A stretch of DNA of 64,000 nt from Arenibacter hampyeongensis (GTDB taxonomy: Bacteria > Bacteroidota > Bacteroidia > Flavobacteriales > Flavobacteriaceae), in contig NZ_PIOB01000001.1 of NCBI RefSeq assembly GCF_002909255.1, forward strand, positions 1,116,001-1,180,000, given 5' to 3'. This document shows, piece after piece, positions 1-64,000 of the stretch. Both the position numbers and the translations under genes were made by a program. A model generated the notes under the pieces. The model saw only the letters and a program-made list of their open reading frames with translations, searched no databases and was not told the origin of the DNA. Every line of letters begins with the position of its first letter. Position 1 is the stretch's first letter.

Positions 1-1
1 T

Positions 2-2059
2 TTGGGAACATCGTCTCAAGGGGGACTTTTGGTGGGAGACAACAAAACAAAAAACAGACAATACAATGTAAGGATGAATCTGGATGTCAAGGCTAATGAT
101 AATCTGGATATAGGCTTGGATATTGCTCTACGTCAAAAAAACTCCCAATATCCTCAAGGTGGTGGTGCTGGCGGTAGTGGTAATACCAGCCCCCTTGTAG
201 AAGCATTTGTTGATGGAGACACCCGTTACCCGACCCAAGGATGGTCCCATTTAAATCAGGCTGCCAGGGTCAGAGGTGTTGGATACCAGAGGGAGGCGGA
301 TCATGTGTTGACCTCGAGATTAACCTATAAATATAAAATTCCGGGTGTGGAAGGCCTATCTTTGGAAGGCTTTGCCGCCTTTAACAGAACCTGGCAATAT
401 GATAAGGCATTCAATTGGCCATGGGACTATTGGGAGAAAAATTTGGAGGGTGAAATTATTAAAGTCAAGGCAAGGGATATAGATCCTGAAGGACTGACAG
501 AAAGATTTGAACAAGAAGAGGCCATAACATTAAATGCAAGAATTGCCTATTCTACGATTATAGGCGAGGACCATAGGTTGGATGCCTTCGTAGCCTATGA
601 ACAAAGCGAAGGTAAAGGTAATTACTTTTGGACGTCACGATTGGGGTTTGCTTCTAAATCGATCGATCAACTTTTTGCGGGCAGCGAAGACACTGCAAAT
701 TTCAGGAATTTTGGTTCCGGAAGTGTAAATGCGAGAAGAAATTATTTTGGTCGCTTGTCGTATGACTATAAATCAAAATATCTGTTCGGATTTAATTTTA
801 GATATGATGGGTCCATAACCTTTCCAAAAGATTCGCGATTTGGTTTTTTCCCTGGCGTATCTGCGGGTTGGGTGATTTCTGAGGAATCCTTTTTCAAGAA
901 TAATCTAGTGAACCATTTAAAGCTTAGGAGCTCTTGGGGGCAGTTAGGTAACGATAGGGTGGATCAATTTCAATACTTAGCTGTTTATAAGTACAGTGAA
1001 CCACCCGGTTTCGGTATAATCGGAGATGGATATGTTTGGGGCAACCAAGATGTAAAAGGGGTGGTGCCAGATGGTGTTGCCAATCCAAATATTACTTGGG
1101 AGGTATCAGACAATCTAGATATTGGGCTCGAAATGGGCTTGTTTGAGGGCGCGCTGAACTTTGAATTGGATTACTTTATAATTAAGACCACTAACATATT
1201 GGGTCGAAGAATAGCGTCTATTCCGGCATATACCGGTCTAGATCTGCCCGATGAGAATATTGGGGAAATGGAAAATAAGGGAATCGATTTTTCATTTAGA
1301 TATAATCAAAAATTGGGTGAATTGGGCCTTGGTCTGGGAGGGACTTTGACCTATGCCAAAAACAAGATCATATATTTTGACGAAACGCCTACCGATTTTA
1401 AATATCAGAAATTGGAAGGGCAACCTTTTGGTTCGAATTTGGTATATGAATCTATTGGCATTTACAGGACCCAAGCAGATTTGGACAGTAACGTGAATTA
1501 TCCCAATGCTGGTCTTGGCCAATTGATTTTTGCAGACCTAAGTGGGGATGGTCAGATCAATGGCGATGACAGATATCGCTATGACCCACTTCAAACTCCA
1601 AGACTTCAATTTGGTTTAAATTTGGATCTGAATTATAAGAATTTTGATTTTACGGTATTATTCCAAGGTGCCACCAAGGTACAAAGAGCATTGAGCAACG
1701 GTTTCAATTCAGGGGCCGGAGGGAATTCATTTGATTATGCTGCACAAAATAGCTATACTTTAGATCGTACGGATGCCTTGCTCCCCAGGGTAGGGACAAC
1801 AACTTTAGGAAATTCCGCTAGTGATTTTTGGTACCGGGATGCATCTTATGTTCGTTTAAAATCTATGGAATTCGGATATAGTTTTCCAAAAGATATTATG
1901 AATAAATTTGGTATTGATCAATTAAGATTCTTTGCCAGTGGTTATAATTTGTTGACATTCTCAAAATTGGATAAATACGGTTATGGAGATCCCGAGCAAG
2001 ACAATGGGGGTTATCCTCCTTTAAAAACAATAAGTTTTGGTTTAAATCTAGCTTTTTAA
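2..2059 (+). CDS. SusC/RagA-family TonB-dependent outer-membrane receptor, C-terminal part
   Basis: The reading frame is open from the window edge, so the N-terminus (signal peptide, carboxypeptidase-like domain, TonB box, plug) lies outside; 685 residues are visible. SusC proteins are 22-strand outer-membrane barrels that import glycans bound by a SusD lipoprotein, powered by TonB. The visible part is rich in alternating aromatic and polar beta-strands with asparagine- and glycine-rich loops. It contains the Bacteroidota barrel stretch LRSSWGQLGNDRV (about residues 310-322) and ends in SFGLNLAF, a typical C-terminal strand with final Phe. A SusD gene starts 10 bases after the stop, which confirms the pairing. 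The substrate cannot be read from the sequence. The first residue of the visible frame (a TTG codon) is not a genuine start. Confidence 0.93.
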   Translation: MGTSSQGGLLVGDNKTKNRQYNVRMNLDVKANDNLDIGLDIALRQKNSQYPQGGGAGGSGNTSPLVEAFVDGDTRYPTQGWSHLNQAARVRGVGYQREADHVLTSRLTYKYKIPGVEGLSLEGFAAFNRTWQYDKAFNWPWDYWEKNLEGEIIKVKARDIDPEGLTERFEQEEAITLNARIAYSTIIGEDHRLDAFVAYEQSEGKGNYFWTSRLGFASKSIDQLFAGSEDTANFRNFGSGSVNARRNYFGRLSYDYKSKYLFGFNFRYDGSITFPKDSRFGFFPGVSAGWVISEESFFKNNLVNHLKLRSSWGQLGNDRVDQFQYLAVYKYSEPPGFGIIGDGYVWGNQDVKGVVPDGVANPNITWEVSDNLDIGLEMGLFEGALNFELDYFIIKTTNILGRRIASIPAYTGLDLPDENIGEMENKGIDFSFRYNQKLGELGLGLGGTLTYAKNKIIYFDETPTDFKYQKLEGQPFGSNLVYESIGIYRTQADLDSNVNYPNAGLGQLIFADLSGDGQINGDDRYRYDPLQTPRLQFGLNLDLNYKNFDFTVLFQGATKVQRALSNGFNSGAGGNSFDYAAQNSYTLDRTDALLPRVGTTTLGNSASDFWYRDASYVRLKSMEFGYSFPKDIMNKFGIDQLRFFASGYNLLTFSKLDKYGYGDPEQDNGGYPPLKTISFGLNLAF

Positions 2060-2069
2060 AAAGATAACT

Positions 2070-3899
2070 ATGAGAAATTTAATAAACATCAATAAATTGA
2101 AGAATATAAAGAACGCCATTCCCATTCTCTTAGTTGTGATTATGGGTGCCACATTGGTATTGTCATGTAATGATGATTTGTTGGACAAAAGTCCATTGTA
2201 CGCCATTCCAGAGGAAGACGTTTTTAACGACCCCATTTTTTTGAATGGCTATGTTGCTTCCACCTATAATGGCATTAAAGTTCATTATCGGCCGTCTGCT
2301 GGAGGGCTTATAGGTTTAACGGATCTGGCCTTTATACAAACACAAACAAATGATATAGGGGGGCCGGGAGAGGAATATCTTCAAGGTGGGATGACTCCAG
2401 AAAATGTGGACGCCCTTACAAATGGGTTATGGGCCCATCAATACAAGTATATTACCAATGTGAATGTTTTTTTCGAAAAAGTAGAGGGTTCAACTATGGA
2501 TAAGGATATTCTAGATCCTCTAGTAGGCCAGATGCTCTTTTTAAGGGCCTATATGTATTTTGAATTAAGCAGGCATTTTGGAGGTGTTCCGTTAATTACC
2601 GAAACTTTTAGTTTGACAGAAGAGTCCTATAGTGTTCCACGAAACACCTACGATGAGGTTGCCGCATTTGTAATTTCAGAAGCTGAAAAGGCCATTCCGC
2701 TTCTTAAGAATCATGGGGATGCACCCTCAGGGGCTGCCTCCAAACAGGCGGCAATGGCTTTAAAGGCCAGAATGCTATTGTATATGGCAAGCCCTTTGAA
2801 CAACCCTAACAATGACTTATCCAAATGGCAAGCTGCTGAGGTGGCCACAAAAGCGGTCATTGAATCTGGGTTTACGTTACATCCCGATTATATGGAATTA
2901 TTTCATGATCCAGTTGCGGAGGACGAAATCATACTTGCCAGAAGTTATACGAGTCTAAACAGAGTGGCATCACAAGGCGGATGGGGGTATAATTATGATT
3001 TCTGGCCCAGTGGCTTTGATGCGAACCAGAGAGTTACGCCTACTCAGAATTTTGTAAACACATTTCAGATGACAAATGGGGAATACCCATATCTTGAAGA
3101 TGGAATCACCATAAATCCGACTTCCGGTTATGACGATCAGCTCCCAAATTTGAACAGAGATCCGCGATATTATGTAAATGTTCTCTATTCGGGAGCTGTT
3201 GTTCAAATTTTTGATGGATCCAAGAGCGCAGAGCGGGCTTATGAATATTGGGAGGATGCAAACCCAGATATTCCTATGGAGAATCCTGATTGGAATGGTG
3301 AAACTATTTTTGATTTCGGAAAAGACTCCAAGTCATTCTGGGTTGCTGGAAAAACGCCTTTCCATTGGAACATACAAACCGGGTATGCGTTTAGAAAGTT
3401 GACTGATTTTACCAGCCCTAGGGCCAGTTGGGACCATGACTATGATAATGTGACCTCCTATTTTAGATTGGGAGAATTCTTGTTGAATTATGCCGAAATT
3501 CAAATGGCACTAGGCAATGAACCTCTAGCGCGTGACTACATTAATAGGGTGCGTAAAAGGGAATCGGTCAATATGCCCGATGTTACAGAGAGTGGTGCTG
3601 ATCTGGTCCGTGTATATAGAAGTGAACGCGTAGTAGAATTAAACTTGGAAGACTCACGTTTTTATGACCTTATGAGATGGAAAGCGGCACCTGGATTGGT
3701 GGATCTTAATCCTGCCAGAGGAATTACAAGTCTTAAAAAGGACTGGTCCGATGGAGGCAAACTAAGTTATGAGTATGGCAAAATTACTACGGCTACAACA
3801 AGAGCACCCTGGCCCGGAGATTACTATTATTTAATGCCAATACCTATTGATGAAATAAATAAAAGTGACGGAGCACTGGAGCAAAATCCGGGGTATTAA
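2070..3899 (+). CDS. SusD/RagB-family glycan-binding surface lipoprotein
   Basis: SusD proteins sit on the cell surface as lids on their SusC barrel and bind the oligosaccharide. The 609-residue product has a signal peptide ending in a lipobox (LVLSC, acceptor Cys33) followed by NDDLLDKSP, a very common start of mature SusD. An alpha-helical TPR-like region follows (FLRAYMYFELSRHFGGVPLI near 155-175), and the C-terminal SusD signature RVVELNLEDSRFYDLMRW lies near 515-532. It is translated with the upstream SusC (10-base gap). A probable terminator 130 bases downstream separates it from the FG-GAP gene. Length and domain order are normal for the family. Ligand specificity is unknown; nearby sulfatases and glycosidases make a sulfated or branched plant or algal glycan plausible, but that is inference. 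Confidence 0.95.
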   Translation: MRNLININKLKNIKNAIPILLVVIMGATLVLSCNDDLLDKSPLYAIPEEDVFNDPIFLNGYVASTYNGIKVHYRPSAGGLIGLTDLAFIQTQTNDIGGPGEEYLQGGMTPENVDALTNGLWAHQYKYITNVNVFFEKVEGSTMDKDILDPLVGQMLFLRAYMYFELSRHFGGVPLITETFSLTEESYSVPRNTYDEVAAFVISEAEKAIPLLKNHGDAPSGAASKQAAMALKARMLLYMASPLNNPNNDLSKWQAAEVATKAVIESGFTLHPDYMELFHDPVAEDEIILARSYTSLNRVASQGGWGYNYDFWPSGFDANQRVTPTQNFVNTFQMTNGEYPYLEDGITINPTSGYDDQLPNLNRDPRYYVNVLYSGAVVQIFDGSKSAERAYEYWEDANPDIPMENPDWNGETIFDFGKDSKSFWVAGKTPFHWNIQTGYAFRKLTDFTSPRASWDHDYDNVTSYFRLGEFLLNYAEIQMALGNEPLARDYINRVRKRESVNMPDVTESGADLVRVYRSERVVELNLEDSRFYDLMRWKAAPGLVDLNPARGITSLKKDWSDGGKLSYEYGKITTATTRAPWPGDYYYLMPIPIDEINKSDGALEQNPGY

Positions 3900-4031
3900 T
3901 GACCGGTAACGTTAGTTGTTGGATGGTGATTAGTTCTAAAGCAGTCATTATGTAGCTAACTTGCCACATAACTTAAATGTCAAATATTAAATTATTTGTC
4001 TATTTCTGTAAACTTATAATTTGAATTGAAT

Positions 4032-4064
4032 CCGTCTAGTTTTACATGAATTAGACGGGTTTCG
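4032..4064 (+). terminator. Candidate intrinsic terminator after susCD
   Basis: The arms CCGTCTA (4032-4038) and TAGACGG (4052-4058) pair perfectly around a 13-base loop and are followed by a moderately T-rich tail. Outer sequence (GAATTGAAT before, ATTCAATC after) could extend pairing. The site lies between susD and the FG-GAP gene, so those two genes may be separate transcription units. Confidence 0.6.
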
Positions 4065-4153
4065 TTCTATTCAATCGGAAATTAATTGTTTGTTGATGAG
4101 AGTGGTATGGATAAATGTAGGAATTATGTTAGTTTAGTTAAAAAAAATTAATA

Positions 4154-7100
4154 ATGTCAAAATTTGTTTTAGGCCTTATGAACTGTTTTAAGAGGGTTAG
4201 AGTATTTCTTTTACCCCTTCTTATAGTGGTCCTATTTACTAGTTGTGAAACTTCAACAGATGATAATTCAATAGGCCTATTTGAAAAATTATCATCGGAA
4301 CGTTCGGGAATCGATTTTTCAAACAACATAACGGAGAACGATTCGATCAACTATTTTAGCTACCTCTATCTTTATATGGGTGGCGGCGTAGCCATAGGAG
4401 ATTTTAACAATGATGGCCTTCAGGATATTTATCTTACCGGAAATATGGTGGAGAATAAAATGTATCTCAACAAAGGGAATTTGCAGTTTGAGGATATTTC
4501 CAAAGAAGCAGGGGTTGTCGCGGATAATAGGTGGGTAACTGGCGTTACTTTAGGAGATGCCAATCAGGACGGATGGCTGGATATATATGTTAGTGTTTCA
4601 GGAAAATGGGTTACTAGAAAAAATTTATTATTTATTAATGATGCCAAGGTTGGCGCCAACCCCACTTTCACCGAATCGGCAGAAAATTATGGCTTGGCGG
4701 ATACTGGAAATACTACCCAGGCCGTATTTTTTGATTATGATCTTGATGGTGATCAAGATCTGTATGTAGCAAACTACCCAATGACCTCTCCTGGCCAGAA
4801 CATGGAGAAATATTTGAACTACACCAATTTGGGTACTCCTTATGATCAAAGCGATCGACTATACAGGAATGATGGTAATGGGAAATTTGCTGATGTGACC
4901 CAGGAGGCAAATTTGGCGAAATACGGACTCTCCTTGGGAATTTCCGTAGGCGATTTTAATCAAGATGGTTGGCCCGACCTTTATGTGTGCAATGACTTTG
5001 TTACACCCGATTATTTTTTGATCAATAACAAGGATGGTTCCTTTTCCGATCAAAATTTAAAGCTAACCAATCATACTTCTTATTTTTCCATGGGTTCAGA
5101 TGTTGCCGATTTTAACAATGATGGTTTATTGGACCTGCTGCAAGTGGATATGTTACCCAAAAGTAACAGCAGGATCAAAGAAAACATGGCTAGTATGGAT
5201 ACCGATAGATTCAATGATATCGTAAGAAATGGACTGCATCATCAGTACTCGACGAACACCCTGCAATTGAATATGGGCAATGACAAGGATGGATTGCCAC
5301 GATTTGGGGATGTTGCCCGAATGTCTGGATTGTCTTCAACGGATTGGAGTTGGGCTGCTTTATTTGCCGATTTTGATAATGATGGTTTTAAGGACGTTTA
5401 TGTGACGAACGGAGTTAGACGAGACATAAACAATCAAGATTTTTTTGCCGTTCCTAAAGAGGAAACAGACAAATTGAATGATTTGGAACTAACAAAGAGA
5501 TTACCTTTTGAAAAAATCAGGAACTTTGCCTTCAAAAATAAAGCAGATCTTTCTTTTGAGGATATAGGGCAACAATGGGGGATCGATTATGAAGGATTTT
5601 CCAATGGAGTGGCCTATGCCGACCTTGACAATGACGGTGATTTGGATTTGGTAGTAAACAATCTGGACGATAAAAGTATACTCTATGAAAATAAGGCGAG
5701 CGACCGGAAATTGAATAATTTTTTAAGAGTTAAAATGAATGGCCCTAAAGACAATGCTTTTGGTTTAGGCTGTAAAATATGGTTGGAAGACAATGGGGAG
5801 ACTCAATTTCAGGAATTGACTTTGACCCGAGGATTTCAATCATCGGTAGAACCAATATTGCATTTTGGAATAGGAAAAAAGAATACCATAGATAAAGTCA
5901 GGATACTTTGGCAAGATGGGAAAGAACAGCTTTTAACCAATGTTAAGGCCAATCAACTCCTTGCAGTTGATTATAATGATGCGAAAACAAAAGGTAAATT
6001 TCAAAAAGAAGTGGCAAAACCCCTTTTTGAGGACATAACGGAGCAAGTTCAGTTGAAGTTTAAGCACGAAGAAAATCCATTTAACGATTTTACATACCAG
6101 GTTCTACTTCCTCATAAAACATCGGAGTACGGCCCGGCAATGGCAGTAGGTGATATTGATAACAATGGTTTGGACGATATTTATATTGGAGGAGCGTATG
6201 GACAGGCCGCAAAGATGTTTTATCAGAATGAAGAAGGCATTTTTATTGAAATTTTAGATGAGGTTTGGGAATCGGATAAAAAACAAGAGGATGTAGGTGC
6301 AACCTTTTTTGACGCCAATGGTGATGGATTACAAGACCTTTATGTAGTAAGCGGGGGCAATGAAGCTGAAGCTGAAAGTGATTATTATCAAGACCGTTTG
6401 TATATAAATGAGGGCCAAGGGAAATTTAGAAAAAATAGTACTGCCCTTCCGAAAACGAACAGTAGTGGATCCTGTGTAGTTGCTGGAGATTTTGACAATG
6501 ACGGAGATATGGACCTCTTTGTGGGTGGAAGGTTGACCCCAAGAAATTACCCAGTTGCCCCCAGAAGTTATATCCTTAGGAATGAGAGTTCTACATCGGG
6601 TATAAAATTTGTGGATGTTACCGAAGAAATTTCGCCTGGGCTGGCAAATATTGGAATGGTTACCAAGGCTGAATGGGTAGATTTTGATGATGATAGTTAT
6701 TTGGATTTAATGGTTGTAGGGGAATGGATGCCTATTTCCTATTTTAATAATAATAAAGGGAAATTTGTAAATGAAACCGAAAAAATGGGGTTTTCTGGAA
6801 CTAATGGTTGGTGGTTTGGTATGACCAGTGAAGATTTTGATCATGACGGAGATCTTGATTTTGTACTGGGAAATCTTGGTCTAAATTACAAATATCAGGC
6901 TACTGAAAAAGAACCATTTGGTATCTATATGAGAGATTTTGATCGGAACAATAAGAACGATATTGTCTTAAGTTATTTTGAAAGTGGAACAGAATATCCT
7001 GTTAGAGGTAAAGGGTGCTCATCGGAACAGATTCCTGTTATAAGTTATAAATTCAAAGATTATAAGTCTTTTGCAGCTGCAAGCTTGGCAGACGTATATA

Positions 7101-7516
7101 CTACTGATGAATTGAATGAATCCTTGCAATTTAAAGTGGGTAGCTTTGCAAGTGTATACATGGAGAATCTAGGCGGTCACAAATTTAAAATTAGTCCATT
7201 GGACAATTTAGCACAGATATCTTCTATTAACACGATCTTGGCTGAAGATTTTGACAATGACGGAAATATGGATTTGGTAATAGGAGGCAACTTGTATGGT
7301 TCCGAAGTGGAAACACCGAGAAATGATTCCAGTTTTGGCGCTTTGATGGTTGGTAACGGGAAAGGTTCTTTTAGTAGCAGAATGCCCTATGAAAGTGGTA
7401 TAATGGCGAAGGGTGAGGTAAAAGCCATAGAAAAAATTAGGTTGACAGGGGGTCAAGAAGGGATACTTTTTGCCAAAAACAATGATTATTTGCAGCTGCT
7501 TAAAATTTCAAATTAG
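4154..7516 (+). CDS. FG-GAP/VCBS-repeat lipoprotein with ASPIC/UnbV domain (CRTAC1-like)
   Basis: The 1120-residue product is probably surface or periplasmic: its signal peptide ends in LFTSC (lipid acceptor Cys31). About thirteen repeats of the form D-x-N/D-x-D-G followed by D-hydrophobic run through it (for example DFNNDGLQDIY near 88-98 and DFDNDGNMDLV near the C-terminus). This is the calcium-binding loop of FG-GAP/VCBS blades, so two beta-propellers are likely. Between them, at about residues 537-610, lies an ASPIC/UnbV module (GLGCKIWL to VRILWQDGKEQ). Such proteins often lie beside susCD pairs in marine Bacteroidota; binding or scaffolding of glycans is suspected but unproven. Met1 (ATG at 4154) is chosen; Met9 (4178) is an alternative that also leaves a good signal peptide. 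A terminator follows at 7649. Confidence 0.9.
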   Translation: MSKFVLGLMNCFKRVRVFLLPLLIVVLFTSCETSTDDNSIGLFEKLSSERSGIDFSNNITENDSINYFSYLYLYMGGGVAIGDFNNDGLQDIYLTGNMVENKMYLNKGNLQFEDISKEAGVVADNRWVTGVTLGDANQDGWLDIYVSVSGKWVTRKNLLFINDAKVGANPTFTESAENYGLADTGNTTQAVFFDYDLDGDQDLYVANYPMTSPGQNMEKYLNYTNLGTPYDQSDRLYRNDGNGKFADVTQEANLAKYGLSLGISVGDFNQDGWPDLYVCNDFVTPDYFLINNKDGSFSDQNLKLTNHTSYFSMGSDVADFNNDGLLDLLQVDMLPKSNSRIKENMASMDTDRFNDIVRNGLHHQYSTNTLQLNMGNDKDGLPRFGDVARMSGLSSTDWSWAALFADFDNDGFKDVYVTNGVRRDINNQDFFAVPKEETDKLNDLELTKRLPFEKIRNFAFKNKADLSFEDIGQQWGIDYEGFSNGVAYADLDNDGDLDLVVNNLDDKSILYENKASDRKLNNFLRVKMNGPKDNAFGLGCKIWLEDNGETQFQELTLTRGFQSSVEPILHFGIGKKNTIDKVRILWQDGKEQLLTNVKANQLLAVDYNDAKTKGKFQKEVAKPLFEDITEQVQLKFKHEENPFNDFTYQVLLPHKTSEYGPAMAVGDIDNNGLDDIYIGGAYGQAAKMFYQNEEGIFIEILDEVWESDKKQEDVGATFFDANGDGLQDLYVVSGGNEAEAESDYYQDRLYINEGQGKFRKNSTALPKTNSSGSCVVAGDFDNDGDMDLFVGGRLTPRNYPVAPRSYILRNESSTSGIKFVDVTEEISPGLANIGMVTKAEWVDFDDDSYLDLMVVGEWMPISYFNNNKGKFVNETEKMGFSGTNGWWFGMTSEDFDHDGDLDFVLGNLGLNYKYQATEKEPFGIYMRDFDRNNKNDIVLSYFESGTEYPVRGKGCSSEQIPVISYKFKDYKSFAAASLADVYTTDELNESLQFKVGSFASVYMENLGGHKFKISPLDNLAQISSINTILAEDFDNDGNMDLVIGGNLYGSEVETPRNDSSFGALMVGNGKGSFSSRMPYESGIMAKGEVKAIEKIRLTGGQEGILFAKNNDYLQLLKISN

Positions 7517-7648
7517 TTGGCCGATGCAGGAATCGTTTTCCCAATGTAATAATGTTCATTAGCTTCTAATGAGAATTATGGATACTGTGGGGCAAAACGT
7601 ATCCCTGTAATAAAGTATAATAGAAGTTGAGTTAGTTTAGTTTTTTGA

Positions 7649-7693
7649 CCACAGATTCAATTATGATAATAAATAGATGGGTCTGTGGTTTTT
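7649..7693 (+). terminator. Candidate intrinsic terminator after FG-GAP gene
   Basis: CCACAGA (7649-7655) pairs with TCTGTGG (7682-7688) across a 26-base loop, directly followed by five T residues. The loop is long, so strength is uncertain. It lies 132 bases after the FG-GAP stop. The rest of the interval up to 7815 holds nothing I can identify. Confidence 0.5.
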
Positions 7694-7815
7694 ATCGACT
7701 AAATATTTTCTAAAGTGGATTCTTTGAATTCCTTTAAGTTTTTTCATTTAAAAAGGAATCTTAATAACGGCCTATTTGGGTAGGATAGCATTATCAATGA
7801 ATTAATTTTCCCCTA

Positions 7816-8004
7816 ATGAAAAAAGCAATTCTATGTTCATTTGGCATTCTTGCATTGACATGTGTTTCCATAGATAATAAAATTTCGTATTTGGCAGTAA
7901 AATTACTGACTGATCGTAATGAACAATCCTCTATTTTTGAAATTTTAGAAGTATACTTGGAAAATATACTCCTGCAACCTTTGTTTTACTCCCATGATTT
8001 TTAG
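7816..8004 (+). CDS. Possible small secreted hypothetical protein or gene remnant
   Basis: This is a 62-codon frame whose first 17 residues (MKKAILCSFGILALTCV) look like a signal peptide with a possible lipid-modified cysteine; the rest matches nothing I recognise. Its start lies in the same 10-base context, CCCTAATGAA, as two well-supported genes at 9646 and 46403, which is the main reason to list it. The 229 bases after its stop (to 8233) hold no further gene, so it could be the 5' end of a decayed lipoprotein gene. It may also be non-coding. Confidence 0.3.
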   Translation: MKKAILCSFGILALTCVSIDNKISYLAVKLLTDRNEQSSIFEILEVYLENILLQPLFYSHDF

Positions 8005-8233
8005 TAGTGTACGTATTACGAAACGATTGATATTGATGAAAAACCTATAAAACCTAAAGCCATAAAAAAATGACCTTAAAGACCAACCTGAACAATCTTT
8101 ATTTAGTCATTTCCACAATTAGGTTGTACGTTCTATTTTTGGGATAACATGAGGTAGTAATCGCGATTTGAACCTAATTTGCAAAGTTGAGCGCGTGGAA
8201 ATAAAGACCTTCCAATTATTTTATTGGCTCCAG

Positions 8234-9388
8234 TTATTCCAAAATCATTTCCATGGGGACCCAGATGAATTTTGGTCGGTAGTAATCGGTATTTACTTCA
8301 TGGATTTTTTTGACGTCAAAGCTGTTGACGCAGTAGGAAATCAATAATTTATTATCCGTTATGTATTGAGGGTGGGCCATAGCATTATACGTAAAAATCT
8401 GATCTTTAACATTCTCCTGTTCAGTGGTATGGTACAATAATTTTTCATTACGCCAAGGTCCCCAAGGGGCGTCGGCAACGTATGAGTATATATTTCCGTT
8501 TCCCAGTTCCCTTGCTTGTAGAATCAAAACATATATATCTCCTTGCTTAAAGACGGAAAATTGTTCTGGTACTGGTTTATGGATTCCAATCAAAGGTTTA
8601 CTTGTCAAGGGGTCTGAGACCCAGGTCTTGCCATCAAAAAATTTAACCCTGTTTATTTCATTTTTTTCTAGGTCAAAAGTTGCTCTTGCAACATGCAGGG
8701 CAGTAGAATCCTTATCACTCCAAGACCCGTATATATAGATTTCATTCCCTTCAGTCAATATGGAATGTCCATAATGCACATTATTTTGGTTTGAATAGGG
8801 AAAGTTTTCTTGGCTGTTAACCTCTAAAGTGTTTTTATCCAAACGAATATAATCGGTTCCTGAAAATTTAAAGCCCCAATCATAATCCCCATGTAGAAAC
8901 CGGGACATAAAAATATGGATTATTCCATTTTTTTGAAAACCATGTCCTGGCCAATAGTATTCCTTTGGATTTCCATTGGTTGGCTTTAATAGTGCATCCG
9001 GCACTATTGATGCATCATTATACAATGCCTTGTGGGTGTCTTTTTTTTTGTTGATTAAAATAAAGGTATTGTTGATCATAGGACTATTAACATCCCTTTT
9101 CTTGTTTCGGACAGGGGTTAAAAAAGAATCTCCCATCATGAATATAGATTTGTTATCATCCAAGGGAAAAGAAATTACACCATCAGCACCAGTAATTCCT
9201 AAACTATCTACTGTGACCAGATTATTGAAAGAATCAGCTTTGGTCACAAGTCGTGCGTCAGTTTTGTCTTGGTGCTTAGGATTGATATTGTGGCTACTGC
9301 GACAGTTGGTATTTAAAATAACCAAAATCACAATAGAAATTTGTTGAAAGAATTTCTTAGTTAAATATATTTTTATTGGAATTGCCAC
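8234..9388 (-). CDS. Secreted beta-propeller lipoprotein, GH43-like or DUF4185/DUF5005-like
   Basis: The 384-residue protein starts with GTG at 9388; no closer in-frame ATG precedes the signal peptide. That peptide ends in ILNTNC, with Cys29 as likely lipid acceptor. The mature part reads as a five-bladed beta-propeller: GADGVISFPLDDNKSIFMMGDSF (about 65-87) resembles the first blade of DUF4185/DUF5005 and GH43-type proteins, and HKPVPEQFSVFKQGDIYVL and YVADAPWGPWRNEKLLYHT resemble later GH43-like blades. A glycoside hydrolase or glycan-binding role is plausible, but I cannot assign catalytic acids with confidence. It is transcribed away from the redox operon at 9646; a strong palindrome lies in the shared intergenic region. 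Confidence 0.6.
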   Translation of the reverse strand: MAIPIKIYLTKKFFQQISIVILVILNTNCRSSHNINPKHQDKTDARLVTKADSFNNLVTVDSLGITGADGVISFPLDDNKSIFMMGDSFLTPVRNKKRDVNSPMINNTFILINKKKDTHKALYNDASIVPDALLKPTNGNPKEYYWPGHGFQKNGIIHIFMSRFLHGDYDWGFKFSGTDYIRLDKNTLEVNSQENFPYSNQNNVHYGHSILTEGNEIYIYGSWSDKDSTALHVARATFDLEKNEINRVKFFDGKTWVSDPLTSKPLIGIHKPVPEQFSVFKQGDIYVLILQARELGNGNIYSYVADAPWGPWRNEKLLYHTTEQENVKDQIFTYNAMAHPQYITDNKLLISYCVNSFDVKKIHEVNTDYYRPKFIWVPMEMILE

Positions 9389-9427
9389 TTTTGTGATTTT
9401 TTTTAAAGGTATTAATAAAAATCAATT

Positions 9428-9445
9428 TGTTCATATGTATGAACA
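9428..9445. promoter_or_regulatory. 18-bp palindrome, candidate operator in divergent intergenic region
   Basis: TGTTCATA (9428-9435) and TATGAACA (9438-9445) form a perfect inverted repeat with 8-base arms around a 2-base centre. It lies 40 bases upstream of the propeller gene (minus strand) and 200 bases upstream of the cytochrome gene at 9646. The size and symmetry suit a dimeric repressor or activator of LacI, GntR or similar type, but no matching regulator gene is in the window. Confidence 0.5.
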
Positions 9446-9463
9446 TGATAAATATATTATTAT

Positions 9464-9471
9464 TATATTTG
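9464..9471 (+). promoter_or_regulatory. Candidate Bacteroidota -7 element upstream of redox operon
   Basis: TATATTTG matches the primary-sigma -7 consensus TAnnTTTG. No TTTG is present 19-20 bases upstream, so only half of the promoter is supported. It starts 19 bases after the palindrome at 9428-9445, so a bound regulator could overlap the polymerase site. The leader to the start at 9646 would be about 165 bases. Confidence 0.35.
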
Positions 9472-9645
9472 ACATTGGTGACGTTAATTATGAAAAATTT
9501 ACGCCTTTTATCCAAAATATGTTGTTATTTTAGTATAAATAATATCATATATGTAAATTGAGCGGCAGTATCCTCTCATAGGAGAATGGATAATTTTACA
9601 GTTCTTCCCTCCTAGAACTTAAACAATTGAAAATGTAGTTCCCTA

Positions 9646-11988
9646 ATGAAACAAAAAGTTGGTATAGTAGTTATTTTATTGGGCTTGGTTGCTTTATTGT
9701 TTGCATTTAAATCGGGATTTTTTAAAACTTCCCAGGATGGGTACATCAATCAAAAGCTGCCAGAAGTCGTGGACTATAATTTCCATATAAAGCCTATTCT
9801 TTCGGATAATTGCTATACCTGTCATGGCCCTGATGCCAATAAGCGAAAAGCGGGCCTACGTCTGGACCTGGAGGAGGCCGCATTGTCACAATTGCCGGAG
9901 AATCCCGGTAAGTTTGCCATTGTAGCCGGAAAGCCTGGTCATAGTCTTTTGTACCAGCATGTGGTTTCCGATGACCCAAAGCAGTTGATGCCTCCGCCGG
10001 ATTCCCAATTGGCACTGAATTCCTATGAAAAGAAACTTTTAAAAAAATGGATAGAACAAGGCGCCAAGTTTGAAAAACATTGGGCCTTTATCCCGCCCAA
10101 GAAAGCGGACCTGCCAAAAACGGAACTGGCGGATTGGGTCCAAAATGAAATCGATGCCTTTATTTTGGAAAAGATGGAGGAGAACGATCTGGTTCCGTCC
10201 CAAAAAGCGGAAGAACACACACTGATCAGACGAATGAGTTTGGACCTTACTGGGCTGCCGCCAAATGCCAAACAGGTCCAGCACTATCTTTCCAATTCCA
10301 AGGTGGATGTTTTGGAACAGGCCATAGATGAGTTTTTAGCCTCCCCCGCATATGGGGAGCGAATGACCCAAGTCTGGTTGGATGTGGCGAGATATGCGGA
10401 TTCACATGGCTATCAAGATGACAGCTATAGGAGTATGTGGCCCTGGCGCGATTGGGTGATCCATGCTTTTAACAACAACCTGCCCTATGATGAGTTCTTG
10501 ACCATGCAAATGGCTGGCGATCTGATGCCCAATGCGAATAAGGAGCAAATTTTGGCTACCGGATTCAATAGGAACCACCCTATAACCCAAGAGGGCGGTG
10601 TAATCCAGGATGAATACCAATCCTATTATGTGGTGGATCGTACCAATACCTTAGGGAAGGGCATTTTGGGCCTTACCCTGGAATGCGCCAAATGTCACGA
10701 CCATAAATACGATCAGTTATCCCAACAAAATTATTTTGAAATCTATTCCTTCTTCAACAATGTTAATGAAAAAGGCCTGCGTATGGATGCGGTACAAGCT
10801 GCCAATCAGAAATATTTTGCAGACGCACCATTCATGACCATTACCGATAAAGAGTCCAAAGGGGTTCTATCCTTTATCAATAAGGCTGAAGGAGAAGCGG
10901 TCAAGGTGATGGTCATGAACGACTCCACACCTAGAAAGACATATATTTTCAATCGTGGCGAATATGACAGTCCAGGAGAGGAAGTGACCCCCAGTGCTCC
11001 TGAAATAATATTTCCCTTTTCCGACAAACTTCCAAAAAACAGATTGGGATTGGCCCAATGGATGACCGATGAGAACAATCCATTGACCTCAAGGGTCTTT
11101 GTGAACAGGGTCTGGGGGATGTTGTTCGGGAACGGACTTGTAGTTACTGCAGAGGATTTTGGGGTACAGGGAAGTCTGCCCACCCATCCACAATTGTTGG
11201 ATTGGTTGGCGAGAGATTTTATGGATAATAATTGGGACATTAAATATTTATTAAAAAAAATAATGCTTTCCGCCACTTACCAACAAAGTTCCATTGCCAC
11301 TGAAGAGTCCAAAAAGGCGGACCCTGACAACAAGTGGCTTTCAAGATCCCCAAGATTTAGGATGAGCGGGGAGATCATTCGCGATTATGTTTTGGCTACA
11401 AGCGGGCTGTTGAACAAAGAAATTGGTGGACCCAGTGTAAAACCTTATCAGCCCCCTGGCCTTTGGGAAGAGACCAATGCTGGTGGAAATAGAGGAGTCC
11501 TTACTACCTATGTTGCCGATGAAGGCGACAAATTGTACAGACGATCCTTGTATACTTTATGGAAAAGGACATTGCCACCGCCAAGTATGTCCATTTTTGA
11601 TGCGCCAAATAGGGACATTTGCGAAGTAAGGAGACAGAAGACCAATACTCCCTTACAGGCACTGGCACTTCAGAACGACGTCCAGATGTTGGAGTCGGCT
11701 AGAGTATTGGCGGAAAATACCATTACTGATACTAAAGATGCCAAGCAATGGGTCACCACTGTTTTTCAGCGCATATTGGTTCGTAATCCCAAAGAGGAAG
11801 AAAAAAAGGTTTTGGAGGAATATTATACCGATGCCTTGGATAATTTCTTGAAGAACAAGGAAAATGCTGAAAAATTGATTGCCCAAGGCGAATATAAGAG
11901 ATTGGATACCGATCCGGCAAAAACAGCCGCACTTATGTTAACAGCACAGGTGATATATAATCTAGATGAAACAATTACCAAAGAATAA
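9646..11988 (+). CDS. PSCyt1-DUF1549-DUF1553 (planctomycete-type) cytochrome c domain protein, copy A
   Basis: The 780-residue protein has a single N-terminal membrane anchor (about 5-21, no lipobox), so it is probably periplasmic and tethered. A c-type haem motif, C56-Y-T-C-H60, begins the PSCyt1 domain and is followed by GPDANKRKAGLRLD. DUF1549 (PSCyt2) follows from about 150, with a second haem-type motif C347-A-K-C-H351 (ECAKCHDHKYDQ). DUF1553 fills about 480-730, including RVFVNRVWGMLFG and the C-terminal TNTPLQALALQND. The family is abundant in Planctomycetes and has no firmly established reaction. It starts an operon with genes at 11994, 13458 and 14924 (gaps 5, 3 and 29 bases). A paralogue of the same architecture, with a lipobox instead of this anchor, lies at 50965. 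A redox role is inferred from the haem motifs. Confidence 0.92.
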   Translation: MKQKVGIVVILLGLVALLFAFKSGFFKTSQDGYINQKLPEVVDYNFHIKPILSDNCYTCHGPDANKRKAGLRLDLEEAALSQLPENPGKFAIVAGKPGHSLLYQHVVSDDPKQLMPPPDSQLALNSYEKKLLKKWIEQGAKFEKHWAFIPPKKADLPKTELADWVQNEIDAFILEKMEENDLVPSQKAEEHTLIRRMSLDLTGLPPNAKQVQHYLSNSKVDVLEQAIDEFLASPAYGERMTQVWLDVARYADSHGYQDDSYRSMWPWRDWVIHAFNNNLPYDEFLTMQMAGDLMPNANKEQILATGFNRNHPITQEGGVIQDEYQSYYVVDRTNTLGKGILGLTLECAKCHDHKYDQLSQQNYFEIYSFFNNVNEKGLRMDAVQAANQKYFADAPFMTITDKESKGVLSFINKAEGEAVKVMVMNDSTPRKTYIFNRGEYDSPGEEVTPSAPEIIFPFSDKLPKNRLGLAQWMTDENNPLTSRVFVNRVWGMLFGNGLVVTAEDFGVQGSLPTHPQLLDWLARDFMDNNWDIKYLLKKIMLSATYQQSSIATEESKKADPDNKWLSRSPRFRMSGEIIRDYVLATSGLLNKEIGGPSVKPYQPPGLWEETNAGGNRGVLTTYVADEGDKLYRRSLYTLWKRTLPPPSMSIFDAPNRDICEVRRQKTNTPLQALALQNDVQMLESARVLAENTITDTKDAKQWVTTVFQRILVRNPKEEEKKVLEEYYTDALDNFLKNKENAEKLIAQGEYKRLDTDPAKTAALMLTAQVIYNLDETITKE

Positions 11989-11993
11989 CGATT

Positions 11994-13454
11994 ATGGAAG
12001 AAGACAAATCAAAATCTGAAAATCCACTTAAAGTAAACCGTAGGCACTTCTTTTCTCAATTGAGTGTTGGGATCGGTTCTTTGGCTTTAGGGTCATTGTT
12101 GATTCCAGATCTGTTTAAAGGAGGTAAGGGGCCATTGGCCAGTCAGCCACTTGGTATTCCCCATTTTGCACCAAAGGCCAAACGGGTAATCTATTTGTTT
12201 CAATCAGGGGCCCCGTCACAATTGGAGTCGTTCGATTATAAACCTACCTTAACCAAACGGATGGGGGAGGATTTACCGGAATCCATACGAAATGGCCAAC
12301 GACTTACTGGTATGACCTCTGGTCAGGATAAATTTCCATTGATGCCTTCAGCTGCCAAATTTGCCCAACATGGTAAAAGTGGTGCTTGGGTAAGCGAATT
12401 TTTTCCTCATATTGCCAAAATTGCGGACGAGATATGTATTGTAAGGAGTATGCACACCGAGGCTATCAATCACGATCCGGCCATCACCTTTTTTCAGACG
12501 GGTAGTCAACAATCCGGAAGGCCCAGTATGGGTTCCTGGATGAGTTATGGTTTGGGCAGTGAAAATCAAAATTTACCTTCCTTTGTGGTGCTTACCTCTA
12601 GGGGAAAAGGTAATAGTCAAGGCCTATATTCCAAGTTATGGTCCAGTGGCTTTCTGGATTCCAAGCATCAAGGGGTACTGTTGCGCTCTGGAAAAGATCC
12701 AGTTTTATATTTAAACGACCCGGACGGACTATCGCGTTCAGATAAGCGTCATTTATTAGATCATGTATCCTCACTTAATAAAATACATCATGTTGAAACT
12801 GGGGACGATGAGATAGAATCAAGGATTGCCCAGTATGAAATGGCCTATAGAATGCAAATGTCCGTACCGGATGTTATGGATATTAAGAAAGAACCAGAAT
12901 CCATTATAAAATTATATGGAGAAGATTCCCAAGTTCCTGGGACCTATGCCGCCAATTGTCTTCAGGCCCGTAGGCTTGCAGAGAGTGGAGTGCGTTTTAT
13001 TCAATTGTACCATCAGGGTTGGGATCAGCATGGCAATCTGCCCAATGAAATGGCAGGACAGGCCAAGGATGTAGATCAGGCTTCGGCCGCACTTATCCTG
13101 GATCTAAAGCAACGTGGAATGTTGGAGGATACCTTGGTTATTTGGGGTGGAGAGTTTGGAAGGACCAACTATTGCCAAGGAAATTTTGATCCTAAAAATT
13201 ACGGTAGGGACCATCACCCTAGAGCCTTTAGTATATGGATGGCCGGTGGTGGTATAAAACCTGGCATTACCTATGGTGAAACCGATGAATTTGGATATAA
13301 TATTGTAAAGAATCCGGTTCATATCAACGATTTTCACGCTACTATAATGAATAATTTGGGACTGGATCACGAACAATTAATTTATAAATACCAAGGCCGT
13401 CGCTTTAGGCTTACAGATGTTGCCGGTAATGTTGTAAATGATATCTTAACATAG
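11994..13454 (+). CDS. DUF1501 protein, Tat-exported, copy A
   Basis: The 486-residue product has a twin-arginine signal (NRRHFFSQL, R16-R17) followed by a hydrophobic stretch, so it is exported folded, which fits a cofactor-containing protein. DUF1501 belongs to the alkaline-phosphatase/sulfatase fold superfamily. Visible family landmarks are GAPSQLESFDYKP (about 74-86), ARRLAESGVRFIQLYHQGWDQHG (about 323-345), LVIWGGEFGRT (about 381-391) and GRDHHPRAFSIWMAGGG. Its reaction is unknown. It sits 5 bases after the cytochrome gene and 3 before the DUF2231 gene; the DUF1549/DUF1553 plus DUF1501 pairing is a recurring arrangement in Planctomycetes, so a complex or a shared substrate is likely. A paralogue is at 53773. 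Confidence 0.92.
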   Translation: MEEDKSKSENPLKVNRRHFFSQLSVGIGSLALGSLLIPDLFKGGKGPLASQPLGIPHFAPKAKRVIYLFQSGAPSQLESFDYKPTLTKRMGEDLPESIRNGQRLTGMTSGQDKFPLMPSAAKFAQHGKSGAWVSEFFPHIAKIADEICIVRSMHTEAINHDPAITFFQTGSQQSGRPSMGSWMSYGLGSENQNLPSFVVLTSRGKGNSQGLYSKLWSSGFLDSKHQGVLLRSGKDPVLYLNDPDGLSRSDKRHLLDHVSSLNKIHHVETGDDEIESRIAQYEMAYRMQMSVPDVMDIKKEPESIIKLYGEDSQVPGTYAANCLQARRLAESGVRFIQLYHQGWDQHGNLPNEMAGQAKDVDQASAALILDLKQRGMLEDTLVIWGGEFGRTNYCQGNFDPKNYGRDHHPRAFSIWMAGGGIKPGITYGETDEFGYNIVKNPVHINDFHATIMNNLGLDHEQLIYKYQGRRFRLTDVAGNVVNDILT

Positions 13455-13457
13455 TAT

Positions 13458-14894
13458 ATGGCTCAAAAAAATAGTTCTCCATGGGTCGATTATGTTATTT
13501 TCGGTCTTACTGTATTTCTTGTATTCTGTTTAATTTTCGAATCTTTTATTGATCTTCCCAGTCTTGTGGCATGGTTGGGGCGCTGGCATCCCCTAATTCT
13601 ACATTTTCCCATAGTGCTTTTGTTAATGGCTGCTGCAATTGGCCTATTCAATAGAATAGTGCCCAAACTATTGCTAACGATTGCCACATTGTCCGCCTTG
13701 GTTACGGCCATTACAGGATTCTTTTTGGGAACAGAAACGGTACCTAAGGGAGACCTTATTTTATGGCATCAATGGATGGGGGCGGGCGTTGCATTTTTGG
13801 CGGTTTTGTGGTATTGGTTGAGTACTAATCATTTACAACAAACTTATTTGGTCAAAGGTATTCAGGTGATATTGATTCTCTTGGTTGGTTTCACTGGCCA
13901 TTTTGGAGGAATGATTACCCATGGCGAGGACTTTCTCGCCATGCCGCGAAGTAAGAAATTGGAAAAAATTCCCGAAAATCCATTGATATATGAACATATA
14001 GTTCACAGGGTGTTGGACAATAGTTGTATAGGTTGCCATAATCCCAACAAGTCAAAAGGAGAGCTTTTAATGACAAGTATTGGAGAACTAATTAAAGGGG
14101 GTGAAAGTGGTCCCGCTTTGGTTGTTGGCGACCCAGTTAATAGTGAATTAATTAGGCGCTTGCATTTGCCCATGGAGGATGAGGAACATATGCCCCCTGA
14201 TGGCAAGAAACCATTATCCGACAACGAAATACAGATCTTGGAACGCTGGATAGCCTTGGGCGCCTCGGACACCTTAAAGTTAAGTGATTTGGACAACAGT
14301 GAACCTCTAGCGGGGATGGTCAAAAAAATGATGGAGGAAGGAACATCGAATTCATGGGCAAAACTTCCAAAAGTAGCGGATAGTACCTTGCAGAATTTGG
14401 CGTCGGATTACGTTACTATACAAAGGATTAGCAGTAATTCACAAGCATTGAGTATATCCGTGTTTTTGCCGCCGGATTACGATCCGAAAAATATAACGGA
14501 CTTAAAACGGATTTCTAATAATATCATTGAATTAGATCTGAGCGGAATCCCCATTGGAGAAAAGGAAATGGAATTTGTGGCAATGTGCAAAAATTTGGAA
14601 TGGTTGGAAGTGGACCGTACTCCTCTCACCGATACGGAGTTTGATAAATTAAAGGGTCTTGCCCAGCTAAGAGTTCTAAAGGCTTATGAAACTGGTATTA
14701 CCGATAAAAGTGTCGCCGTTCTAAAGGATTTTAAAGGGCTAAAAAGTCTTTACTTATGGGAGACACAAATTTCTGAAGTGGGATTCACCGAGCTAAAGGA
14801 AGCATTGCCCAATCTAATATTAGACCACGGAATTGATCCAGAGCTCAAAAGGGAATTTATCGAGAAAGACACTATTGTGGATAGTATACAGTAA
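13458..14894 (+). CDS. DUF2231 membrane protein fused to cytochrome c and leucine-rich repeats, copy A
   Basis: The 478-residue protein has an N-terminal transmembrane segment (12-28) followed by a DUF2231 four-helix bundle (about 40-145). Histidines stand at bundle positions H44, H49, H104, H148 and H155 (GRWHPLILHFPI, LWHQW, GHFGGMITHG). A soluble planctomycete-type cytochrome c domain then follows with C190-I-G-C-H194 and MPPDGKKPLSD. The C-terminal 150 residues are leucine-rich repeats (LEWLEVDRTPLTD, LRVLKAYETGITD, LKSLYLWETQISE). It is probably the membrane subunit of the redox module, passing electrons between quinone and periplasmic haem; that is inference. The extra first helix is absent from the copy at 55239. 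Coupling is tight: 3 bases from the upstream stop. Confidence 0.85.
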   Translation: MAQKNSSPWVDYVIFGLTVFLVFCLIFESFIDLPSLVAWLGRWHPLILHFPIVLLLMAAAIGLFNRIVPKLLLTIATLSALVTAITGFFLGTETVPKGDLILWHQWMGAGVAFLAVLWYWLSTNHLQQTYLVKGIQVILILLVGFTGHFGGMITHGEDFLAMPRSKKLEKIPENPLIYEHIVHRVLDNSCIGCHNPNKSKGELLMTSIGELIKGGESGPALVVGDPVNSELIRRLHLPMEDEEHMPPDGKKPLSDNEIQILERWIALGASDTLKLSDLDNSEPLAGMVKKMMEEGTSNSWAKLPKVADSTLQNLASDYVTIQRISSNSQALSISVFLPPDYDPKNITDLKRISNNIIELDLSGIPIGEKEMEFVAMCKNLEWLEVDRTPLTDTEFDKLKGLAQLRVLKAYETGITDKSVAVLKDFKGLKSLYLWETQISEVGFTELKEALPNLILDHGIDPELKREFIEKDTIVDSIQ

Positions 14895-14923
14895 TTTCGT
14901 AAGTAGATTAATAATTACTTAGG

Positions 14924-15934
14924 ATGTATATTACTTTTCGTATTCCAATTGTCATTTTACTATTTGTCTTTCATTCCATATCGATCGCCCAAACCAGGTA
15001 TGAGTATGCCCATCAACAAATGGGTACCCAAATTGGGTTGGTATTCTATCAAAATGAAAGCGATGCGGGAAGGGCAGATTCAATAGCTGAATTGGTATTC
15101 AAGAGAATAGATGAACTGAATGGCACTTTAAGCAATTATCTGCCAGAAAGTGAAATTAACAGGCTTAGCAGTAGTCCAAATATAAACGTCACGGTTAGCG
15201 ATGACCTGTTTCGACTAATGCAGATTTCTGTCGTCTATGCCGCAAGGACCAATGGAGCCTTCGATATTACTCTTGGACCATTAATTGAACTTTGGAGAAA
15301 AGCCAGGCAAAACAAGGAAGTACCTTTAATTGGAGAAATGCAGCTTGCCATAAAAAGTATAGGTTATGGCAATTTGGAATTCCCCGCTGGGAATATCATA
15401 AAACTTAGTAAGGAAGGCATGCGATTGGATGTTGGCGGGATAGGCAAGGGGTTTGCCGCAGATGAGGCGATCAATTTATTAAAAAGGCATGGTATAACAG
15501 CTGCCTTGGTGGATATGGGTGGCGATATCACGGTTAGCGATGCCCCGCCCAATAAGAAGTTTTGGGTTTTAGGCTTTAGTTATATCGATAAAAATGGGGG
15601 TGAAGTCTTCCAAAAAATAAAGTTGAAAAATCAGGCAGTGGCCACTTCGGGAGATTTATATCAGTATGCCATGATTGATGGAAAACGATATTCCCACATT
15701 ATAGACCCTTACAGTGGTAAGGCGCTGAACAATAATATTCAGGTAACGACAATTGCTCCCAATGGAACTATGGCCGATGCCTATGCCTCTGCTTTAAGTG
15801 TCCTAGGTGTTGTGAATGGTAAGCAATTTATTCAAGAAACCCCTAATTTAGAGGTCTTCATGGTCGAGGATGTCCCTGGGGCATACCAGCAGTGGAATAG
15901 TTCTGGATTTTTGAATTATATAATGGAGGATTGA
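14924..15934 (+). CDS. apbE: FAD:protein FMN transferase (ApbE)
   Basis: ApbE attaches FMN covalently, through a phosphodiester bond, to Ser/Thr of extracytoplasmic flavoproteins, using FAD and Mg2+. The 336-residue product has a cleavable signal peptide (about 1-22, ending SIAQ). Family motifs are visible: RLDVGGIGKGFAADEA (about 167-182), VDMGGDITV (about 196-204), SHIIDPYSGKAL (about 258-269), and the C-terminal metal-binding stretch TIAPNGTMADAYASALSVLG. It lies 29 bases after the DUF2231 gene and is probably the fourth gene of the redox operon. No clear flavinylation target motif was seen in the three upstream proteins, so its substrate may be encoded elsewhere. The second redox module lacks an apbE. 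Confidence 0.92.
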   Translation: MYITFRIPIVILLFVFHSISIAQTRYEYAHQQMGTQIGLVFYQNESDAGRADSIAELVFKRIDELNGTLSNYLPESEINRLSSSPNINVTVSDDLFRLMQISVVYAARTNGAFDITLGPLIELWRKARQNKEVPLIGEMQLAIKSIGYGNLEFPAGNIIKLSKEGMRLDVGGIGKGFAADEAINLLKRHGITAALVDMGGDITVSDAPPNKKFWVLGFSYIDKNGGEVFQKIKLKNQAVATSGDLYQYAMIDGKRYSHIIDPYSGKALNNNIQVTTIAPNGTMADAYASALSVLGVVNGKQFIQETPNLEVFMVEDVPGAYQQWNSSGFLNYIMED

Positions 15935-15972
15935 AATAAGATTGTAAATAATTAAAGGTTCCTTTCACTAGA

Positions 15973-16251
15973 AGTGGAACGGAAGGGGTGATTATGGTGG
16001 GTATTTGGTGTTCTGAGCTGGATCCCTTCCGACTTTTGTCCCTGAGAAAGGTCCAAAAGCCACCTTCCCTTGCCAAGGGAAGGAGCATGTTGAATGGTAT
16101 ATTGAGGAAATTAGGGATATCTTTAAGAATAGTGAAGTGGAACGAAAGGGGTGATTTGTTAAATTCGATTGGTGTTCTGGGCTGGATCCCTTCCTACTTT
16201 TGTCCCCGAAAAGGATCCAAAAGTCATATTCCCTTACCGAGGGAATGAGCA
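15973..16251 (+). repeat. Two tandem copies of a ~115-bp interspersed palindromic repeat
   Basis: Copy 1 spans 15973-16087 and copy 2 spans 16136-16251, with the same block order: AGTGGAACGNAAGGGGTGATT, then TTGGTGTTCTG, GCTGGATCCCTTCC, ACTTTTGTCCC, TCCAAAAG, and a closing hairpin. In copy 1 that hairpin is TTCCCTTGCCAAGGGAA (7-base arms); in copy 2 it is TTCCCTTACCGAGGGAA. CTTTTG and CAAAAG form a second stem. No gene is visible between the apbE stop and 16309. The copies may act as structured RNA or terminator for apbE, or may be a non-autonomous repeat family; the first block recurs at 23300. Confidence 0.75.
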
Positions 16252-16309
16252 AATATTTTAGTTGTTATAATGTGGTCCAACACTAGTTATACATGAAGTT
16301 AGAAGTTAT

Positions 16310-17494
16310 ATGAATACAATTGAAAAAATAAAACAACTGGCAAAAACATATTCTTCAGAATTCATTGGAATCCGAAGGTTTCTTCACCAGCACCCGGAAC
16401 TGTCGTTTAAAGAGTATGAGACTTGCTCTTATGTACGGCAGCAGCTTATGGCAATTGGTATTCACAAAATAGAATCTGTGGCAAAAACTGGGTTATTGGC
16501 CACTATTAATGGTACCGATAAAGGAAAAACCATCCTTCTTAGGGCGGATATGGATGCTCTGCCCATTAATGAAGAAAATACTGTGGAATACGCTTCCCAA
16601 AATAAAGGGGTTATGCATGCCTGCGGGCATGATGTGCATATGACTTCTTTGTTGTTGACCGCTAAAATTCTATTTGAGCTTAGGAATGAATTTTCTGGAA
16701 CTATAAAATTATTATTTCAACCAGGTGAGGAACTAATGCCGGGAGGGGCAACCTTGGTCATGAAAGAGGTCGCTTATAAGACATTGGGTTCCATTCCCCA
16801 TTTGGGACAGCATGTAATGCCAAACCTTCCCGTTGGCAAGGTGGGTTTTAGACCTGGACTATTTATGGCCAGTATGGATGAGATTTATATTACAGTGATA
16901 GGGAAGGGAGGGCATGCCGCAGTGCCGGAAGAATGTATAGATCCCATTCTAATTGCTTCCCATATTATTGTAGCTGCCCAACAAGTGGTCAGTAGAATGG
17001 CATCGCCAAAAACTCCCAGTGTATTGTCTTTTGGGCGTATTATTGGCGATGGAGCCAATAACGTTATTCCGGACAAGGTAACTATTGAAGGTACTTTTAG
17101 GACTTATGATGAAGTTTGGAGAACGGAAGCCATAGAAAAACTCACCAAGATGGTAAAATCCATTGCAGAGGGGATGGGTGCGGAATGCTTAGTGGATATT
17201 CCAAGGGGATATCCCCACCTTAAAAATGACCTAACCCTGACCAACTCCATGAAACAGGGTGCTATATCTTTCCTTGGGGAGGATAATGTGGAAGACCTGG
17301 ATTTATGGATGGCCGCCGAAGATTTTGCCTACTACACCCAAAAAAATCAGGCCTGCTTTTATTTATTGGGCGTAGGGAATACAGAAATCGGCATTACTTC
17401 CGGATTACATACCCCAACCTTTAATATAGATGAAACGGCTCTGGAAACAGGAGGTGGATTAATGGCATGGCTGGCTATGGAGTCTCTGGCATAG
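16310..17494 (+). CDS. M20-family amidohydrolase (N-acyl-amino-acid or hippurate hydrolase type)
   Basis: This cytoplasmic, 394-residue, zinc-dependent enzyme would cleave N-acyl amino acids (hippurate hydrolase/aminoacylase/IAA-amino-acid hydrolase group, subfamily M20D). Metal-binding motifs are present: H103-A-C-G-H107-D108, FQPGEE near 140, and the C-terminal HTPTFNIDE where the last His ligand is expected. The bacterial dimerisation lid (GKGGHAAVPEECIDPI, about 197-212) is intact. There is no signal peptide. It stands alone between the repeat block at 15973 and the convergent two-component genes. The exact acyl substrate cannot be told from sequence. Confidence 0.9.
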   Translation: MNTIEKIKQLAKTYSSEFIGIRRFLHQHPELSFKEYETCSYVRQQLMAIGIHKIESVAKTGLLATINGTDKGKTILLRADMDALPINEENTVEYASQNKGVMHACGHDVHMTSLLLTAKILFELRNEFSGTIKLLFQPGEELMPGGATLVMKEVAYKTLGSIPHLGQHVMPNLPVGKVGFRPGLFMASMDEIYITVIGKGGHAAVPEECIDPILIASHIIVAAQQVVSRMASPKTPSVLSFGRIIGDGANNVIPDKVTIEGTFRTYDEVWRTEAIEKLTKMVKSIAEGMGAECLVDIPRGYPHLKNDLTLTNSMKQGAISFLGEDNVEDLDLWMAAEDFAYYTQKNQACFYLLGVGNTEIGITSGLHTPTFNIDETALETGGGLMAWLAMESLA

Positions 17495-17703
17495 ACCGTT
17501 ATTGTTCATGTAGATTACGGACAGGTTATTCTACGGTTAGGCCCTCAGTCAGGACCGATTGAACTTCCTTTTGGTCCAACTCCTCGTCCAAACGATGTTA
17601 ATGTTGTGCATTAAATCCAATTTTACTTTAAACATGTTTATGGGCAATAAAAAGGATATGTACTTATTATCCAATTAAGTGGTACGGATATGAAAAAATT
17701 GTT

Positions 17704-19053
17704 TTAAAACAACAAGGTAAAGGTGGTGTACTTGTCAGGAATTGAATTCACCTTTAAATTGCCGCCGTGCATCCGTAATATCTGTTTGGATAGACTTAAC
17801 CCGACCCCCGTTCCGGAATTTTTAGTGGTGAAAAATGGGACAAAGATTTCGTTTATCAATTCTGCAGGTATACCAGGGCCATTGTCCTTTACCTCAATAT
17901 ATTTATGCCCTGATTTATTGATTCCGGCCATCAATTTTATGGAACTGTTTTTTTGCTGTTCCAGGGATTGGAGTGCATTTCTACACAAATTGATCAAGAC
18001 CTGGGTTATTTGTTTTTCATCAATAAAAAGTTCCAAGTCCTGGGTGTGCATTCGCATTTCAATGGACGTATTTGAAAATTCTTTGTCTTGCCCTACCAAT
18101 AATATTACTTTCTCCAATAAATTATGTACACGAACAATTTTTTTATCCGGCATAGGAACATTTAAAAAACTGCGGTATGATTGCACGAAACTCATTAAAT
18201 TAGTTCCTTGATCTTTTATCACTTCCAGGCCCTTTATGGTGTTTTCCAAACGTTTTTGATATACAGTTTCATCCACAAGGTTTTTGTCTGCCATCGTGTT
18301 ATATTTTAAAATGGAATCGGAAATGGAAGTTATTGGAGTGATGGAATTCATTATTTCATGGGTCAGAACCCTAATTAGCCTGGTCCAGGATTCGGTCTCT
18401 TTTTCGTCCAATTCCTGATGAATATCTTGGATGACCACCAATAACAATTCTTGTCCATCCATATTAAAGGAAGAGGACTTTATGGCCAAATCTATTTTCT
18501 CCCGTTCATTGGTCAATTGGAGCATTCGACGTTCAAATGGCTTTAATTCACTAAATATTTGATACAAATCCTCATCTACTTGCGTTAGTTGCTTAATGTG
18601 GTTAAGGGGTGTGTAATTCAGCATTTGTTCAATTCTGGGATTGGCAAAAAGAATATGTCCTTTACTATTGATAGCTAAAATACCTATATCCGCCTGTTTT
18701 AATATTTCTTGGTAGAACCGTTCTTGGGTCTGATTTTTTAAATGAATTTTTTGAATCATTTCATTGAGCATGTTAAGACTGTGATTTAGTTCTTCTAGAG
18801 ACTTAACACTCAATTTTTCTGGAAATCTAAGGGTGAAATCCTCATTTTTTATGGCATCAAAGAAATAGGCAATTTTTCTATTGGTTTCGTTAACATATCT
18901 GATTAAATGGTAGGTTTGAAATACAAGGATGGCCAGTGATAGGGCCGCAAGGACATACTTTTCCCTGTACAGGAGAAAGGCAATTAAAACTGCTGTAATG
19001 CTTATGAGCAGCACTCTGCCAATAGTCTGGAAATAGAAGTTTTTACTCACCAT
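17704..19053 (-). CDS. Membrane sensor histidine kinase, partner of the NtrC-type regulator
   Basis: The 449-residue kinase has two closely spaced transmembrane segments near the N-terminus, a HAMP-like linker, a PAS domain (ADIGILAINSKGHILFANPR) and a HisKA-like dimerisation domain. H232 (LTHEIMNSITPI) is the predicted phosphoacceptor. The ATPase domain shows the N box (LINLCRNALQSL), G1 (DNGPGIP) and G2 (NSGTGVGLSLSKQ). ATG at 19053 is chosen as start because it overlaps the regulator stop by 11 bases and begins just before the first membrane helix; longer frames would run deep into the regulator. It presumably phosphorylates the adjacent regulator in response to an envelope or periplasmic signal, and its short periplasmic loop suggests sensing within the membrane. 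Confidence 0.9.
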   Translation of the reverse strand: MVSKNFYFQTIGRVLLISITAVLIAFLLYREKYVLAALSLAILVFQTYHLIRYVNETNRKIAYFFDAIKNEDFTLRFPEKLSVKSLEELNHSLNMLNEMIQKIHLKNQTQERFYQEILKQADIGILAINSKGHILFANPRIEQMLNYTPLNHIKQLTQVDEDLYQIFSELKPFERRMLQLTNEREKIDLAIKSSSFNMDGQELLLVVIQDIHQELDEKETESWTRLIRVLTHEIMNSITPITSISDSILKYNTMADKNLVDETVYQKRLENTIKGLEVIKDQGTNLMSFVQSYRSFLNVPMPDKKIVRVHNLLEKVILLVGQDKEFSNTSIEMRMHTQDLELFIDEKQITQVLINLCRNALQSLEQQKNSSIKLMAGINKSGHKYIEVKDNGPGIPAELINEIFVPFFTTKNSGTGVGLSLSKQILRMHGGNLKVNSIPDKYTTFTLLF

Positions 19054-20416
19054 TTTTTTCCTGCTTTTTAATTTTATTGTACAGTGTTTGCCGAGAAATT
19101 CCCAATTGGGCAGCGGCGGCACTATAATTGCCATCATTGTTGTGCAGAGCGTTCAATATCATTATTTCCTCCATTTCCTCCAAAGTTTTTGGTAAGACCT
19201 CTGTTGTTGTCGAAGATTTGATATTCAATATAAAATCGGTAGGTTTTAGAATATTTCCTTCGCACAGGATCACTGCCCTTTCTAAGGTATGTTGTAGTTC
19301 CCGTACATTTCCCGGCCATGAATATTGTTTCAGCTTTTCTATGGCTACATCGTTTATTCGAATCCCATGTTTTGCATATTTGGCACTATATTTCTTTAAA
19401 TAAAAGTCAGCCAAGGTCAATATATCATCACCTCTGTCCCGAAGTGCGGGAACCTCTATATGGATGGTGTTAATGCGATACAGTAGATCTTCCCTAAACA
19501 GCCCATCCATTACCATTTGCTTTAAATTGCCATTGGTGGCGCAGACCAACCGTATATCTACGGGAATGGATTTGTTGGAACCTACACGTACAATTACCTT
19601 ATTTTGAATGGCCGAAAGCAATTTGGCCTGCATTTGTAGGGAAAGATTTCCAATTTCATCCAGAAACAGGGTGCCTCCATTAGCTGCTTCAAATTTGCCA
19701 ATTCTATCTTCCTTAGCGTCCGTAAAGGAACCTTTTAAGTGGCCAAATAGCTCGCTCTCAAATAGATTTTCTGAAATGGAACCCATATCTACCGCAATAA
19801 AAACTTCATTCTGTCTAGGGGATAATTTGTGGAGTTGTCGGGCAATAAGTTCTTTGCCAGTGCCATTTTCACCTGTGATCAGAACATTTACATCCGTTTT
19901 GGCTACTTTTTGGGTTAGATTTAATACGGAAGTCAAGGCCTTTGAATTTCCTATTATATAATTTTTGTCTTGGTTAATGACCTGTTTTAAGTTGCTTTCC
20001 TTTTGTTTTAAATGATTTATTTCTTTTTGGGATTTACGAAGCAAATAGGCAGCTTTCACAGTGGCCAAGAATTTATCGTTGTTCCAAGGTTTTAGGATAA
20101 AATCTGATGCGCCTTCTTTCAGGGCCTTGACCGCTAATTCTACGTCTCCGTAGGCGGTCATCATAATAACAGCGGTCAGTGGTGTTTTTTTCTTGATTTC
20201 CTTTAACCAAAAGAGACCTTCATTTCCGGAATTCACTCCGGCGGAAAAATTCATATCCAACAGAACAACATCAATTTTGTTTAAATCCGGAAAGGACGAT
20301 ATTTGATTGGGATTGGAAATTGTACTTATGTTCTTGTATTCAAACTGTAATAATATTTCCAGTGCACTCAAGACACTTTTGTTATCATCTATTACTAAAA
20401 TCTGCGCATCTACCAT
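19043..20416 (-). CDS. Sigma-54-dependent response regulator, NtrC family
   Basis: The 457-residue product has a receiver domain with acidic pocket D10-D11 and phosphoacceptor D54, an AAA+ domain with Walker A around K188 (GENGTGKE) and FLDEIGN, and a Fis-type helix-turn-helix at the C-terminus (NYSAAAAQLGISRQTLYNKI). The sigma-54 contact loop reads GSFTDA (229-234) instead of the classical GAFTGA. ATG at 20416 (MVDAQILVIDDN) is chosen; upstream in-frame ATGs would add an unusual tail before the receiver core. It is cotranscribed with the overlapping kinase and divergent from tolC. Two dyads at 20476-20514 are its probable binding sites, and a -24/-12-like sequence at 20577 its probable target promoter. 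Confidence 0.93.
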   Translation of the reverse strand: MVDAQILVIDDNKSVLSALEILLQFEYKNISTISNPNQISSFPDLNKIDVVLLDMNFSAGVNSGNEGLFWLKEIKKKTPLTAVIMMTAYGDVELAVKALKEGASDFILKPWNNDKFLATVKAAYLLRKSQKEINHLKQKESNLKQVINQDKNYIIGNSKALTSVLNLTQKVAKTDVNVLITGENGTGKELIARQLHKLSPRQNEVFIAVDMGSISENLFESELFGHLKGSFTDAKEDRIGKFEAANGGTLFLDEIGNLSLQMQAKLLSAIQNKVIVRVGSNKSIPVDIRLVCATNGNLKQMVMDGLFREDLLYRINTIHIEVPALRDRGDDILTLADFYLKKYSAKYAKHGIRINDVAIEKLKQYSWPGNVRELQHTLERAVILCEGNILKPTDFILNIKSSTTTEVLPKTLEEMEEIMILNALHNNDGNYSAAAAQLGISRQTLYNKIKKQEKNGE

Positions 20417-20475
20417 GATTATATCAAAATTGGTCATGTTAAAACTACAAAACCTGTTCTTTAAAATGTAAATAG

Positions 20476-20514
20476 TGTCCAACTATTGGACATTTATTGT
20501 ACAACTATTTTACA
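20476..20514. promoter_or_regulatory. Paired 17-bp dyads, candidate enhancer sites for the NtrC-type regulator
   Basis: Site 1 (20476-20492) is TGTCCAACTATTGGACA, with perfect 7-base arms and a 3-base centre. Site 2 (20498-20514) is TGTACAACTATTTTACA, sharing the centre CTA and 6 of 7 arm pairs. The centres are 22 bases apart, two helical turns, as expected for cooperative binding of enhancer-binding-protein dimers. They lie between the regulator gene and tolC, about 90-110 bases upstream of the -24/-12-like element's expected start. Confidence 0.65.
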
Positions 20515-20576
20515 TCAATATTTATTTAGTTTTAATATTAAGATGTAAATACGTGTAAATCAATTAATTGAGTATA

Positions 20577-20591
20577 TGGCACGAACTTGGA
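20577..20591 (+). promoter_or_regulatory. Candidate sigma-54 (-24/-12) promoter of the exporter operon
   Basis: TGGCACG (20577-20583) is a perfect -24 block. The -12 block is weaker: TTGG at 20587-20590, one base closer than usual and with G for the consensus C. Transcription would start near 20602, about 55 bases before the tolC-like ATG at 20658. The adjacent sigma-54 activator and paired upstream dyads support the call. Confidence 0.5.
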
Positions 20592-20657
20592 ATATGGTTG
20601 TAGGTCGACAGTTAATTCAATTATCAATATGAAGCCCTTTTTAATCGCATTTGCATT

Positions 20658-22004
20658 ATGAATTTTAAGAAAGGAAAATTATTTTTTATCCTATTTTTCA
20701 TCACCTTGAATGGTTTTGGTCAAGAGAACTGGACTTTGGACAATTGCATTTCCTATGCCTTAGATCATAATCTTACACTGAAGGATTATCAATATTTGGA
20801 AAATTCCGGCAAGGAAAGTTATAATCAGTCCCTAAGGGACCTTCTTCCTAGAGTGAACGGATTCGCCGATTATAATATTCGGTATGGCCGATCTACCGAT
20901 CCCAATACCAATGATATAATAAATACCGATTTCTTTTCCAATGGCTATTCCATGAGTGCTTCCATTGATCTTTTTGAAGGATTCCAAAAGATCAACACTA
21001 TCAAGGCAAGAAAACTATTGTTTAAAGCAAGCAAGGAAGCAGCACAACAACAAAGGTTCTTACTGGCTCTTAGGGTAATGACAGCTTACCATGACATTCA
21101 GTTTTATGAAGGTATATTGGCCATTTCAAAAGAGCAACTTTCCATTTCCGAGGCCAATTTTAAGCTTGCCAAAAAGCAAATTGAACTGGGGCTGAAGGCC
21201 GGGGCTGATTTGTATGAGGCGGAATCCATTCTGTACACGGATCAGTTGGATGTTACCCAAAGTGAAAACCAATTGCAGGCGGCCAAGCTAACCTTGATTC
21301 AGGAAATGAATTTGGATAATGCCCAAACCATCCAGTTAAACCCTGTTGTACCCAAAACGATTTCTGAAAACGAAATTGAAACGGATAGTATCTACGGAAA
21401 AGCAAAGGAATTTGTACCCCTTTTAAAGGCACAACATCTTAGAACGGAGGCGGCAAAAAAGGAACTGGGAATTGTTAGAGGAAGGCTTTACCCTTCACTT
21501 TCCTTTGCCACTGGCTATGGTACCGGATATTACGAAACTACTAGGGATACTTTGGGCGTCACCATTCCATTTAAAACTCAAATTGAGGACAATGCCTCCA
21601 GATTTATAGGTTTTTCCCTTAATGTTCCCATTTTTAATGCCTGGTCCACGCGGTCTGCCATAAAGCAGCAGAAAATAGCCTTGGGAAGGGAACAAAATAA
21701 TCTAAAAATACAGGAACAGGAAATATATAAGGCCATACAACAATTGGTACAGGAAAATAAGGCCTTAAATGTTGAAATTATACAAAGTGAAAAACAAATT
21801 ATGGCCCAGGAACAGGCTTTTGGAGTGGCACAAAAAAAATATGAAAAGGGATTGTTTACCATTATGGAGCTGAATCTTGCAAAATCGATGTACGCCACTT
21901 CCCAAAATAAAAATTTACAGGTAAAACTGCAACTTCAAATTAACCAAAATACACTGTCTTTTTACCAAGGCTTACCTATTTTTAACATTAACAGCACCAA
22001 TTAA
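20658..22004 (+). CDS. TolC-family outer-membrane efflux protein
   Basis: The 448-residue outer-membrane channel subunit has a signal peptide of about 20 residues (ending NGFGQ) and then the typical opening WTLDNCISYALDHNLTL. Long amphipathic coiled-coil helices with two internal OEP repeats follow (for example ISEANFKLAKKQIELGLKAGADLYEAES near 155-182 and the equivalent AQKKYEKGLFTIMELNLAKSMY near 395-416). TolC trimers form the exit duct for tripartite pumps. It is the first gene of the exporter set; the adaptor gene starts 1 base after its stop. Regulation by the divergent sigma-54 activator is likely. Confidence 0.93.
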   Translation: MNFKKGKLFFILFFITLNGFGQENWTLDNCISYALDHNLTLKDYQYLENSGKESYNQSLRDLLPRVNGFADYNIRYGRSTDPNTNDIINTDFFSNGYSMSASIDLFEGFQKINTIKARKLLFKASKEAAQQQRFLLALRVMTAYHDIQFYEGILAISKEQLSISEANFKLAKKQIELGLKAGADLYEAESILYTDQLDVTQSENQLQAAKLTLIQEMNLDNAQTIQLNPVVPKTISENEIETDSIYGKAKEFVPLLKAQHLRTEAAKKELGIVRGRLYPSLSFATGYGTGYYETTRDTLGVTIPFKTQIEDNASRFIGFSLNVPIFNAWSTRSAIKQQKIALGREQNNLKIQEQEIYKAIQQLVQENKALNVEIIQSEKQIMAQEQAFGVAQKKYEKGLFTIMELNLAKSMYATSQNKNLQVKLQLQINQNTLSFYQGLPIFNINSTN

Positions 22005-22005
22005 A

Positions 22006-23256
22006 ATGGATATACAATTAGAAAAGAAGAAAGGATTGAGACCAAAACACTATGGGTACATCGCCCTTGGCGTTTTGTTGCTCTTTGTGGGATGGAAAAT
22101 GTTAACGGCAAGTGTGGGCAACACTTTTAGAACCGAAAAGGACAAACTGTCCATTGCTGAGGTTGTTCAGGGGAAATTTGACGATTATATAACCATCAAT
22201 GGTACCGTGGCGCCGATTGCTACCATTTATATGGATGCTTATGAAGGCGGGCGTGTAACCGAAAAACTAATTGAGGAAGGAGCTATGGTACAAAAGGGCG
22301 ATATCATTCTTAAGTTGGATAACATTGGCCTTTATGAGCAAATATTGAATAGTGAAAGCAATTTGGCCTTAAAGCAGAACGACCTTAGGTCTACCAAATT
22401 AACCTTCGATTCCAGACAGGTAGAAGGCAGAAAATCCTTGGCTACTGCTAGGACGGAATTGCAACGTTTGAAAAGAAATTTTGAGCAGAACCAAGCGCTT
22501 TATGACGATGAATTAATTTCTAAGGAAGTGTATTTGACCTCAAAAGAGAACTATGAACTTTCAGAAAAACAATATGATATTGTAAAAGTACAAACAGACA
22601 ATGATGACGAACTGAGAAAAACTTCCTTGCCTGTCTTGGAGGCCGATTTAAACCGTATGCAAAAAACTTTGGGCATGGTCTATCAGCGCTTAGACCATTT
22701 GAACGTAAGGGCACCGGCAGATGGACAACTGGGGTTTTTGGATGCCGAAATAGGTCAGAATATTAGTCAAGGTCAACGAATTGGGCAAGTAAATGTGCTA
22801 ACAGATTATAAGATCGAAGCGGATATAGATGAACATTATATAGATCGTGTAAAACGAGACTTAAATGCAAGTTTTGAGCGCAATGGAACGGAACATAGGC
22901 TAAGGTTGAGAAAGGTATATCCGGAAGTGCGAAATGGCAAGTTCAAGATAGATTTGGTTTTCACTGGTGAAAAGCCACAAAACATTCGGGCCGGGCAAAG
23001 TTATAATATAAAACTTCAGTTGGGGGAATCCAGTGATGCGCTCTTGCTGCCCAAGGGAAGTTTTTTCCAAAGTACCGGCGGACAATGGATTTTTGTGGTT
23101 AGCCCTGATGGTGACCAGGCATTGAAGCGAAATATAAAAATAGGAAAACAAAACTCCAGATTTTATGAAGTGTTGGAAGGATTGGAAAATGGTGAAAAAG
23201 TAATTACATCCAACTATGATAGTTTTGGAGATGCGGATAATATAGTGCTGAAATAG
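22006..23256 (+). CDS. Periplasmic adaptor (HlyD/MacA-type membrane-fusion protein)
   Basis: The 416-residue protein has one N-terminal transmembrane helix (about 18-36), a lipoyl half-motif (YEGGRVTEKLIEEGAMVQKGDIILKLD), a long coiled-coil hairpin (about 115-225), the second lipoyl half (LNVRAPADGQLGFLDAEIGQNISQGQ) and a C-terminal beta-barrel. It links inner-membrane ABC permeases to the TolC channel. Its ATG comes 1 base after the tolC stop, so translation is probably coupled. A 147-base gap with a repeat fragment separates it from the ATPase gene, but they are most likely parts of one pump. Confidence 0.92.
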   Translation: MDIQLEKKKGLRPKHYGYIALGVLLLFVGWKMLTASVGNTFRTEKDKLSIAEVVQGKFDDYITINGTVAPIATIYMDAYEGGRVTEKLIEEGAMVQKGDIILKLDNIGLYEQILNSESNLALKQNDLRSTKLTFDSRQVEGRKSLATARTELQRLKRNFEQNQALYDDELISKEVYLTSKENYELSEKQYDIVKVQTDNDDELRKTSLPVLEADLNRMQKTLGMVYQRLDHLNVRAPADGQLGFLDAEIGQNISQGQRIGQVNVLTDYKIEADIDEHYIDRVKRDLNASFERNGTEHRLRLRKVYPEVRNGKFKIDLVFTGEKPQNIRAGQSYNIKLQLGESSDALLLPKGSFFQSTGGQWIFVVSPDGDQALKRNIKIGKQNSRFYEVLEGLENGEKVITSNYDSFGDADNIVLK

Positions 23257-23299
23257 CTTCGGCTAGGCTCAGCTACCCAATTTGAAAAAAAGAACCCTG

Positions 23300-23318
23300 A
23301 GTGGAACGGAAGGGTGGT
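23300..23318 (+). repeat. Partial copy of the 15973 repeat family
   Basis: AGTGGAACGGAAGGGTGGT reproduces the first block of the tandem repeats at 15973 and 16136, with small changes, and lacks the later hairpins. It follows TTCGGCTAGGCTCAGCTA just after the adaptor stop, another low-complexity motif with pairing ends. The element lies inside the exporter operon, between adaptor and ATPase genes. Confidence 0.5.
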
Positions 23319-23403
23319 CTAGCAGAAAGAATAACATTAAAAAACTGTAACTAAAACGAAATACAGAAGTCTTTAATTATAACACTTAAAATCCAATCGA
23401 AGA

Positions 23404-24099
23404 ATGATACAAATACAAAATCTTAACAAAAGCTTTAGGACCGAAGAGGTAGAAACTTTGGCACTGAACAATGTGAACCTTAAAGTTCAAGAAGGGGAAT
23501 TCGTAGCCATAATGGGGCCATCTGGCTGTGGCAAATCCACTTTATTGAATATTATAGGTATGTTGGACAACCCTACTTCCGGGAGTTATCAATTCGCTGG
23601 CCACGAAGTTGGGCATTTAAAAGAAAATCAACGTACCCAACTGCGAAAAGGGAATCTAGGCTTCGTCTTCCAGAGTTTTAATTTGATTGATGAACTCACC
23701 GTCTTCGAAAATGTGGAATTGCCTTTGATCTACCTTAAAATGAATAAAAATGAGCGAAAGCAAAAGGTGATGGCCGTATTGGAACGGATGAAAATAGCAC
23801 ATCGTGAAAAGCACTTTCCACAACAACTCTCAGGAGGTCAGCAACAACGTGTTGCAATTTCAAGGGCCGTTGTCACAAATCCAAAGTTGATTTTGGCGGA
23901 TGAGCCCACGGGAAATCTGGATTCCAAAAACGGAATCGAAGTGATGAACCTGTTGACAGAACTAAATCAGGAAGGTACCACTATAGTGATGGTAACCCAC
24001 TCGGATCGGGATTCCCACTATGCACATCGCATTGTGAATCTCTTTGATGGTCAGATTGCCACCGAAAGCCATAATAGGGCTATGGGGGCATTGATGTAG
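23404..24099 (+). CDS. ABC transporter ATPase, MacB/LolD type
   Basis: The 231-residue nucleotide-binding subunit has all family motifs: Walker A GPSGCGKST (about 38-46), Q-loop FVFQSFN, signature LSGGQQQRVA (about 142-151), Walker B LILADEPTG, D-loop NLDS and H-loop MVTHSD. This class energises mechanotransmitting FtsX-fold permeases rather than classic transport channels. It follows the adaptor gene and precedes the four permease genes, and is probably the main ATPase for them. A second ATPase at 34703 differs at key positions. GAAACCTGCAAGG-type repeats start 26 bases after the stop. Confidence 0.95.
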   Translation: MIQIQNLNKSFRTEEVETLALNNVNLKVQEGEFVAIMGPSGCGKSTLLNIIGMLDNPTSGSYQFAGHEVGHLKENQRTQLRKGNLGFVFQSFNLIDELTVFENVELPLIYLKMNKNERKQKVMAVLERMKIAHREKHFPQQLSGGQQQRVAISRAVVTNPKLILADEPTGNLDSKNGIEVMNLLTELNQEGTTIVMVTHSDRDSHYAHRIVNLFDGQIATESHNRAMGALM

Positions 24100-24124
24100 A
24101 AGACCAAGTAGCGATAGGAAAGTG

Positions 24125-24249
24125 AAACCTGCAAGGTGTAGTCCGCTCTTTTTACGGACCTCCTAGTAGGCCTGGAAAAGATTTGGAAGGGAAACCTTGC
24201 AGGTTGGGATGGAAATAAAAGAAAGAGGTTTTGGAAACCTTGCAGGTTT
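24125..24249. repeat. Cluster of AACCTTGCAGGTT-type short inverted repeats
   Basis: AAACCTGCAAGG (24125-24136) is followed by two copies in opposite orientation: GAAACCTTGCAGGTT (24191-24205) and GGAAACCTTGCAGGTTT (24233-24249). Each unit is itself a near-palindrome (AACCT-TGC-AGGTT). Between them GTCCG (24141-24145) and CGGAC (24155-24159) form a small hairpin. The block fills the gap between the ATPase and first permease genes and encodes nothing convincing. Confidence 0.7.
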
Positions 24250-24347
24250 ATAAGAAAAAGGAGTTTATGCATCAATCTATGCTGAACTTGTTTCAGTATC
24301 AAAATCAATCGGAACTGAACCGGTTTCAGTGCCAAAAAACACTAATC

Positions 24348-26777
24348 ATGTTTAAAAATCACATCAAAATTGCGTGGAGAAGTCTTAAAAGACAGCCCTT
24401 TTTCGCATTCCTAAATACGTTTGGCCTGGCCATTGGCATGGCCGGAGGACTGCTCATATCTTTATACATCTACGATGAAATGAATTTTGATACGATGTTC
24501 AAAGATGCCGATCGTATTTATAGAATAAATGCAGATATAAAATTTGGTGGAACGGAGAGTAAATCCGCACAAGTTTCAGCACCAATGGCTGCAGCAATGG
24601 AAAGCGATTTTTCACAGGTGGAACTAACTACTAGATTTAGGAATTTGGGCGGTATGCTCCTCAGAAAGAGTAATACGGAAGCCAACATAAAGGAAGAAGG
24701 TGCAACCTTTGTGGATGCTACTTTCTTTGAGATGTTCGGTCTTGACCTGTTGGTAGGGGATATGCAAACCGCCCTAAAAGAACCCAACACCTTGGTCCTG
24801 ACCAGGACGGCAGCCCTGAAACATTTCGGTTTAAAAAAAGCTATAGGTCAAAGTTTGGTATTGAACAATACCGATACCTATACGGTAACCGGGGTAATAG
24901 AGGATATGCCAGAGCGATCATTTCTAAGAAATCACAACGTTTTTATGGCAATGGCAGGGAATGAAGACGCACAAAAGCAGGAATGGACCAGCCATAATTT
25001 CTTTACTTTTATTAAACTAATACCGGGTGCCGATATTGCCGATTTTCAGACACCCTTACAGTCCATGCTCGGCACATATATAATGCCGTATGTACAGACA
25101 TTTCTGCCAGGTGCAACCGAAGAACAGTTGGAGGCCTCTGGTAATTATCTGTATTATGGCACTATAGCTTTGAAGGATATACATCTGTATTCTGCCAAAG
25201 ACCATGAACTTAGCCCGAACAGCAGTATCCAAAATGTCTACATTCTTTCATTTATAGGTTTGTTCCTGATTTTATTGGCCAGCGTTAATTTTATGAACTT
25301 GTCAACGGCACAGTCCCTTAAACGGGCAAAAGAAGTGGGTATTCGTAAAACCTTGGGGTCGGATAAACCTGCCTTGATACGACAATTTTTGACCGAATCG
25401 GGTTTAATTTCCTTCATCTCCCTTTTGTTTTCCTTGGGCATAGCAGTAGTGGCCATCCCTTATTTTAATGCACTTTCCGGGAAGTCCATTTCCATACCAT
25501 TTACCGAACCTGTTTTCTGGATGGCCTTATTTATTGGGGCTACGGTTTTAGCTCTCTTTTCTGGAATGTATCCTGCATTCTTTATGTCGCGTTTTGCGCC
25601 GGTGAAGGTGCTAAAGGGAGCAGGAGCAACTAGTACCGGAGGAGGAAATATTAGAAGTTTGCTTGTGGTATTCCAATTTGCTATTTCCGTGTTTTTAATA
25701 GTAAGTACTTTGGTCGTCTTTATGCAATTGAAGTTCATTCAAAGTAAAGATCTGGGTTTTACAAAAGATCAGGTTTTGATTGTTGACGATGTATATACAT
25801 TGGGAGAAAAGGCCACGGCTTTTAAGGAGCAGGTAGAGCAACTTGGCCAAGTGCAAAGTGCAACATTGAGTAGTTTTTTACCAACACCATCCGTCCGAAG
25901 TAATACCTCTTTTTTTAAGGAAGGGGGGGCAACGGCGGAAAATTCCATCAATATGCAGATATGGAATGTTGACGATAATTATATCCCCACTTTGAATATG
26001 GAAATCCTGGAGGGCAGGAATTTTGATAGACAGTTTGGTACCGACTCTACGGCTATGCTCATCAACGAGTCGGCGGTCGCCATTTTGGGAGTGCAGGCCA
26101 AAGAGGCCTTGGGAATGCGAATTATTCGCAATTTTGAAAATGGGAGTTCCAATAATTTTACAATTATTGGTGTAATCAAAAATTTTAATTATGAATCGCT
26201 CAGGGAAAATATTGGTGCCGTGAGCATGACTTTGGGAAGGTCTACCGGTTCTTTGGCTGTAAAACTTGAGGCTGGGAATTTTTCAAACTCAATTTCAAGT
26301 ATTGAAGGGATATGGAACAAAGTGGCACCGGGACAACCTTTCAGCTATCGATTTATGGAGGACTCCTTTAATACCACCTATGAAGCAGAGCAGCAGTTAG
26401 GACGTATTTTCGTGACCTTTACTATACTGTCCATTTTAATCGCATGCCTTGGATTGTTTGGCCTAGCGGCCTTCAATGCTCAAAAACGCACCAAGGAGAT
26501 AGGCATCCGAAAAGTGTTGGGCGCCAGTATCGGCCAAATAACTTATCGCCTCACGACCGACTTTTTAAAAATGGTAGGGGTAGCCATTATTGTTTCGCTG
26601 CCCGTTGGCTGGTACTTAATGAACAAGTGGCTCGAGGACTTTACCTATAGAATAGAAATTAGTTGGTGGGTGTTTGCCTTTGCAGCGCTAATTGCACTCA
26701 CCATAGCGGTACTAACTGTAAGCTACCAAAGTATTAAGGCGGCCATCGTAAATCCGGTAAAAAGTTTACGAACCTAG
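24348..26777 (+). CDS. ABC transporter permease, FtsX/MacB type, array member 1
   Basis: The 809-residue protein is a duplicated FtsX/MacB permease: an N-terminal helix, a large periplasmic MacB_PCD-like domain, three helices around residues 285-430 (FMNLSTAQSLKRAKEVGIRK marks the coupling region), then a second periplasmic domain and three more helices with GLAAFNAQKRTKEIGIRKVL near the end. ATG at 24348 (MFKNHIKIAWRSL) is chosen since all four array members start with this motif; a longer frame would read through the repeat block at 24125-24249. It ends NPVKSLRT, as do its paralogues. It probably works with the ATPase at 23404 and the TolC/HlyD pair. The substrate is unknown; peptide or lipid export, or antimicrobial-peptide resistance, are options. 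Confidence 0.92.
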   Translation: MFKNHIKIAWRSLKRQPFFAFLNTFGLAIGMAGGLLISLYIYDEMNFDTMFKDADRIYRINADIKFGGTESKSAQVSAPMAAAMESDFSQVELTTRFRNLGGMLLRKSNTEANIKEEGATFVDATFFEMFGLDLLVGDMQTALKEPNTLVLTRTAALKHFGLKKAIGQSLVLNNTDTYTVTGVIEDMPERSFLRNHNVFMAMAGNEDAQKQEWTSHNFFTFIKLIPGADIADFQTPLQSMLGTYIMPYVQTFLPGATEEQLEASGNYLYYGTIALKDIHLYSAKDHELSPNSSIQNVYILSFIGLFLILLASVNFMNLSTAQSLKRAKEVGIRKTLGSDKPALIRQFLTESGLISFISLLFSLGIAVVAIPYFNALSGKSISIPFTEPVFWMALFIGATVLALFSGMYPAFFMSRFAPVKVLKGAGATSTGGGNIRSLLVVFQFAISVFLIVSTLVVFMQLKFIQSKDLGFTKDQVLIVDDVYTLGEKATAFKEQVEQLGQVQSATLSSFLPTPSVRSNTSFFKEGGATAENSINMQIWNVDDNYIPTLNMEILEGRNFDRQFGTDSTAMLINESAVAILGVQAKEALGMRIIRNFENGSSNNFTIIGVIKNFNYESLRENIGAVSMTLGRSTGSLAVKLEAGNFSNSISSIEGIWNKVAPGQPFSYRFMEDSFNTTYEAEQQLGRIFVTFTILSILIACLGLFGLAAFNAQKRTKEIGIRKVLGASIGQITYRLTTDFLKMVGVAIIVSLPVGWYLMNKWLEDFTYRIEISWWVFAFAALIALTIAVLTVSYQSIKAAIVNPVKSLRT

Positions 26778-26789
26778 TGAGAAAGTGAT

Positions 26790-26933
26790 CAGTAAACAGT
26801 GTTCAGTGATCAGTAAACAATAAGTAAAAAGTGAGCAGTTGGCAGTGAGCAGTAAACAGTTTCCAGTGAGCAGTATACAGTTGGCAGTGCACAATGAGCA
26901 ATTAACAATGAATTGGGAGCAGTGAACAGCTAA
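26790..26933 (+). repeat. Degenerate heptanucleotide (CAGTNNN) repeat array 1
   Basis: Units of seven bases starting CAGT or CAAT run in phase at 26790, 26797, 26804, 26811 and 26818. After a phase shift they resume at 26836 and continue at every seventh base to 26906, then at 26920 and 26927. The last three bases vary (AAA, GAG, TTGG-like, GTT). The array sits between permease 1 and permease 2. A very similar array follows permease 2, including a shared core AACAATGAATTGGG. Confidence 0.9.
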
Positions 26934-26976
26934 GAATTGAAACGCATATCATCAATCAAATCAAAAAACGCAAATC

Positions 26977-29376
26977 ATGTTTAAGAACTATCTAAAAATC
27001 GCTTGGAGGAACTTATGGAAAAATAAGGGCTATTCCGTAATAAATGTTGGCGGGCTTGCCTTGGGAATGGCGGTTACGCTCATAATTGGTCTCTGGATCC
27101 AAGATGAACTTAGCCATAACAGTTATTTTAAAAACAAAGACAGTATTGCACAAGTGTTCCAATCACAAACGTTTAACCAAGAAACGGGTACGGGCCCCGC
27201 TATACCCAGACCCTTGGAAAAAGCGTTACGGGACGGTTATGCAGATAACTTTAAGCATTTGGTAATGTCTTCGTGGAACATTTCCAGATATCTTCGATAC
27301 AAAGAGAAAAGTCTTTCCAAAAAAGGAAATTTTATGCAGCGGGAAGCTCCTGAAATGTTGGATTTAAAAATTGTAAAAGGGGAGAAAGATGGCTTGCGAG
27401 AACTAAATTCCGTAATGCTGTCCGAATCGGTCGCCTATGCGCTTTTTGGTAATGAGGAACCTATTGGTAAAACCTTACAAGTAAACAATCAATATGATGT
27501 AATGGTGAGTGCGGTATATGAGGATATTCCTTTTAATAATTCATTTCATGATGTCGAATTCCTAATGCCATGGGACAAAATGATAGCGACCCAAGAATGG
27601 ATGAAAAATGCTGAAGATCAATGGGGAAACAACTCCTTTCAGATGTTCGTTCAGATTGCTGACAATTCCACAATGGAAAAAGTTACCGAGGCCATTCTGA
27701 ATGTGAAAAAGAATTTAAACGAGGATACGGCGGAATTCAATCCACAAATATTTCTTTTTCCAATGAAAGATTGGTACTTACGAGGCAATTTCGAAAACGG
27801 GGAGCAAGTTGGTGGCCGTATAAAATATGTGTGGCTATTCGGAATAATTGGAGCCTTTGTTTTGCTATTGGCTTGTATAAATTTCATGAACCTGAGTACG
27901 GCCAGGTCCGAAAAAAGGGCCAAGGAAGTGGGGATTCGAAAATCCATTGGCTCACAAAGAAATCAATTGATCAACCAGTTTTTGAGCGAATCTTTCTTAG
28001 TGGTATTGTTTGCGTTTATTATTGCTGTGATGATTGTTTTATTGTCCATGAACGGATTCAACGATTTATCCAAAAAGGAAATTTCGTTCCCATGGAATAG
28101 CACTGTTTTTTGGGTTGTCTCATGGGTGTTTATAACGATTACGGCTTTGGTGGCAGGTAGCTATCCGGCACTTTACCTGTCTTCTTTTAGACCGGTAGAT
28201 GTATTAAAAGGAACCTTCAAATCTGGAAAATATGCCGGATTGCCCAGAAAAATTTTGGTAGTACTACAGTTTACCGTTTCCGTGGCCTTTATTATTGGAA
28301 CCGTCATAGTAATGCAACAGATCAATTATGCCAAAAACCGACCAGTGGGGTATGATAAAGCTGGCCTTGTTCAGATACCTACCTTCAGTCAAGATTTTGA
28401 AGGTAAATATGACTTAATGCGAAGCGAATTTTTAAATTCAGGTGCGGTAATCGAAATGTCGGCTTCCAGCAGCCCAACCACGCAGATTTGGTCCAACCGC
28501 AGTGGATTTGATTGGGAAGGCAAGCCCGAAGGTTTTCAAGAGGATTTGGCATGGACCGAAGTAACTCCGGAATACGCTAAGTCTTTAGGTATGGAAATTG
28601 TTGAAGGCCGAGATTTTTCAAGGGAGTTCGCTACCGATTCAAACGCTGTGTTGATCAATCGGACCGCAGTAAAATACATGGGGATCAAGGATCCCGTTGG
28701 CAAGTTTTTAAAAGACGATGATGAAGAAGATCCAGGTCCACCCTTAAAAATTATTGGTGTTGTAGAAGACATGATTACGCAATCGCCCTATGAACCTGTA
28801 AAGCAGGGTGTTTATGTTTTTGATAAACACGGCAATTCCAGTTTCTATAATTTAAGATTGAATCCAAATCAAAGTGTAGGTCAGAACATGGGAACTATTG
28901 AAAGTGTGTTCAAAGAACATTTTCCTGGCCTTCCTTTTCAATATGATTTTGTAGATGATGAATACGGCGAAAAATTTGCTGCTGAAGAACGCATTGGAAC
29001 CTTATCTGGGATTTTTACGGCACTGGCCATTTTAATAAGTTGTCTTGGCCTATTCGGACTTACCTCATTTGTAGCGGAACAGCGTACCAAGGAAATAGGG
29101 GTCCGGAAGGTTCTGGGAGCCACTGTATTCAATGTGTGGAACATGCTTTCCAAAGATTTTTTAAAACTGGTAATCATTTCTTGTTTTATAGCCATACCTA
29201 TTTCGTACTACGTTATGAACGGCTGGCTGCAAGACTATCCATACCATGTAATCTTGGAGTGGTGGATCTTCGCTTTGGCCGTTATTGGATCGTTGGCGAT
29301 TACCATTCTAACCGTGAGTTTTCAGGCCATTAAAGCGGCTAATGCCAATCCGGTAAAAAGCTTGCGAACGGAGTGA
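26977..29376 (+). CDS. ABC transporter permease, FtsX/MacB type, array member 2
   Basis: The 799-residue paralogue of its neighbours starts MFKNYLKIAWRNLWKNKGYS. It has the same double FtsX/MacB plan: FMNLSTARSEKRAKEVGIRKSIG in the first coupling helix (about residues 303-325) and LTSFVAEQRTKEIGVRKVLGA in the second (about 703-723), ending NPVKSLRTE. The large periplasmic segments (about 45-280 and 470-660) differ most between members, suggesting different cargo or partners. The bases after its stop (GAGTGAGAAAGT, then heptad repeats) resemble those after permease 1, a sign that gene and downstream spacer were duplicated together. Confidence 0.92.
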   Translation: MFKNYLKIAWRNLWKNKGYSVINVGGLALGMAVTLIIGLWIQDELSHNSYFKNKDSIAQVFQSQTFNQETGTGPAIPRPLEKALRDGYADNFKHLVMSSWNISRYLRYKEKSLSKKGNFMQREAPEMLDLKIVKGEKDGLRELNSVMLSESVAYALFGNEEPIGKTLQVNNQYDVMVSAVYEDIPFNNSFHDVEFLMPWDKMIATQEWMKNAEDQWGNNSFQMFVQIADNSTMEKVTEAILNVKKNLNEDTAEFNPQIFLFPMKDWYLRGNFENGEQVGGRIKYVWLFGIIGAFVLLLACINFMNLSTARSEKRAKEVGIRKSIGSQRNQLINQFLSESFLVVLFAFIIAVMIVLLSMNGFNDLSKKEISFPWNSTVFWVVSWVFITITALVAGSYPALYLSSFRPVDVLKGTFKSGKYAGLPRKILVVLQFTVSVAFIIGTVIVMQQINYAKNRPVGYDKAGLVQIPTFSQDFEGKYDLMRSEFLNSGAVIEMSASSSPTTQIWSNRSGFDWEGKPEGFQEDLAWTEVTPEYAKSLGMEIVEGRDFSREFATDSNAVLINRTAVKYMGIKDPVGKFLKDDDEEDPGPPLKIIGVVEDMITQSPYEPVKQGVYVFDKHGNSSFYNLRLNPNQSVGQNMGTIESVFKEHFPGLPFQYDFVDDEYGEKFAAEERIGTLSGIFTALAILISCLGLFGLTSFVAEQRTKEIGVRKVLGATVFNVWNMLSKDFLKLVIISCFIAIPISYYVMNGWLQDYPYHVILEWWIFALAVIGSLAITILTVSFQAIKAANANPVKSLRTE

Positions 29377-29392
29377 GAAAGTAAACTGTTGG

Positions 29393-29497
29393 CAGTAAGC
29401 AGTTGACAGTAAACAGTAAACAGTTGGCAGTTGCCAGTGGGCAGTGAACAATTAACAATGAATTGGGGGCAGTGGACAGTTGGCAGTAAGCAGTTAA
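29393..29497 (+). repeat. Degenerate heptanucleotide (CAGTNNN) repeat array 2
   Basis: Fifteen consecutive seven-base units run in perfect phase from 29393 (CAGTAAG, CAGTTGA, CAGTAAA, CAGTAAA, CAGTTGG and so on), including CAATTAA and CAATGAA variants and one TTGGGGG unit. This is a second copy of the array at 26790. A G-rich palindromic tract (CCCCC at 29580-29584, GGGGG at 29594-29598) follows near the start of permease 3. Confidence 0.9.
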
Positions 29498-29627
29498 CAT
29501 TATCGTAGAACAAAGAATAACTATCAATGTGCAATGAATACGAAAGATATTAAAATTTAAACCATAAATCGAACCTGTTCCCCCTTCTTGGGTGGGGGTT
29601 TGGGGGAGGACCAAAAAAACAGGGATC

Positions 29628-32111
29628 ATGCTAAAAAATCATCTAAAAATTGCCTTACGATTCTTTTTAAGGAACAAATTGTTTACGGGTATCAATGTCT
29701 TAGGCCTTTCCATTGGAATTACGGCATTTATCCTGTTGACGCAGTACATCACATTCGAAAAAAGCTATGATACCTTTATCCCTGATGTAGATGACCTATA
29801 TAGGGTTACCCTGACTACAAATTTGGGCGATAATGGATTTGTTACTTCAGCAACAAATCATCCTATGACAGGCCGGGCAATGCTATCAGATTTTCCGGAA
29901 GTTGAAAGTTATACCCGTATTGCTGATAAACCAATGGCATTTTCAGGCACTATGAATATTTCATATACCAATACACTAGGTGACGAAATAAAATCTGATG
30001 CCAATGATGATCATATTTATTTTGCTGATAATGCAATTATCAATCTTTTCGATTTACAATTCATTCAAGGTGATGCCGCAACTGCACTCAATGAACCTAC
30101 CTCTGTAATTCTGAGTGAGAAAATAGCCCATCGCTTTTTCGGGAATGAAGACCCAATTGAAAAAATGATAGAGGTCAATGATAATTTTAAATTGAAGGTA
30201 ACCGGTGTTTTTAAAGAACGGCCAGACAATACGCACTTACCTATGGGTATGATTGTTTCCTATAACATCTTCGGACCAAATGGCGATCATGCGAACAGTT
30301 GGGTATGGCCAGAATTTTACAATTATATTAAGCTAAAACCGGGAACAAGTCAGAAGACCGTAGAAGCTAAGTTTCCGGGATTCGTAAAAAAATATTTGGG
30401 GGATATTATGATCGAGCACGGGTTTGAAGCAAAAATGGCATTGCAACCTGTTAAGGACATTCATTTAAAATCACACTTATTAAAAGAGATTTCTGCCAAC
30501 AACAGTGAAGGTACCTTGTACTTTTTATTGATCGTAGCAGGTTTTATAATTGCAATCGCTATGATTAATTTCATCAACCTATCTACTGCCAAATCAATGG
30601 AGCGCGCTAAAGAAGTCGGTATTAAAAAGGTGGTTGGCGCCCCTAGATCGATACTTATACATCAATTTCTATTTGAATCGCTCCTCATTAATTTTTTTGC
30701 AGTTATCATAGCATTTGTACTGATCAATTTGTTGATTCCCTCTTTTAATTCATTGGTCGGAATAGAGGTTTTAAACTTTGGAATGTGGGGTGAATGGCAA
30801 GTCTGGTTGGCCATGATAGGTATATTTCTTATAGGAGGAGTATTAGCAGGCCTTTACCCGGCCTTTGTATTGTCCGGTTTTGTACCTATTGAAGTTCTTC
30901 GAGGTAAGTTTCATAAAACAACAAAAGGAAATACACTTCAAAAGACTTTGGTAGTTTCTCAATTTGCCATTTCAATAGCGCTTATTGCGGGAACTTACAT
31001 TGTTTATAACCAATTCTCATACATGCAAAACCAGGACCTTGGTTTCAACGCTGAGCAAAATCTTGTCTTTGCTGCACCAACTTATGCTGATTCAACCACC
31101 CAACTGAAAGTTGAATCTTTTAAGCGGGAACTGATTCAAAACCCAAGAATCAATAGTGTCGCCTTGTCTGATGAAATACCAGGAAAGCCAATTGTACAAG
31201 GGAATACCATAAGACAGGTGCATAAACCAATAGAGTTGGGGGTCAGTGCCAATTTCGTAATTATAGATCAAGATTTTATAAAAACCTACAACATTGATCT
31301 CTTGGCAGGAAGAGATTTTGTGAAGGAAGATACCAGCTCACTGTATACGAGGGAAGGTCCAGTTCCGTCCGGTCATAGGGTCCTGATCAACCGTTCGGCG
31401 GCAAGAATATTGGGGTTTTCGGACCCTGAAGCGGCTATCAACAAAAAGATGATTTTTAAGTATGGCCCAATTGATAGAACAGCCGACATAATCGGAGTGG
31501 TGGAAGACCATCATCAACAATCGCTTCAAAAAGGGTACGATCCAATTGTCTTCATGAATCTCATGGGCTACGGAGTCTCGTTTGTAACTGTAAATATTGC
31601 AGCTGGTAATATTCCTGAAACCACAGGCCAAATAGAGTCCAAATTCAAAGAGTTTTTTCCAAACGATTTGTACAACTCCTTTTTTATGGATGACTATTTT
31701 AATCGGCAGTACCAGGCCGAATCGAAATTCGGGATTATCTGTTTGGTGTTTTCATTGTTGGCAATTTTTATTGCGGCATTGGGACTATTCGGTCTGGGAT
31801 CGCATATGGCCATGCAAAAGACCAAAGAGATAAGTATACGGAAAGTTATGGGTGCCACTGTGGTACAGGCCTTGGCAATAATTCCAAGTAAATTGCTTAG
31901 CCTGGTGCTGCTATCGGGGGCAATTGCCTTACCGATCATCTATTTTGTCACTAAAAAATGGTTGGAAAAATATGCCTTCAAAATTGAACTTAATATATGG
32001 ATGTTCGCATTGCCACTCTTGGTAGTGCTACTGGTAGCAGCATTGTCCATCCTCTCTCAATCATTTAAAACGGCAATGGTCAACCCGGCAGAATCCTTGA
32101 GAAACGAATGA
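29628..32111 (+). CDS. ABC transporter permease, FtsX/MacB type, array member 3
   Basis: The 827-residue double FtsX/MacB permease is a more diverged member: it starts MLKNHLKIALRFFLRNK and has FINLSTAKSMERAKEVGIKK in the first coupling region and SHMAMQKTKEISIRKVMGA in the second, ending NPAESLRNE. ATG at 29628 is chosen because it aligns with the conserved start of the other permeases; an in-frame TTG/ATG further upstream would put a G-rich repeat in the protein. The next permease follows after 25 bases with no repeat array, unlike the gaps after members 1 and 2. Confidence 0.92.
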   Translation: MLKNHLKIALRFFLRNKLFTGINVLGLSIGITAFILLTQYITFEKSYDTFIPDVDDLYRVTLTTNLGDNGFVTSATNHPMTGRAMLSDFPEVESYTRIADKPMAFSGTMNISYTNTLGDEIKSDANDDHIYFADNAIINLFDLQFIQGDAATALNEPTSVILSEKIAHRFFGNEDPIEKMIEVNDNFKLKVTGVFKERPDNTHLPMGMIVSYNIFGPNGDHANSWVWPEFYNYIKLKPGTSQKTVEAKFPGFVKKYLGDIMIEHGFEAKMALQPVKDIHLKSHLLKEISANNSEGTLYFLLIVAGFIIAIAMINFINLSTAKSMERAKEVGIKKVVGAPRSILIHQFLFESLLINFFAVIIAFVLINLLIPSFNSLVGIEVLNFGMWGEWQVWLAMIGIFLIGGVLAGLYPAFVLSGFVPIEVLRGKFHKTTKGNTLQKTLVVSQFAISIALIAGTYIVYNQFSYMQNQDLGFNAEQNLVFAAPTYADSTTQLKVESFKRELIQNPRINSVALSDEIPGKPIVQGNTIRQVHKPIELGVSANFVIIDQDFIKTYNIDLLAGRDFVKEDTSSLYTREGPVPSGHRVLINRSAARILGFSDPEAAINKKMIFKYGPIDRTADIIGVVEDHHQQSLQKGYDPIVFMNLMGYGVSFVTVNIAAGNIPETTGQIESKFKEFFPNDLYNSFFMDDYFNRQYQAESKFGIICLVFSLLAIFIAALGLFGLGSHMAMQKTKEISIRKVMGATVVQALAIIPSKLLSLVLLSGAIALPIIYFVTKKWLEKYAFKIELNIWMFALPLLVVLLVAALSILSQSFKTAMVNPAESLRNE

Positions 32112-32136
32112 TTATCAATCCATAAAATCGACCATA

Positions 32137-34554
32137 ATGATTAAAAATTATCTAAAAATAGCGTGGCGAAGCATTAAAAGTGATAAGCTCTTCACCTTTA
32201 TTAAGGTCGGTGGTTTTGCCATGGGCATTGCAGCATGTCTGTTAATAGCCTTATTCATCGGCGATGAACTTGGTTATGATCAACAATACAAAAACAAGGA
32301 CCGTATTTATCGGGTTGTTTTGCAGGGTTTTATGGACGGTGAAATTAGAAAGAGTGTCCATTTTCAATTGCCTTTTGCGGATGCCCTACAATCCGATTTT
32401 CCAGAAATTGAGAAGGCTGGTAAAATAAACATGAGCGAGCTCTTTGGCGCTGGCAAACGAGGATTGCGTTTGGTAGGTGAATCGCAAAACAATTTTGAGG
32501 ACGGATTTGTATTTGCCAACCAGAACATCCTTGAGATTCTTGAGATTTCCTTGGAGCAGGGAAACTCGAAAGAAGCATTATTGCAACCTGGGAATATTGT
32601 GATTTCCAAATCCAAGGCAGATAAATACTTCCCAAATGGGGATGCCTTGGGCAAGTCCATTGTGTTGGATGACAATACGTCAAGGCCTTATACTATTACC
32701 GGCGTAATGCCGGATTTTCCCAAAAATTCCCATCTCCAGTTTAATTTTCTGTTACCCATAGAGGATACCAATATGAGCTGGACCAATCAGAATTATTTCA
32801 CCTATGTTCTCGTGGACGAAAATGCCAGTATTCCGGCATTGGAGAAAAAAATGTTTTCCATTATGGAAAACTACATAATCCCAGCCCAATTGGCTTATGG
32901 TCGTGACCCAGCTTTTATCCAAGTCCTGAAAACAATTGAATATAAGTTGCAACCAATTGCCGATATACATTTACGATCAGATCTTGCCATGGGGGATGGT
33001 CTAAAACATGGTGATATTAGGTTTGTTTGGCTATTTGGAGCCATAGCAGGGTTTATTTTATTATTGGCCTGTATCAATTTCATTAACCTTACTACCGCCA
33101 AATCGGCCAATAGGGCAAAGGAAGTGGGATTGCGTAAAACGGTTGGGGCTTATAAAAGTAATCTGGTTGCACAATTCCTTACCGAATCGGTACTGTACAG
33201 TCTAATCTCTTTTTTATTGGGGTTGATGTTGGCTTGGGCCTTGCTCCCTACCTTTAATGAAATTGCAGCAAAGTCCATTTTATTTCCCTGGGAGGTTGGG
33301 TGGTTTGTGCCCCTTATGGTAGCCTCCGCCCTGCTAATTGGGATTTTGGCAGGAATGTACCCTGCATTTTATCTCTCTTCCTTTAGACCTGTAAATGTGC
33401 TGAAAGGGAGCCTTAGTGTCGGCAGTAAAAGCGGAAATCTTAGAAGCGGATTGGTCGTGTTTCAGTTTGCTGCATCGGTAATCCTCATTATAGGGACACT
33501 GATCATCTACAAGCAAATGGATTATATCCTGAAAAAAGAACTGGGTTATGACAAAGAACAAGTGGTGATTTTGGAAGGGGCCAATATCTTGGGAAATAAT
33601 TCGGAAAGCTTTAAGGCTCAATTGTTACAGCTTCCTCATGTACAAAATGTAACAAAAAGTGATTATTTGCCGATCGATGGCGCAAAGAGAAATGGCAATA
33701 CTTTTAAAAAGGTGGGTGAGGGAATTGAAGATCGTGGGATTCCTGCCCAAGTTTGGCGAGTGGATTATGATTACATAAAAACATTGGGAGTGAAGGTAAA
33801 GGAGGGTAGGGATTTTTCCAGGGAATTTGCTTCCGACTCCATTAACTCGATGATTGTCAATGCTAAAATGGCCAAAGATCTCGGTTATGATAATCCTATA
33901 GGAAAGCATATAAACAATGGCAAGGACTGGAATATTGTGGGGGTGGTACAGGACTTTCACTTTAAATCCTTGAAAGAAGATATAAGCGCGCTTACCCTAG
34001 TTGTTGCAAACAATGACGTGGGTGCAATTTCCGTAAAACTTAAGACTGATAATATTGGGGAGACCTTGACATCCATGGAAACCATTTGGAACAAAAATGT
34101 TCCCAACCAAGCTTTTGCTTATTCTTTTTTAGACCAGAAATTTACTCAAATGCACGAGGATGTGCAGCGTATGGGAAAAATATTCAACAGTTTTGCCTTG
34201 TTTGCTATTCTAGTAGCTTGTTTAGGACTGTTTGCACTTTCCGCCTTTATGGTGGAACAGCGAAAAAAGGAAATAAGTATTCGGTTGGTTTTAGGGGCTC
34301 CTTTTGAAAGTATCTATAAACTATTGACATTGGATTTTTTAAAGTTGATTGTTATTGCCATACTTATTGCGATACCTATAGGATGGTATATGATGAACCG
34401 ATGGTTGGAGGATTTTGCCTATAAGGTAGATATTGGATGGGAGATATTCCTGAGTGCAGGTGGGATTGCCTTGGTCATTGCGGTAGCGACCATTAGCTAC
34501 CAATCTATAGGGGCGGCATTGATCAAACCCTTGAAAAGTCTAAGGACGGAGTAA
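32137..34554 (+). CDS. ABC transporter permease, FtsX/MacB type, array member 4
   Basis: The 805-residue double FtsX/MacB permease starts MIKNYLKIAWRSIKSDKL and has FINLTTAKSANRAKEVGLRKTVG in the first coupling region (about 310-332) and LSAFMVEQRKKEISIRLVLGA in the second, ending KPLKSLRTE. The second coupling motif has R-L-V where the other members have R-K-V. The gene closes the permease array; a second ATPase gene begins 148 bases later, so members 3-4 and ATPase 2 might form a separate transporter from members 1-2 and ATPase 1. That division is a guess from order only. Confidence 0.92.
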   Translation: MIKNYLKIAWRSIKSDKLFTFIKVGGFAMGIAACLLIALFIGDELGYDQQYKNKDRIYRVVLQGFMDGEIRKSVHFQLPFADALQSDFPEIEKAGKINMSELFGAGKRGLRLVGESQNNFEDGFVFANQNILEILEISLEQGNSKEALLQPGNIVISKSKADKYFPNGDALGKSIVLDDNTSRPYTITGVMPDFPKNSHLQFNFLLPIEDTNMSWTNQNYFTYVLVDENASIPALEKKMFSIMENYIIPAQLAYGRDPAFIQVLKTIEYKLQPIADIHLRSDLAMGDGLKHGDIRFVWLFGAIAGFILLLACINFINLTTAKSANRAKEVGLRKTVGAYKSNLVAQFLTESVLYSLISFLLGLMLAWALLPTFNEIAAKSILFPWEVGWFVPLMVASALLIGILAGMYPAFYLSSFRPVNVLKGSLSVGSKSGNLRSGLVVFQFAASVILIIGTLIIYKQMDYILKKELGYDKEQVVILEGANILGNNSESFKAQLLQLPHVQNVTKSDYLPIDGAKRNGNTFKKVGEGIEDRGIPAQVWRVDYDYIKTLGVKVKEGRDFSREFASDSINSMIVNAKMAKDLGYDNPIGKHINNGKDWNIVGVVQDFHFKSLKEDISALTLVVANNDVGAISVKLKTDNIGETLTSMETIWNKNVPNQAFAYSFLDQKFTQMHEDVQRMGKIFNSFALFAILVACLGLFALSAFMVEQRKKEISIRLVLGAPFESIYKLLTLDFLKLIVIAILIAIPIGWYMMNRWLEDFAYKVDIGWEIFLSAGGIALVIAVATISYQSIGAALIKPLKSLRTE

Positions 34555-34568
34555 TCCTCAAGGAATAA

Positions 34569-34649
34569 CCAAGGTTCAGTTTGTGGCTATGGTGAACTTT
34601 GGAAAAGGAAGAAATTGATTTTCCTAATTGAAGCCAACGGGAATCAATT
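34569..34649. promoter_or_regulatory. Two long dyads between permease 4 and ATPase 2
   Basis: CCAAGGTTCA (34569-34578) faces TGAACTTTGG (34593-34602), 9 of 10 pairs, with a 14-base loop. AATTGATT (34613-34620) faces AATCAATT (34642-34649), 8 of 8, with a 21-base loop. They may be RNA structures separating the two cistrons or binding sites controlling ATPase 2. No T-tract follows, so neither looks like a terminator. Confidence 0.4.
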
Positions 34650-34702
34650 ACTTATCCTTGAAAGGAGTTAGGGGAAGGATATCAACTAATTAAATAGATA
34701 AT

Positions 34703-35365
34703 ATGCTACTACAACTTAATAACATTTTTAAATGGGTAAACTCAGGGGGGCAACGTATCTTCCTCTTAAAGGATATTAACCTCAATGTGGAAGAAGGGGA
34801 GTTTATTTCGATTATGGGACCCTCAGGTTCGGGTAAATCCACACTGCTCAATGTCATTGGCATGTTGGATAATTTTGATGAAGGGGAATACAGTTTTTTG
34901 GATGAGCCCGTTCACACCTTAAAAGAAAAACATCGCGCCAATTTGTACAAACAATATATTGGCTTTGTTTTTCAATCCTACCATCTATTGGATGACCTTA
35001 CAGTAAAGGAAAATCTGGAAATGCCCTTGCTGTATAAGAAAGTGGGCAGCTCTGAACGTAAATCCTTGGTGGCCGATACTTTGGACCGTTTTAATATTGT
35101 TGGAAAGAAAGACCTTTTTCCTTCACAGCTGAGTGGTGGACAGCAGCAATTGGTAGGCGTTGCACGTGCACTGATCTCATCTCCTAAGCTTATTCTTGCA
35201 GATGAACCTACAGGGAATTTAAACTCCAAGCAAGGGGAGGAAATCATGGGTCTTTTTAAACAATTGAATAGTGAAGGGGTCACTATAATTCAGGTGACAC
35301 ACTCAGAAAAAAATGCTACCTATGGCTCGCGTATAATAGATTTGTTGGATGGGAGAAAAATATAG
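34703..35365 (+). CDS. ABC transporter ATPase, second copy, with divergent signature and D-loop
   Basis: The 220-residue nucleotide-binding subunit has Walker A GPSGSGKST (about 39-47), a Q-loop (FVFQSYH), Walker B LILADEPTG and H-loop QVTHSE intact. The signature reads LSGGQQQLVG, where the usual residue after QQQ is Arg, and the D-loop reads NLNS instead of NLDS. ATPase 1 at 23404 is canonical at both sites. The changes could lower the hydrolysis rate or belong to a subfamily paired with certain permeases. It lies after the four-permease array, so it is probably a transporter component. It is followed by an unrelated membrane-protein gene with its own candidate promoter. Confidence 0.93.
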   Translation: MLLQLNNIFKWVNSGGQRIFLLKDINLNVEEGEFISIMGPSGSGKSTLLNVIGMLDNFDEGEYSFLDEPVHTLKEKHRANLYKQYIGFVFQSYHLLDDLTVKENLEMPLLYKKVGSSERKSLVADTLDRFNIVGKKDLFPSQLSGGQQQLVGVARALISSPKLILADEPTGNLNSKQGEEIMGLFKQLNSEGVTIIQVTHSEKNATYGSRIIDLLDGRKI

Positions 35366-35434
35366 TTTTAGACATCCGTAAATTCATGAGAGTTGTTCTC
35401 TGAGTATAATGGGAAGAATAGAGTGATTTTTCCT

Positions 35435-35442
35435 TACTTTTG
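35435..35442 (+). promoter_or_regulatory. Candidate Bacteroidota -7 element
   Basis: TACTTTTG matches TAnnTTTG, 23 bases before the ATG at 35466; the expected start would leave a leader of under 20 bases. No TTTG lies 19-20 bases upstream, so support is partial. Confidence 0.4.
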
Positions 35443-35465
35443 GGTATTCCATCGGTGAGTATAAT

Positions 35466-36680
35466 ATGAAAAACTATTTGCAGTATTTTATTAGTTTTCT
35501 GTTTGTGCTACTGATCTATGGTATACATATGTTGCCGGTGTCGGACAGTATGCTGAATGAAAACAACACCGAACTTTCCCATGTTTTTTTAGCTTCCCAA
35601 ATTAGATATCATCAAGAATTCGCGCCTTTTGCAAGACGCCCGTTGACCTCATTGTTGATTGAGGGCAATTCCGGCATTTTTGGAGTTACCTTAGGGGAGT
35701 CTTTCGTTATAGTAAACCTAATATTGTTATTTATCAGTGGAATATTGATATATGCAATCTCATTAAAACTTAATGCTTCAAAGGGCCAGGCAATGTTTAA
35801 CCAAGTGGCCTATTTTCTAACATTTTCAATTTTATTTGCTTTTTTTCCTCCGGTATTTAGTTATGATGAGCCACTTCAATATTGTTTGATTATGCTCAGT
35901 ATTCTTGCTCTGATGCATGAAAAGTGGCAGTATTATGTTCCCTTATTTTTAATGGCGACCATAGCTAGGGAAAGCACTGTTTTCCTATGGCCCGGCTTGG
36001 TAATTATATTTTCTGGCCTAAGTTTGAAATCCAAAAATATGTGGTCCCCAACAGTTAGAAGAAAACTGCTGCTACTTTTTATGCCACTTCCCCTTTATGG
36101 TATTTATTTGGGGGTATTTTTATGGATTACCGGTATTTGGAAGGAGACCTCCGAAATTGCAGCTAACAGGCTCAGCTGTTACTTCCAAAACTTTGGAACT
36201 TATGCCAGTTCCATTGAAACCATGGTTTCCTTTTTCATAGTATTGGGCCCCAGTCTATATTTGCTTTATATAAATCTAAAGCCTAAGGTATTTACCATTT
36301 TGGAAAAAAAGTATGTATTGGCCTTTCTTCTTGCAGTGGTGATAAATACACCTATTGTAATGGCAGCAACTTTGGCCAGGGAAACAAGGTTATTTGCATT
36401 GCCCCTTTTTTTTATATGGCCTTTGGCCGGACAATTGTTTGGAAAGGAATTGACCTTGTTATTGAGGCCTGGCCTGTATCTTGATTGCTTCAGGAATTGG
36501 CGATATAGTCTGTTTTTATTGACTTTGTTCCTAGTAAGTTATTCAGTCGCGTTTAAACTGTATGTTCCCAGTTTTCCTGCAAAGGATAATTTTTTTAATG
36601 AATATCTTTTAATACTTCTTTTAATGATATCATTGCATTTTGTGCTTTTTACTTTTAAGAGAAAAGGAGGGGCGTTGTAG
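35466..36680 (+). CDS. Polytopic membrane protein of unknown function (GT-C-like appearance)
   Basis: The 404-residue product has about ten hydrophobic helices and no soluble domain. An extracytoplasmic loop follows the first helix (about 24-55), and charged pairs FSYDEPLQY (about 135-143) and ARESTVFLWPG (about 168-178) sit at membrane boundaries, an arrangement reminiscent of GT-C glycosyltransferases that use polyprenyl-linked sugars. I do not recognise a named family. It lies after ATPase 2 but has its own candidate -7 element and no clear link to export. Nothing resembling a gene lies in the 111 bases to the next, convergent gene. Confidence 0.6.
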   Translation: MKNYLQYFISFLFVLLIYGIHMLPVSDSMLNENNTELSHVFLASQIRYHQEFAPFARRPLTSLLIEGNSGIFGVTLGESFVIVNLILLFISGILIYAISLKLNASKGQAMFNQVAYFLTFSILFAFFPPVFSYDEPLQYCLIMLSILALMHEKWQYYVPLFLMATIARESTVFLWPGLVIIFSGLSLKSKNMWSPTVRRKLLLLFMPLPLYGIYLGVFLWITGIWKETSEIAANRLSCYFQNFGTYASSIETMVSFFIVLGPSLYLLYINLKPKVFTILEKKYVLAFLLAVVINTPIVMAATLARETRLFALPLFFIWPLAGQLFGKELTLLLRPGLYLDCFRNWRYSLFLLTLFLVSYSVAFKLYVPSFPAKDNFFNEYLLILLLMISLHFVLFTFKRKGGAL

Positions 36681-36791
36681 GAAAGAATTGATTAAAGCCA
36701 AAAACCGTTATGATGATCAATCTTTAGTCAGCTCTTGTTGCCCCAAGTTTACTGACTGTGCTTTGTAATTTAAGGATCATCAAACTCCCAC

Positions 36792-37421
36792 TTACTCTTT
36801 TACCTTACGATGTAATACAGGAGCCACCAAATTGGGGTCGCGAGGTAATGTGGATTGTTCAAATTCCAGTTTGTGTTCATTTCCCATGTTATCATAGGAT
36901 TCCAATACTAAATCTAAATAGCCTTTTTCAATAATACTTTTGTCTTTGTCATTAAAGGCATCATATTCATATGCCGGCAGTGCCTTGTATGCATAGACTT
37001 TACCATTTTCAAAATCGTATTCTTCAACACGATCTGTGACATCAATTCTTGAGTACCCTAATTCAAATTCATCAAACAATGCTAATTCCTCATGGGTTAG
37101 AAAATACAAAGTACAGTTTAATCGAATATCCTTATTCTCTATAATATTTAAAAAAATGGATTTTTCGTAAGGTATGGCACTGTTGTTTTTAAGACAAAGG
37201 GACTCATATTTTATATATTCCGCCGGAAAATTAGGGTCGCTATTTGGGGCTACAAAATTCCAAGCGCGTTGCAGACCGTTAAGATGTATCCAATAAATGG
37301 GATCTTGATATTTCCTCCCTAGAATTTCCTCAAGACTCTCCAAAGAGGATAGCATGCCGTAGCCGATCATTCCTACTTTGCCTTCTTGGATTTTTATTGT
37401 GGATTTGTCTTTCATTTTCAT
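36792..37421 (-). CDS. Gamma-glutamylcyclotransferase-like (AIG2/GGCT fold) protein
   Basis: The 209-residue cytoplasmic protein has an N-terminal VGMIGYGMLSSLESL (about 16-30) resembling the substrate-binding loop FGYGSLMS of the GGCT/AIG2 fold. FDEFELGYSRIDV in the middle matches the region holding the family's catalytic glutamate. The fold performs cyclotransfer on gamma-glutamyl amines or peptides, but many members have unknown substrates. The protein is longer than a minimal GGCT (about 150 residues), with an extended C-terminus. A VOC-fold gene lies 49 bases upstream on the same strand and may be cotranscribed. Met3 is a possible alternative start. Confidence 0.6.
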   Translation of the reverse strand: MKMKDKSTIKIQEGKVGMIGYGMLSSLESLEEILGRKYQDPIYWIHLNGLQRAWNFVAPNSDPNFPAEYIKYESLCLKNNSAIPYEKSIFLNIIENKDIRLNCTLYFLTHEELALFDEFELGYSRIDVTDRVEEYDFENGKVYAYKALPAYEYDAFNDKDKSIIEKGYLDLVLESYDNMGNEHKLEFEQSTLPRDPNLVAPVLHRKVKE

Positions 37422-37470
37422 GCAACCTACTTAAGTGATAATAGCCAATTTCCCTGCTGTTTTCATAACC

Positions 37471-37818
37471 TTATTGATCCGACCAAACCGCAAGTTCATT
37501 ACCTGAAGGGTCTTTAAAGTGGAATCTGTGCCCCCCGGGGAAAGAGAAAATATTTTTTGAGATTTGCCCCCCTGCCTCGATAATTTTAGTTTTAATGACC
37601 TCAAGATCGGTATGAAACAAAACAATTAAAGCACCATTTACAATTTCGTTTTCAGTCTTTTCGAATCCACCTTCAAGTCCACTTTCCGAAAAAGCGATAT
37701 AAGTCGGTCCATAATCCGTAAAAGTCCATTCAAAGGACGAAGTGTAGAACTTCTTAATTGCTTCCAGGTCCTTGGCTTTGAACTCAACATAGTTGATATG
37801 ACTGTCTTTGGTGCTCAT
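37471..37818 (-). CDS. VOC-superfamily (glyoxalase/bleomycin-resistance fold) protein
   Basis: The 115-residue protein forms one VOC module: INYVEFKAKDLEAIKKFYTSSFEWTF (about 8-33) is the first beta-alpha-beta unit and GGHRFHFKDPSGNELAVWSDQ the closing strand with the usual metal-ligand Glu (NELAVW). Related proteins are glyoxalase-like lyases, dioxygenases or binding proteins, and the chemistry cannot be assigned. It lies upstream of the GGCT-like gene. The 269 bases between it and the decarboxylase stop at 38088 hold nothing convincing. Confidence 0.85.
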   Translation of the reverse strand: MSTKDSHINYVEFKAKDLEAIKKFYTSSFEWTFTDYGPTYIAFSESGLEGGFEKTENEIVNGALIVLFHTDLEVIKTKIIEAGGQISKNIFSFPGGHRFHFKDPSGNELAVWSDQ

Positions 37819-38087
37819 ATAATTTAATTTATGATTGGCTACAATTCGAATACCAATTTATTACCTTCAATTGTCATTTGGACACCGATATTTGTCGGCA
37901 TCACTCCCCGTGATTTTTGATGATTTTCAGTATACTTCGGTCCAACATTTTAAACATTAATTCCATTGGTCAAAAGCCAAAAGCATAAGCTTTACAGCTA
38001 ATGTTGAAGTTGGCGCAATAATTTTCATAAAAGCAAAGCAGCCTTGAATATGATTGGGGACAAGTACATAAAGCTACCCTTTTTTAT

Positions 38088-39578
38088 TTATTTTTCGGCA
38101 AGTTTTTCATGCATTTTTTTGCCTTGCTTAACGATTACTTCAATGATTTCCTCAATATCTTTTTTTGAAGTCCTAAAATTTACAATACATCCCCGCAGGC
38201 AATATTTATGCTGAACTATGGCATTCGATAAGAATACCTCTCCACCTTGTTGCAACTCATCCAATAAGGCTTCATTTAGGGTGTTTAAATAGGCTTCGTT
38301 CTCTTCTGTTTTTCCGTCATAACCACCTGGGACATATCTCAAGGTAGCAATACTCAAGTTTTGCGTTATAGCTTCCAACTCAGTATGATTATCAGCTAGT
38401 TGGAAAAGGAATTGGGATAATTCAATATCTTCCCTTATCGTTTTCAAATATCCATTTCTTCCTATTTGCTTTAATGCCATCCAAACTTTAAGAGCTCTAA
38501 ATCCACGCGAGTTTTGAAGCCCATATTCATAAAAATTATGAGTGAGCCCATGGTCATTTTTACTAAAATTATAGTATTCTGGATGAGAACTAAAGGTATC
38601 GGTAAGGTGTTTCGGGTTTTTTACCAAGGTACACCCTGCCTCCAATGGACTATAAAGCCATTTATGAGGGTCAAGGGCGATGGAATCTGCTTCTTTAATG
38701 CCTTCGAACATCTGTTGTAATTCGGGAATAACAGCAGCAGGTATACCATATGCTCCATCAATATGGAACCATAAATTGTATGTTTTGCTTATGGATGCGA
38801 TAACCTTTAGGTCATCTACAACTCCTGTACTTACATCTCCTGCTGTTCCAACAATCATAAACGGTTGGTGGCCATCTTTCAAATCCTTTTTAATGGCTTG
38901 TTCCAAGAGATTATTATCCATTTTATTACAGCTGTCGGTAGGGATCCATCTAGTGGATTTTGAACCGTGACCAAAGAGAATAGTGGCTTTTTCTACCCAC
39001 GTATGTGTAGTTTTTGAACAATAGACAATTAATTTTTTTGAAGAAGCAGTTAGGCCATCTACCTTAATATTTTTTGGTGCCTTGGCCGTTCGGGCCGCTA
39101 AAAAGGCCGTGAAATTGGCCATATTTCCACCACTGACCAGGATTCCACTACAGTCTGGCGAGACCCCAATAAATTCGGCCAACCATTTTACGGTTTGTTT
39201 TTCAATTTCTGTAGCAATGGGGCTAAGTATTTGTGCGCCAACATTGGAATTCACGGAGGCCGCCAATAAATCGGCAAACATGCCAATAGGTGCTGGCGAT
39301 GAAGTAATATAGCCCATGAATTTTGGATGACCGTTGAGCAAGGAATGGTTCATCAATAGTTCGGAGGCATTGGAGATTATATCAGCCGCTGGACTTCCAT
39401 TTTCGGGTAGTGATGAAGCTCCTAATATTTTTTGAAGTTCTTCTGGAGATTCTCCCGAGGTAACCGCTTTTTCATCAATGGAGTCCAGAAATCCGGCAAT
39501 CTTATCAATTAGCTGATATCCAATTTTTTTAAACTCCTCCTTACTTATTTCCAGTGATGAATCTCGTTTATTTATCAT
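38088..39578 (-). CDS. PLP-dependent group II decarboxylase (aromatic-L-amino-acid decarboxylase-like)
   Basis: The 496-residue cytoplasmic enzyme has the PLP lysine K306 in LDPHKWLYSPLEAG. HIDGAYGIPA carries the conserved Asp that pairs with the pyridine nitrogen, and ILVSGGNMANFTAF starts the cofactor phosphate-binding region. The family decarboxylates aromatic amino acids, glutamate or related substrates, giving amines and CO2. ATG at 39578 is preferred over a TTG three codons earlier. It stands alone, flanked by gaps without clear promoters. The exact substrate is open. Confidence 0.92.
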   Translation of the reverse strand: MINKRDSSLEISKEEFKKIGYQLIDKIAGFLDSIDEKAVTSGESPEELQKILGASSLPENGSPAADIISNASELLMNHSLLNGHPKFMGYITSSPAPIGMFADLLAASVNSNVGAQILSPIATEIEKQTVKWLAEFIGVSPDCSGILVSGGNMANFTAFLAARTAKAPKNIKVDGLTASSKKLIVYCSKTTHTWVEKATILFGHGSKSTRWIPTDSCNKMDNNLLEQAIKKDLKDGHQPFMIVGTAGDVSTGVVDDLKVIASISKTYNLWFHIDGAYGIPAAVIPELQQMFEGIKEADSIALDPHKWLYSPLEAGCTLVKNPKHLTDTFSSHPEYYNFSKNDHGLTHNFYEYGLQNSRGFRALKVWMALKQIGRNGYLKTIREDIELSQFLFQLADNHTELEAITQNLSIATLRYVPGGYDGKTEENEAYLNTLNEALLDELQQGGEVFLSNAIVQHKYCLRGCIVNFRTSKKDIEEIIEVIVKQGKKMHEKLAEK

Positions 39579-39716
39579 ATCGTTCAAGGATTTAACAATT
39601 GGTCAATTCAATTTTAGCAGGGCATGGAAAAGTAACTAGGCCAATTAAAAGGTATTATCATGTTAATTCTTTTTATGATGTCATTTGAAACTTTCTCCCT
39701 AAACCATATTTGCTGG

Positions 39717-40430
39717 CTATTGAAAATACTTATAAATTTCATCGGCAATAATTCCATGCCCTTCTGCATTGGGATGATTTACTTGGGACATATATTTGGA
39801 AATGCTATCTCCTGCAACAACTTTTTCCTTAAATAATGCGTAGCTATCCACAAGTCCAACCCCGTTTTCTTTTGCTAATTGCCTAATCTGATTTTTGTGC
39901 TGTTCCAAAACATTATTGGTTTCCATAATGCTTATTCTTTGGTCTGGGGAAGGGGTTAAAAGGATTATTTGAATTTTCTTCTTCAATGCTTTTCCAATCA
40001 TATTATTCCATGCTTCATATGATTTCTCAAGCCCAACTCCTGTATCATTTAAGGCATAATCCAAGAAAAGAACATCAGGTTCATGGTTTAGAACTTCAGT
40101 CTCAAAACGTTGGGCTCCACGTACTGAATTTTCACCGCCAATGGAAGTATTTATAATGTTGACTACTGCAAATGGATATTGTTCCTTTATTCTCTTTAAT
40201 ACCTGGTAAGGATAGGAGTCAAAGGTATTGACCATAGGTGTCTTAAAATATCCTGCAGGTACCGAATGCCCATGAAAAACCAGATTGATCGTTCTGTTTT
40301 CCGGCCATTTTTTAACCAGTTCTGCTTTAATATCATTTAAATAATTAGAAGGAGGGGCAATCTTGTTTTGCGCATTTGTAGACCAAAAACATAATATCAT
40401 TAGAAATATGGCAAATTTTATTTTTTTCAT
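39717..40430 (-). CDS. Secreted SGNH/GDSL-like hydrolase
   Basis: The 237-residue product has a cleavable signal peptide (about 1-20, FWSTNAQ). ATG at 40430 is chosen because longer frames add a polar tail before the signal. The SGNH blocks can be read as nucleophile Ser56 in FHGHSVPAG, the Gly block IGGENSVRGAQRF, the Asn block LDYALNDTGVG, and the His block VNHPNAEGHG. The residue three before that His is Gln, not the usual Asp, so the acid member of the triad is absent or elsewhere. Such enzymes are often carbohydrate esterases, for example rhamnogalacturonan acetylesterase-like, which would suit the glycan-rich window, but the substrate is inference. Confidence 0.8.
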   Translation of the reverse strand: MKKIKFAIFLMILCFWSTNAQNKIAPPSNYLNDIKAELVKKWPENRTINLVFHGHSVPAGYFKTPMVNTFDSYPYQVLKRIKEQYPFAVVNIINTSIGGENSVRGAQRFETEVLNHEPDVLFLDYALNDTGVGLEKSYEAWNNMIGKALKKKIQIILLTPSPDQRISIMETNNVLEQHKNQIRQLAKENGVGLVDSYALFKEKVVAGDSISKYMSQVNHPNAEGHGIIADEIYKYFQ

Positions 40431-40572
40431 TTTCACTAGTTTTTTATCGGTTTTGGTCACAAGGGATATAAAATAGGTTCGAAACCACACAATGCCAAGC
40501 TAAAAAGTCTTGGGCAATGGCAATGGTTTAGGATATCTCTTTAGCATTGGATACATTTCTTGTAAATAAAAG

Positions 40573-41487
40573 TTATAGCAGCTCCATTTTTATCCAAATG
40601 GACCAAATAAAAAATAAAGTAATGCACATGGTGATTCCATATAATAAAAGAATTGCAAGCATTCTTAAAAGAGTCTTTCCCCAACTGCGTTTGTAGAGAT
40701 GCAACTTTCCGAAAAATAAGTAAATAGGTATGGATGCGATCAAGTAGTTCTCGGGATAATAAGTACGAATTGGGAATATAAGTTTTAAGCAAATTATTAC
40801 AATAAACAATAGGAAAACAAAGGTATGTTGATTTATGGCGAGGACCAGGTGACTATAATAATATTTTTTACTTTTTCTAAATATCATCCACAGGAAGAAT
40901 GCGTAAACTGGCATAAGAAAGAATAAGGACCAGGAAACGAATTTTAGGAAGCTGTCCATATACATTTTAGGGTCGTTTAAAACCCTTGTCAGGGCATTGG
41001 ACAATTTCTCTGGAGCGATGGAGGTAGTGTCAAAATTTAATTGGTTTGTACTTAAGGAATCGGCAGAAGTATTAGTAGGGTTCAACTGTTCATTAATAGA
41101 TAGGTTTATTTCCTGTCTGTCTTTTTCACTAATTTGTATTTTTCTTCCAGCATAGATGGACAACAATAAAAAGAATATGAAACTCATAAATATATAAAGC
41201 CTAAAAGGTGACATATACCTTGCCCTATAACCACTTAAATATTCTTGTGCAAATTTTCCAGGACGGAAAATAAGGGATGTCATGGATTTCCATATCCTTG
41301 TATCAAAGGCAAATATATTCCCGGCAAGATCAACAATTAAAAAGCGAAAGGGTTTTTCAAACTCATATACAGACTGTCCGCAATTAGGGCAGTATTTACC
41401 TGTAAATTGAGTTTTACAGTTCTTGCATTCGGCATTTTCCAGTTTTACCTGAGACTCTTCTGAATTCATTTTGATTTGATCGGTCAT
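40573..41487 (-). CDS. DUF3667 zinc-ribbon membrane protein
   Basis: The 304-residue protein has an N-terminal zinc ribbon with four cysteines, C21, C24, C33 and C36 (CKNC and CPNC), and then the DUF3667 landmark FAFDTRIWKSMTSLIFRPGKFAQEYLSGYRARYMSPFRLY in the region before the first helix. Five or so transmembrane helices follow. The family is common in Bacteroidota, and its function is unknown; the ribbon is predicted to face the cytoplasm. It lies 143 bases upstream of the SGNH gene on the same strand. No promoter was recognised. Confidence 0.9.
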   Translation of the reverse strand: MTDQIKMNSEESQVKLENAECKNCKTQFTGKYCPNCGQSVYEFEKPFRFLIVDLAGNIFAFDTRIWKSMTSLIFRPGKFAQEYLSGYRARYMSPFRLYIFMSFIFFLLLSIYAGRKIQISEKDRQEINLSINEQLNPTNTSADSLSTNQLNFDTTSIAPEKLSNALTRVLNDPKMYMDSFLKFVSWSLFFLMPVYAFFLWMIFRKSKKYYYSHLVLAINQHTFVFLLFIVIICLKLIFPIRTYYPENYLIASIPIYLFFGKLHLYKRSWGKTLLRMLAILLLYGITMCITLFFIWSIWIKMELL

Positions 41488-41904
41488 TTCTGGAGGTCTA
41501 TTATTTTAAGTGATTGGCAATATGGGTAAAATGGAGCACTGCGTATTGAGCAATATTTGGCTTTATCAGGTTTGGATCTTACAGTTGGGGAAAGTAGTAA
41601 TCCCTAGTTCTAAATCGGCCCATACATTATACCCACTGGTTTTATCAAATTTACATCATTTCTTAGAAAGTTTTCAATGTCAATTTTATCTTTCAGTTCT
41701 AGGCAAAAATAGATGCTTCAATTTTTATGATTCAACCGTAATCTGTACGAGCAGTTTTTCTGCCATTGTGGGGAGATTTTGTTATTGGACAGGAATTTTG
41801 CCTTATAGACAGCAGGTATGGGAATGATAAATATATCGACCTTTTCTACGAAGGGCATTTATAAAACTTGCACATTTCTTTTATCTTTAGAAAAAAGTAA
41901 GTGA
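41488..41904. other. 417-bp intergenic region without a supported gene
   Basis: This is the divergent spacer between the DUF3667 gene (minus) and the RsbQ-like gene (plus). The only frame, about 41510-41827 on the plus strand, has no recognisable motif, rare codons and no homologue I know, so I treat it as non-coding. TATCTTTA at the right end, about 20 bases before the ATG at 41905, resembles a -7 element with one mismatch. Confidence 0.6.
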
Positions 41905-42714
41905 ATGGATGTTTTAAAAAGGAATAATGTAAATGTAATTGGCAAGGGGACCCAAGTTATTATGTTCGCCCACGGTTTTGGATGCGATCAGGTCATGTGG
42001 AGATTTATAACTCCTGCTTTTGAAGCGGATTTTAGGTTGGTGCTGTTTGATTATGTTGGCTGTGGTAATTCGGATACAGCGCAATATAATGAAGATCGCT
42101 ACGGTTCGCTTCAAGGATACGCACAGGATGTTCTTGAAATATGTGATGCCCTAAACCTAGAAAACGTAATATTTGTGGGGCATTCCGTGAGTTCCATGAT
42201 AGGGGTAATCGCCTCCATACAACAACCGGAATTGTTCCGTTCATTGATTCTGGTGTGTCCATCCCCTTGTTATATTAATAAGCCAGGATATACTGGAGGC
42301 TTTGAAGAAAAGGATTTAAAAGAACTTATGGAAGTCATGGAGAATAATTATGTTGGCTGGGCAAGTTTTCTGGCTCCAGTGGTTATGAAAAATACAGAAA
42401 GACCAGAACTTACTCAGGAACTTGAAAAAAGTTTTTGTTCTATGGACAAGGAGATTACGGGCAATTTTGCCAAAGTAACTTTTTTTTCGGACAACAGGGA
42501 AGACCTTCCCAAGGTGAATGTTCCCAGCCTAATTCTTCAATGTACGAAAGATGATATTGCAAGTGACAAGGTGGGCGACTTTGTGCACGATAAATTAAGA
42601 AAAAGTGTAATGTACCATATGAAGGCCACTGGACATTGCCCGCATATGAGTCATCCAGCAGAAACGATTAAATGTATCCAGCAATTTTTACAGCCTGAAG
42701 ATATCCTTACCTAG
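41905..42714 (+). CDS. RsbQ-like alpha/beta hydrolase
   Basis: The 269-residue cytoplasmic protein is close in plan to Bacillus RsbQ and the plant KAI2/D14 receptors. It has an oxyanion-loop HGFGCDQVMWR (about 23-33), nucleophile Ser94 in VGHSVSSMIG, YVGWASFLAPVVMKN in the lid, acid LQCTKDDIASDKVG, and catalytic His in ATGHCPHMSHP. In Bacillus, RsbQ is required for RsbP, a PAS-domain phosphatase, to sense energy stress, probably by supplying a small ligand. Here the next gene, 23 bases downstream, encodes a PAS protein with a histidine-kinase output, which supports the same kind of partnership. No symbol is given because the output pathway differs. Confidence 0.88.
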   Translation: MDVLKRNNVNVIGKGTQVIMFAHGFGCDQVMWRFITPAFEADFRLVLFDYVGCGNSDTAQYNEDRYGSLQGYAQDVLEICDALNLENVIFVGHSVSSMIGVIASIQQPELFRSLILVCPSPCYINKPGYTGGFEEKDLKELMEVMENNYVGWASFLAPVVMKNTERPELTQELEKSFCSMDKEITGNFAKVTFFSDNREDLPKVNVPSLILQCTKDDIASDKVGDFVHDKLRKSVMYHMKATGHCPHMSHPAETIKCIQQFLQPEDILT

Positions 42715-42737
42715 TTTAACCTTTGAAGTAAAGATCA

Positions 42738-43916
42738 GTGAATAATAATCACCCATGTTATATTTTTTCTTTTTCAGTAGATGGCTATCTAACACATATA
42801 AACCAGAGGATGCTCCATCATTTGGAATATGAAGAAAAGGATGTTATAGGCCAGATACGCTTTGAAGAATTGCTAACCGGTGGAAGCCGGATTTTTTATA
42901 AGACCCATTTCCTGCCAATGTTGATGATGCAGGGCAATGTCGATGAAATGTTCCTCTCCATGAGTTCTAAATCTGGCAAGGAATATCCTGTTTTAATGAA
43001 TATGGTCCTAACCAACGATTTGGGAATGCCGATTGTAAATGCAGTAGGTCTTCACATGGCAAAGCGCAATAAGTACGAGAAAGGAATTCTTGAGGCCAAG
43101 CAGGCGGCAGAAAAGGCACTTAAGGAGAACGATTTGTTATTGAAAATGAAGGCAGAACTGGAAAGGCATCAGAAGTTATTGGAACAACAATTACGGGAAT
43201 TAAAACGCATTAATCAGGAGCATGTGGATTTCAATAAAGTGCTTTCCCATGATATGCAGGAACCTTTGCGTAAAATACAACTATTTGCAGGTCTCCTTGA
43301 AGGGAAAACGGTAAAAGAGGGAGTTGGGAAGGAATTTGGATCATATCTTAAAAAACTTCAAGGCCTATCAGAATATTCCCGTGACTTATTGATGCGGTTA
43401 CAGCGCTATCACTCCTTGGAAAATAGGATGAACGAATTTACAATAGGAAACCTGGAAGAAATGACCCATGCTGCCACCTCAAAATTGAATATCCCGGAAA
43501 TTCAGCCAGTCTTAACCCACTTAGGGGTCAAGGAGGTACGTGGAGATATTCCTAGATTGACTTGGGTTTTGAGGGAATTATTGTCCAACGCATACCAGTT
43601 TCGAACCGAGGATAAACCCTTGCATATCGAAATTTCATCTGACCTGATCAAGGATAATTACTATAAGGCCGTACAGGACGCCTACCGCTATACGGACTTT
43701 ATTCAGATACGGATCAAGGACAATTCGAAGGGATTTCCCAATAGTGATCAGGATAAGATTTTTGGACTTCTACAAAAATTTCATGTTGAAAGTGGTACAG
43801 GCTTAGGACTGGCTTACTGTAAAAAGATAGTGGAACTCCACTACGGCCATATTTTATCAAAAGCAATTGTTGGAGGAGGGTCACAATTTACGATTTTGTT
43901 GCCTTATATTCCTTGA
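42738..43916 (+). CDS. PAS-domain sensor histidine kinase paired with RsbQ-like hydrolase
   Basis: The 392-residue soluble protein starts with GTG at 42738; the nearby ATG is out of frame. A PAS domain occupies about 5-110 (YLTHINQRMLHHLEYEEKDV, then FYKTHFLPMLMMQGNVDEMF). The FYxTHFxPML part resembles the PAS domains of RsbP-like phosphatases. A coiled coil follows (about 120-170), then HisKA (FNKVLSHDMQEPLRKIQ, His about 175) and an HATPase with WVLRELLSNAYQF, DNSKGFPN and GTGLGLAYCKKI. There is no membrane segment. No response regulator gene is adjacent, so the partner is unknown. The RsbQ-like gene 23 bases upstream may produce the ligand read by the PAS domain. Confidence 0.88.
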   Translation: MNNNHPCYIFSFSVDGYLTHINQRMLHHLEYEEKDVIGQIRFEELLTGGSRIFYKTHFLPMLMMQGNVDEMFLSMSSKSGKEYPVLMNMVLTNDLGMPIVNAVGLHMAKRNKYEKGILEAKQAAEKALKENDLLLKMKAELERHQKLLEQQLRELKRINQEHVDFNKVLSHDMQEPLRKIQLFAGLLEGKTVKEGVGKEFGSYLKKLQGLSEYSRDLLMRLQRYHSLENRMNEFTIGNLEEMTHAATSKLNIPEIQPVLTHLGVKEVRGDIPRLTWVLRELLSNAYQFRTEDKPLHIEISSDLIKDNYYKAVQDAYRYTDFIQIRIKDNSKGFPNSDQDKIFGLLQKFHVESGTGLGLAYCKKIVELHYGHILSKAIVGGGSQFTILLPYIP

Positions 43917-44089
43917 GAAATTATTAAGGCGAAATGAAGCATTATTTCAAGGCGTTAGGAATTTATTATTCTAAATCTATTTTTTTTGAATAAATATAGG
44001 TTCTGAAGCAATTGATCAAATTATTTAAATAAATAATGATATTGAGCCTAATTAGGTCAGGAATATCAAAATTCTGAACTTCCTTTCTT

Positions 44090-44097
44090 TATATTTG
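44090..44097 (+). promoter_or_regulatory. Candidate -7 promoter element of ppnP
   Basis: TATATTTG is a full match to TAnnTTTG and lies 25 bases before the ATG at 44123, giving a leader near 20 bases. No good TTTG box lies 19-20 bases upstream. Confidence 0.5.
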
Positions 44098-44122
44098 CGG
44101 CCTATCAATAAAAAGAAAATTT

Positions 44123-44404
44123 ATGATATTGAGTAACGCATATTTTGATGGAACTGTAAAATCCCTAGGATACACTTCAGCTACTGGAAAGTCTACCATT
44201 GGGGTAATGGAACCAGGAGAGTATGAATTTGGAACCTCTGCCAAGGAAACCATGATAGTCGTTGAAGGCGAATTAATAGCCCTATTGCCAGGTGAATCCG
44301 AATGGAAATCGTTTAAGGCTGGCACTTCTTTTAAAGTCGGAGCCAATACATCTTTTAAAGTAAAATCAGTAGGACAAACATCCTATTTGTGTCAATACGC
44401 TTAA
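44123..44404 (+). CDS. ppnP: Pyrimidine/purine nucleoside phosphorylase PpnP
   Basis: The 93-residue single-domain cupin-like protein of the PpnP (DUF1255, formerly YaiE) family catalyses phosphorolysis of several nucleosides to free base and ribose 1-phosphate. The length is normal (about 94). It starts with SNAYFDGTVKSLGY, has the core STIGVMEPGEYEFGTSAKE and ETMIVVEGEL, and ends SYLCQYA, all typical. It is probably monocistronic, with a candidate -7 element just upstream. The 121 bases to the convergent VOC gene contain nothing notable. Confidence 0.93.
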   Translation: MILSNAYFDGTVKSLGYTSATGKSTIGVMEPGEYEFGTSAKETMIVVEGELIALLPGESEWKSFKAGTSFKVGANTSFKVKSVGQTSYLCQYA

Positions 44405-44525
44405 GGGAGATTTTCTGATCTTAGGGCATTAAGCTTTAAAACCAGGAATAATTTCTGTTTTCTTATGACCATTTTGATTAATGGCGAACGGAGTTGAGTT
44501 TTAGTTTATTGTAGGTTTTATTGGG

Positions 44526-44963
44526 CTACATAATCTGGTTAAATTCCAATTTTTCGCCATCCAGTCCCCTTATTGCAAAATATTTACAACCTTTGTCCCA
44601 GAAATTTAGGAATACGGGTTTCTCTTCTACCATTGTAAAGCCCGCTTCCTTTAGTTCGCGAAAGGCTTTTTCAACATCGTCCACATCGAAGGCAATATGG
44701 TCCACATGGCCATCCTTGCGCGATTTTAATTCCAATAGGTCGTTTTTGGTAACCTGGTATAGCTCAATAATTACTCCCTTTTGTTCCATCATGGCCACGA
44801 GTATGGTGTCGTTTTCCTCAGGAACATCTACATGGGAATCCATGACCCTCTTAAAACCAAGGGACTTGTAAAATTCCAATGAATCCTTTAAGTTGGAAAC
44901 CGGTAGTCCAAGGTGCTGAAGTCCGTTGAAGTTGTCCTGGAGAAAGATTTTGCTTGGGCTCAT
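44526..44963 (-). CDS. VOC-superfamily protein (lactoylglutathione-lyase-like)
   Basis: The 145-residue protein has one VOC module: GLQHLGLPVSNLKDSLEFYKSLGF (about 13-36) with a metal-ligand His, IIELYQVTKNDL with a ligand Glu, HVDHIAFDVDDVEKAFRELK for the second half, and YFAIRGLDGEKLEFNQIM ending in the last Glu. The four ligand positions expected for a metal-dependent glyoxalase-like enzyme therefore seem present. ATG at 44963 (MSPSKIFLQDN) is preferred to one twelve codons upstream. The substrate is unknown. The gene is convergent with ppnP. Confidence 0.87.
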   Translation of the reverse strand: MSPSKIFLQDNFNGLQHLGLPVSNLKDSLEFYKSLGFKRVMDSHVDVPEENDTILVAMMEQKGVIIELYQVTKNDLLELKSRKDGHVDHIAFDVDDVEKAFRELKEAGFTMVEEKPVFLNFWDKGCKYFAIRGLDGEKLEFNQIM

Positions 44964-45175
44964 AAATATGGATTTGATTCTTTTATTGTAAGATAACAAT
45001 TTAATTTCATTGCTATTGTGTTCAAAAAATAGGGCTTGAACTTTTTAAGGAGTAGGCTGCGAATTCTTCTTAATTGTGAAGTTAAATCCATTTCCAATAA
45101 TTCCCAATATTTTGTAAGATGGAAGATTTTCAGATGTGCCAGGTCTAATGCCTATTTCAAAACTTTTGGAGTAGG

Positions 45176-46108
45176 CTATTTCTTATAATCCGATTTAATG
45201 ATTTCTTTAATCCCTTCCAAATAAGGGGTGGTTTTAAAATCGAAATGACTATTGAATTTGTCCGAGTTGAAGACATAATCCCTGTCATATTGATACATCA
45301 TTTCCGGCATTTCCCTCATAATCGGCATAAAAAGGCCAAGTAGCTTTACCATTAATCTGCTGGCAACCTGTATTCTAGGTTTTACACCCATTTCTCTAGC
45401 AATGGCCTCTATCCATTCCTTGCCTGTATACGGGTTTTTCGCTGTTGGTAAATGCCATATCTGATTGTACGCTTTTGCTGAATTGCCAAGCAAGGCGGTT
45501 GCCCTGCCGGCATCTGGAGTATAAGTAAAGGAATGTTCAAAATTTACGGAGGATAGCCAATTTGCTTTTTTTCCACTACTTAACGGTTTAAAAACCATCT
45601 CTGTCAACATGCTCGAACTTTTAATATTTGGGCCATAAAAATCTGCAGAACGGGCGATTAAGGCTTCAAGTTGTCCCTCTTTGACTTTATTCATGATCAT
45701 GCCGGCTACCTCCGAACGTATTGCGCCTTTCTTGCTTGGAGGATCAATGGGTGTTTTCTCATTCATACCATTTAAATAATTGGGGTCGTACATGTATATA
45801 TTGTCAAAAAACACCAATTTGCAGTTGTACTCAATGCAGGCATCAAGTACATTTTTTATGAATTTTGGCCAGTTATTTTGCCATACCAAAAGATTATAGG
45901 GAAAACCAAGGGTGACATATGCAATACTCGAGCCTTGGATTGCTTCAAAAACCTTCGTTCTAGCTGTAAGGTCAGCGGAAAAAAGTTGATCTGTTTCATT
46001 TATCTTTTGCGGATTTCTACTTACCAACCTAATATCGGTAGTATACTCTTTTAAAGCCTTGGCGAGTTCAATGCCAATTGCCCCGCCAGAACCCAATATC
46101 GTTTGCAT
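45176..46108 (-). CDS. NAD-dependent epimerase/dehydratase-like (extended SDR) protein
   Basis: The 310-residue protein starts MQTILGSGGAIGIELAKALK, a Rossmann glycine motif G-S-G-G-A-I-G beginning within eight residues of the start. RLVSRNPQKI resembles the NAD(P)-binding turn and FFDNIYMYDPN the region of the SDR catalytic Tyr. The canonical YxxxK is not obvious; the nearest equivalent, KKGAIRSEVAGMIM, has a different spacing, so catalysis may be altered. Typical extended-SDR C-terminal features (TYTPDAGRATALLGN, WHLPTAKNPYTGKEW) are seen. Sugar-nucleotide or nucleoside-diphosphate-sugar modification is one option among several. Confidence 0.78.
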   Translation of the reverse strand: MQTILGSGGAIGIELAKALKEYTTDIRLVSRNPQKINETDQLFSADLTARTKVFEAIQGSSIAYVTLGFPYNLLVWQNNWPKFIKNVLDACIEYNCKLVFFDNIYMYDPNYLNGMNEKTPIDPPSKKGAIRSEVAGMIMNKVKEGQLEALIARSADFYGPNIKSSSMLTEMVFKPLSSGKKANWLSSVNFEHSFTYTPDAGRATALLGNSAKAYNQIWHLPTAKNPYTGKEWIEAIAREMGVKPRIQVASRLMVKLLGLFMPIMREMPEMMYQYDRDYVFNSDKFNSHFDFKTTPYLEGIKEIIKSDYKK

Positions 46109-46402
46109 AGCTGTTTCTTTTGTTGATTAATTAGATATTTCAGATCTTGTCTTTGTTGTTATAGGTTGTAATAGAGGTGCAAAAGTTACAGTGATTGCAA
46201 GCCAATATTTTTCCACTATCAAAATATCCTTTTTAAAATTAAGAAAATTCCTTATTCTTTAGTGGTTTTATAAAGTTTTAATCGGCATATATGCAAGGCT
46301 TTAAATCAGTATTTTAGGTTTAGTACTATGTCAAATATAAAATCGTAATTTAGGCCTACCACTATATCTCACAGAACCATTATATTAATTTTGAAGTCCC
46401 TA

Positions 46403-47761
46403 ATGAATTTTAAGAAGAAATCCATTTTAACCTTATTTTCCATTGTCATTACGGCCTCTGCTATTGGGCAATCCAGGACAGTAGCTACGAATCGTATTTT
46501 AAGTGCCAATGATTTTCAATTTCTGGAAATACTTACAGCAACAATAATTGATAGTTCCCGTATTTATCCTGGACAGAAGGTTGCTGACCAAATGGGGAAC
46601 AACAATACGGGTATGACACTTGTAAAGCCGGGAGGCAGGGGCAGTTATCCTGCTTTTTGGATACGTGATTATGCCATGTCTTTGGAATCTGGATTTATTA
46701 CGAAGGAGGAACAAAGAAATATGTTGATGTTGACGGCTTCTGCCCAAGCCGATAGAACATGGATTACCAAAAATGGGTCCTTGATTCCTTTTGGTGCTAT
46801 TGCCGATCATATTCGTATGGACGATAGCTTACCAATCTACTTTCCTGGGACTTATAGTTTCGAGGAACAGGGAACTCCACAATTTGGCAGGACTCCGCCC
46901 TATGGCGATCAGTTTTTCTTTGTTCAAATGGCCCATTATTATATAAAAAGTTCAGCAGACTTATCCATTTTGGAACGGGAAATAAATGGCACCAGGCTTA
47001 TAGATCGACTTGAAATTGCGTTCCATGTGCCTCCATCGAGATTGGATAATCATATTGTTACTACCACGGACCATTTTAGGGGTATCGATTTTGGTTTTAG
47101 GGATGTAATGACCATTACAGGAGATCTTTGCTATCCGTCCATATTAAAATTTAGGGCAGCCTTGGATCTTGCCGACTTGTTTGAAAAACTGAACAACACA
47201 ACTAAAGCGGAAAAATACAATTCGATAGCCCAAAAAATCAAGGAGGCTTTACCGTTGGTGTTTTTGGATGAAAGAGGTATGCTTAAGGCTTCGAATGGAA
47301 AAGGTAGTCAGGCGGATGTTTGGTCAACTGCCTTAGCGATTTATTACGATATTTTAAATAAGGAAAATACGGATAGAACAAGCCGCTTCTTGTCCAAGGC
47401 CTACGAAAATGGCCATTTATCCTATAAAGGCAATATTAGGCACATTTTAACCACGGATGATTTTAACGGGTCTACAGCCTGGGAATTTTCATTGGCGCAG
47501 AAAAATACATACCAGAACGGGGCATATTGGGGAACACCAACGGGATGGGTGTGCTATGCCATAGCCAAGACCAATTATAAACTTTCGCAGAAATTGGCCA
47601 AAGAATTCGTAGATGATCTGCGTGAAAACGATTTTAGAAAAGGGTTGGAATATGGAGCTCCCTTTGAATGTTTTCATCCTTCCGGACACACACAAAACCC
47701 ATTGTATATGACCACAGTAAGTTGTCCCTTGGCTGCGTTTAGGGCAATTGTTGAACATTGA
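46403..47761 (+). CDS. Secreted six-hairpin glycosidase-like protein
   Basis: The 452-residue product has a signal peptide (about 1-22, ASAIGQ). ATG at 46403 is chosen over an in-frame TTG four codons upstream. The body looks like an (alpha/alpha)6 barrel. YPAFWIRDYAMSLESGF (about 82-98), PPYGDQFFFVQMAHYY, DFGFRDVMTITGDLCYPS, DDFNGSTAWEFSLAQ and GAYWGTPTGWVCYAIAKT all carry acids or aromatics lining such toroids in GH15/GH37/GH63-type enzymes. I cannot assign a GH family or the catalytic acids with certainty. It lies at the left end of the sulfatase region and is convergent with the first sulfatase, which supports a role in glycan breakdown. Confidence 0.65.
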   Translation: MNFKKKSILTLFSIVITASAIGQSRTVATNRILSANDFQFLEILTATIIDSSRIYPGQKVADQMGNNNTGMTLVKPGGRGSYPAFWIRDYAMSLESGFITKEEQRNMLMLTASAQADRTWITKNGSLIPFGAIADHIRMDDSLPIYFPGTYSFEEQGTPQFGRTPPYGDQFFFVQMAHYYIKSSADLSILEREINGTRLIDRLEIAFHVPPSRLDNHIVTTTDHFRGIDFGFRDVMTITGDLCYPSILKFRAALDLADLFEKLNNTTKAEKYNSIAQKIKEALPLVFLDERGMLKASNGKGSQADVWSTALAIYYDILNKENTDRTSRFLSKAYENGHLSYKGNIRHILTTDDFNGSTAWEFSLAQKNTYQNGAYWGTPTGWVCYAIAKTNYKLSQKLAKEFVDDLRENDFRKGLEYGAPFECFHPSGHTQNPLYMTTVSCPLAAFRAIVEH

Positions 47762-47824
47762 TAGTGCCTAAATGTTTTTCCTCTCTTTAGGAATTGTAGC
47801 CCTGTTTATTGATGTTGGATAGTA

Positions 47825-49702
47825 CTAAATAATATTGAGGTATTTCAATCTGAGCTGTACCTCTGAATCTTCAGCAACCGTTTTGGCTAGTTTATCCAAC
47901 TTAATATCAAATTTATAGTTGTAATTGCCAGAATTCATGAGCACGATCGAATTTAAAATTAAAAGCGCCTCACTTGGTTTTTCCGACTCGTACAGGGAAT
48001 TTGTCATTATTGCCGAAGGGTCCAATTTCTTTACAATACCTAGAAATTCGGCAGCGCGTACCCTGTTAATTAGCTCTGTGTCCTGGGAGGCCATTTCCCT
48101 GATATGGGATTCCATTCCATTGGCTTGCTGCCCGAAAGTACTACAAGCGATAATTGCCCAATATCTTTCCCGTGGGTCGGATGATTTTAGGGCAGTTGTA
48201 AGGGAATTCTTGGCATCATCAAAATGCTGTAGGTTTAAATCGGCAATCTCGATATATTTTTGAATTTCGTTACTGTGAATTTTTCCGAATTCCACAGGAT
48301 TTTCGAATGCCTTCTCAATCAGGAAGTGTTCGGGATAGAAAGATAGATCAGGCATTCCTTTTACCCAGCTAGCGAGTTTTTCTCGCATATTGATAAGTGT
48401 AGAGCTATACGCTGGATCATCTGCCAAGTTCTTTGTTTCATAGGGATCCGCATCAATATCAAAAAGCATTTCTGGGGCACGTTTTTCGAAAAAAACGGAT
48501 TGCACCTCATTGAGTTTTCCATCGTGGTACAAGGTCTGCCATTCCTGATAGGCCAATTGCTTGTAACGATAGTTGTTCATTAATCCGTCATAATTAAATG
48601 GCTGATAGCTCCTAATGTATTTATACTTTCCTTTTCGTACGGCCCGTACCACATCATATTTTTCATCAAATCTATCGGCATAACTATAGGTCTCGTCACG
48701 GGAATTTAATTCCTCGATCTCTATATCCTTGCCTAAAAATGCTGTTCCATCTATTTCTTTAGGGATATCAATTCCGGCGAGATTTAACACGGTTGGTGCC
48801 AAATCTATAAAACTCACAAAACCATTTATAGTGCTACCAATCTTATCTCTTACCAGATGTCTATAATTTTTGGGAACATGGACCACCATTGGCACATGCA
48901 ATCCGGTTTCATACAGATATCCCTTGCTTCCCGGCAAAACGCCACCATGATCGCCGAAGTAAAAAATGAAGGTGTCATCCAGGCGACCCTCTTCTTTAAG
49001 TTCCTTTATAATTTCCCCGACCTGACGGTCCATTTCCCTGATTTTATCGCGGTATAGAGCATTGGTGTATTTAAATAATTGGGTATTGGGATGATTGGGT
49101 TGAATCTTAAAAGAGTTTATATCTGTTTCAGTAGGATTGGACTCCATGTCCTGAGCAGTAAAGTGCATACTGGATTCATGGGAAACCCCAATGTTAAAGA
49201 CATGGAAAAATGGCTGTTTTTCAGACCTGTTTTTCCAACTGGCCTTCTTTGAAGATTCGTCCCAAACATCATCACTTTTTATTATATTGTAATCTTCCTT
49301 GCTATTATTGGTGGTGTAATAACCGGCCCGTCTTAAATAGGCAGGAAACATTTTGAGTGAATCGGGCATGGGGACAACGGCCATCTTTCTATGAAATTGG
49401 GCCCCAATACGTGGTCCGTAGCAACCGGATATTATTGCCGAACGGGCAACACTACAGACGGGGGCATTGGAAAATGCACGATTAAAGATCAAACCTTCTT
49501 TGGCTAGCGATTCAATATTCGGGGTAGGAATTCCATTGTCATCAAAAAGCTTTTGGTAGTGCTTGGAATTGTCCTCGGAGGTAATCCATACAATATTAGG
49601 GGGCAACTCCTCTTTTTGTTTTGTTTGGCAACTAATTATAGTAATGGCACATAGAAGGATGGCGCAAGTATTGAAAATTAGGCTATGATTAATTTTAACC
49701 AT
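47825..49702 (-). CDS. Sulfatase lipoprotein with C-S-V-A-R active site and C-terminal HEAT-like repeats
   Basis: The 625-residue product, counted from ATG 49702, has a signal peptide ending IISC (Cys25). S1-family sulfatases hydrolyse sulfate esters with a formylglycine made from Cys or Ser in C/S-x-P-x-R. Here the site reads C83-S-V-A-R87 with Val in place of Pro; the flanking NAPVCSVARSAIISG is otherwise typical, so the enzyme may be active if its maturase tolerates the change. Metal ligands are visible (SEDNS near 42-46, FYFGDHGGVLPGSKG). The C-terminal 120 residues are HEAT-like (DDAKNSLTTALKSSDPRERYWAIIACSTFG). It is divergent from the ThuA/redox operon; a longer start would add 13 polar residues. 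Confidence 0.9.
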   Translation of the reverse strand: MVKINHSLIFNTCAILLCAITIISCQTKQKEELPPNIVWITSEDNSKHYQKLFDDNGIPTPNIESLAKEGLIFNRAFSNAPVCSVARSAIISGCYGPRIGAQFHRKMAVVPMPDSLKMFPAYLRRAGYYTTNNSKEDYNIIKSDDVWDESSKKASWKNRSEKQPFFHVFNIGVSHESSMHFTAQDMESNPTETDINSFKIQPNHPNTQLFKYTNALYRDKIREMDRQVGEIIKELKEEGRLDDTFIFYFGDHGGVLPGSKGYLYETGLHVPMVVHVPKNYRHLVRDKIGSTINGFVSFIDLAPTVLNLAGIDIPKEIDGTAFLGKDIEIEELNSRDETYSYADRFDEKYDVVRAVRKGKYKYIRSYQPFNYDGLMNNYRYKQLAYQEWQTLYHDGKLNEVQSVFFEKRAPEMLFDIDADPYETKNLADDPAYSSTLINMREKLASWVKGMPDLSFYPEHFLIEKAFENPVEFGKIHSNEIQKYIEIADLNLQHFDDAKNSLTTALKSSDPRERYWAIIACSTFGQQANGMESHIREMASQDTELINRVRAAEFLGIVKKLDPSAIMTNSLYESEKPSEALLILNSIVLMNSGNYNYKFDIKLDKLAKTVAEDSEVQLRLKYLNII

Positions 49703-50006
49703 TGTATATGTTTTGAATTTATGGGCCAATATTTGGCACATGTCTGTTGTTAACAGTTCCCAATATAGTAAATCTTCTATATCCTTAGGACCTAATTAGC
49801 AATTTTAGAGTCCTTGTATGCAGTACTTTTATTTTTGGAAATTATAAGCAAAAAAATATTTAAAACCTTGAAAATAAGCACTTTAATGCCATAAACTTTT
49901 TTCGTTTAGTATGTTAAAAAGGCGTAATTGTTTGGTGGTATTCACATCCCGAAGGTTTTGACTCTTAATTATACCCATAAAACCCTTATTTTTATTGAAA
50001 TAGATG

Positions 50007-50026
50007 TTAAGTATACCTGTACTTAA
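50007..50026. promoter_or_regulatory. 20-bp dyad, candidate operator before ThuA/redox operon
   Basis: TTAAGTA (50007-50013) and TACTTAA (50020-50026) are perfect inverted arms around a 6-base centre, 26 bases upstream of the thuA-like ATG. The rest of the 349-base divergent interval (49703-50051) is AT-rich; a weak TTTG-N18-AGGTTTTG pair near 49940 was the only promoter-like match. Confidence 0.45.
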
Positions 50027-50051
50027 TTCGAAGGAATAATAATTACTAATT

Positions 50052-50900
50052 ATGAAAAGCAAAAGAGCCCAAATTGTTTCAACCATCCTTTTATCGTTAT
50101 TGTTTTTATCCACCTATTCATTAATTGCCCAAGAGCATCTTGATGTTGACCATCAAAAGAAAATGCATGAGCGCAATGCCATGGGAGACGGAGCAACATT
50201 GAAGGTTTTACTTTTTTCAGGTACTGGTTGGTTCCGACATCCTGACATCCCCATCGTAAATGGATGGATCGTACGGTTGGGTGCCGAACACAATATGCAG
50301 GTAGATGTAAGTGAAACTGGAAACGATATTTCAAAGGAAAAACTGAGCTATTATGATGTATTACTGTTCAACAATGCAAACGTCCTGGATAAAGTATTTA
50401 ATGAAGACCAGCGCAAAGCCATAGAGGAATGGTATAGAGCAGGGGGAGCAATTGTTGGTTTACATGCATTGTTGGTGCATCAGGAAAATTGGCCTTGGAT
50501 AATGGAATTGGGAGGTTGTGATTTTAATAGTGATTCTGAGTTTCTAAAGGCTAAACTTGTGGTTGATCCCATGGCAATGGATCATCCTGCCGTTAAGGGG
50601 ATGGGAAAAGAGTTTTGGTATGAAGCAGATTGGACCAATCACACCAAGTCTGTTACAGGCTTGCCAGGTGTACAGGTATTAATCAGGGTAGACGAATCAA
50701 CATACCAGCCAGTAAGAGAATATTTCCAGACTAGAGGTGGCGTAGCAATGGGAAAGGATCATCCCATAGCCTGGACCAGGGTTTGGGGTGGAGGAAGATT
50801 CTTCTATACAGAATTGGGTCATGACATTCGCTCATTGAATACGGATTTTGGAAGACAACATCTAATAGAAGGCATAAAATGGGTAGTGAAAAAGGAATGA
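50052..50900 (+). CDS. ThuA-domain secreted protein
   Basis: The 282-residue product has a signal peptide (about 1-26, SLIAQ) and then a ThuA domain with a class I glutamine-amidotransferase-like fold: LKVLLFSGTGWFRHPDIP (about 49-66), YYDVLLFNNAN, WYRAGGAIVGLHALLVHQENW, DHPAVKG and the closing GGGRFFYTELGHDIRS. The cysteine nucleophile of true amidotransferases is absent (GLHALLVH), as in other ThuA proteins. The family is linked to sugar metabolism and is a frequent neighbour of DUF1549/DUF1553 genes in planctomycete genomes. Here it begins the second redox operon, 64 bases before the cytochrome gene, and may act on the same substrate. Confidence 0.9.
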   Translation: MKSKRAQIVSTILLSLLFLSTYSLIAQEHLDVDHQKKMHERNAMGDGATLKVLLFSGTGWFRHPDIPIVNGWIVRLGAEHNMQVDVSETGNDISKEKLSYYDVLLFNNANVLDKVFNEDQRKAIEEWYRAGGAIVGLHALLVHQENWPWIMELGGCDFNSDSEFLKAKLVVDPMAMDHPAVKGMGKEFWYEADWTNHTKSVTGLPGVQVLIRVDESTYQPVREYFQTRGGVAMGKDHPIAWTRVWGGGRFFYTELGHDIRSLNTDFGRQHLIEGIKWVVKKE

Positions 50901-50964
50901 TAGGACATTTACCTTTAAATGATCTAAATCTGAAAATTAGTAATTCTATAAACCACAATTAAAG

Positions 50965-53763
50965 ATGGCGAAATCTATTTGTACAAATAGTATATATAGA
51001 CTTTTTTGGGTTTTGAGTATTCTATTTTTGGGTTCATGCTATGACTCATCAGATACTGAAATAAGTTTCAATAGGGATGTTCGCCCTATCCTAAATAGCA
51101 AATGTTTAAGATGTCACGGAGGAGTTAAAGCCAACGGGGAGTTTAGTTTATTATTTGAAGAAGACGCTTTTAATAAAACTCAATCTGGTAAACCCGCCAT
51201 TGTCCGTGGGAATCATGAAAAAAGTGAACTATATAGGAGATTGGTGTCCAAAAATCCTGAGATTAGGATGCCATATGAGTCTCCAGAACTCTCCCAGAAG
51301 GAAATCGAAATCTTGGCGAAGTGGATCGATCAGGGTGCAAAATGGGAAAAACACTGGGCGTATATTCCTCCTAAGGAAGACATCATACCACCTGTGGTAG
51401 CCGATAGCGGTTGGGTCAAGAATCCAATAGATCAGTTTATATTTTACAAGTTAAAGGAGAAGGGATTGTCTCCCTCTACAAAGGCGGATAATAATACCCT
51501 AATGAGAAGACTTTATTTGGACCTTACGGGATTACCACCGACCGTTGAAGAGGCCAAGGCTTTTTTGGAAGATAATTCTACCGAGGCTTACGAAAATTTG
51601 GTAGATCAATTACTGGCGTCTTCCCATTTCGGGGAAAGATGGGCCAGTATGTGGTTGGATCTGGCACGTTATGCGGATTCCAAGGGGTTTGAAAAGGATA
51701 CCAACAGGGAAATTTGGAAATTTCGGGATTGGGTAATAGCGGCCTTTAATAAGGATATGCCCTTTGATCAATTTTCCATTGAACAATTGGCGGGAGATCT
51801 ACTGCCAGAACCAACGGAGGAACAGTTGATTGCAACCGCCTTTCATAGAAATACCCTTGCCAACGATGAAGGAGGAACCGATAATGAAGAATTTAGAGTG
51901 GCTTCTGTTGTGGAAAGGGTAGCAACTACCTACGAAGTCTGGCAAGGAACCACAATGGCCTGTGTTCAATGTCACAGTCACCCATATGACCCTTTTAGGC
52001 ACAAGGAGTTTTATGAATCCATGGCTTTCTTTAATAATGCGGCCGATGACGATTCTTATTATGAAAAACCTAAACTTTTCACCTATTCCAAGGAGAACAA
52101 AAAAGAAGTGGAAAAGCTTTTGGAGTACATTAATGGGCGTTTGCTCCCTAGTGACGGACAAATAACAAAGTCACGTTTTTTATACGACCAAAAAGGGGCC
52201 TTGTTAACGCATCTGGGATATCGCTTCACGGAAGCTGAAGCATTTGATAAGACCAGTCCGTTTATAGAGTTGGACGGGGGTTTGAATTTTTTATGGCAGA
52301 TTCAAGATAGTTCATGGGCCAGCTACAATGATGTTGATTTGAAGAAAGTTAATAAGATGGGCTTTGTGGTGTCGGCTTCGCTGAAATATGCAGGTGATAT
52401 TTCCATTCATTTGGATTCCCTTAATGGAAGAAAAATTGGAGAAGTACGCATCAGTAGCACCGAAGGTTCCAAGCTTGTGGAAAACGGATTGAAACTTAAA
52501 GAGTTTAGTACCAATATACCCGATATTACAGACGAGCACGATATTTTTTTGCAGTTCCATAAAGGCGAGATTTATGTGCCCCATCTTTTCTATTTGGATA
52601 AGATCTTCTATTATGAAAAGGAACCTCTAAAGGATAATTTCGACAAGGAATTTAAGCAAAAATTGGAGGAACTTGCCCAGATTCCAACTACAAGTACTCC
52701 CATAATCCAAGAATTACAAAAAGATAAGGCTCGTAAAACCAATGTTTTTGATCGGGGAAGCTGGCTAAATTTAGGAGAAGAAGTACAAGTAGGTATTCCG
52801 AATATTTACGCTTTGGACGAATCCAAGGAGCCTAGCAATAGGTTGGAATTTGCGAAGTGGATGGTAAGTGATGAAAATCCTCTTTCCGCCCGTGTCGTGG
52901 TAAATCGTTTTTGGGAGCAAATCTTTGGAAGGGGTTTGGTGGAATCCATGGAGGAATTTGGTTCACAGGGCAAAAACCCAAGCCACCCGGAGTTGTTGGA
53001 TTGGATGGCAGTGAAATTAATGAAGGAATACAATTGGAAGATAAAGCCTTTGTTGCGCGACTTTGTCCTTTCGGCTACCTATCAACAATCATCGATTGTG
53101 GGCGACGATCTATTAGAACTGGATCCCAATAATAACTGGTTATCGAGAGGATCCCGTAAACGTCTTTCAGCGGAGCAGATTCGGGATGAAATTTTGTTGG
53201 TCAGCGGTTTGTTGAATAAAACGATCGGGGGACCAAGTGTCATAAATTCGGATGTTGAAATTGCTGGCGGATGGAACACCCTTCCGGATTATGTCATAAA
53301 AGGTGATGAAGCTTTGTATAGACGTTCGTTGTATACATTTTGGAAACGTGTAAACCCACCTATGAACATGATCGTATTCGATAGCCCGGATAGGTCAGCT
53401 TGTGTTTCAAGTCGGGTACTGACCAACACGCCCTTACAGGCCCTTAGTCTACTTAACGACAAAACTTTCTTTGAGGCATCGCAATTGTTGGCCAAACAAA
53501 TGTTTGAGGCTGATAATCAAATGGAGAATCAAATAAAATTTGGATATTTTAAGGTGATGGGAAAAAATATTGATAAGGACAAATTGATGCAATTGACCCA
53601 GCTCTATAAAGAGGCACTATCACATTATGAAAATAACACGGCTCATTTGGAATTTCCAGATGTGGCCTTGCAGTATTCAGGAAAAAATAAGCCAATGTTG
53701 GCGGCACTGACCATGGTGGCCAATGTATTCCTAAATCTGGATGAATTTATAGTAAAAGGATAA
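50965..53763 (+). CDS. PSCyt1-DUF1549-DUF1553 cytochrome c domain lipoprotein, copy B
   Basis: The 932-residue protein is about 150 residues longer than copy A. Its signal peptide ends FLGSC (Cys25), so it is a lipoprotein, unlike copy A, which has a membrane anchor. PSCyt1 carries C47-L-R-C-H51, DUF1549 carries C333-V-Q-C-H337 (VQCHSHPYDP), and DUF1553 ends TNTPLQALSLLND. The extra length lies between DUF1549 and DUF1553 (about 390-560), where ISIHLDSLNGRKIGEVRISS looks like a beta-sandwich of carbohydrate-binding type. The operon order thuA, PSD1, DUF1501, DUF2231 has gaps of 64, 9 and 2 bases. The beta-sandwich hints at a glycan ligand; that and the redox role are inference. Confidence 0.92.
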   Translation: MAKSICTNSIYRLFWVLSILFLGSCYDSSDTEISFNRDVRPILNSKCLRCHGGVKANGEFSLLFEEDAFNKTQSGKPAIVRGNHEKSELYRRLVSKNPEIRMPYESPELSQKEIEILAKWIDQGAKWEKHWAYIPPKEDIIPPVVADSGWVKNPIDQFIFYKLKEKGLSPSTKADNNTLMRRLYLDLTGLPPTVEEAKAFLEDNSTEAYENLVDQLLASSHFGERWASMWLDLARYADSKGFEKDTNREIWKFRDWVIAAFNKDMPFDQFSIEQLAGDLLPEPTEEQLIATAFHRNTLANDEGGTDNEEFRVASVVERVATTYEVWQGTTMACVQCHSHPYDPFRHKEFYESMAFFNNAADDDSYYEKPKLFTYSKENKKEVEKLLEYINGRLLPSDGQITKSRFLYDQKGALLTHLGYRFTEAEAFDKTSPFIELDGGLNFLWQIQDSSWASYNDVDLKKVNKMGFVVSASLKYAGDISIHLDSLNGRKIGEVRISSTEGSKLVENGLKLKEFSTNIPDITDEHDIFLQFHKGEIYVPHLFYLDKIFYYEKEPLKDNFDKEFKQKLEELAQIPTTSTPIIQELQKDKARKTNVFDRGSWLNLGEEVQVGIPNIYALDESKEPSNRLEFAKWMVSDENPLSARVVVNRFWEQIFGRGLVESMEEFGSQGKNPSHPELLDWMAVKLMKEYNWKIKPLLRDFVLSATYQQSSIVGDDLLELDPNNNWLSRGSRKRLSAEQIRDEILLVSGLLNKTIGGPSVINSDVEIAGGWNTLPDYVIKGDEALYRRSLYTFWKRVNPPMNMIVFDSPDRSACVSSRVLTNTPLQALSLLNDKTFFEASQLLAKQMFEADNQMENQIKFGYFKVMGKNIDKDKLMQLTQLYKEALSHYENNTAHLEFPDVALQYSGKNKPMLAALTMVANVFLNLDEFIVKG

Positions 53764-53772
53764 TATATTAGT

Positions 53773-55236
53773 ATGGATATTTTCAATGAGGCACATTACC
53801 GTGAGAGCGAATATAATACCCGGAGGCACTTTTTAAAAAATTGTATTTCCGGTATGGGGGCCTTAACTCTTGGTTCTATGTTGGGCGGAGATTTGTTTGC
53901 CAACAATTTGCCCCGACCAATGGCAGGACATGATATCCCACATTTTTTACCCAAGGCAAAGCATGTTATCTATTTGCACATGGCTGGGGCACCATCGCAA
54001 TTGGAGCTTTTTGATCATAAACCAGTTCTAAATAAATTAAACGGACAGGATTGTCCTCCATCCTTACTGGAAGGCAAACGATTTGCGTTTATTAGGGGCA
54101 CTCCTAAAATGCTTGGCTCGCAGGCCACTTTTAAACAGTACGGAGAATCCCGAACTTGGATATCCAATTATTTGCCAAAATTTGCCAGCGTAGTCGATGA
54201 AATTAGTTTTCTAAAGGCAGTTTCCACGGAAGAATTTAATCATGCCCCGGCCCAGTTTTTAATGCAGACGGGATCACCAAGACAAGGTAGGCCTTCCTTG
54301 GGAAGTTGGGCAACTTACGGGCTCGGCTCGTCCAATGAAAATCTGCCCGGTTTTATTGTTTTACTTTCCGGAGGGGTTGTCACTGGGGGAAAACGTCTTT
54401 GGGGAAGTGGTTTTTTACCTACCGTTTATCAAGGTGTACAATGTCAGTCGAAAGGGCCGGCAGTAAGGAATCTACAAAACCCTAAAGGTGTGGATGCTAC
54501 CTTGAGAAAACAAACTGTTGAAGTTATAAATAAAATAAACGAACAGGAGTATCAAGAATCCCGTGATCCTGAAATTCTAACGCGAATGTCACAATATGAG
54601 TTGGCCTTTAAAATGCAAACTTCAGTACCTGGTGTTATGAGTATTGATGATGAACCAGATTACATTAAAAATCTATATGGTGCAACTCCTGGGGAAGGTT
54701 CCTTTGCTAATAATTGCCTTCTAGCGAGAAGGTTGGTTGAAAATGGGGTGCGGTTTGTTCAGCTTTATGATGAAGGTTGGGATACACATGGGGTAAGTCC
54801 TGGTAGTGGGGTAGATGTTGGCCTAAAGGATAAATGTAGTCGTATTGATCAAGGCATGACAGCACTTCTTACGGATTTAAAGCAAAGAGGGCTTTTGGAA
54901 GAAACGCTAATTGTTTGGGGAGGAGAGTTTGGACGAACCCCAATGATGGAAGCAAGGTCGGGCCAAGGTTTTTTTGGGCGAGATCATCACGGGGAAGCCT
55001 TTACCATGTGGATGGCCGGTGGAGGAATTAAAAAGGGATTTACTTTTGGAGAAACGGATGAAATAGGTTATTCGGGAATTCTGGGTAAGGTTCATGTACA
55101 TGATATACAGGCCACAATTCTGAACCAATTGGGATTGGATCACGAAAGACTTACCTTCCATTTTCAAGGAAGGGACTTTAGACTAACGGATGTAAGCGGC
55201 AACGTAATAAAGGATATTTTAACACAGCAGTATTGA
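53773..55236 (+). CDS. DUF1501 protein, Tat-exported, copy B
   Basis: The 487-residue paralogue of the protein at 11994 has a twin-arginine motif TRRHFLKN (R17-R18), very near the consensus SRRxFLK, followed by a hydrophobic core, so export is in folded form. The same landmarks occur: GAPSQLELFDHKP, ARRLVENGVRFVQLYDEGWDTHG, LIVWGGEFGRTP, and GRDHHGEAFTMWMAGGG, ending RDFRLTDVSGNVIKDIL as copy A ends RRFRLTDVAGNVVNDIL. The family shares the alkaline-phosphatase/sulfatase fold but has no known reaction. It sits 9 bases after PSD1-B and 2 before DUF2231-B. Confidence 0.92.
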   Translation: MDIFNEAHYRESEYNTRRHFLKNCISGMGALTLGSMLGGDLFANNLPRPMAGHDIPHFLPKAKHVIYLHMAGAPSQLELFDHKPVLNKLNGQDCPPSLLEGKRFAFIRGTPKMLGSQATFKQYGESRTWISNYLPKFASVVDEISFLKAVSTEEFNHAPAQFLMQTGSPRQGRPSLGSWATYGLGSSNENLPGFIVLLSGGVVTGGKRLWGSGFLPTVYQGVQCQSKGPAVRNLQNPKGVDATLRKQTVEVINKINEQEYQESRDPEILTRMSQYELAFKMQTSVPGVMSIDDEPDYIKNLYGATPGEGSFANNCLLARRLVENGVRFVQLYDEGWDTHGVSPGSGVDVGLKDKCSRIDQGMTALLTDLKQRGLLEETLIVWGGEFGRTPMMEARSGQGFFGRDHHGEAFTMWMAGGGIKKGFTFGETDEIGYSGILGKVHVHDIQATILNQLGLDHERLTFHFQGRDFRLTDVSGNVIKDILTQQY

Positions 55237-55238
55237 AT

Positions 55239-56606
55239 ATGGAAATAGATTTATTTTTAGGGCGATTTCACCCATTATTGGTGCACTTACCTATAGGTTT
55301 TATTGTATTGACAGTGGTTATTGAAATAATTGGCCTGTTTAAGAATGATAAGAAGATTTACGATCGTATTGTTCAATACTCGCTGATAGCGGTAATGGTG
55401 TCCGGCCTTATTACCATTGCCACGGGACTTTTACTCTCTCAAGGAGGGGACTATGCTGCGGATACCCTTTGGCAACATAAGTGGCTTGGGATCGGAGTAG
55501 TGGTATTTTCCGCCTTGGCCTACGTACTTAAAATAAAAATCCGCACCTATAATAACAAGCACTCTATTTTTATCTCGTCCGTATTAATAATCCTTGTTGG
55601 CTTAACCGGGCATCAAGGTGGTGTACTTACCCATGGTCAAGATTACCTTCTGGCCTATGCGCCTGATGCATTAAAGAAGCTCGCAGGAATGGATGTGGTA
55701 GACTCAAACAAAGGAATCCAACATAAGAATCAGGACTCTGTGCTTATTTATCGGGATATTATTCAACCTATGTTCGAACAAAAATGTACCACCTGCCATA
55801 ATAATGAGAAACAAAAGGGGGGCCTTGATCTTACGGCGTATAGACATTTATTTATCGAGACGGAAAGTGGATATCCAATTGTACAAAGCGTTCTAGAGGA
55901 AAGTGAACTATTTAAGCGTATCAGCTTACCATTGGACAATAAAAAATTTATGCCCACCAAGGGAAAACCTTTGAGTTATAGTGAAATTAAAATTCTTGAT
56001 TATTGGATAAATATGGGAGCGGATAGTCTGGCAGTCTTTGACCATAAAAATATGACGCCAGAATTATTGCAGCTAATGATCCGGGATTATAATTTGGACT
56101 ATAACCCTAAACCCTATATAGAAACTATTGTAGTTGAAGAGATTGGGGAACAAAAAGTAGGTATTTTGATCGAAAATGGATTTTCTGTTGACAGGTTGGG
56201 AGAAGATAACTTTTTATTTGATGTAAGTTATGACAGGGCGACCATAGGAGAGGAACAGATTAGTTTATTGAAAGAAATAGGTGATAATATTACCACTTTG
56301 AACCTTTCCAATTGCGGTTTAACAAATGAGTTGCTTGCCCAGTTGCCCGAGTTAAAAAATTTAACTAAAATTGATTTACATTCAAATCCAATTTCTGATG
56401 ATGCTATCCAGCAATTGCATAGATACAAGCACCTTGAAGTAATTAATCTTTATGATACGGAGGTTTCCAATGACGGTTTAAAATTATTATTGGATATAGA
56501 CTCCTTGAGAAGGTTGTATTTGTGGAAAACCAAGGTAACCCAGGAGATGGTAGATGAAAGTAGTAATACGGCCAATGTAATAATTGATCTTGGGGGTGCC
56601 ATCTAA
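55239..56606 (+). CDS. DUF2231 membrane protein fused to cytochrome c and leucine-rich repeats, copy B
   Basis: The 455-residue product is counted from the ATG at 55239, 2 bases after the DUF1501 stop; an in-frame TTG overlaps that stop and is less likely. It lacks the first helix of copy A and begins directly with GRFHPLLVHLPIGF. Membrane histidines H11, H16, H80, H125 and H132 correspond to those of copy A. The cytochrome c motif is C183-T-T-C-H187, with KFMPTKGKPLSYSE after it, where MPxxGKxPL usually supplies the Met ligand. The C-terminal leucine-rich repeats read LTKIDLHSNPISD, LEVINLYDTEVSN and LRRLYLWKTKVTQ. It would be the membrane end of the second redox module. Confidence 0.85.
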   Translation: MEIDLFLGRFHPLLVHLPIGFIVLTVVIEIIGLFKNDKKIYDRIVQYSLIAVMVSGLITIATGLLLSQGGDYAADTLWQHKWLGIGVVVFSALAYVLKIKIRTYNNKHSIFISSVLIILVGLTGHQGGVLTHGQDYLLAYAPDALKKLAGMDVVDSNKGIQHKNQDSVLIYRDIIQPMFEQKCTTCHNNEKQKGGLDLTAYRHLFIETESGYPIVQSVLEESELFKRISLPLDNKKFMPTKGKPLSYSEIKILDYWINMGADSLAVFDHKNMTPELLQLMIRDYNLDYNPKPYIETIVVEEIGEQKVGILIENGFSVDRLGEDNFLFDVSYDRATIGEEQISLLKEIGDNITTLNLSNCGLTNELLAQLPELKNLTKIDLHSNPISDDAIQQLHRYKHLEVINLYDTEVSNDGLKLLLDIDSLRRLYLWKTKVTQEMVDESSNTANVIIDLGGAI

Positions 56607-56636
56607 ACCGTATAACCAAGGGATAAGCAGAACTTT

Positions 56637-56664
56637 GAAGCTTACCCAGCTTCACTGGTTTTTT
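56637..56664 (+). terminator. Intrinsic terminator after second redox operon
   Basis: GAAGCT (56637-56642) and AGCTTC (56648-56653) form a perfect 6-base stem with a 5-base loop; ACTGG and then six T residues follow. ACCA upstream (56614-56617) could pair with the TGGT before the T-run to lengthen the stem. The site is 31 bases after the DUF2231-B stop. Confidence 0.65.
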
Positions 56665-56730
56665 CTATTTTGAGATAGAGTGCCATTATTTTGCCCTAAT
56701 GATTTTCAAAAGGTGCATAAGGCACAAATA

Positions 56731-56762
56731 TTTGAAGTTTATCCTTAAACCGTTTATATTTA
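56731..56762 (+). promoter_or_regulatory. Candidate Bacteroidota primary-sigma promoter of sulfatase
   Basis: TTTG (56731-56734), a 20-base spacer, and TATATTTA (56755-56762) match TTTG-N19/20-TAnnTTTG at all but one position. Transcription would begin near 56769, about 35 bases before the sulfatase ATG. It follows the terminator at 56637-56664, so the sulfatase is probably its own unit. Confidence 0.6.
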
Positions 56763-56805
56763 ATGATTCTCTTTAAAAGGAGTTTTATCAATTCAAGCAA
56801 ACTAT

Positions 56806-58416
56806 ATGAAAGCATTACCATTATTTACACTATTTACACTATGCCTTTTGTTGTTTCACAGCTGTGCAGAGAAGGAGGACAAAAAACCTAAGAAACCCAA
56901 CATCCTGTTCATCATGTCCGATGACCATGCCTATCAGGCCATAAGTTCATATAGTGACCACCTAATTCAGACCCCAAATATTGATCGTTTGGCCAAGGAA
57001 GGAATTCTGTTCAGAAATGCCAGTGTCACCAATTCTATCTGTGCCCCGTCCAGGGCCACTATTCTCACAGGGAAGCACACCCACATTAACGGAAAAATTG
57101 ATAACCACAATCCATTTGATACCACTCAGGTTACTTTTCCTCAACTATTTCAGAAAGCGGGGTACCAAACTGCGATGTTCGGGAAGTTACACTTTGGAAA
57201 CAATCCCAAGGGAGTGGACGAATTTATGATCCTGCCGGGACAGGGGCATTATATTAATCCGGATTTTATCACCCAGAAAGGAGATACTACCATTACAGGG
57301 TATGTAACCGATATTATTACGGATATGAGCCTTGAATGGTTGGATAAAAAAAGAGACCCCAATAAGCCATTTCTTTTAATGTACCTGCATAAGGCGCCCC
57401 ATAGACCTTGGTGGCCAAGAGCAGATAAATTTATGGAGTATACCCAAAAAACCTTTCCCTTGCCAGAGACCCTTTTTGACGATTATAAAAATAGGGGCAC
57501 TGCGGCCAAAACGGCCGAGATGAATTTATTGTACCATATGCAGTATAGCCATGATAGCAAGATTTGGCCCGAAACTTTGGAAACCATGGGAGGCGTAGAA
57601 CCATTTGTGGAAGGTTCCCAGGCAGACGTTTATAACGAATTCAATCGTGGAAATGAAAAACAAAGGCAAGAATACAAGCCTATTATAGATGCCATTAATC
57701 TAGATTTTAAGGAAAAGTGGCCCTCCATGACCGACAAGGAAAAAATGACCTGGAAATACCAACGGTATATGCAGGATTATTTGGGTAGTATTTCTTCCGT
57801 GGATGATAATGTAGGAAGAGTATTGGATTATTTGGATGACAACGGCCTGGCAGAAAATACCATAGTGGTCTACACTTCGGACCAAGGGTTTTATTTAGGG
57901 GAACACGGTTGGTTCGACAAGCGTTTTATTTATGATGAATCGTTTAAAACGCCCTTGTTGATTCGCTGGCCCAATGAAATTAAACCAGGAACCACTGAGG
58001 AAGAAATGGTGCAGAACCTCGATTTTGCCCAGACATTTTTGGAGGCGGCACAAATAGAGGCCCCTGCTGATATGCAGGGTGAAAGCCTAATGCCATTGTT
58101 AAAGGGGCAAAGCGACCAATGGAAAAGGGAGGCGGTTTATTACCACTATTATGAGTATCCCAGTGTGCATATGGTAAAACGTCACTATGGCATTGTTACC
58201 AAGGAGTACAAATTGGCACATTTTTATTATGATGTGGATGAATGGGAATTATACGACCGTAAAAAAGACCCCAGGGAGATGAACAATGTATATGATGATC
58301 CAGCCTATGCAGAGGTTGTAAAGGAACTAAGGGAAAAACTGGCCCAACTACGGACAAAATACAAGGATTCCAAGGAACTGGATGATAAGTACATTGAACA
58401 ATCCAAGAAGTACTAG
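56806..58416 (+). CDS. Sulfatase lipoprotein, S1 family, canonical C-A-P-S-R site
   Basis: The 536-residue sulfatase has a signal peptide ending LLLFHSC (Cys20). The formylglycine site is C79-A-P-S-R83 in SICAPSRATILTGKH, full consensus. Metal ligands are expected at D39-D40 (MSDDHAYQ) and in VYTSDQGFYLGEHGWFDKRF near 350; ELYDRKKDPREMNN near the C-terminus is typical of the family. It hydrolyses a sulfate ester, most likely on a polysaccharide; the subfamily was not determined. A maturase (anaerobic or FGE type) must be encoded elsewhere. It has its own candidate promoter and a strong terminator, so it appears monocistronic. Confidence 0.94.
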   Translation: MKALPLFTLFTLCLLLFHSCAEKEDKKPKKPNILFIMSDDHAYQAISSYSDHLIQTPNIDRLAKEGILFRNASVTNSICAPSRATILTGKHTHINGKIDNHNPFDTTQVTFPQLFQKAGYQTAMFGKLHFGNNPKGVDEFMILPGQGHYINPDFITQKGDTTITGYVTDIITDMSLEWLDKKRDPNKPFLLMYLHKAPHRPWWPRADKFMEYTQKTFPLPETLFDDYKNRGTAAKTAEMNLLYHMQYSHDSKIWPETLETMGGVEPFVEGSQADVYNEFNRGNEKQRQEYKPIIDAINLDFKEKWPSMTDKEKMTWKYQRYMQDYLGSISSVDDNVGRVLDYLDDNGLAENTIVVYTSDQGFYLGEHGWFDKRFIYDESFKTPLLIRWPNEIKPGTTEEEMVQNLDFAQTFLEAAQIEAPADMQGESLMPLLKGQSDQWKREAVYYHYYEYPSVHMVKRHYGIVTKEYKLAHFYYDVDEWELYDRKKDPREMNNVYDDPAYAEVVKELREKLAQLRTKYKDSKELDDKYIEQSKKY

Positions 58417-58451
58417 AGGGTTCCATTTAATGAAATGGTTATTAAAAAATT

Positions 58452-58477
58452 AGCGGGTATTATATCCCGCTTTTTTT
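58452..58477 (+). terminator. Strong intrinsic terminator after sulfatase
   Basis: AGCGGG (58452-58457) pairs with CCCGCT (58466-58471) around an 8-base loop, and a run of seven T residues (58471-58477) follows. GC-rich stem plus T-tract is the best terminator in the window, 35 bases after the sulfatase stop. Confidence 0.85.
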
Positions 58478-58635
58478 GTCAAATTATTATAAGGTGGCGA
58501 GGGAAAAGAAGAAGTATTTTATTTCTTCTGATAAGCCTAACGTGGAAATCTATAACAATCAGATTTTTTAATTGGTATAGGATAATGAATCCAAAGTTTG
58601 TCATTTTGATTTTTCTATAGAGATAAAAGGTGGGA

Positions 58636-59003
58636 GTCACTTCGACAGAGTCCCTTTTTTGGGACGACGAGAAGTCGCACAAGTTGGGTTTTGGCGAAGG
58701 CTATTTACTTTTCGGGTTTCGAGAATTTGTGTACGCAATTGATGTTTTGGTTGCGCTACTTGTGTGATTTCTCCCTCCGGTCGAAATGACTGAGGAGGTC
58801 ACTTCGAAATGAGTTGTTTTTTTTTGCAACGATTAAGAAGTAGCACAAGCTGGGTTTTTGATTTTTGGCATCTTTAATTTATTTTTATGGATGAATGGGT
58901 TCCTCCCGTGTAAACCTAAGTAACTTTTTTAAGCTGCTAGTGTAATTTGCATATGCTGAAACTTGGATTTCTCGTCGCTCATACTTCGCTCTGTCGAAAT
59001 GAC
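58636..59003. repeat. Repeat island of TTTCTC...GAAATGAC-type palindromic elements
   Basis: At least four related units in alternating orientation occur: 58636-58683 (GTCACTTCGACAGAG, ending AAGTCGCACAAG), 58760-58790 (TTGTGTGATTTCTCCCTCCG, ending TCGAAATGAC), 58798-58856 (GTCACTTCGAAATGAG, ending AGTAGCACAAGCTGGG) and 58964-59003 (GGATTTCTCGTCGCTC, ending CTGTCGAAATGACC). GCACAAG followed by T/C-TGGGTTTT recurs at 58677 and 58842. The island fills the gap between convergent sulfatase and molybdoenzyme genes (58417-59052) and contains no supported gene. Confidence 0.75.
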
Positions 59004-59052
59004 CTATTCTATTATAATTTGTATGACCGTATGGGATCTTAGAATATTGGGT

Positions 59053-61275
59053 TTATGCATTCAAAATTTTCTCTGGCGTAATCGGCAGATCATTCACCCG
59101 TTTTCCGCAAGCCTTAAAGATGGCATTGGCAATTGCCGCAGCGGTTGGAGGCATAGGCACTTCTCCCACACCCTTGGCATCCTCCTCAGGGCGATTGATA
59201 ATGGCAACCTCCACTTCAGGTATTTGTGAAAATCGTAGAATGGGGTATTTTAACCAGTCTGTACTAGTTATTTCCTTCGTATTGAAGGTCACCTGCTCCT
59301 TTAGGGTCCAGCTGGCCGCCTGGATCATGCCTCCTTCAACTTGATTGGTAATCCCATCCATATTGATCACTTCGCCTACATCTACTGCCGCCCACATTTT
59401 AATAAGTTCAATATTGCCCATGACCTTATTTACGGCAACTTTGGCAGCCATAGCAATATAGGCGTCCGTATTCTTATACCTCATAAAGGCATAGCCAACA
59501 CCTTGATCATCGGCTATATTTTGGGAAGCGGTTAGTTCTTTCACCTTCTGGATGACGGCAACGGCCCTTTCGTCTTCCAAATGATTTAGACGGAAATCCA
59601 AGGGGTCTTGTCCAGCCTTTTCGGCCAAGGCATCCATAAATGATTCTATGGCAAATATATTGGTGAAAGACCCCAAACTGCGCAATGAGGAAACACGAAA
59701 TGGCCCTTTGTAGTAATGGGCATTAACCTTCATGTTGGGAATGTTGTAGTAAGGATCGGCGTTTCTATGGCCTCCTCCCAAGTACCCTCTCGAGTTCATT
59801 TCGAAAGGCGTTTCCAAATGTCGTGCTGCCAATACCGTCCCAGCATCCTTATTGGGACGTTGGCTATGGGAGTCCGTCCACACCTCGGCCTTCCAATAAT
59901 TTATTCTATTATTTTCATCCAAGCTGGCTTCCAATTCGGCAATCATAGCCGGACCGTAGGGGTCCCACGCATGTTCATCATGTCTGGACCATTGCACCCG
60001 AACATGTATATTGGGGTGTTCCAATGCCATAAGGGCGGCGTCGGTTGCAGCATCATCAGCCGTGCTATGACCAAAACAACCTGCCCCCGGAACAGCTATA
60101 ATATGTATTTTATCGGCCTCCATAGACAACATGGCCGCCAATGCCTCCCGCAAAGGATATATACCCTGACTATGGGACCAGATGTGCAATACTTCACCAT
60201 CAAACATGGCCAACCCACATGCCGGGCCTAAAGAAGCGTGCTTTATATAAGGTTTGGTATATCTCGCTTTAATAGTTTTTACATCTTTAATCGCTAACTC
60301 CACATTACCTTCATTCCTAATCGTTTCGGGATCATCGGAAATCCCTTTGATATGTGTAAACAGATTTTTTGGTTCCGGAAAAGGTGTCGAAGTAGTCCAT
60401 TCAGAGTGGTTCTTAAGGTATTGTTCTGCTTTAATTGCTTGATGTTCCCTTTCGGTAATTACACCCACAAAACTTCCTTTTATTACTGTTTTAATGACCC
60501 CTGGAACTTCCGCTTTTAAGCCATTCCCATCAAGAGTAATCAGTTTTGATTCATATCCAGGTGGTCTTACCACCCTGGCATGTACCATGCCGGGAAAGCG
60601 CAAATCTTGAATATAGCCCCCCTGCCCTCGAACCATTTCTCCTATATCAGTTCTTGGTATCGCTTTTCCAACGTAGCGGTGTTCAGCCTTGTTTTTAATG
60701 GGTACGGGAATGCTCACTTCCCTTTTTATTTGTTCACCTTCGAGGATTTCGGCAAAAGTGAGGGATTTGTTGCTCAGTTTCGATTTAACAACGCCATTGA
60801 ATAGAAGCAGGTCGGCAATGGGAGTATTTAGTTTTTTACGCGCCAACTCCAGTAATTCCTGTCTTGCGGTAGCCGCTGCAAAACGTACGGACATAGCACT
60901 GTATTGAATGGAAGCACTGGCGCCGGTATAGCCTTCATTTGGCGTTAGCCCGGTCTCTGCCAAATGCACTTGAACTTTGTTCAAATCCATATCCAATTCT
61001 TCTGCCGCAACTTGCTGGATGGCGGTGCGTATTCCCTGTCCCAATTCTACTTTTCCCGATAATACCCTAATTCTTCCATCTTCCAATATTTCCAACCAGG
61101 CGTTAACGGTATTGGTACGTCCTATACTGCCCGGAAGTTTGCCGTCATAAGTAACACGGGAAGCTATGGTAGGGTCTTCCGCACCTATGCAAGCCCCAAG
61201 GAGTGAGAACCCTACACTGATATAACCCATGTTTTTGATAAATTTTCTTCTGGATTGAAGGGGTAGCGCTGTCAT
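59053..61275 (-). CDS. Molybdopterin-binding subunit of an IorB-type (isoquinoline 1-oxidoreductase-like) hydroxylase
   Basis: The 740-residue large subunit of the xanthine-oxidase superfamily has an N-terminal Tat signal with SRRKFIKNMG (R9-R10), so the enzyme works outside the cytoplasm, as IorAB and aldehyde dehydrogenases of this group do. The molybdopterin-binding segments VLSGKVELGQGIRTAIQQV, TPNEGYTGASASIQ and VPGAGCFGHSTADDA are seen, and the catalytic Glu is predicted at E705 in AKGVGEVPMPPTAAAI. The partner 2Fe-2S subunit lies 14 bases upstream. Electrons would pass to a c-type cytochrome or quinone. Its substrate (aldehyde or N-heterocycle) cannot be told. No third (cytochrome) subunit is adjacent. 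Confidence 0.92.
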   Translation of the reverse strand: MTALPLQSRRKFIKNMGYISVGFSLLGACIGAEDPTIASRVTYDGKLPGSIGRTNTVNAWLEILEDGRIRVLSGKVELGQGIRTAIQQVAAEELDMDLNKVQVHLAETGLTPNEGYTGASASIQYSAMSVRFAAATARQELLELARKKLNTPIADLLLFNGVVKSKLSNKSLTFAEILEGEQIKREVSIPVPIKNKAEHRYVGKAIPRTDIGEMVRGQGGYIQDLRFPGMVHARVVRPPGYESKLITLDGNGLKAEVPGVIKTVIKGSFVGVITEREHQAIKAEQYLKNHSEWTTSTPFPEPKNLFTHIKGISDDPETIRNEGNVELAIKDVKTIKARYTKPYIKHASLGPACGLAMFDGEVLHIWSHSQGIYPLREALAAMLSMEADKIHIIAVPGAGCFGHSTADDAATDAALMALEHPNIHVRVQWSRHDEHAWDPYGPAMIAELEASLDENNRINYWKAEVWTDSHSQRPNKDAGTVLAARHLETPFEMNSRGYLGGGHRNADPYYNIPNMKVNAHYYKGPFRVSSLRSLGSFTNIFAIESFMDALAEKAGQDPLDFRLNHLEDERAVAVIQKVKELTASQNIADDQGVGYAFMRYKNTDAYIAMAAKVAVNKVMGNIELIKMWAAVDVGEVINMDGITNQVEGGMIQAASWTLKEQVTFNTKEITSTDWLKYPILRFSQIPEVEVAIINRPEEDAKGVGEVPMPPTAAAIANAIFKACGKRVNDLPITPEKILNA

Positions 61276-61289
61276 AGTGTAGGTATGGT

Positions 61290-61754
61290 TTAGAGGCTTT
61301 TGGCCGCGGTTTTAACAGCCTTGATTATTCTGGTATGGCTTCCACAACGGCATAGGTTGCCTTGCAGGGCATTTTTAATTTCCGCATCATCTGGACTAGG
61401 GTTTTTGTTTAGCAGGCTTATAGTAGCCATCACCATCCCATTGAGGCAATAACCGCACTGGGCGGCTTGCTCCTGTACAAATGCCTGCTGAACGGGATGA
61501 AGATTTCCGTCATCACTTACAAGACCTTCCATGGTGGTTATTTCAGCTTCCCCAATAGACGATACCGGTAGCATACAACTGGTAGTAGCACTGCCATTTA
61601 CCAACACTGTACAGCTTCCGCATTGAGCAAGGCCACACCCATACGTAGGTCCGTTCAGTTCCAGATAATCCCTCAAAACATAGAGTAAGGGGGTATCGGA
61701 TTCTGTCTCGATCCTTTTTTGGGAGCCATTGATGTTGAGGTGGTAGGTTGGCAT
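61290..61754 (-). CDS. 2Fe-2S subunit of IorA-type molybdenum hydroxylase
   Basis: The 154-residue small subunit has the plant-ferredoxin-type cluster ligands C40, C45, C48 and C60 (YGCGLAQCGSCTVL), and the second cluster ligands C100, C103, C135 and C137 (AAQCGYCLNGMV and GNLCRCG). Both clusters carry electrons from the molybdenum centre of the neighbouring large subunit. It has no signal peptide and is presumably exported with its Tat-tagged partner. It is the first gene of the two-gene unit, with 14 bases to the next start. The 289 bases up to the divergent gene at 62044 show no strong promoter match. Confidence 0.94.
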   Translation of the reverse strand: MPTYHLNINGSQKRIETESDTPLLYVLRDYLELNGPTYGCGLAQCGSCTVLVNGSATTSCMLPVSSIGEAEITTMEGLVSDDGNLHPVQQAFVQEQAAQCGYCLNGMVMATISLLNKNPSPDDAEIKNALQGNLCRCGSHTRIIKAVKTAAKSL

Positions 61755-62043
61755 GCTAACAAGTTTAGCTTCTAAGATAATGAATTGCTTTTCTAAAACA
61801 AATGCAGGGGCAGTTCTAGTAGGCAGGAATTAGCGGATTGGTGAATTTTTAGCCAAACATTGGAAATTGTCCCTACAATTATAATACAGGAACGTTTTTA
61901 TTGAAAATCTGGAATCAGAGGATTGTTATGCACTAATGCCTAATACTTTAAAATCAAGGGTTTAAGCAAAAAAATGTTTAATTTTAATTTAATTAATTTA
62001 ATATCCAATAATTTTTGATATTACGGAGTATTTATGAAATTCT

Positions 62044-63423
62044 ATGGGAAAACTACACGTTTATATTATCTTGGTTTTTGTGATTTTGTATTTTCAATCG
62101 GTTGCCGGGCAGTCCTTGGAAATAAGCGAAAATGGAAGGCACATTGTAAAGGCCGATGGCACGCCTTTTTTCTATTTGGGCGATACGGCTTGGGAGCTAT
62201 TCCACAGACTGGACATTAAGGAGGCGGACTATTATCTTAAAAATCGTGCTGATAAGGGTTTTACCGTTATTCAAGCAGTTGTTTTGTCTGAACTGAACGG
62301 TATAACCGACCCCAATGCCAATGGTGACCTGCCTTTATTTAACAAGGACCCTAAAAGACCCAATGAGGCTTATTTTAAACATGTGGATGCCATAGTGGAT
62401 AAGGCCAGTTCGCTGGGGCTGGTCATTGGAATGCTTCCCACATGGGGTAGTTATTGGAGTTCCCTGAGTGAAAAGGATATTATTTTTAACCCTGAAAGTG
62501 CCAAGGAATTTGGATTGTTTTTAGGGAAAAGATATAAGGGAAAGCCTATTATTTGGATCTTAGGTGGGGATCGGAATATTAGAACGGACAATGATAGGAA
62601 AATCGTGGAAGCAATGGCAGAGGGAATTAGGCAGGGGTGTAATGGACAACAGCTTATCACCTTCCATCCCAGGGGTCCTGGAATGTCTTCGGAATATTTT
62701 CATGATGCCGAATGGCTGGATTTTAATATGTATCAATCCTCACACGGTCAACATGGGCATGACAACGGACTTTATGCAGAGCATGATTATGCCCTAGAGA
62801 CCACAAAACCAACCTTAGACGGGGAACCGAGATATGAAGGCATACCGGTGGGGTTTTATTTTAAAGGGACCGACCCTATGGATCGTTTTGACGATTACGA
62901 TGTTAGGCAGGCTGCCTATTGGTCTGTTTTTTCCGGGGCTTGCGGACATACCTATGGGAACAATAATATTTGGCAGATGTACACACCCGATCATAGGCCA
63001 ATTATTGGGGCCACAATACCTTGGAAAGATGCCTTGGATCATCCTGGGGCATATCAAATGAAACATCTTAGAACCTTAATGGAGGCGCGTTCCTTTTCCA
63101 AATTGGCACCTAAACCGGAGATGATCATGAATAGTATGGAAAAAAATGGCGAACCCGTTAGGGCAGTATTGGCCTCTGATTCATCTTTTGCGATGATCTA
63201 TTCGCCCAGAGGAAAGGCCTTTGCTGTTGACAAAGGAATGGTTTCGGGATCAAATAAAAAGGCCATTTGGTACGACCCAAGATATGGAGTGTCATATCAT
63301 TTGAGCACCTCGGACACGGATGGTATCCAGACCTATAAGCCTCCCACTTCGGGAAGAGGTCAGGATTGGATCCTCATCTTGGAAAACGCTGACCTTAATT
63401 TATCCATGCCAGGTTTCCATTGA
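62044..63423 (+). CDS. Secreted GH140/DUF4038-type glycoside hydrolase with C-terminal collagen-binding-like domain
   Basis: The 459-residue secreted protein has a signal peptide (about 1-22, SVAGQ) followed by DUF4038: IVKADGTPFFYLGDTAWELFHRL (about 34-56), AYFKHVDAIVDKASSLGLVIGMLPTWG, WILGGDRNIRTDND (about 171-184), WLDFNMYQSSHGQHG and LDGEPRYEG (about 258-266). GH140 apiosidases, which remove apiose from rhamnogalacturonan II, have this fold, and D/E residues in the last two blocks are catalytic candidates. The C-terminus (GQDWILILENADL) matches the small beta-domain often named collagen-binding in this family. It is divergent from the iorAB-like genes. Activity on plant or algal polysaccharide is likely; the exact linkage is unknown. 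Confidence 0.88.
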   Translation: MGKLHVYIILVFVILYFQSVAGQSLEISENGRHIVKADGTPFFYLGDTAWELFHRLDIKEADYYLKNRADKGFTVIQAVVLSELNGITDPNANGDLPLFNKDPKRPNEAYFKHVDAIVDKASSLGLVIGMLPTWGSYWSSLSEKDIIFNPESAKEFGLFLGKRYKGKPIIWILGGDRNIRTDNDRKIVEAMAEGIRQGCNGQQLITFHPRGPGMSSEYFHDAEWLDFNMYQSSHGQHGHDNGLYAEHDYALETTKPTLDGEPRYEGIPVGFYFKGTDPMDRFDDYDVRQAAYWSVFSGACGHTYGNNNIWQMYTPDHRPIIGATIPWKDALDHPGAYQMKHLRTLMEARSFSKLAPKPEMIMNSMEKNGEPVRAVLASDSSFAMIYSPRGKAFAVDKGMVSGSNKKAIWYDPRYGVSYHLSTSDTDGIQTYKPPTSGRGQDWILILENADLNLSMPGFH

Positions 63424-63617
63424 TGCTTGGTGAAGTTTATTGGGAGTCCCTGGAATTTACCAAGGAGAACAGATGATGGTGTAGTTTTTTAGATTGAGAG
63501 TTAAGGGTCTTTTACCTTCCATTTATTAGTGTTGTCGGCTAGACCGTTAGCCTAGAAATGATCGTCACTTTTGATTCTGAAATAAAAAATGTACGGTTGC
63601 CACAATCTGGTGCTTAG

Positions 63618-63797
63618 TCATTCGCTCAGGATTTCAAAGGCACGGATAATGTAGCTATCCACTGTTTTTATTCAGATGTTGCGGTATTCTGAGATTTCGG
63701 TACAGGTAAGACCTTCCTTAACATCCACTACTGTTAGCAACCTTACTTTGTCGACTACGGCCGGCTCAGGCCTAATAAGCAGCCTAAGAAACCATGG
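63618..63797 (-). pseudogene. Decayed helix-turn-helix remnant, probably ECF sigma-factor region 4
   Basis: Translating the minus strand from 63782 gives L-L-I-R-P-E-P-A followed by VVDKVRLLTVVDVKEGLTCT, then EISEYRNI, a TGA stop at 63672-63674, then IKTVDSYIIRAFEILSE and a final stop at 63618-63620. The pattern EGLTxxEI ... NI-x-IKTV ... RAFEIL fits the sigma region 4.2 helix-turn-helix of Bacteroidota ECF factors (EGLTYKEIAEKLNISVKTV-like). A LuxR-type HTH is a possible alternative. There is no start codon or N-terminal half, and an internal stop sits in the recognition loop, so it is treated as a pseudogene. The interval 63424-63617 shows nothing else. Confidence 0.5.
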
Positions 63798-63824
63798 TCA
63801 CGCTAAGTTTGAGGGTTTATTGCA

Positions 63825-64000
63825 TCAATGTCCAATTTCACAAGAGCATCCCGAATGGGTTTCTCCATGCCAGTCAAAAGCAGGGGCATAGTCGTTCATT
63901 TCCCAATAAAAGGCGCTTCTAGGTTTCTCATAATTTCCAACCTCGTTCATGGTTGCCGTATCGTATAATCTACCGTTGATCATGGTATATCTTACCGAGT
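63825..64000 (-). CDS. C-terminal end of amidohydrolase-like protein (5' part outside window)
   Basis: A continuous frame enters from the right edge and stops at TGA (63825-63827), giving 58 residues. It reads SVRYTMINGRLYDTATMNEVG, then KPRSAFYWEMNDYAPAFDWH, ending GCSCEIGH. A closing strand of the form VRYTMxNGRLYD, then YW and a short His/Cys-rich tail, is typical of the secreted TolB-propeller/amidohydrolase fusion proteins in Bacteroidota. The rest lies to the right of the window. It is transcribed toward the sigma remnant. Confidence 0.6.
   Translation of the reverse strand, partial: SVRYTMINGRLYDTATMNEVGNYEKPRSAFYWEMNDYAPAFDWHGETHSGCSCEIGH

Follow-up and report, generated by a model that had tools for sequence, protein, structure and literature searches.

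Sigma-54 promoters controlled by NtrC-family proteins such as NtrC, ZraR and AtoC are characterised by GG-N10-G spacing, paired upstream dyads and an activator composed of receiver, AAA+ and Fis domains, all of which are shared by the locus described here. A dyad pair phased by 22 bp upstream of a -24/-12 promoter is a typical activator layout. Amongst exporters, the closest described are the MacA-MacB-TolC systems and fused permeases such as YbbP, which, according to the portion of the source available, share with this locus TolC, an adaptor, a MacB-like periplasmic core and FtsX domains (PMC5985334). In Bacteroidia, COG0577 permeases are enriched among predicted sigma-54 targets, as stated in the available part of one study (PMC12316311). 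The available part of a start-site map of Flavobacterium psychrophilum shows that a -24/-12 motif, SM4, was mapped in this flavobacterium; the SM4 targets listed there, a selection, are chaperones, gliding genes and exported proteins, together with some others (PMC9723704).

We analysed a stretch of 64,000 nucleotides from the marine bacterium Arenibacter hampyeongensis (the window), in which an intergenic region very probably forms an enhancer-sigma-54 promoter module that places a TolC-HlyD-ATPase pump and its permeases under two-component control.

Layout of the locus and its intergenic region

The intergenic region comprises 241 bp of 73% A+T and separates a minus-strand regulator gene (19043-20416) from the plus-strand tolC gene, which begins at 20658. 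The features of the locus are as follows.

17704-19053, minus strand: sensor histidine kinase (PAS and HATPase_c, from domain matches)
19043-20416, minus strand: NtrC-type response regulator, 457 aa; receiver, AAA+ (GSFTDA loop) and Fis-type HTH (Pfam PF00072, PF00158, PF02954; PDB relatives NtrC1/ZraR)
20440-20447, minus strand: TAGTTTTA, which may be the -7 box of the divergent regulator gene; close to dyad 1 (conserved columns -35 to -28 relative to dyad 1)
20476-20492: predicted activator dyad 1, TGTCCAACTATTGGACA (TGTCCAA and TTGGACA around CTA), centre 20484
20498-20514: predicted activator dyad 2, TGTACAACTATTTTACA, centre 20506, 22 bp from the centre of dyad 1
20577-20591, plus strand: predicted sigma-54 promoter, TGGCACGAACTTGGA; -24 element TGGCAC, -12 element T20588 G20589 G20590 A20591 (GG-N10-GA)
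20602-20604, plus strand: predicted transcription start (about 20603), placed from the -12 position
20658-22004, plus strand: TolC-type outer-membrane channel (PF02321)
22006-23256, plus strand: HlyD/RND_mfp periplasmic adaptor (PF13437; TIGR01730 above its cut-off)
23404-24099, plus strand: ABC ATPase 1 (PF00005)
24348-26777, plus strand: MacB/FtsX duplicated permease 1 (start 24348 picked by eye within an ORF listed from 24231)
26977-29376, plus strand: duplicated permease 2
29628-32111, plus strand: duplicated permease 3 (start 29628 picked by eye within an ORF listed from 29592)
32137-34554, plus strand: duplicated permease 4
34703-35365, plus strand: ABC ATPase 2, at the end of the permease array

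The original prediction, made from the sequence of the window, had placed an NtrC-type regulator/kinase pair beside a TolC-HlyD-ABC locus with multiple permeases, and the domain searches bear this out. The regulator possesses all three domains of the NtrC-family architecture, the kinase carries PAS and HATPase_c domains, and TolC, the adaptor, two ATPases and four permeases follow downstream in a row of genes that ends at 35365. The kinase gave no PF00512 HisKA match at E 0.001, and a HEIMNSITP sequence is recognisable in it by eye. Each permease is of about 800 aa and of the duplicated MacB/FtsX type; the ADOP model TIGR03434, which has a cut-off of 622 bits, scores permeases 1, 2 and 4 at 318, 297 and 298 bits and permease 3 at 273 bits. 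RpoN is encoded in the same genome (PF04552 at G000:C24, 174 bits).

The two 17-bp dyads, with centres 22 bp apart, are present exactly as first described. Measured from their centres, the distances are 119 and 97 bp to the predicted start at about 20603 and roughly 94 and 72 bp to the -24 GG, values that replace the earlier enhancer-promoter spacing of about 90-110 bases. In 5000 first-order Markov shuffles of the intergenic region, a dyad pair at 22 bp was uncommon (p 0.011), as was TGGCA[CT]-N5-TnG (p 0.0046), and a search of all 5.43 Mb of the genome for the dyad pair gave a single place with 0 mismatches. From the window alone, the evidence for a predicted module is modest.

Conservation of the module and the register of the predicted promoter

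A scan of genome contigs yielded 75 loci encoding relatives of the regulator, among them an Arenibacter record that matches it at 100%. The close set, at 73% identity or above, held 47 of these, all recorded as members of the Flavobacteriaceae/Flavobacteriia except L083, recorded as a Bacteroidia bacterium; L063 was dropped for having too little upstream DNA, leaving 46 orthologs (11 from Arenibacter and 35 others). Alignment of the intergenic regions, the comparison that the original prediction had proposed as its check, found the dyads, their 22-bp phase, the GGCA block and a spacing of 63-65 nt kept in 46/46. The dyad pair (TGT-N11-ACA) matches in 12/12 outer letters in 38 orthologs and in 11/12 in the other 8, and the distance from dyad 2 to GGCA is 64 nt in 29, 63 in 16 and 65 in one. 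Amongst the 35 orthologs from outside Arenibacter, 23 of the 39 dyad columns reach 1.3 bits, versus 4 of the first 58 spacer columns. A strict composite pattern was found at the expected place in 45 of the 75 loci, and at one other place in 1.38 Mb. Because this comparative evidence is decisive, we regard the dyad/promoter module as more than a chance arrangement.

Of the 28 more distant homologs, seven match the pair in at least 11 of its 12 letters (L094, L100, L104, L107, L108, L114 and L123), and most of these have a TGG block about 53-66 nt further on; in the remaining 21 the pair was not detected at this threshold. In one of the 46 close loci, L092 from Maribacter halichondriae, the recorded regulator frame ends after 84 codons; dyads and promoter are kept.

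The orthologs also fixed the register of the promoter. TGGCACG (20577-20583) and TTGG (20587-20590) are both present as originally read; however, TTGG as the -12 element is off by one base, since it would give GG-N9-GG, one base too close, and the relatives keep GG-N10-G. The register in the window is therefore GG at 20578-20579, N10, then G20590 and A20591. GG at -25/-24 and the GGCA block occur in 46/46 orthologs, and T(-15) and G(-13), the eleventh and thirteenth positions from the first G of GGCA, are likewise invariant in 46/46. The flanking bases depart from the textbook TTGC, and do so systematically across orthologs: the -12 base is C in 14/46, A in 17, T in 13 and G in 2, with A20591 in the window in place of the consensus C, and the consensus T at -14 occurs in 0/46 (A in 28, G in 15, C in 3). 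C at -12 is a consensus preference of sigma-54 promoters and not an absolute rule. Validated sigma-54 promoters that depart strongly from consensus exist, according to the available part of one study (PMC12316311). We predict that the window promoter functions in the manner of a sigma-54 promoter, its -12 element being non-consensus. With this one-base correction, the sigma-54 switch originally proposed is supported by ortholog conservation, the presence of RpoN and the receiver-AAA+-Fis regulator.

A second TGGCA lies exactly 23 nt past the first, over the predicted start (about 20600), in 25 of the 35 non-Arenibacter orthologs; it lies at 24 nt in 2 more and is absent from 8, and the 11 Arenibacter loci contain one, at 25 nt. 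We considered a second sigma-54 promoter at this repeat and rejected it, as its own -12 columns have no conserved G. Across 2.06 Mb of the window genome, crude gene calls had 74 TGGCA[CT] sites ahead of them, too noisy a set for a logo. Eleven TGGCA[CT]-N5-TnG sites precede a gene by no more than 300 nt. One of these, the sigma-54-like TTGGCATATTTTTGGC near position 108850 of contig C23, stands upstream of a gene that we take, by eye, to be dnaK. In the available part of the F. psychrophilum map, dnaK is tabulated among the SM4 (sigma-54) promoters (PMC9723704).

Module copies, predicted binding protein and permease expansion

In the Flavobacteriaceae genome NBU2977, a second complete module precedes another permease of the same cluster, 8.9 kb from the regulator start and again with 64 nt from dyad 2 to the -24 GG. 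We searched 299 Flavobacteriaceae genomes on DNA alone for the dyad pair, N63 and TGGCA with at most one mismatch, and found matches in 34 genomes at 55 places. The reversed pattern matched in 3/299 genomes, once each. A wrong-spacing control (N67) matched in 5/299, and since at least three of these show the same kind of dyad pair, they need not be chance. The window genome is absent from the N63 matches because its own spacing is N62; with N62, the whole 5.43 Mb gave one place with 0 mismatches, the next best having 2, and the reversed control gave 6 places at up to 3 mismatches. No further copies were found in this genome at 0 or 1 mismatch with N62 across the whole sequence, nor with N63 at up to one mismatch. 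A weight-matrix scan of 2.06 of the 5.43 Mb returned the window site as the sole place at 18 bits or above (two adjacent offsets), and the reversed sequence returned none.

The count of target genes covered 48 of the 55 places, all distinct (53 rows, five duplicate loci dropped). Twenty-two lie before tolC, 19 directly before a MacB/FtsX-type permease and one before an ATPase; the other six are none of these, three being the dyad pair read backwards (L257, L278 and L311), one standing opposite a 209-codon open frame (L258) and two preceding other proteins (L294 and L269). The module-like site at L269 (G226:C25) has a TnG promoter and precedes a secreted-looking protein that comparison with the window proteins does not identify as a pump part. 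T(-15) and G(-13), to which the search pattern was blind, occur together at 43 of the 48 places; of the 42 places that precede pump genes, 41 have both.

These results bear on the proposal that the dyads mainly serve the regulator's own promoter, in autoregulation or repression, with tolC transcribed from a different promoter and the TGGCAC block being something else. Dyad 1 does lie near the conserved -7-like box of the minus-strand regulator, TAGTTTTA, for which the Bacteroidota -7 consensus TAnnTTTG, from the available part of one source, provides a comparison (PMC7366714), and autoregulation of the regulator gene is possible on this sequence. However, modules with the same dyad-GGCA spacing precede permease genes far from the regulator, and the invariance of T(-15) and G(-13) likewise argues against it; as the main role of the dyads, we consider this proposal improbable.

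We compared the recognition helix of the regulator with the dyads in the window and 18 Flavobacteriaceae-family orthologs. The helix RQTLYNK (nine loci, eight of them with upstream DNA, window included) accompanies TGT[AC]..ACA 17-bp dyads in 8/8, and R[AT][AS]LYRR (ten loci) accompanies TCGAACA-type dyads, seven by script and three by eye from a half-site (L013, L015 and L021). Amongst the distant loci, L094 (RQTLYNK) and L107, L108 and L114 (RTALYRR) fit these classes. Because helix class covaries with dyad class, the adjacent regulator is tied to the dyads by their sequences. It could instead be argued that another regulator, such as a dimeric repressor, binds the conserved dyads, with the NtrC-type protein active elsewhere: a dyad of this size is generic, binding by the NtrC-type protein is a prediction, and three distant loci sort uncleanly, namely L099 and L100, with the intermediate helix RQTLYRK, and L105, with RGALYRR and weak dyads. 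The covariation across the family orthologs examined stands against this, as does the position of a dyad pair, phased by 22 bp, ahead of a -24/-12 promoter, and we hold such a binder to be very unlikely. Chance resemblance in an A+T-rich intergenic region, to which the shuffles lend something in that a single dyad of such quality is unremarkable there (p 0.30), is already contradicted by conservation in 46/46 orthologs and by recurrence before matching genes, and is almost certainly wrong.

The loop of the regulator reads GSFTDA in place of GAFTGA. Amongst the 75 relatives, 62 have GA/SFTDA, six have other forms and seven gave no motif match; the GA/SFTDA loci include L105 and L109 from Parabacteroides, whose candidate promoters read TTGT.

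The sigma-54 switch that we favour would work as follows. The histidine kinase (17704-19053), as expected from its family, would phosphorylate the NtrC-type regulator, an oligomer of which would bind both dyads, two helical turns apart and centred some 97 and 119 bp before the start. With ATP hydrolysis, the regulator would then remodel and open the RNA polymerase-sigma-54 waiting at TGGCACGAACTTGGA, and one long transcript would run from near 20603 through tolC, hlyD, the ATPase gene, four permease genes and the second ATPase gene. In relatives, copies of the module may allow the same activator to drive scattered permease genes as well.

To describe these permeases, we counted TIGR03434 matches above 200 bits by hand, adding one full-length 158-bit match in genome G018; weaker matches, some in long frames, occur in each genome and were left out of the counts. 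The window genome has four permeases, all within the window operon. In both G050 and G289, seven lie between ATPases 1 and 2, with one more elsewhere. In G018, 27 permeases stand in tandem over about 67 kb (C2:754170-821642), bracketed by two ABC ATPases, and 19 more lie elsewhere. The 46 orthologs served to train a weight matrix, which, applied upstream of these 19, found dyads with a promoter of at least 8 bits at 8/19, dyads with a weak promoter at 2/19 (dyads thus at 10/19) and an ambiguous site, about 3 kb off, at 1/19; no module was found for the remaining 8/19 in the roughly 0.7-2.6 kb examined, and the reversed sequence gave none with the same matrix. The 75-kb array region of G018 contains the tolC module only. 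Five scattered permeases directly behind modules, which were first found through those modules, have no homolog of the window ATPase in the roughly 4.5 kb examined downstream. Of the ATPases listed at E 1e-30 or better, a single one, C2:946351, which stands beside C2:948129, is found within 25 kb of any scattered permease.

The presence of the module before scattered pump parts in relatives suggests one master switch and, possibly, one pump chassis in common. From the distribution of permeases and ATPases, we tentatively propose that a single TolC-adaptor-ATPase chassis may be common to many duplicated permeases that are interchangeable, some of them scattered and lacking an adjoining ATPase, and that a single sigma-54 activator may fire copies of one dyad-promoter cassette, for a set that ranges from four in the window genome to 27 tandem and 19 scattered in G018.

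Comparison with known systems

Predicted sigma-54 control of COG0577 permeases and a sigma-54 motif in a flavobacterium had already been reported; the activator-dyad-exporter system and the scattered-permease regulon were absent from the literature matches listed. Judged by title and start of abstract, none of those matches concerns this exporter-regulator pair, which is not proof of absence from print, and the window's activator, dyads and exporter are absent from the available portions of the two sigma-54 studies (PMC12316311 and PMC9723704). The module provides a precise cis-element and a candidate regulator for a large, little-studied class of exporters in Bacteroidota, and predicts which scattered permeases belong together. 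It also makes testable the question of one ATPase powering many permeases, and offers a natural collection of sigma-54-type promoters that depart regularly from the -12 consensus.

Compared with the NtrC, ZraR and AtoC systems, the window differs in that the -12 C is not conserved, the -14 T is absent, the activator loop is GSFTDA and the regulator falls below the cut-offs of the 25 best NCBIfam models listed for it. The nearest named exporters for the window pump are darobactin DarBCD and MacB, with model cut-offs not reached. DarC and DarD provide the best NCBIfam models for the adaptor and the ATPases, respectively; however, the curated cut-offs are missed, with DarC at 205 versus 450 bits, DarD at 300 versus 375 and DarB at best at 182 versus 700. 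Unlike MacA-MacB-TolC and YbbP, as described in the available part of the source, the window system has its ATPase as a separate protein and its permease domains duplicated in one chain (PMC5985334), and it sets four permeases between two ATPases, a number that reaches 27 in tandem in G018.
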